This document shows positions 1-35,611 of a stretch of 35,611 nt of DNA, in pieces (the first letter of the stretch is position 1; each line of letters begins with the position of its first letter). Origin of the DNA: Burkholderiaceae bacterium. Lineage in GTDB: Bacteria; Pseudomonadota; Gammaproteobacteria; Burkholderiales; Burkholderiaceae_C. The stretch covers positions 1 to 35,611 of the forward strand of contig JAJVIL010000094.1 in NCBI GenBank assembly GCA_022072045.1, written 5' to 3'. The notes below the pieces were generated by a model. The model was given only the letters and a program-made list of their open reading frames with translations, did no database searches and was not told the DNA's origin. A program made the position numbers and the translations under genes.

Positions 1-63
1 CACGCGCTGACGCCAGGCACGGGCCCGGTCGCACGAAAGCCGCGGTCGCTTCCCAGGCTTGCC

Positions 64-85
64 TGCGTGCCGCAGCCGGCACGCA
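64..85. terminator. Inverted repeat just downstream of cobT, possible terminator
   Basis: TGCGTGCCG-CAGC-CGGCACGCA perfect 9-bp stem; no evident T-run on the cobT strand. Confidence 0.3.
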
Positions 86-90
86 CAGGC

Positions 91-1185
91 TCAGGGCGTG
101 CCGCCGTCGGGCTCGACGGGGCCGAAGTCGGCGGCTTGCGTCGTGACGCCGGACGGTCTCGACGGCCCCGGGTCCTCGCCCTCGGCCACCTCGGTCAGCA
201 GCGCCGCGGCGCACTTGACCAGCGGCCAGGCCAGTGCGGCACCGGTGCCGTCGGTGCTCTCCATGCCCAGCTCGAGCAGCGCGGAGGCGCGAAACAGGTT
301 GAGCGCTTGATCGAGCCCGCGGTGGCTGTGGCTGCGGCAGAACACGCAGTAGTCGGTGGCCGGCGTGGCGATGCGCGAGGCCACCAGCAGCGCCGCGCAG
401 GCGGCCATGCCGTCGATCATGATCAGGTGGCGCTTGCTGGCGGCCACCAGCAGCACGCCGACCATCACCGCGACCTCGAAGCCGCCGAACGCGGCCAGCA
501 CCTCGACCGGATCGGTCACGTCGCGGTGCTTGGCCTGCGCCGCCTGCACGATCTGCATCAGGTGGTTCAGCAGATCGGCGTTCATCGCCGGGCCGCTGAC
601 GATCAGGTCGCGCACCGGCGTGTCGGTGAGGCGCGACAGCACCAGCGCCGCGCTCTCGTGCGCGCCGACGCCGATGCCCGCCACGGCCACCAGGTTGCCG
701 CGCAGCGTGTCGCCGATCTCCATGCCGGCGCGGATCGCCGCATGCGCCTGATCGACCGCCATCGCCAGACCGACGCGCGAATTGCGCGTGCCGTGCGCGA
801 TCTTGCGGCGGATCAGGCGGTCGTGCGGCGCCACCATCTCGGCGACGCCGCAATCGACCACCGACAGCTCGAGCCCCTGGATGCGCGCGAACACCGAGAC
901 CGGAAGCTGGCCGGTGAGCAGCTGTGCCACCTGCTCGTGCGTCTGCCGGTGCTGCGGCGTCGGCAGACCGTCGACCGCGAGCCCGTGGTCGGCAGCGAAG
1001 ATCACCAGCTGCGGGTCGCGAAAGCGCGGCTTGAGCGTGTTCTGCATCAAACCGAGCCGGATCGCCAGCGGCTCCAGCTCGCCCAGGCTGCCGGTGGACT
1101 CGGCGCGCCGCTGCAGCTTGTCCTTCAGCGCGCTCTCCAGCAGCGGCTTGGAGGTGGGGGCGATCAGCGAGCGCTCGGCCGACAT
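91..1185 (-). CDS. cobT: Nicotinate-nucleotide--dimethylbenzimidazole phosphoribosyltransferase (CobT)
   Basis: 364 aa ORF with CobT-like sequence (LVIFAADHGLAVDGL, GNLVAVAGIGVGAHESAALV, DPVEVLAAFGGFEVAVMVG, RSHSHRGLDQAL). Confidence 0.93.
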   Translation of the reverse strand: MSAERSLIAPTSKPLLESALKDKLQRRAESTGSLGELEPLAIRLGLMQNTLKPRFRDPQLVIFAADHGLAVDGLPTPQHRQTHEQVAQLLTGQLPVSVFARIQGLELSVVDCGVAEMVAPHDRLIRRKIAHGTRNSRVGLAMAVDQAHAAIRAGMEIGDTLRGNLVAVAGIGVGAHESAALVLSRLTDTPVRDLIVSGPAMNADLLNHLMQIVQAAQAKHRDVTDPVEVLAAFGGFEVAVMVGVLLVAASKRHLIMIDGMAACAALLVASRIATPATDYCVFCRSHSHRGLDQALNLFRASALLELGMESTDGTGAALAWPLVKCAAALLTEVAEGEDPGPSRPSGVTTQAADFGPVEPDGGTP

Positions 1186-1231
1186 GACGCGTGAGTGTAC
1201 GTACCGAAACCGGCGCCGGCGAGTGGGACCG

Positions 1232-2776
1232 TCAGCGCAGGAACAACGCGTACACCGGGTTGCGAGTCTCCTCGGTATACGGATAGGCCAGCGTGGCGAG
1301 GAACTCGTCGAACGCGGCGCGGTCGCTCGCCGGCACCTGGATGCCGACCAGGATGCGGCCGTAGTCGGCGCCCTGGTTGCGGTAGTGGAACAGGCTGATG
1401 TTCCACCCCGGGTGCATCGCCGACAGAAAGCGCATCAGCGCCCCAGGGCGCTCGGGGAAGACGAAGCTCAGCAGCCGCTCGTGCCGCGCCAGCTCGGAGT
1501 GGCCGCCGACCATGTGGCGCACGTGCTCCTTGGCCAGCTCGTCGTCGGTGAGGTCGAGGGTCGGAAAACCGTGGCGCTCGAACAGCCGCGCGATGCGCTG
1601 CGCCTCGTCGCGGCGCGCGATCGCGATGCCGACGAACACGTGGGCGAGGTGCTCGTCGGAGATGCGGTAGTTGAACTCGGTGACCGCGCGCGGCCCGATC
1701 AGCTCGCAGAACTGCCTGAACGAGCCGCGCCGCTCGGGGATCGTCACCGCGAACAGCGCCTCGCGCTGCTCGCCGAACTCGGCGCGCTCGGCGACGAAGC
1801 GCAGGCGGTCGAAGTTCATGTTGGCGCCGCAGGTAACGGTGGCGAGCGTCTGCCCCTTGATCTTGCGCTTGGCCACGTACTGCTTGATGCCCGCCACGCC
1901 GAGCGCGCCGGCCGGTTCGAGCACGGTGCGCGTATCCTGGAACACGTCCTTGATCGCGGCGCACACCTCGTCGGTGTCGACGTGAACGAACTCGTCGACC
2001 CATTGCCGCGCCAGGCGGAACGTCTCCTCGCCCACCAGCTTGACCGCGGTGCCGTCGGAGAACAGCCCCACCTCGGCCAGCTCGACGCGTTTGCCGGCGC
2101 GCACCGAGCGCGCCATCGCGTCGGAGTCGCGCATCTGCACGCCGACGATGCGCACGTCGGGGCGCACCGATTTCAGGTACGCCGCCACGCCGGAGATCAG
2201 CCCGCCGCCGCCGACCGCGATGAACACCGCGTGCAGCGGCCCCTGGTGCTGGCGCGCGATCTCCATGCCGATCGTGCCCTGGCCAGCGATCACGTCGGGG
2301 TCGTCGAACGGGTGCACGAAGCTCAGGCGCTCCCTGCGCTGCAGCTTGAGCGCGTGCTCGTAGGCGTCGGAATAGCTGTCGCCGTGCAGCACCACCTCGC
2401 CGCCGAGCGCCTGCACGGCGTCGACTTTCACGCGTGGCGTGGTGACCGGCATCACCACCACCGCACGGCAGCCCAGGCGTCGTGCCGCCAGCGCGACCCC
2501 CTGCGCGTGGTTGCCGGCCGACGAGCAGATCACGCCGCGCGCCAGTTGCGCGGGGCTCAGGTGCGCCATCTTGTTGTAGGCGCCGCGCAGCTTGAAGCTG
2601 AACACGCTCTGCTGGTCTTCGCGCTTGAGCAGCACGTGGTTGCCCAGGCGCCTCGACAGCGCGCGCGCGTGATCGAGCGGTGTCTCGCGCGCCACGTCGT
2701 AGACGCGCGCCGTCAGGATGCGCTGCAGGTAATCTTCGCGGCTGCCCGCAGGCGGCTTGCGCTGGTTGCGGGCCAT
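1232..2776 (-). CDS. ilvA: Threonine ammonia-lyase, biosynthetic (PLP domain plus C-terminal ACT-like domains)
   Basis: 514 aa ORF; KREDQQSVFSFKLRGAYNKM PLP-lysine region, SAGNHAQGVALAA, GGGGLISGVAAYLK, C-terminal ERPGALMRFL regulatory domain. Confidence 0.96.
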   Translation of the reverse strand: MARNQRKPPAGSREDYLQRILTARVYDVARETPLDHARALSRRLGNHVLLKREDQQSVFSFKLRGAYNKMAHLSPAQLARGVICSSAGNHAQGVALAARRLGCRAVVVMPVTTPRVKVDAVQALGGEVVLHGDSYSDAYEHALKLQRRERLSFVHPFDDPDVIAGQGTIGMEIARQHQGPLHAVFIAVGGGGLISGVAAYLKSVRPDVRIVGVQMRDSDAMARSVRAGKRVELAEVGLFSDGTAVKLVGEETFRLARQWVDEFVHVDTDEVCAAIKDVFQDTRTVLEPAGALGVAGIKQYVAKRKIKGQTLATVTCGANMNFDRLRFVAERAEFGEQREALFAVTIPERRGSFRQFCELIGPRAVTEFNYRISDEHLAHVFVGIAIARRDEAQRIARLFERHGFPTLDLTDDELAKEHVRHMVGGHSELARHERLLSFVFPERPGALMRFLSAMHPGWNISLFHYRNQGADYGRILVGIQVPASDRAAFDEFLATLAYPYTEETRNPVYALFLR

Positions 2777-2914
2777 CGTGGGTTGAGGGTCTCTGGCGGC
2801 GCCGCATCATATGCGAGCGGGCAGGCGCCCGTTTCGGGACAATCCGCGGCATGCGACGTGTGTCTGCGCGGCGGCGCATGCAAGATCGCGAATGCAAACG
2901 CGGGAGCAGCGGCG

Positions 2915-3337
2915 ATGGATTGCACGGTGCATTGGGTACCCGACGGTGGCATGGCGTTCATGGCCGAGACCGGCAGCGGGCATGTGCTGGCGATGGACGG
3001 TTCCGCCGACGGCGGCGGGCGCAACCTGGCGCCGCGGCCGATGGAAACGGTGCTCGCCGGCACCGGCGGCTGCACCGCCTACGACGTGGTCACGATCCTG
3101 CGGCGCGGCCGCCACGACGTGCGCGGGTGCAGCGTGAAGCTGCAGGCCGAGCGCGCCGCCGCCGACCCCAAGGTGTTCACGCGCATCCACATGCACTTCG
3201 TGGTCGCGGGGCGCGGGCTCGACCCCGATGCAGTGGCGCGCGCCGTCGCGCTGTCGCACGAAAAATACTGCTCGGCCAGCGCGATGCTCGCCAAGACGGC
3301 ACAGATCAGCACCAGCTACGAAGTCGTCGCCGAGTAA
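2915..3337 (+). CDS. OsmC/Ohr family protein (YhfA-like)
   Basis: 140 aa from ATG 2915 (end of the longer 782..3337 ORF): MDCTVHW...RPMETVLAGTGGCTAYDVVTIL...LSHEKYCSASAMLAKTAQISTSYEV; conserved OsmC Cys motifs. Confidence 0.88.
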   Translation: MDCTVHWVPDGGMAFMAETGSGHVLAMDGSADGGGRNLAPRPMETVLAGTGGCTAYDVVTILRRGRHDVRGCSVKLQAERAAADPKVFTRIHMHFVVAGRGLDPDAVARAVALSHEKYCSASAMLAKTAQISTSYEVVAE

Positions 3338-3347
3338 GGCGCGCGCC

Positions 3348-3965
3348 TCAGACGTAGTACGCGGTGCCCGTCATCACGCGCGCGGCCAGTCGCATCGCGA
3401 GCCTGATCGGCGCCGGCAGTTCGGCGCCGCCGGCGGCGCGCGCCGACTCGGCGTGCTGCGCTTCGTCGACCTTCATCTGCTTGACGATCGCACGCGACGC
3501 GGCGTCGGCCTCGGGCAGGCGATCGAGGTGACCGGCCAGGTGCTGCTCGACCTGGCGCTCGGTCTCGAGCACGAAGCCCAGGCTCCAGCGGTCGCCGGCC
3601 AGCGCCGCGGCGAGGCCGATGCCGAATGCGCCTGCGTACCACAGCGGGTTCAGCCAGCTCGTGCGTGCGCCCAGTTCCGCCAACCGGCGCTCGGTCCACG
3701 CGAGGTGATCGACTTCCTCGGTGGCCGCGCGCTGCATCTGCTGGCGCACCTGCGGCGACCGTGCGGCGAGCGCCTGCGCCTGATACATCGCCTGCGCGCA
3801 CACCTCGCCGACGTGATCGACCCGGATCAGGGCGCCCGAGAGTCTGCGCTCGCGCGCCGTGAGGGTTGCCACTTCGGCGCTCGGGTGCGCCCGAGCGGCG
3901 TGCGAGCCGCCGCTCAAGGTGCGCAGCGTCTGGTCGGCTGCGGCGATCCAATCGTCGAGGGGCAT
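3348..3965 (-). CDS. coq7: 3-demethoxyubiquinol 3-hydroxylase (Coq7 family di-iron protein)
   Basis: [17 protein letters not shown]...[21 protein letters not shown]...[15 protein letters not shown]...[16 protein letters not shown]/ExxH di-iron motifs. Start placed at internal Met of the 4031 ORF. Confidence 0.93.
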
Positions 3966-4055
3966 CGTTCGCAGAGCATATTGTGGAATCTGGGCGGGTT
4001 TTCCCAGGGGCGGCTGGCCGTGTGGGTACAAGGCTGTGCCACAAGTGTTTCCCGT

Positions 4056-4070
4056 TGTTGTCAGACAACA
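4056..4070. promoter_or_regulatory. Perfect 7-1-7 palindrome TGTTGTCAGACAACA; candidate GntR/FCD-type operator upstream of porin
   Basis: Core TTGTCAGACAA fits the GntR FadR-subfamily consensus TNGTNNNACNA; lies in the coq7-porin divergent intergenic region. Confidence 0.4.
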
Positions 4071-4221
4071 TCGGAGCGCTGTTTACGAGCCAAGTCTTTG
4101 CATCGGCGTGGTCGCTCTGGTGCAATAGCCGCCAGCTTCCGCTGAGGAGGTTGGCCTGATTGGTCTTCGCCCAATTCGGCGCGGCGGCTATCCATGGAAT
4201 CAGGGCCTCTCATTCAAACCT

Positions 4222-4226
4222 AGGAG
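4222..4226 (+). promoter_or_regulatory. Ribosome binding site for porin
   Basis: AGGAG upstream of ATG 4236. Confidence 0.6.
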
Positions 4227-4235
4227 ATCATTGCA

Positions 4236-5249
4236 ATGAAGAAAACTCTGCTAGCCCTCGCAGTGCTCGGCGCCTATGCCGGCGTGGCGTCGGCGCAGTC
4301 GTCGGTGACGATCTGGGGCGTGGTCGACCTCAGCATCAACCAGATCAAGAACGGCGACGCCAAGACCACCTCGATGCAAAGCAACCAGTTGAACAGCAAC
4401 CGGTTGGGCTTCCGCGGCACCGAAGATCTGGGCGGCGGACTGAGCGCGGGCTTCCACCTCGAAGGCGCGATGAGCAACCAGGACGGCAACGCCGGCGGCC
4501 TGACCTTCCAGCGCCGCTCGACGGTCAGCCTGATCAGCCAGCAAGGCGGTGAAATCCGCCTCGGCCGCGACTATGACCCGTCGTTCTGGAACCTGGTGTT
4601 CTTCGACGTCTACGGCGCCAACGGCATCGGCCAGGGTCTGAACCTGATTACCACGCTCGGCAGCGGTGCTTCCACGCTGGCTCGTACCAACAACAGCATC
4701 GGCTACATCCTGCCGGGCAACCTCGGCGGCATCTATGGCCAGGCGCAGTATGCGCTGGGTCAGGGCAACAACAACAACAAGTACTGGGGCGCGCGCGTCG
4801 GCTACGCTTCCGGCCCGATCGATGTGGCGTTCGGCTACGGCCAGACCGAGACGAACAACCCCGACAAGTTCAAGATCATGAACATCGGTGCGTCGTACAA
4901 CCTCGGTGTGGCCAAGATCCTCGGCCTGTACAACCAGAACAAGAACGGGGCGCTGAAGGAGAACTTCTACGAATTGAGCGTCAGCGTGCCGATGGGCCAA
5001 GGCGAGTTCAAGGCCGGCTACGCCAACGTGAAGGAGAAGGGCCTTCCCGCCGGTGTCGATGCCGACGCGAATCAGTGGGCCCTGCAGTACATCTACAACA
5101 TGTCCAAGCGCACCGCCCTCTACGGTGGCTACTCGCAACTCGACAACGACGCGGCTTCGGCACGTTCGATCCTGGGTGGTACGGCCCAGTCGAATCTGGC
5201 GGGCCACAAGTCCAGCGGCTTCAACGTCGGCGTGCGTCACTCGTTCTGA
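4236..5249 (+). CDS. Gram-negative (Burkholderiales-type) outer membrane porin
   Basis: Signal peptide MKKTLLALAVLGAYAGVASAQ, SSVTIWGVVDLSI, SRLGFRGTEDLGGGLSAGFHLE-type motif, C-terminal beta-signal GFNVGVRHSF. Confidence 0.96.
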   Translation: MKKTLLALAVLGAYAGVASAQSSVTIWGVVDLSINQIKNGDAKTTSMQSNQLNSNRLGFRGTEDLGGGLSAGFHLEGAMSNQDGNAGGLTFQRRSTVSLISQQGGEIRLGRDYDPSFWNLVFFDVYGANGIGQGLNLITTLGSGASTLARTNNSIGYILPGNLGGIYGQAQYALGQGNNNNKYWGARVGYASGPIDVAFGYGQTETNNPDKFKIMNIGASYNLGVAKILGLYNQNKNGALKENFYELSVSVPMGQGEFKAGYANVKEKGLPAGVDADANQWALQYIYNMSKRTALYGGYSQLDNDAASARSILGGTAQSNLAGHKSSGFNVGVRHSF

Positions 5250-5275
5250 CGCGACCAGAGCTGAAGTCTGTTTGC

Positions 5276-5300
5276 AAGCCGCCCTTCGGGGCGGCTTTTT
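5276..5300 (+). terminator. Rho-independent terminator after porin
   Basis: AAGCCGCCC-TTCG-GGGCGGCTT perfect 9-bp stem with TTCG tetraloop followed by a T-run. Confidence 0.93.
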
Positions 5301-5304
5301 CGTG

Positions 5305-6033
5305 ATGGCATCGAGAAGCGATTCGGCGCATCGGCGCCCGCTGCGCGACGGCGTGACGCGGCGTTCGGTGCTGTCCGCTGCGGCCGCGCTGGGCGGCTGT
5401 GCCAGCCGACTCGAGCGCCCAACGGGCGCAGCCGGATGGGATGCCGTGCCCCTGCCCGGCAAACGCCAAACCGTCTACACGCGCCGCGAGCACGAAGGCC
5501 GGCCCGCCTGGCACGCGAGTTCGCAGCGCTCGGCCAGCGTCTGGCGCAGGCGCGTCAGTACCGCCGTGACACGCAGCACGCACGCCGAGTTCGCGTGGTG
5601 GGTCGGCGCGACGATCGCCGGTGCAAACCTGAGCCGCGCCGAAGCGGCCGATTCGCCGGTGCGCGTGGCCTTTGCCTTCGACGGCGACATGACACGCCTG
5701 TCGATGCGCAACCGCCTGCAGCTCCAGCTGGCCGAGGCGCTCACCGGCGAGGCGCCGCCGTTCGCGACGCTGATGTACGTATGGGACAACCACGCCGCCG
5801 TCGAATCGGTGGTGCACGGTGCGCGCAACGACCGTGTGCGCAACCTGGTGCTCGAAAGCGGCGACACGCATCTGCGCCGCTGGCGCGACTACCGCCGCAA
5901 CCTGTTCGAAGATTTTCGGCGCGCGTTCGGCGAATCGCCGGGCAGGCTGACGGCGATCGCTTTGATGACCGACACCGACAACACCGGTGGCACGGCCGAA
6001 GCCTGGTACGGCGACGTGGCATTGAAGGGCTGA
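5305..6033 (+). CDS. DUF3047-like protein with candidate Tat/lipoprotein signal
   Basis: TRRSVLSAAAALGGCAS (twin Arg plus lipobox-like LGGC) and C-terminal FATLMYVWDN...RNLVLESG...LTAIALMTDTDNTGGTAEAWYGDVAL. Alternative in-frame GTG start at 5353. Confidence 0.75.
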   Translation: MASRSDSAHRRPLRDGVTRRSVLSAAAALGGCASRLERPTGAAGWDAVPLPGKRQTVYTRREHEGRPAWHASSQRSASVWRRRVSTAVTRSTHAEFAWWVGATIAGANLSRAEAADSPVRVAFAFDGDMTRLSMRNRLQLQLAEALTGEAPPFATLMYVWDNHAAVESVVHGARNDRVRNLVLESGDTHLRRWRDYRRNLFEDFRRAFGESPGRLTAIALMTDTDNTGGTAEAWYGDVALKG

Positions 6034-6097
6034 TGATCCGCGGCCCTGGCTTCCCCGGGTTGCGAGCGGTGCGCGCTTGCAGCGATCATGCGCGCGC

Positions 6098-7078
6098 ATG
6101 CTAGCGTTCGTTCTGCGCCGACTGATCCAGGCCGTGGTGGTGATGCTCACGGTGGCGTTCATCGCCTTCATGCTGTTCCAGTACGTGGGCGATCCGGTGA
6201 CCAACCTGCTGGGGCAGGACGCCACCGTCGAGCAGCGCCAGCAACTGCGCGCCGACCTCGGGCTCGACCAGCCGTTCGTCGTGCAGTTCGCGCGCTTCGT
6301 CGGCAACGCGGTGCAAGGCGAGTTCGGGCTCAGCCTGCGCCAGGGTCGCAGGGTGTCGGCGCTGATCGTCGAGCGCTTCCCGGCCACCATCGAGTTGGCG
6401 GTGTCGGCGGCAGTGATCGCGCTCGTGATGGGCGTGCCGCTCGGGGTCTACACCGCGCTGCGCCGCGGCAGCTTCGGCTCGCAGTTGTGGATGACGCTGT
6501 CGCTGGTGGGCGTGTCGCTGCCGACGTTCCTGATCGGCATCCTGCTGATCCTGCTGTTCGCCGTGGTCTTCAAGCTGCTGCCGAGCTTCGGCCGCGGCGA
6601 CGTGGTGAGCCTCGGCGGCTGGACCACCGGCCTGCTCACGGTCGACGGCTGGAAGCATCTGGTGCTGCCGGCGATCACGCTGTCGGTGTTCCAGCTCGCG
6701 CTGATCCTGCGGCTGGTGCGCGCCGAGATGCTCGAAGTGCTGCGCACCGACTACATCAAGTTCGCGCGCGCGCGCGGGCTGAGCGACCGTGCGGTCTACT
6801 TCGGTCACGCGCTGAAGAACACCTTGGTGCCGGTGATCACGATCACCGGGCTGCAACTGGGGCAGTTGATCGCCTTCGCGATCATCACCGAGACGGTGTT
6901 CCAGTGGCCCGGCATGGGGCTGCTGTTCATCCAGGCGGTGCAGTTCGCCGACATTCCGGTGATGGCGGCGTATCTGTGCCTGATCGCGGCGATCTTCGTG
7001 GTGATCAATCTGTCGGTCGACCTGCTGTACTTTGCCGTCGACCCGCGGCTGCGCATCGAGCGCCAGGCGGCGCACTGA
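6098..7078 (+). CDS. dppB: ABC transporter permease, DppB/OppB family
   Basis: MLAFVLRRLIQAVVVMLTVAFIAFMLFQYVGDPV..., EAA-type loop YIKFARARGLSDRAVYFGHALKNTLVPVITITGLQ. Confidence 0.92.
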   Translation: MLAFVLRRLIQAVVVMLTVAFIAFMLFQYVGDPVTNLLGQDATVEQRQQLRADLGLDQPFVVQFARFVGNAVQGEFGLSLRQGRRVSALIVERFPATIELAVSAAVIALVMGVPLGVYTALRRGSFGSQLWMTLSLVGVSLPTFLIGILLILLFAVVFKLLPSFGRGDVVSLGGWTTGLLTVDGWKHLVLPAITLSVFQLALILRLVRAEMLEVLRTDYIKFARARGLSDRAVYFGHALKNTLVPVITITGLQLGQLIAFAIITETVFQWPGMGLLFIQAVQFADIPVMAAYLCLIAAIFVVINLSVDLLYFAVDPRLRIERQAAH

Positions 7079-7173
7079 AGCATGAGCCTTCCCAGCGCGC
7101 CCGGACAGACCGTCGCCGTGCATCGCACGCGGGCCGCGCGATTGAGCGCGGCGTGGCCACTCCGGAGGCGCTC

Positions 7174-7215
7174 GCTCCCCCTCGGGGGGAACGCGCGTAG
7201 CGCAAAGGGGGCGCG
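7174..7215. repeat. GC-rich dispersed palindromic repeat, copy A
   Basis: GCTCCCCCTCGGGGGGAACGCGCGTAGCGCAAAGGGGGCGC immediately before ATG 7216; related copy at 9175..9214. Confidence 0.6.
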
Positions 7216-8154
7216 ATGAGCACCGTGCTGACGACGCCCGGCAGGCCGGGCCGCTGGGCGCGCTGGGTCGACAGCGACCTCTGGTACAGCTTCCGCCATT
7301 CGCCGACCGCGATCGTGGCATCGCTGATCGCGCTCGCGTGCGTGGTGGCCGCGGTGTTCGCGCACTGGATCGCGCCGCACGACCCGTTCGACCTGGCGAC
7401 GCTCGATCTGCTCGACGCGCGCTTGCCGCCGGCGTGGGTCGAAGGCGGCAGCGCGAAGTACCTGTTCGGCACCGACGATCAGGGGCGCGACATCCTGTCG
7501 GCGCTGATGTACGGCTCGCGCATCTCGCTAGTGGTCGGCCTGGCGTCGGTGGTGCTGTCGGTGCTGATCGGCGTGGCGCTCGGGCTGCTGGCGGGCTTCG
7601 CCGGCGGCGCGGTCGACACCTTCATCATGCGCGTGTGCGACGTGATGCTGTCGTTCCCGGCGATTCTGGTGGCGCTGCTGATCGACGGCGCCGGTCGCGC
7701 GCTGTTTCCCAACGCGACCGAGGTGCTGGCGTTCTCGGTGCTGGTGATCGCGATCGCGCTGACCGGCTGGGTGCAATACGCGCGCACGGTGCGCGGCTCG
7801 ACGATGGTCGAGCGCAACAAGGAGTACGTGCAGGCGGCGCGCGTGATCGGCGTGGCGCCGCTGCGCGTGATGTTCCGCCACGTGTTCCCCAACGTGCTGG
7901 GGCCGGTGCTCGTGCTGGCCACGATCCAGATCGCCGGCGCCATCATCACCGAGGCGACGCTGAGCTTTCTCGGCGTCGGCGTGCCGCCGACGTCGCCGTC
8001 GCTGGGCACGCTGATCCGCGTCGGGCAGGACTTCCTGTTCTCCGGCGAGTGGTGGATCACGGTGTTCCCGGGGCTGATGCTGGTGCTGATCGCGCTGTCG
8101 GTGAACCTGCTGGGCGACTGGTTGCGCGATGCGCTCAACCCGCGCCTGCGTTGA
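7216..8154 (+). CDS. dppC: ABC transporter permease, DppC/OppC family
   Basis: YLFGTDDQGRDILSALMYGSRISLVVGLASV..., EYVQAARVIGVAPLRVMFRHVFPNVLGPVLV, EATLSFLGVGVPPTSPSLG. Confidence 0.94.
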   Translation: MSTVLTTPGRPGRWARWVDSDLWYSFRHSPTAIVASLIALACVVAAVFAHWIAPHDPFDLATLDLLDARLPPAWVEGGSAKYLFGTDDQGRDILSALMYGSRISLVVGLASVVLSVLIGVALGLLAGFAGGAVDTFIMRVCDVMLSFPAILVALLIDGAGRALFPNATEVLAFSVLVIAIALTGWVQYARTVRGSTMVERNKEYVQAARVIGVAPLRVMFRHVFPNVLGPVLVLATIQIAGAIITEATLSFLGVGVPPTSPSLGTLIRVGQDFLFSGEWWITVFPGLMLVLIALSVNLLGDWLRDALNPRLR

Positions 8155-8172
8155 GCGCGCGGCGCGCTGGCT

Positions 8173-9143
8173 ATGCGACCCCTGCTCGAAGTGAACCGCC
8201 TGCGGGTGGAGTTCCCCACCCGTCGCGGCACGCTGGTGGCGCTCGACGACGTGTCGTTCTCGATCGCGCCGGGCGAGATCCTGGGCGTGGTCGGCGAGTC
8301 GGGTGCGGGCAAGTCGCTCACCGGGGCGTCGATCATCGGCCTGCTCGAGCCGCCGGGGCGCATCGCCGGTGGCGAGATCCGCCTTGACGGCGAGCGCATC
8401 GACAACCTGCCGCCCGAGCGCATGCGCGCGGTGCGCGGGCGGCGGATCGGCGCCATCTTCCAGGACCCGCTGACCTCGCTGAACCCGCTGTACACCGTGG
8501 GCCGGCAACTGGTCGAGACGATCCGGGCGCACCTGCCCGATGATTCGGCGCAGGCGCGCGCGCGCGCCATCGCGCTGCTGAAGGAAACCGGCATCCCGGC
8601 GGCCGAAGAGCGCTTCGACCACTACCCGCACCAGTTTTCCGGCGGCATGCGCCAGCGCGTGGTGATCGCGCTGGCGCTGGCGGCCGAACCCAAGCTGATC
8701 GTCGCCGACGAACCGACCACGGCGCTCGACGTGTCGATCCAGGCGCAGATCATCGCGCTGCTGAAGCGGCTGACCAAGCAGCACGGCGCGGCGGTGATGC
8801 TGGTGACGCACGACATGGGCGTGATCGCCGAGGCGAGCGACCGCGTGGCGGTGATGTACGCCGGACGCATCGTCGAGGTGGGCCCGGTGCAGCAGGTGAT
8901 CCACCAGCCTGCGCATCCGTACTCGGCGGGGCTGATGGGCTCGATCCCGTCGATGGACGCCACGCACGAGCGCCTTCTGCAGATCGACGGCGCGATGCCG
9001 CGGCTGAACGCCATTCCGGAGGGCTGCGCGTTCCATCCGCGCTGCCCGCAGGTCTTCGACCGCTGCCGTCGCGACCGGCCCGACCTGATGCCGGGGCCGG
9101 CCACCGAGGCCGCCTGCTGGCTGGTCGGCGGCAGGGGGGCGCC

Positions 9144-9147
<4 letters not shown>
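8173..9147 (+). CDS. dppD: Peptide/nickel ABC transporter ATP-binding protein, DppD family
   Basis: Walker A GESGAGKS, signature [17 protein letters not shown], Walker [14 protein letters not shown]-terminal [14 protein letters not shown] oligopeptide-ABC motif. Confidence 0.95.
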
Positions 9148-10223
<1,076 letters not shown>

Positions 10224-10233
10224 TACCGCAGCG

Positions 10234-11505
10234 TCAGCGCACGAGCCGTTCGTCGGCGTAGAGCGACTCGGCCAATTCGCGCAGCCGGATCAGGTGCGCG
10301 GCGGCACCGTCGACCAGCACCTCGGCGGCGCGCGGACGACTATTGTAGTTGCTCGCCATCGCCATCGCATAGGCGCCGGCCGACGTGACGGCCAGCAGGT
10401 CGCCTTCGGCGAGCGTCAGCGAGCGTTCGCGCCCAAGCCAGTCGCCCGATTCGCAGATCGGCCCCACCACGTCCCACACCTCGGGCTCGCCGTCGCGCAG
10501 CGCGCACGGCACGATGCCCATCCAGGCGTCGTACATCGCAGGACGCACGAGATCGTTCATCGCGGCGTCGACGATGCAGAAGTTGCGCTCGCCGCCGCGC
10601 TTGAGCACCAGCACGCGCGTCAGCAGCACGCCGGCGTTGCCGACCAGCGAGCGCCCCGGCTCGAGCAGGATCTCGCGATGCCCATGGCCGCGCGCGTCGA
10701 TGCGCGCAAGCATCGACGCGATCAGTTCGTCCGCCGCCGGCGGGGCTTCGTCTCGGTAGGTGATGCCCAGGCCGCCGCCGAGGTCGATGTGCGCCAGCGC
10801 GACGCCTTCGCGTTCGACGGCCTCGATCAGGTCGAGCAGGCGATCGAGCGCGGCGAGGTATGGTGCGCCATCGGTGACCTGCGAGCCGATATGGCAATCG
10901 ATGCCTGCCACCTCGATGCCCGGCAGGCGCGCTGCCTGCCGGTACAGTGCCACCGCGCGCTCGTGCGCGATGCCGAACTTGTTGCCGCGCAGCCCGGTCG
11001 AGATGTACGGGTGCGTCCGGGCGTCGATATCCGGGTTCACGCGCAGACTGATGCGCGCGACCCGGCCCGCCGATGCGGCGAGGGCGGACAGCGCGAGCAA
11101 CTCGGACTCGCTTTCGACGTTGAAGCAGCGCACACCGCTCGTCAACGCAAAGTGCAGCTCGTCGGCTGTCTTGCCGACACCCGAGAAGACCACCCGCGCG
11201 GGGTCGCCCCCGATCGCGAGCACGCGTCGCAGCTCGCCGCCGGACACGATGTCGAAGCCGCAGCCGGCGGCGGCAAAGGTCTGCAGCACCGCCAGGTTCG
11301 AATTGGCCTTCATCGCGTAGCAGATCAGATGGCGCCGACCTGCCAGGGCCCTCTGGTAAGCCGCCAGCGCGACGCGCATCGCGCTGCGCGAGTACACGTA
11401 CAGCGGGGTGCCGTGCGCCGCAGCCGCGTCGGCCAGACGCACGTCCTCGAGCCACAGCTCGCTCCCCTGGCGGTGGAGAAACGGAGCGCCCGGCAGCGGC
11501 GTCAT
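10234..11505 (-). CDS. lysA: Diaminopimelate decarboxylase
   Basis: HLICYAMKANSNLAVLQTFA PLP-lysine motif, SGGELRRVLAIG, HIDLGGGLGI, ICESGDWLGRER; ATG at 11505 overlaps the upstream lipoprotein stop. Confidence 0.96.
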   Translation of the reverse strand: MTPLPGAPFLHRQGSELWLEDVRLADAAAAHGTPLYVYSRSAMRVALAAYQRALAGRRHLICYAMKANSNLAVLQTFAAAGCGFDIVSGGELRRVLAIGGDPARVVFSGVGKTADELHFALTSGVRCFNVESESELLALSALAASAGRVARISLRVNPDIDARTHPYISTGLRGNKFGIAHERAVALYRQAARLPGIEVAGIDCHIGSQVTDGAPYLAALDRLLDLIEAVEREGVALAHIDLGGGLGITYRDEAPPAADELIASMLARIDARGHGHREILLEPGRSLVGNAGVLLTRVLVLKRGGERNFCIVDAAMNDLVRPAMYDAWMGIVPCALRDGEPEVWDVVGPICESGDWLGRERSLTLAEGDLLAVTSAGAYAMAMASNYNSRPRAAEVLVDGAAAHLIRLRELAESLYADERLVR

Positions 11506-11684
11506 CGGGCCGGTGCGGACGCGGCCGAACTTGTGCTCTTGGGCAGCGTCAGCGGGCCCTTTTGGCCGCACGCCGCCACCATGCCGCACACCAGCAGCAG
11601 GGCCAGCGATCGCAACAGGGACAAGCGCACGGCGGCAAGGCCGTGCGTCCGCCGGATCGCTACACTCTGGCCGCTTCGACGCAT
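11502..11684 (-). CDS. lptM: Small LptM (YifL)-like lipoprotein
   Basis: 60 aa ending LALLLVCGMVAACGQKGPLTLPKS..., typical lipobox and CGQKGPL motif; directly upstream of lysA with ATGA overlap. Confidence 0.85.
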   Translation of the reverse strand: MRRSGQSVAIRRTHGLAAVRLSLLRSLALLLVCGMVAACGQKGPLTLPKSTSSAASAPAR

Positions 11685-11702
11685 CGATCGATTGTATCGA
11701 CC

Positions 11703-12086
11703 ATGCCCGACCCCACCGCACCTTCCGGCGCTCCGAGCGGGCCTCACGCCATGGCCGACAGCGAGTTCCATGCGCGCGCGAACGCAATCCTGGGAACGAT
11801 CGAGACAGCGCTCGATCGCTGGCTGCAGGCCGATGAGATCGACATCGACAGCCATCGCACCGGCGGCCTGCTCGAACTGGTGTTCCCCGGTGGCAGCAAG
11901 ATCGTCGTCAATACGCAGCCGCCGCTGCACGAGTTGTGGCTCGCGGCGCGCACCGGCGGCTACCACTTCCGTCTGATCGACGGCCGCTGGATCGATTCGC
12001 GTAGCGGCGGCGAGTTCTTCGCGATGCTCTCGCGCGAGATCAGCGCGCAAGCCGGACGGCCGCTGGCGATCGAACCGTCGCCCTGA
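11703..12086 (+). CDS. cyaY: Iron-sulfur cluster assembly protein CyaY (frataxin)
   Basis: DSEFHARANAILGTIETALDRW...LELVFPGGSKIVVNTQPPLHELWLAARTGGYHF...WIDSRSGGEFF; divergent to lptM-lysA as commonly seen. Alternative start 11751. Confidence 0.93.
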   Translation: MPDPTAPSGAPSGPHAMADSEFHARANAILGTIETALDRWLQADEIDIDSHRTGGLLELVFPGGSKIVVNTQPPLHELWLAARTGGYHFRLIDGRWIDSRSGGEFFAMLSREISAQAGRPLAIEPSP

Positions 12087-12089
12087 TGC

Positions 12090-14468
12090 TCAGCGCTTGA
12101 ACAGGTCGAGGATGCTCTTGCGCTCGTCTTCGCTCGGCGACTGCGGCGGCAACTGATCCTCCATGCCGAGGCTGGTGACTCCGGCACCGGGGCCGAACTC
12201 CTCGTACATCCACTCGTTGCCATGCAGCACCACGCCCTCGGGCGGCGGCAGCGAACGCGGTGGTATGTGGCGCAGCACCTGGCCCATGTAGTCCATCCAC
12301 ACCGGCAGTGCGAGACCGCCGCCGGTTTCGCGATCGCCGAGCTTGTGCGGCGTGTCGTAGCCGATCCAGACCACGGCCACGATGTCGGGCTGAAAGCCGG
12401 CGAACCAGGCATCGAGCGAGTCGTTGGTGGTGCCCGTCTTGCCTGCGATGTCGGGCCGCCTGAGGGCAGCGGCCTTGGCCGCCGTGCCCGTGCGCGTCAC
12501 CTCGCGCAGCAACTGGGTCATGATGAACGCATTGCGGGCATCGATGGCGCGCATCGATGGTTCGAGCGTCTGAGGTTTCGTCTCCTGCAGGACGCGGCCC
12601 TTGGAGTCGGTGATTCGCGAGATCAGGATCGGATTGACGCGATAGCCGCCATTGGCGAACACGCTGTAAGCGCACGCCATCTGCAGCGGCGTGGTCGTGC
12701 CGGCGCCCAGCGCCATCGTCAAGAACGCCGGGTTTCTTTCGGCGTCGAAGCCGAAGCGGGTGATCCAGTCCTGCGCATAGACCGGACCGATCGCCTGCAG
12801 GATGCGGATCGACACCATGTTCTTCGACTTGGCCAGCCCCTGACGCAGTGTCATCGGCCCTTCGAACTTGCCGTCGTAGTTCTTGGGCTCCCACGGCTGG
12901 CTGCCGGTCGCAGTGGCGTCGAAGAACAACGGCGCATCGTTGATCACCGTCATCGGCGTGAAGCCCTTTTCGAGTGCGGCCGAGTAGATGAACGGCTTGA
13001 AGCTCGATCCGGGCTGTCGCCACGCCTGTGTCACATGGTTGAACTTGCTCTTGTCGAAGTCGAACCCGCCCACCATCGCGAGCACCGAGCCGTCGGTGGG
13101 CCGCATCGAGACGAACGCGCCTTCTACCTCGGGTTGCTGGGTCAGGCTCCAGTCGCCTTTGGGGCCGCGCAGTGCGCGAACCACCGCGCCAGGGCGGATG
13201 CGGCGTTTGGCTGGCGCCCGTTCGGCCAGGCCCGACGTCACCGGTCGCAGCCCCTCGCCGGTAACGGTGATCGATTCGCCGGACGCCAGCACCGCTACCA
13301 CCCGCTTCGGCGAGGCCTCGGTGACGACGGCGGCGAGCAATTCGTCGTTGTCCGGGTGGTCGGCCAGAGCCTCGGCGATCCGGGTGTCCAGTTCCTTCGG
13401 GTCGGAAGGCAGATCGACATACCCTTCGGGCCCGCGGTAGACCTGTCGGCGCTCGTAGTCCATCAACCCCTTGCGCAAGGCGCGATAGGCGATCTCCTGG
13501 TCCGACGAGTCGATCGTCACGTGCACCTCCAAGCCGCGCGAGTAGGTGTCTTCGCCGTACTGTGCGTAGACCATCTGGCGCACGGTCTCGGCCGCGTACT
13601 GGGCATGCACCTTCGACTCGGTGGCGGTGCGATAGCGCAGCGTCTGCTGTCGCGCCGCCTCCGCCTGCTCGCTGGTGATGAAGCCGTTGTCGACCATGCG
13701 ATCGAGGATGTGCAGCTGCCGCACTTTGGCGCGTCGGGGGTTGGCGATCGGGTTGTAGGCCGACGGCGCCTTGGGCAACCCGGCCAGCATCGCCGCCTCG
13801 GCCAGCGTCACGTCGTGCAGCGACTTGCCGAAGTACACCTCGCTGGCAGCGGCGAACCCGTAGGCGCGCTGTCCGAGGTAGATCTGATTCATGTAAATCT
13901 CGAGGATCTGCTCCTTCGAAAGCTGGTTCTCGATCTTCAACGCGAGCAGGATCTCGTAGATCTTGCGAGTGAAGGTCTTCTCGGTGGACAGATAGAAGTT
14001 GCGCGCCAACTGCATCGTGATCGTCGATGCACCCTGGCTCTTGAATTCGCTCAGGCTGGCCAGACCCGCGCGCAGCACGCCCTTGTAGTCGACGCCGCCA
14101 TGCTCGTAGAAGTGCGCGTCCTCGATCGCGAGCACCGCATCCTTCATCACTTTGGGGATCTGTCCGATCGGGGTGAACTGCCGGCGTTCTTCGCCGAACT
14201 CGCCGAGCAGCACACCGTCGGACGACAGCACCCGCAGCGGCAGTTTGGGTCGGTAGTCGCTCAGGCCGTCGATGTCGGGCAGGTTGGGGTAGGCCACGGA
14301 GAGCGCCAGCGCCACCAACGCAGCGCCCGCAGCCAGTGCGGCGCCTGACAAGCCCAACGTCCATGCGAGCACACGCGACGTTACCCGCGCCCAGGCAGGC
14401 CAATGTCGTGTCGGATCCCAGCGCTTTGTCGTGGAGGACGCGGCGTCGGCGCGCGCGTTGTCAGTCAT
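12090..14468 (-). CDS. mrcA: Penicillin-binding protein 1A (bifunctional transglycosylase/transpeptidase)
   Basis: 792 aa; AVLAIEDAHFYEHGGVDYKGVLRA (GT51), QGASTITMQLARNFYLS, RQPGSSFKPFIYSAAL (SxxK), AGKTGTTNDSLDAWFAGF (KTG). Confidence 0.96.
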   Translation of the reverse strand: MTDNARADAASSTTKRWDPTRHWPAWARVTSRVLAWTLGLSGAALAAGAALVALALSVAYPNLPDIDGLSDYRPKLPLRVLSSDGVLLGEFGEERRQFTPIGQIPKVMKDAVLAIEDAHFYEHGGVDYKGVLRAGLASLSEFKSQGASTITMQLARNFYLSTEKTFTRKIYEILLALKIENQLSKEQILEIYMNQIYLGQRAYGFAAASEVYFGKSLHDVTLAEAAMLAGLPKAPSAYNPIANPRRAKVRQLHILDRMVDNGFITSEQAEAARQQTLRYRTATESKVHAQYAAETVRQMVYAQYGEDTYSRGLEVHVTIDSSDQEIAYRALRKGLMDYERRQVYRGPEGYVDLPSDPKELDTRIAEALADHPDNDELLAAVVTEASPKRVVAVLASGESITVTGEGLRPVTSGLAERAPAKRRIRPGAVVRALRGPKGDWSLTQQPEVEGAFVSMRPTDGSVLAMVGGFDFDKSKFNHVTQAWRQPGSSFKPFIYSAALEKGFTPMTVINDAPLFFDATATGSQPWEPKNYDGKFEGPMTLRQGLAKSKNMVSIRILQAIGPVYAQDWITRFGFDAERNPAFLTMALGAGTTTPLQMACAYSVFANGGYRVNPILISRITDSKGRVLQETKPQTLEPSMRAIDARNAFIMTQLLREVTRTGTAAKAAALRRPDIAGKTGTTNDSLDAWFAGFQPDIVAVVWIGYDTPHKLGDRETGGGLALPVWMDYMGQVLRHIPPRSLPPPEGVVLHGNEWMYEEFGPGAGVTSLGMEDQLPPQSPSEDERKSILDLFKR

Positions 14469-14648
14469 ACGAGCGGCCGATTATAGGAAGGCGCTCCCCA
14501 CGAACCGGGGGCTTGCGTGAACTGCTTCTCGCGCGACACAAAGCTACGGCACCGTCAGCCATGGCCTACTGCCGATTGCACTCGCTGAGGCCTCGAGGGC
14601 GGCGTCGGCCCCAGGCAACGGGCCGGCGGATGTTGCGGGAATTTGTCG

Positions 14649-14677
14649 TTGGTGCACAAGGGCTTTACTGCTAGCAT
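14649..14677 (+). promoter_or_regulatory. Possible sigma70-type promoter for the pil operon (TTGGTG-17 bp-TAGCAT)
   Basis: Hexamer-like elements with 17-bp spacing about 60 bp upstream of pilM; visual match only. Confidence 0.3.
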
Positions 14678-14738
14678 TGAAGTGACTTATTAAGAGCGCA
14701 ATCGGCTCTGCGCCGATGCGCCTCGGGAGACCCAATCC

Positions 14739-15818
14739 GTGAGCTTTATGGACCTGTTGCTGGGTCGTAAGCACCCACCCGTCATCGGTCTGGACATCAG
14801 TTCATCGAGCGCGAAGCTGGTTGAACTCGGGCAGACGAGCGGCGGCGAGTTCGTCCTCGAGCGGTTTGCGTCGGAGCCCTTCGAGAAAGGCTGGATCACC
14901 GACGGCCAGATCGAGAAGTTCGACGAAGTGGCCGACGCGGTGCGGCGCGTGGTGCAGAAGAGCGGATCGAAGACCAAGCAAGTCGTGATGGCGATGCCGC
15001 AGTCGGCGGTGATCACCAAGAAGATCATGCTGCCTGCCGGCCTGCGGGAAGAAGAACTCGAGCTGCAGGTCGAGTCGGAAGCCAACCAATATATCCCCTT
15101 CTCGCTCGACGAGGTCAGTCTCGACTTTTGCGTGATCGGACCCAGTGCCACGTCGGTCGGCGACGTCGAAGTGCTGATCGCGGCGTCGCGCAAGGATCGC
15201 GTGCAGGATCGCCAGGGGCTTGCCGAGGCGGCGGGCCTGAAGCCGGTGGTGCTCGACATCGAGTCGCACGCATCGCGGCTGGCGATGAGCCGCGTGGTTT
15301 CGGCGTTGCCCAACGAAGGCAAGGACGCGCTGGTCGCGCTGTTCGAGATCGGCGCCGACACGACCAGCCTGAAGGTGCTGCGCGACGACGAGATGCTGTA
15401 CGACCGTGACCAAGCCTTCGGAGGTTCGCAGCTCACCCAGCTGATCTCGCGCCAGTACGGGTTCTCGTTCGAGGAGGCCGAGGCAAAGAAGCTCGCCGGC
15501 GATCTGCCGGAGGACTACGAGGCTTCGATCCTGGTGCCGTTCGTCGACAGCCTGTCGCAGGAGATCGGACGCGCGCTGCAGTACTTCTTCACCAGCACGC
15601 CGCACCACAAGGTGCACTACGTGATGCTGTCCGGCGGTACCGCCACGTTGCCCGGCCTGAAGGATCGAGTCACCGAGCTGACGGGCTTCGCGTCGATGGT
15701 GGTCAACCCGTTCGATAACATGCGCCTGGGTTCGGGCATCCGCGAGGCCAAGATGCGTCGAGAAGCCGCGTCGTACCTCACGGCGTGCGGCCTGGCGATG
15801 CGGAGGTTCGTGCAGTGA
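14739..15818 (+). CDS. pilM: Type IV pilus assembly protein PilM
   Basis: GLDISSSSAKLVELGQ actin-like fold; VESEANQYIPFSLDEVSLDF; GTG start. Confidence 0.96.
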   Translation: MSFMDLLLGRKHPPVIGLDISSSSAKLVELGQTSGGEFVLERFASEPFEKGWITDGQIEKFDEVADAVRRVVQKSGSKTKQVVMAMPQSAVITKKIMLPAGLREEELELQVESEANQYIPFSLDEVSLDFCVIGPSATSVGDVEVLIAASRKDRVQDRQGLAEAAGLKPVVLDIESHASRLAMSRVVSALPNEGKDALVALFEIGADTTSLKVLRDDEMLYDRDQAFGGSQLTQLISRQYGFSFEEAEAKKLAGDLPEDYEASILVPFVDSLSQEIGRALQYFFTSTPHHKVHYVMLSGGTATLPGLKDRVTELTGFASMVVNPFDNMRLGSGIREAKMRREAASYLTACGLAMRRFVQ

Positions 15819-16432
15819 TCCTGATCAACCTACTCCCGCACCGCGAGGAGAAGCGCGCGGCGCGCAAGCGTGCGTTCTTCGCCGGGCTGGGTGTCGCAGC
15901 CGTGGTCGGTGTCGTGGTCGTCGGCATCTGGTACTCGCTGCTGGAGCAATTGACCTCCGCGCAGCAAGCACGCAACGCCTTCCTCAAGCGAGAGATCACC
16001 AAGCTGGAAGCGCAGATCAAGGACATCGCGAACCTGCGCAACGAGATCGAGGCGTTGAAGGCGCGGCAGCGCGCAGTCGAAGACCTGCAGACCAACCGCA
16101 ACATCCCGGTCTACCTGCTCGACGAACTGGTCAAGCAGACACCCGAGGGAATCTACCTCACCGCGGTCAAGCAAAACGGCAGCGTCGTCACCGTGGCAGG
16201 CATCGCGCAGACCAACGAGCGCGTCTCGGAATTCCTACGCAACACGCAGTACAACTCCAAGTGGCTCGAGCGCCCCGAGCTGGTCGAGATCAAGGCGGTC
16301 AACATGGTCACCGCCAACAAGGAGCAGCGCCGCCTGTTCGATTTCTCGATGCGAGTCACGATGAAGCGACCCGCGCCGCCGGCGGCTGCGGGCTCCGCGC
16401 CCGGCGCGACCGTCGCTGGCAAGGCAGCGTGA
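15815..16432 (+). CDS. pilN: Type IV pilus assembly protein PilN
   Basis: GTG start overlapping pilM stop; ILINLLPHREEKRAARKRAFF; TPEGIYLTAVKQNG. Confidence 0.95.
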   Translation: MILINLLPHREEKRAARKRAFFAGLGVAAVVGVVVVGIWYSLLEQLTSAQQARNAFLKREITKLEAQIKDIANLRNEIEALKARQRAVEDLQTNRNIPVYLLDELVKQTPEGIYLTAVKQNGSVVTVAGIAQTNERVSEFLRNTQYNSKWLERPELVEIKAVNMVTANKEQRRLFDFSMRVTMKRPAPPAAAGSAPGATVAGKAA

Positions 16433-16443
16433 AGGGGTAATCC

Positions 16444-17133
16444 ATGGCCACTCGCTCACGCCAACTCAATTTCGACGTCACGACTCTGCTCGACCATGCG
16501 GCCTCGCAGTTCCGCGGCCTCAACGCGCGCGAGCCCGGCCAATGGCCGGCATTGCCGAAGCTGGCGGCGTGGTTCGGCGCCGCACTGGCCGTCGTCGTGG
16601 CGGGTTGGTTCGCGCTGCTGTCGGGCACCGCCGACGAACTGCAGGCCGAACGCGACCGCGAGCCGGTGCTCAAGACCGACTATCGCAGCAAGCTGGCGCA
16701 GGCCGTGAATCTGACCGAGCTGCGCAAGCAGAAACTGCAGGTTCAGGAATACGTGACCCAGCTCGAGAAGCAGTTGCCGGGCAAGGCCGAAATGGATGCG
16801 CTGCTGTCAGACATCAATCAGGCCGGCCTCGGCCGGGGTCTGCAGTTCGATCTCTTCCGGCCGGGGCAGGTCGAGGTGAAGGAGTACTACGCCGAACTGC
16901 CGATCGCGATCCGTGTCACCGGCCGTTACCACGATCTGGGTTCGTTCGCAGCCGACGTCGCCAATCTGTCGCGCATCGTGACGCTGCACAACCTGAACAT
17001 CGTGCCGGTGAACTCCAAGGACGCCTCGGGCAACCTGGCGATGGACGCCATTGCGCGCACCTACCGCTACCTTGACACCGGGGAAGTCGACGCGCAGCGC
17101 AGGGCAGCGGCGAAGGCGGGGGCCAAGAAATGA
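16444..17133 (+). CDS. pilO: Type IV pilus assembly protein PilO
   Basis: Single N-terminal TM, coiled coil, KQLPGKAEMDALLSDINQAGLGRGLQF, YYAELPIAIRVTGRYHDLGSFAADVANL. Confidence 0.95.
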   Translation: MATRSRQLNFDVTTLLDHAASQFRGLNAREPGQWPALPKLAAWFGAALAVVVAGWFALLSGTADELQAERDREPVLKTDYRSKLAQAVNLTELRKQKLQVQEYVTQLEKQLPGKAEMDALLSDINQAGLGRGLQFDLFRPGQVEVKEYYAELPIAIRVTGRYHDLGSFAADVANLSRIVTLHNLNIVPVNSKDASGNLAMDAIARTYRYLDTGEVDAQRRAAAKAGAKK

Positions 17134-17666
17134 CGAGATCGGGCTTCAAGTGGATCACGCTGGCGGCGCTCGGCGCCGTGCTGGCGGGATGCGGCGCCGA
17201 CACCGACGAATTGCAGACCTGGATGGATCAGCAGCGCCGCGAGGTCAAGCCCAGCATCACGCCGCTGACACCACCCAAGAAGTTCGACCCGGCACCGTAC
17301 GCCAGCCTGCAGGCGGTCGAGCCGTTCAGCAATCAGAAGCTCTCGGTGGCCCTCAAGCAAGAGGCCAAACAGCCGAATTCAGTGCTGGCTGCCGAGTTGA
17401 ACCGGCGCAAGGAGCCGTTGGAGTTCTACACGCTCGACGGCATGAGCATGGTGGGCAGCGTGGTCAAGCAGGGGAGGCCGTTTGCGCTGCTGAGGGTGGA
17501 CAACCTGCTGTACCAGGTGAAGGTCGGGGATTACCTGGGTCAGAACTACGGACGGATCACCAAGATCACCGAGACCGAGATCGCGCTGCGCGAGATCGTT
17601 CAAGATGCCGCCGGCGAATGGATCGAGCGGCCCGGCACGCTGCAGCTGCAGGAGAAGGCGCGATGA
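17130..17666 (+). CDS. pilP: Type IV pilus assembly lipoprotein PilP
   Basis: Lipobox VLAGCGADTDELQTWM; LEFYTLDGMSMVGSVVKQGRPFALLRVDNLLYQVKVGDYLGQNYGRI. Confidence 0.95.
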   Translation: MTRSGFKWITLAALGAVLAGCGADTDELQTWMDQQRREVKPSITPLTPPKKFDPAPYASLQAVEPFSNQKLSVALKQEAKQPNSVLAAELNRRKEPLEFYTLDGMSMVGSVVKQGRPFALLRVDNLLYQVKVGDYLGQNYGRITKITETEIALREIVQDAAGEWIERPGTLQLQEKAR

Positions 17667-19822
17667 ATCAACAGCGGGAGAACCTCAACATGTTGAAGTG
17701 GCGCCTGAGGGCGGCTGCGTTCTTGCTGGGCTTGGCTGCGCCGCTGATGGGATGGGCCCAGAACACGATCCAGGCCATCACCAGCAGCCAGCAGGCAGGC
17801 AGCGAAGTCGTTCGCATCGAGCTGTCGGAGCCGTTGGCCGCAGCGCCCACCGGCTTCGCGGTGCAAGCGCCGCCCCGGGTCGCGCTCGACCTTCCAGGGA
17901 TCGGCAACGGGCTGGGTCGTTCCACCGTCGATATCAATCAAGGCAACCTGCGCTCGGTCAGCGTCGCGCAGGCCGGTGACCGCACCCGGCTGGTTTTCAA
18001 CCTGAAGCAAGCGGCCAACTACCGGACGGAACTGCAAGGCAAAGTGTTGGTCGTCGTGCTCGAAGGCAGTGGCGCATCCGCAAGCGCGGCCACACCCAGC
18101 CCCACCGGCGAACCCGTTCATTTCGCGGCCAGCCAGAACCGCGAGCAACTGCCGATCAAGGACATCGATTTCCGCCGCGGCCCCGACGGGGCGGGCCGCG
18201 TGGTGGTCGGATTGTCGAGCACGCAGGTAGGTGTCGACATCCGCCAGCAGGGGCAGAACCTGGTGGTCGACTTCCTGCGCTCGACGTTGCCTGACGCACT
18301 GAGGCGCCGGCTCGACGTGACCGACTTCGGCACGCCGGTGCAGACCGTGTCTGCGACGCAGAACGGCGACCGCGTGCACCTCGTCGTCACCCCGCGCGGC
18401 TCGTGGGAGCACAGTGCCTACCAGACCGACAACCAGTTCGTGCTCGAAGTGCGGCCGATGAAGGTCGACCCGAACAAGCTCACGCAGGGTCCGGGGTATT
18501 CGGGCGAGAAGCTGTCGCTGAACTTCCAGAACATCGAAGTTCGCGCGTTGCTGCAGGTGATCGCCGACTTCACCAACTTCAACGTCGTGACCAGCGACAC
18601 GGTTACGGGCAGCGTCACGCTGCGGCTGAAGGACGTGCCCTGGGATCAGGCGCTCGACATCATCCTGCAGAGCAAGGGCCTGGGCGTGCGCAAGTCGGGC
18701 AACGTACTGTGGATCGCGCCGAAGGACGAGATCGCGGCCAAGGAGAAGCTCGAACTCGAGTCGCGCAAGCAGATCGCCGACCTCGAGCCGGTCCGTATGC
18801 AGGCGTTCCAGTTGAACTACACGAAGGCCGATGAAGTGGCCAAGGGTCTGACCGGGTCCGGCCAGCAGTCGGGCGGCACCGCCACGCGCATCCTGAGCCC
18901 GCGCGGCAGCGTGATCTCCGAATCGCGGACGAACCAGCTCTTCGTCACCGACATCCCGTCCAAACTCGAAGAGATCCAGTCGTTGATCTCCAAGATCGAC
19001 GTGCCCGTGCGGCAAGTGATGATCGAGGCGCGCATTGTCGAGGCCGACGACAAATTCGGACGCGCGTTGGGTGTCAAGCTCGGTGCACTCGATCTGAACG
19101 CCAACCCCGGCTACGACATCGGTCGCGGCCGGATGTCGCTGCCCACCGGCAACTACCTGGGCGTCGGTGAGCAGACAGGCCAGGCCGCGGTCACCGGGGG
19201 CAGCTACATCCCGAACACGCAGTTCATCAACCTGCCTGCCAACACGGGCACGCTCGGCGGTGCGACCGCGGCGTCGTTTGCGCTCTCGTTGTTCAGCGCA
19301 TCGGCGCAACGGTTCCTGAACCTGGAGTTGTCGGCGCTCGAGGCCGACGGCAAGGGCAAGGTCATCTCCAGCCCGCGCGTGATCACCGCCGACCAGATCA
19401 AGGCGCTGATCGAGCAGGGGACCGAGTTGCCTTACCAGGTGGCCACCTCGAGCGGAGCGACGTCGATCCAGTTTCGCAAGGCCAATCTGAAGCTCGAGGT
19501 CACGCCGCAGATCACGCCCGAGGGCAACGTGATCCTCGATGTCGACGTCAACAAAGACAGCGTCGGCCAGAACACCGCAGCCGGCTTTGCGATCGACACC
19601 AAGCACGTGAAGACGCAGGTCTTGGTCGAGAACGGCGGCACGGTGGTGATCGGCGGCATCTTCAGCCAGACCGAGCGCGACGACGTCAACAAGGTGCCGC
19701 TGCTGGGCGATATTCCTGTGATCGGCTACCTGTTCAAGAACTCCACCCGTACCTCGGCCAAGACCGAGCTGCTGATATTCCTGACGCCGAAGATCGTCAC
19801 CGATCGCACGGCTGCACGCTGA
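17663..19822 (+). CDS. pilQ: Type IV pilus secretin PilQ
   Basis: AMIN-like N-terminus, ISLNFQNIEVRALLQVIADFTNFNVV-like NolW/STN region, secretin domain VISSPRVITADQIKALIEQGTELPYQ, VNKVPLLGDIPVIGYLFKN. Start at ATG 17663, not the longer ORF at 17051. Confidence 0.96.
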   Translation: MNQQRENLNMLKWRLRAAAFLLGLAAPLMGWAQNTIQAITSSQQAGSEVVRIELSEPLAAAPTGFAVQAPPRVALDLPGIGNGLGRSTVDINQGNLRSVSVAQAGDRTRLVFNLKQAANYRTELQGKVLVVVLEGSGASASAATPSPTGEPVHFAASQNREQLPIKDIDFRRGPDGAGRVVVGLSSTQVGVDIRQQGQNLVVDFLRSTLPDALRRRLDVTDFGTPVQTVSATQNGDRVHLVVTPRGSWEHSAYQTDNQFVLEVRPMKVDPNKLTQGPGYSGEKLSLNFQNIEVRALLQVIADFTNFNVVTSDTVTGSVTLRLKDVPWDQALDIILQSKGLGVRKSGNVLWIAPKDEIAAKEKLELESRKQIADLEPVRMQAFQLNYTKADEVAKGLTGSGQQSGGTATRILSPRGSVISESRTNQLFVTDIPSKLEEIQSLISKIDVPVRQVMIEARIVEADDKFGRALGVKLGALDLNANPGYDIGRGRMSLPTGNYLGVGEQTGQAAVTGGSYIPNTQFINLPANTGTLGGATAASFALSLFSASAQRFLNLELSALEADGKGKVISSPRVITADQIKALIEQGTELPYQVATSSGATSIQFRKANLKLEVTPQITPEGNVILDVDVNKDSVGQNTAAGFAIDTKHVKTQVLVENGGTVVIGGIFSQTERDDVNKVPLLGDIPVIGYLFKNSTRTSAKTELLIFLTPKIVTDRTAAR

Positions 19823-19844
19823 CGCCGCCTCTCGACGGGTGAGC

Positions 19845-19868
19845 AACCGCCGGCCCGGGCCGGCGGTT
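19845..19868. terminator. Candidate terminator: 24-nt perfect palindrome between pilQ and aroK
   Basis: AACCGCCGGCCCGGGCCGGCGGTT followed by TGCATTTAT; weak T-tract. Confidence 0.5.
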
Positions 19869-19892
19869 TGCATTTATGCTGCGGCCCAGACG

Positions 19893-20459
19893 ATGACGGT
19901 CATCGCGTTGGTCGGAATGCCGGGCAGCGGCAAATCGAGTGTCGGGCGCCAGCTCGCCCGTCGCCTGGGCTGGGCGTTCGCCGACGCCGACTCGGAGGTC
20001 GAGCGTCAAATCGGCGGCGCGATTCGTGCTTACTTCGAGCAGCATGGCGAGGCGGCTTTCCGAGACATCGAGCAGACCGTTCTGGCTCGACTGCTCGAGC
20101 GCGACCGCTTGATCCTCGCGACGGGCGGTGGAGCTGTCCTTCGCGAGGCGAATCGACGCTTGCTGGCCTCGCGCGCCGAAGTCGTCTATCTGCGATCGAC
20201 TCCGGAAGAGCTGATGCGCAGGCTGCGGCACGACACGCACCGGCCACTGCTGCAGGTGGGCGATCCGATGCGCAAGCTGCGCGAGTTGTACGAACAGCGA
20301 GACCGCCTCTATCGCGAGTGCGCACGCTTCGTGATCGAAACGGGCAGGCCGTCGGTAAAGCTGCTGTGCGGCATGATCCTGATGCAGCTCGAACTGGCCG
20401 GCTTGGTCGACCCCGCCGAGGCGCCGTCGCCGCTGACGCCCGGTCGTGCTGGCGACTGA
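19893..20459 (+). CDS. aroK: Shikimate kinase
   Basis: [49 protein letters not shown]. Confidence 0.95.
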
Positions 20460-20488
20460 TCGGGCCGTGCCGCCCCTACACTAAGCTC

Positions 20489-21613
20489 ATGTCTGCAGTC
20501 TCTGCCCACGCGGCTGCCGCGCCCGTCCGCAGGGTCGCGGTGGATCTCGGCGAGCGCAGCTATGACGTCGTCATCGGCTGCGGTCTGCTCGACGAGCCTT
20601 CGGCGTGGCGGTCGCCAGCGTCTGACGCCAGTGCAATGATCGTCAGCAATTCGACGGTCGCTCCGCTGTATCTCGAACGGCTGGCGCGATCGCTGCAGGG
20701 CCGGCACTACCGCGTGCACAGTGTCGAACTGCCCGATGGCGAGCAACACAAGGACTGGTCGACGCTCAACAAGGTGTTCGATGCCCTGCTGGACGCGCGC
20801 TGCGAACGCGCGACCACGTTGTATGCGCTGGGGGGCGGCGTCGTCGGCGACGTCGCGGGCTTCGCGGCCGCCTGCTTCATGCGCGGCGTGCCGTATATCC
20901 AGTTGCCGACGACCCTGCTGGCGCAGGTCGACTCGTCGGTCGGCGGCAAGACCGCCATCAATCATGCGCTGGGCAAGAACATGATCGGTGCCTTCCACCA
21001 GCCGCGGGTGGTGGTGTGCGACCTCGATACCTTGAGCACGCTGCCCGATCGCGAGTTGCGCGCCGGGCTGGCGGAGGTCATCAAGTACGGGCCGATCGCC
21101 GATTGGGCCTTCTTCGAGTGGACCGAACGCCACCTCGACGACCTGCTGGCGCGCGAGCGCCCGGCGTTGTTGCATGCTGTGGGTCGTTCATGCGAGATCA
21201 AGGCCGATATCGTCGCGCGCGACGAGCGCGAGGGCGGCCTGCGCGCGGTGCTGAATTTCGGTCATACGTTCGGCCACGCGATCGAAGCCGGGCTCGGATT
21301 TGGCACCTGGTTGCACGGTGAAGCCGTGGCCGCCGGGATGGTCATGGCGGCGGCGCTGTCTGTCCGGCTGGGCATGCTCGACAGCGAGGCGGCCGCGCGG
21401 CTGACGTCGCTGCTGGCCCGCTGCGGGTTGCCCGTACAGGCTCCGGCCTTGGCGATCGAGCGCTACATCGAGCTGATGCGGCTCGACAAGAAACGGCGCG
21501 ACGGAGAGACCCGCTTCACGTTGCTCGAAGGCCGCGGCCGGGCGGTGATTCACCCTGCCGACGATGCGCTGGTGCGCGAAGTCGTCGCGCAGACGATTCG
21601 ACGCTCGACCTGA
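20489..21613 (+). CDS. aroB: 3-dehydroquinate synthase
   Basis: [70 protein letters not shown]. Confidence 0.97.
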
Positions 21614-21626
21614 TTGCGGTCTCGCC

Positions 21627-22331
21627 GTGGCGCGGCTGACTCGTCTGGCCGTGGCCGGCCACGCGCACTTGGTGCTGCTGCGCGGGCACGGCGCTCAGCC
21701 CGTCTTCCGCGATGATGCCGATCGAGCGGCGTTCCTGGCGGCGTTGCGGACCGCCTGTGTCGTCGAGCGGGTTGCGTTGCATGGCTACGCGCTGTTGCCG
21801 GATCGGGTTTGGTTGCTGGCGACCCCTGGCAACGACGATGCGCTCGGCCGCTGCATGCAGGCACTCGGGCGTCATTTCTCCGTCGCCTTCAATCGTCGAC
21901 ATGGGCGTCGAGGCAGCCTGTGGGACGGACGGTACCGCAGCGCGCTGGTAGAGGCGGGTCCGAGCCTGCTGGAGGCAATGCTGTTCGTCGACCTGGCGCC
22001 GGTGCGCGCAGGGCTCTCGATCGACCCGCCGACCAGCCCCTGGTCGAGCGCCCGCCAGCACGCGGACCAGCACTCAGAGTTTCCGCTCACTGACGCGGCA
22101 GCCTATTGGGCGCTTGGCAATACGCCGTTCGACCGCTGCACCAGCTATCGATCGATGCTCGCCGAGTCGCTGAGTTTGACCTCCATCGAGCGCATCGAAC
22201 GCGCTGTCCTGCGGGGCTGGGCGCTTGGCTCGACGGCCTTCCAGGAGCGAATGGCCAAACAAGTGGCTCGGCCGCTTTCGCCAAGGCCGCGTGGTCGGCC
22301 GCGCAGGGGACCACCGTCGCGAGAGCATTGA
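21627..22331 (+). CDS. REP-associated tyrosine transposase (RAYT, Y1_Tnp family)-like protein with apparently degenerate catalytic motifs
   Basis: VARLTRLAVAGHAHLVLLRGHGAQPVF..., FNRRHGRRGSLWDGRYRSALVE, DLAPVRAGL...SPWSSARQH, YWALGNTPFDRCTSYRSML, GWALGSTAFQERM...RPRGRPRR; family motifs retained but LPDRVWLL and MLFVDLAPVRAGL lack the expected HxH and Tyr. GTG start assumed. Confidence 0.8.
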   Translation: MARLTRLAVAGHAHLVLLRGHGAQPVFRDDADRAAFLAALRTACVVERVALHGYALLPDRVWLLATPGNDDALGRCMQALGRHFSVAFNRRHGRRGSLWDGRYRSALVEAGPSLLEAMLFVDLAPVRAGLSIDPPTSPWSSARQHADQHSEFPLTDAAAYWALGNTPFDRCTSYRSMLAESLSLTSIERIERAVLRGWALGSTAFQERMAKQVARPLSPRPRGRPRRGPPSREH

Positions 22332-22411
22332 TTGCTCGCGTCGCGCGCGGATGGCGAGGGTGCGATTGATATGCCCCCAATTCTCGGAATGCCTAACTGA
22401 TTTCTAACTTT

Positions 22412-22431
22412 AATAGGTGTCTGACCCTATT
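22412..22431. repeat. REP-like imperfect palindrome AATAGGTGTCTGACCCTATT downstream of the RAYT-like ORF
   Basis: AATAGG/CCTATT arms around GTC/GAC; located in an A+T-richer intergenic stretch before gltB. Confidence 0.45.
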
Positions 22432-22493
22432 TGTTTTGATTGTGTGTCTTGTTGCGGTGCAGTAGATTTCCGCGACCGCGATCGGAAGCCCTG

Positions 22494-27233
<4,740 letters not shown>

Positions 27234-27256
27234 CACCAGCCATCCACACGCCTCAG

Positions 27257-27278
27257 GCGGCGCGCTCGGGCGCGCCGC
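27257..27278. other. Intercistronic hairpin between gltB and gltD
   Basis: GCGGCGCGC-TCGG-GCGCGCCGC perfect 9-bp all-GC stem; no T-run follows. Confidence 0.6.
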
Positions 27279-27290
27279 GTTCGTCACATC

Positions 27291-28763
27291 ATGGGCAAGA
27301 TCACCGGGTTCCTCGAATACAAGCGCATCGAAGAGAGTCGCGAGCCCGTGGCGCAGCGGCTCCGGACGTGGCAGGAGTTCGTCGTCGCGCTGACGGCCGA
27401 CCAGGCCGCGGTGCAGGGCGCGCGCTGTATGGACTGCGGCACGCCGTTCTGCAACAGCGGCTGCCCGGTCAACAACATCATTCCGGACTTCAACGACCTC
27501 GTGTACCGCAACGACTGGCGGCGGGCTGCCGAGGTGCTGCACTCGACCAACAACTTCCCGGAGTTCACCGGCCGCGTCTGCCCGGCGCCGTGCGAGGCTG
27601 CCTGCACCCTGAACATCAACGACGACCCGGTGGGAATCAAGTCGATCGAGCATGCGATCGCCGATCGCGCATGGGCCGAGGGCTGGGTCGTGCCGCAGCC
27701 GCCGGCCGTCAAGACCGGCAAGAAGGTGGCCGTCGTCGGCTCCGGCCCGGCCGGACTCGCGGCCGCGCAGCAGCTCGCTCGCGCCGGCCACGACGTCACC
27801 GTGTTCGAGAAGAACAGTTGCATCGGCGGCCTGCTGCGCTACGGCATTCCCGACTTCAAGCTGGAGAAGACGCACATCGACCGGCGCGTCGAGCAGATGC
27901 GCGCCGAAGGGGTGACGTTCCGCACGGGCGTGCTGGTCGGCGCGTGGCCCGAAGGCAGCGCGGTGGCCAACGATGCGACCGAGACGATTGCCGCCGACCG
28001 ACTGACGGCGCAGTTCGACGCCGTGCTGCTCGCCGGCGGCGCCGAGGCGAGCCGCGATCTGCCGGTGCCGGGCCGCGATCTCGAAGGCGTGCACTTCGCG
28101 ATGGAGTTCCTGCCGCAGCAGAACAAGGTGAACGCCGGCGACCGGGTGCGGGGCCAGATCACCGCGCGCGGCAAGCACGTGATCGTCATCGGCGGCGGCG
28201 ACACCGGCAGCGACTGCGTGGGCACGAGCAACCGCCAGGGTGCGGCCAGCGTCACGCAGTTCGAGCTGATGCCGATGCCGCCGGAGCACGAGAACAAGCC
28301 GCTGACGTGGCCTTACTGGCCGATCAAGCTGCGCACCAGTTCGAGCCACGAAGAGGGTTGCCAGCGCGAGTTCGCGATCGCGACCAAGCAATTCGTCGGC
28401 GAGCGCAAGGGCGGGCAGCTCAAGGCACTGAAGACGGTGCAGGTGCAATGGCGCGACGGCAAGATGACCGAGATTCCCGGCACCGAGAAGGACCACCCGG
28501 CCGACCTCGTGCTGCTGGCGATGGGTTTCGTCTCGCCGGTGGCTGCGGTGCTCGAAGCGTTCGAGGTCGATGTCGACGTGCGCGGCAACGCGCGCGCCGG
28601 CACCGACGACGCCACCGGCTACCGCACCAACGTCGACAAGGTGTTCGCCGCCGGCGACATGCGACGCGGCCAGTCGCTGATCGTGTGGGCGATCCGCGAG
28701 GGCCGACAGGCGGCGCGCGCGATCGACGTCTACCTGATGGGTGCGTCTTCGCTGCCGCGCTGA
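27291..28763 (+). CDS. gltD: Glutamate synthase small subunit
   Basis: [70 protein letters not shown]. Confidence 0.97.
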
Positions 28764-28830
28764 CGGCGCACAACACCCCCTTACGTCGCGGCCGGCGCAG
28801 CGGCCAGGCTGCCGCAGCCAGCGTGCGACA

Positions 28831-29697
28831 ATGGCCCGCCCCGTGGCCGTCGTGGCCAGCGCTGTCGGGGCCGCCCCGCCCCACAGCTTGAACTCCGACA
28901 ACCTGATCGAGATCGACCACGTCACGTTCGGCTACGACGCGAGCCGAACGATCCTCAACGACGTGAGCGCGACCTTCGCGCGCGGCAAGGTCACCGCGAT
29001 CCTCGGCGGCTCGGGCTGCGGCAAGACGACGCTGTTGCGGCTGATCGCCGGCGTGCATGCGGCCACCACTGGGCGCGTGATGTTCGACGGCGAGACCGTC
29101 GATGCGGCCGATCGCGAGCAGCTCTATCGCCTGCGCAGGCGCCTGGGCATGCTGTTCCAGTTCGGCGCGCTGTTCACTGACCTCACCGTGTTCGAGAACG
29201 TGGCCTTCCCGCTGCGCGAGCAGACCGGGCTCGCCGAACCGATGATCCGCGACATCGTGCTGATGAAACTCAACGCAGTGGGCCTGCGCGGCGCGGCGCC
29301 GCTGCGCATCAGCGAGGTGTCCGGCGGCATGGCGCGGCGCATCGCGCTGGCGCGCGCGATCGCGCTCGATCCCGAGTTGATCATGTACGACGAGCCGTTC
29401 GCCGGGCTCGACCCGATCTCGATGGGCGTGGCGGCCAACCTGATCCGCAAGCTCAACGACACCACCGGATCGACCTCGCTGGTGGTGTCGCACGACGTGC
29501 AGGAGTGCTTCGCGATCGCCGACTACGCCTACCTGCTGTCGTCGGGCGGCAAAGTGGTCGCGCACGGCAAGCCCGGCGAGTTGCGCGACTCCGACGACGC
29601 CGAAGTGCGGCAGTTCATCCGCGGCGAGCCCGACGGGCCGGTGCGCTTCCACTATCCGGCGCGACCGCTGGCCGAAGATCTGGGCATGGGGGCATGA
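28831..29697 (+). CDS. mlaF: Phospholipid transport ABC ATP-binding protein MlaF
   Basis: LGGSGCGKTTLLRLIAG, LGMLFQFGALFTDLTVFENVAFPLRE, SGGMARRIALARAIALDPELIMYDEPFAGLDPIS. Start uncertain. Confidence 0.93.
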   Translation: MARPVAVVASAVGAAPPHSLNSDNLIEIDHVTFGYDASRTILNDVSATFARGKVTAILGGSGCGKTTLLRLIAGVHAATTGRVMFDGETVDAADREQLYRLRRRLGMLFQFGALFTDLTVFENVAFPLREQTGLAEPMIRDIVLMKLNAVGLRGAAPLRISEVSGGMARRIALARAIALDPELIMYDEPFAGLDPISMGVAANLIRKLNDTTGSTSLVVSHDVQECFAIADYAYLLSSGGKVVAHGKPGELRDSDDAEVRQFIRGEPDGPVRFHYPARPLAEDLGMGA

Positions 29698-30476
29698 CCA
29701 ACCTGCTGCAGGCGCTGGGCGCGCGCACGCTGCGCTGGTTGAACGCGCTCGGCCACGCGGCGGGCTTCTTCGTCGACGTGCTGCGCCACGTGCCGCAGGC
29801 GCTGCGGCGCTTCGGTCTGGTGGTCGCCCAGGTGCACGCGATCGGCAACCGCTCGCTGGTGATCATCCTGGCGTCGGGCCTGGCGGTGGGCTTCGTGCTG
29901 GCGCTGCAGATGTACTACGCGCTGGTCAGGTACGGCGCGGCCGAGTCGCTCGGGCTGGTGGTCAACCTGTCGCTGGTGCGCGAACTCGGCCCGGTGGTCA
30001 CCGCGCTGCTGTTCGCCGGGCGCGCCGGCACCTCGCTGACGGCCGAGATCGGCCTGATGAAGGCGGGCGAACAACTGGCGGCGATGGAGCTGATGGCGAT
30101 CGACCCGCGCGCGCGCGTGCTGGCGCCGCGCTTCCTGGGCGGCATCATCGCGATGCCGATCCTCGCGCTGCTGTTCTCGACCATCGGCATCCTCGGAGCC
30201 TGGGTGGTCGCGGTGCTGCTGATCGGCATCGATGCCGGCAACTTCTGGTCGATCCAGCAATCCGGTGTCGATATCTGGCGCGACGTCGGCAACGGCATCG
30301 TCAAGAGCGCGGTGTTCGGCGTCATCTGCACCTTCGTCGCGCTGTACCAGGGCTACGAGACCAAGGCCACGCCCGAGGGCGTGGCCCATGCCACCACGCG
30401 CACGGTGGTGGTGTCGTCGCTGGCGGTGCTGGGCATGGACTTTGTTCTCACGGCGCTGATGTTCTCGACGCAATGA
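29694..30476 (+). CDS. mlaE: Phospholipid transport permease MlaE
   Basis: MlaE/YrbE family: GLAVGFVLALQMYYALVRYGAAESLGLVVNLSLVRELGPVVTALLFAGRAGTSLTAEIG. Confidence 0.95.
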   Translation: MTNLLQALGARTLRWLNALGHAAGFFVDVLRHVPQALRRFGLVVAQVHAIGNRSLVIILASGLAVGFVLALQMYYALVRYGAAESLGLVVNLSLVRELGPVVTALLFAGRAGTSLTAEIGLMKAGEQLAAMELMAIDPRARVLAPRFLGGIIAMPILALLFSTIGILGAWVVAVLLIGIDAGNFWSIQQSGVDIWRDVGNGIVKSAVFGVICTFVALYQGYETKATPEGVAHATTRTVVVSSLAVLGMDFVLTALMFSTQ

Positions 30477-30498
30477 CGATCGACAGGGGATCGAGGAG

Positions 30499-30996
30499 AT
30501 GAGCAAGAAGGGCATCGAAACGCTGGTCGGGTTGTTCGTGCTGCTGGGCATCCTGGCGCTGGTCTTCCTCGCGCTGAAGGCGGCCAACCTGGCAAGCTTC
30601 GGGCAGCGCGACGGCTACACGCTGCTGGCGCGGTTCGACAACATCGGCGGCCTCAAGGTGCGCGCGCCGGTGCGCAGCGCCGGCGTGGTGGTGGGGCGCG
30701 TCACGTCGATCAAACTCGACCCCAAGACCTATCAGGGGGTGGTGACGATGGAGATCGAGCAGGGCGTGCAGTTCCCGCGCGACAGTTCGGCCAAGATCCT
30801 CACCAGCGGCCTGCTCGGCGACCAGTACATCGGCCTCGAGGCCGGCGGCGACGACAAGAACCTCGCGCCGGGCGACACCATCACGCAGACGCAGTCGGCC
30901 GTGGTGCTCGAGAACCTGATCGGCCGGCTGCTGTTCGACAAGGCTGCCGATGCGGGCTCGTCGGACAAGGCCGCGCCGGCGGGGCCGAAGAAGTGA
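30499..30996 (+). CDS. mlaD: Phospholipid-binding MCE-domain protein MlaD
   Basis: TM then YTLLARFDNIGGLKVRAPVRSAGVVVGRVTSI...DSSAKILTSGLLGDQYIGLEAGG. Confidence 0.95.
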   Translation: MSKKGIETLVGLFVLLGILALVFLALKAANLASFGQRDGYTLLARFDNIGGLKVRAPVRSAGVVVGRVTSIKLDPKTYQGVVTMEIEQGVQFPRDSSAKILTSGLLGDQYIGLEAGGDDKNLAPGDTITQTQSAVVLENLIGRLLFDKAADAGSSDKAAPAGPKK

Positions 30997-31736
30997 GAGC
31001 CCGCCGCGCCTTTGCCGCCTGGTCGATCGCCACCGCCGCGCTGGCGCTCGGCGGTTGCGCCACTGTCGCGGGCGGCACTCCGGGCGACCCGCTCGAAGGC
31101 TTCAATCGCGCGGTGTTCGCCTTCAATGAAAGGCTCGACTCGGCGCTGATCAAGCCGGTGGCCACCGGCTACCAGACCGTGCTTCCGCAGTTCGTGCGCA
31201 ACCGCATCGACAACTTCTTCGACAACTTCCACGACGGCTGGTCGGCGGTCAACCAGTTGTTGCAGGGCAAGCCCTCCGCGGCGCTGGAGATGGGGCTGAA
31301 ATTCGGCGTCAACACTGTGTTCGGCTTCGGCGGGTTCGTCGACGTGGCCGGATCGGCCATCGAGCGCCGCTCGGAGGACTTCGGCCAGACCCTGGGGCGC
31401 TGGGGCATCGGGCCGGGACCCTATCTGGTGCTGCCGCTGCTGGGCCCGAGCACGGTGCGCGACACCGCGGCGCTCGGCCTCGACCTGCGCGCGACCCCCG
31501 AGGCTTTCGTCGATCGTCGACCGGAGCGCTGGGGACTCGTCACGGTGCACTTGATCAGTGCGCGCGCGAGATTGTTGTCGACCACGCGCCTGATCGATGA
31601 GCTCGCGCTCGACAAGTACGCGTTGATTCGCGACGGCTATCTGGCGCGGCGGCGCAGCCTGGTCTACGACGGCAACCCGCCGGAGGATCCCGACCCCGAC
31701 GACAGCGGCCCGACCCAGGCTGCGCCGTCGCAGTGA
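30993..31736 (+). CDS. mlaA: MlaA (VacJ) family lipoprotein
   Basis: Lipobox LALGGCATV; DPLEGFNRAVFAFNERLD, FFDNFHDGWSAVNQLLQGK, GPGPYLVLPLLGPSTVRD. GTG start overlaps mlaD stop. Confidence 0.94.
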   Translation: MRARRAFAAWSIATAALALGGCATVAGGTPGDPLEGFNRAVFAFNERLDSALIKPVATGYQTVLPQFVRNRIDNFFDNFHDGWSAVNQLLQGKPSAALEMGLKFGVNTVFGFGGFVDVAGSAIERRSEDFGQTLGRWGIGPGPYLVLPLLGPSTVRDTAALGLDLRATPEAFVDRRPERWGLVTVHLISARARLLSTTRLIDELALDKYALIRDGYLARRRSLVYDGNPPEDPDPDDSGPTQAAPSQ

Positions 31737-31792
31737 ACCGCGCGCTGCCGGATTGCGTTAAGGTGGCGGCGACAACAAGCGAAGGAAAACAG

Positions 31793-32401
31793 ATGTTTCG
31801 AGCAGCCCTTGTGGGCCTGTCCCTGTGCGCGCTGCAGGCGCTCGCGCTGGCCGACGTGGCGCCCGACGCCTTCGTGCAGAAGCTGTCGAGCGAAGTGATC
31901 GGTGCCGTGAAGAGCGACCAGGCGATCCAGGCGGGCGACGTGGCGCGCATCCGCGCGCTGGTCGACGCCAAGATCGTTCCGCACGTCGACCTGCAGCGCA
32001 TGGTCGTCAAGTCGGTGGGCCCGCAGTGGCGTACCGCCAGCCCCGAGCAGCGCAAGCGGCTGACCGAGGAGTTCAAGACCTACCTGATCAACACCTACTC
32101 GGGTGCGCTGACGCAGGTGAAGGATCAGACCGTCAAGCTGCGGCCGCTGCGCGCCGGGGCCAACGCCAACGAGGTGGTCGTGGGCACCGACGTGGTCGGC
32201 GGCGGCGAGCCGATCCAGCTCGACTATCGGCTCGAGAAGTCCGGCGACACCTGGAAGATCTACGACTTCAACGTGCTCGGGTTGTGGGCCACCGACAGCT
32301 TTCGCAGCCAGTTCGCGCGCGACCTCAGCGCCGGCGGCATCGACGCGCTGATCGATCGCCTGGCCGAGAAGAACAAGGCGATCGCCGGCGGCAAGAGCTG
32401 A
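31793..32401 (+). CDS. mlaC: Periplasmic phospholipid-binding protein MlaC
   Basis: Signal peptide; HVDLQRMVVKSVGPQWRTASPEQRKRLTEEFKTYLINTYSGAL, WKIYDFNVLGLWATDSFRSQFA. Confidence 0.94.
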   Translation: MFRAALVGLSLCALQALALADVAPDAFVQKLSSEVIGAVKSDQAIQAGDVARIRALVDAKIVPHVDLQRMVVKSVGPQWRTASPEQRKRLTEEFKTYLINTYSGALTQVKDQTVKLRPLRAGANANEVVVGTDVVGGGEPIQLDYRLEKSGDTWKIYDFNVLGLWATDSFRSQFARDLSAGGIDALIDRLAEKNKAIAGGKS

Positions 32402-32424
32402 CGGTCTGCACGCCCCGTACGCCG

Positions 32425-32715
32425 ATGCTGGTGCTGCCCGAGGTGCTGACGCTGCGCGAGGCCTCGACCACGCTGAACATGCTCGAGCAGGCCATGCGTG
32501 CCGACGATGCCGCGACGCTGACCATCGACGCCTCGTCGCTGCGCAGTTTCGACACCGCCGCGGTGGCGGTGCTGCTCGAATGCCGCAGGCTCGCACAGGC
32601 CTGGCACAAGGGCTTCGACGTGCGCGGCGCGCCGCTCAAGCTGACCGAACTGGTGCGCATGTACGGCGTCGAATCGCTGCTGGCGTTCGCGGCACCGCCG
32701 CATCCGGCGCGCTAG
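32425..32715 (+). CDS. mlaB: STAS-domain protein MlaB
   Basis: TLTIDASSLRSFDTAAVAVLLECRRLAQAWHKGFDVRGAPLKLTELVRMYGVESLL; follows mlaC. Confidence 0.85.
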   Translation: MLVLPEVLTLREASTTLNMLEQAMRADDAATLTIDASSLRSFDTAAVAVLLECRRLAQAWHKGFDVRGAPLKLTELVRMYGVESLLAFAAPPHPAR

Positions 32716-32778
32716 TGCCGTGAGCCGGAAGACCGTGGCAGTGGGATTCGGCCACTTCGCGGGCTCGGTGGCGCGGCG

Positions 32779-34224
32779 CTACTGCTCCTCGTCCCACACG
32801 CAGCCGTCGCGCGCGATCATCGCGCTGGCCGCCGGTGGCCCCCAGGTACCCGCTGCGTACGGTCTCGGCGGGCTCGCGTCGTCGGCCCACGCCTGCAGCA
32901 CGGGCTCGACCCAGCGCCATGCCTGCTCCTGCTCGTCGCTGCGCACGAACAGATTGAGTCGCCCGGCGATCGCATCGAGCAGCAGCCGCTCGTAAGCACC
33001 GACGCGCTCGGCCGCGAACGCCTTCTCGAAATCGAGGTCGAGGAACACCGGCGCCAGCCAGTCGCCGTGGCCCGACCCCTTGGCGGCCAGCAGGTGCAGC
33101 TCGAGGCCGTCTTCGGGCTGCAGCTTGATCACCAGCTTGTTGGCGCGCGCGCTGCCGGGAAAGATCGGATGCGGCACGGGCCTGAAGTTGACGACGATCT
33201 GCGCATGCCGGGCCGCCAGCCGCTTGCCCGTGCGCAGGAAGAACGGCACGCCCGCCCAGCGCCAGTTCTGCACCTCGGTGCGCAGCGCGACGAAGGTCTC
33301 GGTCGTACTGCCGGCGGGCACCTTGGCCTCGTCGAGGTAGCCGATCGCCGCCTTGCCGTCGACGGTGCCGGCCCGGTACTGGCCGCGCACGACGTCGCGC
33401 GCCACGCTCTCGGGCGTGAAGGCTTTCAGCGATTTCAGCACCTTCAGCTTCTCGTCGCGGATGGCATCGGCGTCGTGGGTCGGCGGCGGTTCCATCGCGA
33501 TCATCGTCAGCAACTGCAGTGCGTGGTTCTGCACCATGTCGCGCAGCGCGCCGGTGCGGTCGTAGAAGTCGCCGCGCGTGCCCACACCGATCGCCTCGGC
33601 CAGCGTGATCTGGATGTTGGCGATGCTCTCGCGGCGCCACAGCGGCTCGAACAGCGCATTGCCGAAGCGCAGCGCCGACAGGTTCTGCACCGACGGCTTG
33701 CCCAGGTAGTGGTCGATTCGCAGCGCCTGATGCTCGCCGAACGCGGCGGCCACCACGCGGTTGATCTCGCGCGCACTGCGGAGGTCGTGGCCGAGCGGCT
33801 TCTCGAGCACGACGCGCACGTGCGGCCCGTTCAGCCCCGCCGCACCGAGCTGCGCGCACACCAGCGGGAACAGGTGCGGGCTGGTCGCCAGGTACATCAC
33901 CACCGTCTGCGTGCCACGTTCGCCGAGCCACTGCTTCAGGCCGACGTAGTCGGCCGGCTGCGACAGATCCATGCGCCGGTAGTGCAGCAGCGCGGCGAAG
34001 CGCTCGAACTCCTCGTTGCTCGGGCGCTTGGCGCTTTCGACCTCGCCGAAGCGCGCCTGGATCAGTGCGCGGTAGTCGTCGTCGCTGCGCGCGTCGCGCG
34101 CCACCGCGAGGATGCGCCCGTGGGCCGGCAGCTTGCCGTGCCGAAACGCCTGGAACAGCGCGGGCATCAGCTTGCGCCACGCCAGGTCGCCGGTGCCGCC
34201 GAACAGGACGAGGTCGAACGACAT
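32779..34224 (-). CDS. zwf: Glucose-6-phosphate 1-dehydrogenase
   Basis: FDLVLFGGTGDLAWRKLMPALF, RIDHYLGKPSVQNLSALRFGNALFEPLWRRESIANIQITLAE, YRAGTVDGKAAIGYLDE. Start at internal Met. Confidence 0.96.
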   Translation of the reverse strand: MSFDLVLFGGTGDLAWRKLMPALFQAFRHGKLPAHGRILAVARDARSDDDYRALIQARFGEVESAKRPSNEEFERFAALLHYRRMDLSQPADYVGLKQWLGERGTQTVVMYLATSPHLFPLVCAQLGAAGLNGPHVRVVLEKPLGHDLRSAREINRVVAAAFGEHQALRIDHYLGKPSVQNLSALRFGNALFEPLWRRESIANIQITLAEAIGVGTRGDFYDRTGALRDMVQNHALQLLTMIAMEPPPTHDADAIRDEKLKVLKSLKAFTPESVARDVVRGQYRAGTVDGKAAIGYLDEAKVPAGSTTETFVALRTEVQNWRWAGVPFFLRTGKRLAARHAQIVVNFRPVPHPIFPGSARANKLVIKLQPEDGLELHLLAAKGSGHGDWLAPVFLDLDFEKAFAAERVGAYERLLLDAIAGRLNLFVRSDEQEQAWRWVEPVLQAWADDASPPRPYAAGTWGPPAASAMIARDGCVWDEEQ

Positions 34225-34343
34225 ACGCCGATTGTGCACGGCGGCAACGCCGCGGGCGCCCACCGGGTTTGTCCGAGCGCCGCAGCGGGCGGGCCGCGGC
34301 CGCGCGCGGCTACCATCGTTGCACCGAAGTCAGGAGCCGATCC

Positions 34344-35384
34344 ATGCTCGTCAAACACTCACTCAAGCTCGTTTCGTCCGCACTGCTGGCCGGCGCGACG
34401 CTGCTCGCGGCACCGGCGCGTGCGCAAGACTCGCTGAACATCATCTGCTCGGTGCAGGCCGACTGGTGCAACGGTCTTTCGACGGCCTACGCGCGCGCCA
34501 CCGGGGTCAAGGTGAATCTCAGCCTGAAGGGCTCGGGCGAAGCGCTCGCGCAACTGGTCGCCGAGCGCGAGAACCCCAAGACCGACGTCTGGTTCGGCGG
34601 CACCGGCGACCCGCACCTGCAGGCGGCCGAGCAGGGGCTCACGCTCGAATACAAATCGCCGCTGCTGTCGCAGTTGCAGCCGTGGGCGCAGCGGCAGGCG
34701 CAGCAGGCGGGCTACAAGACGGTGGGCATCTACTCGGGGCCGCTCGGCTTCGGCTACAACCCCGAGCTGCTGGCCAAGAAGAAGCTCGCCGTGCCCCAGA
34801 GCTGGGCCGACCTGCTCAAGCCCGAGTACAAGGGCGAGATCCAGGTCGCTAACCCGGCCTCCAGCGGTACCGCGTACACGATGATCGCCACGCTGGTGCA
34901 GTTGTGGGGCGAAGACAAGGCGTTCGACTACCTCAAGGCGCTGCACAAGAACGTCAGCGTCTACACGCGCTCGGGCACCGCGCCGATCAAGGCGGTGGCG
35001 CGAGGCGAGACCGCGGTCTCGATCAGCTTCGTGCACGACGGCCCGCCCGAGAAGCTGCACGGCTTCCCGGTCGAGACGGTGACGCCTTCGGAGGGCACCG
35101 GCGCCGAGATCGGCTCGATGAGCATCGTCAAGGGCGCACGCCATCTGGAGGCGGCCAAGAAGTTCTACGACTGGGCGCTCTCGCCGGCGGCGCAGGAGAT
35201 CCCGTTCCAGACCAAGGCGTCGTTCCAGGTGCCGTCGAACGTCGCGACCAAGCTCGACCCCAACGTGCCTGACTTTCGCAAGATCAAGTTCATCGACTAC
35301 GACTACGCCAAGTACGGCGCCAGCGCCGAGCGCAAGCGCCTGATCGCGCGCTGGGAGAAGGACGTCAACTCGCTGCCGAAATGA
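34344..35384 (+). CDS. ABC transporter substrate-binding protein, iron (FbpA/AfuA)-type
   Basis: Signal peptide ...AAPARAQ; NIICSVQADWCNGLSTAYARATGVKVNL, DVWFGGTGDPHLQAAEQGL, GIYSGPLGFGYNPELLAKK, KAVARGETAVSISFVHDG. Confidence 0.88.
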   Translation: MLVKHSLKLVSSALLAGATLLAAPARAQDSLNIICSVQADWCNGLSTAYARATGVKVNLSLKGSGEALAQLVAERENPKTDVWFGGTGDPHLQAAEQGLTLEYKSPLLSQLQPWAQRQAQQAGYKTVGIYSGPLGFGYNPELLAKKKLAVPQSWADLLKPEYKGEIQVANPASSGTAYTMIATLVQLWGEDKAFDYLKALHKNVSVYTRSGTAPIKAVARGETAVSISFVHDGPPEKLHGFPVETVTPSEGTGAEIGSMSIVKGARHLEAAKKFYDWALSPAAQEIPFQTKASFQVPSNVATKLDPNVPDFRKIKFIDYDYAKYGASAERKRLIARWEKDVNSLPK

Positions 35385-35611
35385 CAGGCCTCCGGCGCGC
35401 CGAGCGCCGGCAAGACTCCTGGCTGCGCGGGTGGATCGCGGCCGGGCTGCTCGCGTACGTCGCGCTGCCGTGGTATGCGATCCAGGACACGGCCTGGTAC
35501 CGCGTGCTGCCGCAGGTGCTCGGTGGCGCGCAGACCGGCAGCGCCATCGTGCAGGCGCTGGTGCACGGGCGGTGGTGGTTGCTGTTCGGGCTCGCCGGGC
35601 TGGCGCTGGCC
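35381..35611 (+). CDS. N-terminal part of an iron-type ABC transporter permease, truncated by window end
   Basis: ATG overlaps previous stop (ATGA); MTGLRRAERRQDSWLRGWIAAGLLAYVALPWYAIQDTAWYRVLPQVLGG... open to the window end with hydrophobic segments; absent from ORF track because it is open-ended. Confidence 0.7.
   Translation, partial: MTGLRRAERRQDSWLRGWIAAGLLAYVALPWYAIQDTAWYRVLPQVLGGAQTGSAIVQALVHGRWWLLFGLAGLALA

Follow-up and report, generated by a model that had tools for sequence, protein, structure and literature searches.

The closest described relatives of the gene analysed here are the RAYT group 1 proteins (Bertels 2017), 291 of whose 292 sequences have been assigned to subclass 2.1 of the TnpA-Y1 transposases (PMC6006769). 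This subclass has been described as lacking REPs and probably corresponds to the TIRYTs (PMC6006769), whose ends carry the motif GGGGWSAS, for which TIR dimers have been mentioned and in which HUH and Tyr are conserved in every member listed (Di Nocera 2013, PMC3733652). Proteins without the HUH and Tyr motifs have so far been set aside, having been removed as probably non-functional (Quentin 2018, PMC6006769), and gltB does not appear in the main text of that study.

Domesticated RAYTs and TIRYTs are known as a kind; new at the locus described here are the lack of catalysis and the tie to one promoter. In the open-access literature searched, we found no earlier description of a RAYT or TIRYT with these two properties, and nothing relevant that joins RAYTs or transposases with gltB or glutamate synthase.

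The gene upstream of gltB and its relatives

The window, a stretch of 35,611 nucleotides from a Burkholderiaceae bacterium (assembly GCA_022072045.1, contig JAJVIL010000094.1, positions 1 to 35,611), carries between aroB and gltB an open reading frame (Table 1) that the original prediction described as a full-length RAYT-like protein with both catalytic motifs apparently lost. The open frame and the alignments agree with this description. The frame begins 14 bp after the aroB stop with a GTG matching the family start MARLPRL in the alignment, remains open up to the stop ending at 22331, and is followed after about 160 bp by the gltB ATG at 22494. An Rfam scan of positions 19000–28000 gave no match. 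In relatives, an extra gene of about 1.2 kb is common between aroB and the RAYT-like gene; it is missing in the window (21613–21627) and also in L005, L045, L046, L108 and a few other loci. The extra gene of L031 (3775–4953) is a dGTPase-like ORF, named by eye from its sequence.

Table 1. Features of the aroB–gltB region, in window coordinates
Feature	Position	Strand	Remarks	Basis
aroB (3-dehydroquinate synthase), upstream neighbour	20498..21613	+	start approximate	ORF and tblastn against syntenic loci
gltB-linked RAYT/TIRYT-like gene	21627..22331	+	234 aa, GTG start, catalytically degenerate	ORF, NF047646, fold match to 4ER8
R60-V61-W62 replacing the HUH motif	21804..21812	+		alignments
F120 replacing the nucleophilic Tyr (Y115 of TnpA-REP)	21984..21986	+		profile alignment to 4ER8
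A124 replacing Asn119 of TnpA-REP, the third metal ligand	21996..21998	+		profile alignment to 4ER8
WALGNTPF signature of the gltB-linked clade	22107..22130	+	near-invariant in dead and intact members	
C-terminal tail RPRGRPRR, GRP core at residues 223–225	22284..22307	+	GRP at least 97% conserved in dead members	
Site A, TATGCCCCCAATT, degenerate TIR copy	22370..22382	+	50 bp upstream of site B	
Site B, TIR-type near-palindrome, core TCTGACCC at 22420–22427	22412..22434	+		
Putative gltB -35, TTGTGT	22440..22445	+	20 bp downstream of the site B core start	comparative spacing
Putative gltB -10, TAGATT	22463..22468	+	17-bp spacer	comparative spacing
gltB (glutamate synthase large subunit), linked downstream gene	22494..27233	+		ORF and tblastn against syntenic loci

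A tblastn search of relatives found a RAYT-like gene directly upstream of gltB and on the same strand in 141 of the first 156 loci, typically with 70–250 bp between the gene and the gltB start, and this synteny spans Burkholderiales. Within the window's family, matches were detected in 238 of 251 genomes (218 of the 224 good ones), mostly as a single copy, which is also the case in the window's own genome. W.LGNTPF and a GRP tail are common to the gltB-linked proteins, which make up a single clade against 11 unlinked RAYT-like proteins, with support of 97 and 100 (the latter SH-aLRT) in two quick LG+G4 trees in which the catalytic columns were left out and many inner branches are weak. The window protein groups with intact gltB-linked members in these trees of gltB-linked and unlinked RAYT-like proteins. 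The RAYT-like gene has been retained at one locus; it is no recently broken copy, nor a chance insertion.

By its sequence, the window gene appears to belong to the TIR-flanked TIRYT branch (RAYT group 1, subclass 2.1). Intact members show NHxHLL and Y[IV][ED]LNPVRAG, which is the layout of subclass 2.1 (NHVH ... W[EQ] ... YIELNP in intact relatives), and a length of about 238 aa, prevalence in beta-proteobacteria and the lack of GTAG-type REPs are likewise shared with RAYT group 1. As in the TIRYTs (TIRtrons), a RAYT-like protein is encoded near an end motif of the GGGGWSAS type, and inverted TIR dimers occur, here in genomes with an intact copy. In contrast to the TIRYTs of Di Nocera 2013, which keep HUH and Tyr, the window protein has lost them, and no left end was found in the window; against RAYT group 1, both His, the Tyr and the Asn are missing. 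Two further differences from the TIRYTs are that the right end seems to lie within a host promoter region at fixed spacing and that the gene has stayed at a single locus throughout the family.

Fold and catalytic positions

A phmmer search with the single window protein found no relative in the PDB, and a HMMER profile of 13 family sequences finds E. coli TnpA-REP (4ER8; E 9e-4). Against NCBIfam NF047646 (REP_Tyr_transpos) the protein scores 46.3 bits (E 3.9e-12), under the curated cutoff of 80, and against Pfam PF01797 (Y1_Tnp) 12.6 bits, under the cutoff of 23, as expected for a divergent family member. In the profile alignment to 4ER8, R60 and W62 take the places of the HUH histidines and F120 that of the Tyr, exactly at the positions that had been predicted, and A124 falls on Asn119, a replacement that the original prediction had not named (H60R, H62W, Y120F, N124A). 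The MAFFT alignment with relatives agrees on the catalytic positions. Asn119 is the third metal ligand of TnpA-REP (PMC6006769); it corresponds to the Asn found four residues after the Tyr in the Y---NP signature of RAYT class 2, which is absent here. With R60, W62 and F120 in these places, both the HUH pair and the nucleophilic Tyr of Y1/HUH transposases are missing, and neither an intact HUH nor an intact Tyr has moved to another part of the protein; the HAH at residues 12–14 lies in strand 1, and only its H14 is a family residue, H12 not being conserved.

The predicted AlphaFold model of the protein (pLDDT 89.7, pTM 0.86) has the Y1 transposase core fold, with 4ER8 as its best match in the PDB (Foldseek E 2.2e-8), followed by the ISDra2 and IS608 transposases. 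The profile alignment and these model matches thus show a retained fold from which all four catalytic residues have disappeared. The E. coli enzyme (TnpA-REP/YafM) shares the fold and the alignment of the catalytic core but is active on REPs, shorter (165 aa) and a member of subclass 2.2. The Y1 transposases of the IS200/IS605 type (2XM3, 2A6M) share the core fold and are mobile and active, whereas the window gene has one copy in its genome and encodes a catalytically degenerate protein. The GRP core of its C-terminal tail is, we presume, AT-hook-like.

Among 239 gltB-type proteins, 124 are intact, keeping HUH and Tyr, 36 are partial, and the other 79 are dead, with both lost; all four catalytic residues are kept in 116 of the 239 and all are lost in 64. 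The replacements are R, Q, E, S, A or G at the first His, W, Q, R, L or Y at the second, and F, L, W, C or H at the Tyr. On the tree, 20–21 changes of catalytic state are counted, at least 11 of them forced by supported branches, with the direction not given by these counts. HUH and Tyr are lost in each of the six genomes of the window's genus, where the first His is replaced by R or Q, the second by W and the Tyr by F. Since the loss is common to all six, at 48–73% protein identity to the window, it is old, and the recent inactivation that had been offered as one explanation is not supported.

Transposon-end motifs in the gltB leader

The palindrome that the original prediction had noticed downstream of the gene does exist, as site B, but it is imperfect and corresponds to a TIR transposon-end motif rather than to a REP. 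Binding of REPs, which had been suggested for the protein, is not supported: the protein would belong to the TIRYT branch, and the DNA associated with it carries, in the promoter region of gltB, an end motif of the GGGG[AT][CG]A[CG] type. No GTAG-type REP was found in the inverted-repeat scan or in the leader sequence, both showing the TIR-type motif at most, and an association of the window copy with REPs or REPINs was rejected. Scanning the leader for inverted repeats and DNA folds brought up nothing of note, and the end motif was seen only by comparison; a strict sigma-70 promoter scan did not call the gltB promoter, which was found via comparative spacing. The sequence AGGTGTCTGACCCT at 22415–22428 is the only exact copy in the window's genome (incomplete, 68%), and in the window's genus the end-motif site is essentially confined to the gltB locus.

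The exact core is present between the gene and gltB in 113 of 121 intact, 28 of 34 partial and 57 of 75 dead loci (0.8 expected from shuffles in the dead set, about 1% in shuffles overall); 18 of the 75 dead loci have no recognisable exact core site. Where both an exact core and TTGNNN-N16-18-TANNNT were found, the core starts 20 or 21 bp upstream of the promoter TTG in all 36 dead and all 79 intact leaders. When up to two substitutions are allowed, a site with this spacing is found in 56 of 75 dead leaders, as opposed to 2.2 in shuffled ones. A second copy of the motif, T[AC]TGNCCCCNWTT, lies 48–50 bp upstream of the first in 48 of 50 dead, 29 of 29 partial and 99 of 107 intact leaders (two of the last at 47 bp), and a control with 60 other distances gave one match in all and none in dead leaders. 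Between site A and the gene's end, the distance differs by some 60 bp across loci, and the spacing of sites A and B is thus a property of the promoter side, not of the gene. In 75 of the 251 genomes the strict two-site pattern is present, nearly always once each and mostly at the gltB locus; its reversed control gave a single match. These data suggest that the right transposon end is part of the gltB promoter region, and they show a two-site promoter architecture that has been conserved alongside the gene.

Taken together, the loss of cutting, the retention of the fold and of other residues, and the end motif in a fixed register suggest that a transposase turned into a DNA-binding regulator of gltB, a central gene of nitrogen assimilation. 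That the window gene encodes a domesticated TIRYT-branch transposase, now a cleavage-dead DNA-binding regulator of gltB, is in our judgement probable; that its lineage has repeatedly (at least about 11 state changes) turned into a cleavage-dead gltB transcription factor with its own end as a two-site operator is an even call. A TIRYT-branch transposase would have settled upstream of gltB early in the evolution of Burkholderiales, and the gene would then have been inherited there mainly vertically. Its right end would have become part of the gltB promoter region, with two direct copies of the motif 48–50 bp apart and the nearer one 20–21 bp upstream of the -35. Metal-binding and cleavage residues have been lost in the window's genus and repeatedly elsewhere, with the remaining fold being kept. 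We infer from the comparison that the dead protein would bind sites A and B without cutting and would modulate gltB transcription, by activation or repression, possibly in response to some signal; the recognition sites fixed in the gltB promoter beside a dead transposase suggest that it became a gene regulator. For one large clade, the locus would offer a concrete, testable answer to the question of which host role domesticated RAYTs have, with a target promoter and two mapped candidate sites, as well as a natural series of intact, partly dead and fully dead orthologues at one place. If true, this would be a bacterial case of the transposase-to-regulator route that is better known from eukaryotes.

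The main rival is exaptation in cis only, with the end being kept as a promoter or UP element of gltB and the protein having an unrelated function; we regard this as unlikely. It would explain site B, which abuts the -35, the AT-rich ATTTAAT then following, and it agrees with the frameshifted copy L258 (genome G187), where both leader sites are still present as judged by eye and the frameshift may be recent. It does not explain site A, which is equally fixed and seems too distant for an UP element, nor the constraint on the protein, whose conserved residues include the non-catalytic core. In addition, the gltB leaders of gene-less genomes mostly lack the motif: the core is missing in 20 of about 22 inspected leaders from genomes without a RAYT-like gene, the exceptions being L262, which is cut by a contig end, and L282, from a distant genome, and it is absent in the only four gene-less family members with a full gltB leader, two of which belong to one genus.

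Less likely again is a domesticated housekeeping protein that binds single-stranded or structured DNA in replication, repair or genome architecture and does not act via gltB, its linkage being historical. Host functions of unknown kind have been proposed for RAYTs (PMC8049555), hairpins are bound by the Y1 fold of TnpA-REP, and the gene is near-universal in the family, all of which would suit such a role. However, it leaves unexplained both the fixed spacing of two sites in the gltB promoter region and the near-confinement of the site to the gltB locus in the window's genus. A regulator of gltB remains the preferred reading.

Selection and mobility

Purifying selection on the dead proteins bears on a third possibility, a dying transposase in plain decay. 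Close pairs of dead proteins have dN/dS values of 0.125–0.28, and intact pairs of like closeness 0.05–0.28 (NG86); for the window and its nearest relative, L045, dN/dS is 0.25 at a dS of 0.91. Positions that are conserved in intact proteins and lost in dead ones (consensus letters, window numbering) are N22, R23, Q24, V55, N59, H60, H62, T97, E100, C117, Y120, L123, N124, R127 and H157, that is, the catalytic residues, their sequence neighbours and a few others. In the dead set R3, R6, Q78, R82, W99, R102, W161, GNTPF, R170 and GRP are conserved at 94% or more, GNTPF and GRP being near-invariant among 78 dead proteins. The dead proteins remain under purifying selection. Decay would fit the loss of catalytic residues in many lineages and the three copies with stops or frameshifts, L258 (G187), L256 (G304) and L116 (G328), but such broken copies are rare, the frame being open in nearly all matched genomes, and the low dN/dS, the near-invariant motifs and a loss common to a genus as diverged as that of the window make it very improbable. 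The selection for a non-transposase role that had been put forward is supported by a syntenic, near-universal gene, low dN/dS in dead lineages and many near-invariant non-catalytic residues.

In the lineage of L017 and L022, an N-terminal insertion accompanies the loss of HUH and Tyr. The gaps between the RAYT-like gene and gltB are 508 and 371 bp there, without an exact 8-bp core site, and this lineage may represent a different end state.

Inverted doublets of the form GGGGWCAGA-N20-50-TCTGWCCCC were detected in 37 of 115 genomes with an intact protein (75 doublets), and the 93 genomes with degraded proteins had none (Fisher 1.6e-11 on raw counts). A left end was found in 69 of 121 intact, 12 of 34 partial and 3 of 75 dead loci, with about 1.6 expected by chance for the dead set; in the window, right-side copies are present at 22370–22382 and 22412–22434 and no left copy was found. 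Small elements that are active in intact lineages and immobile in dead ones would account for this contrast. Neither for left ends nor for doublets, however, is it significant when phylogenetically independent pairs are compared, and it is therefore a pattern only, not proof of a difference in mobility, and may be a clade effect.

A still-active nuclease with substituted or relocated residues, for which the HAH pair at residues 12–14 and the tolerance of some HUH enzymes to variation might be cited, is nonetheless the least probable reading of all, given that four catalytic positions were lost together with diverse replacements at each site, that H14 is shared with the intact proteins and H12 shows no conservation, and that dispersed inverted doublets are lacking in all 93 genomes with degraded proteins.

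REPIN-like doublets are dispersed in G168, G296, G375, G372, G287, G356 and other genomes of the family with an intact protein, and the inner bases of the doublets match the end sequence of the respective genus, for example AATTGACTCTGACCCC in g106. In genome G292, which has no protein match, one inverted end-motif doublet remains at C2:53197-53244, possibly a relic of a lost copy.
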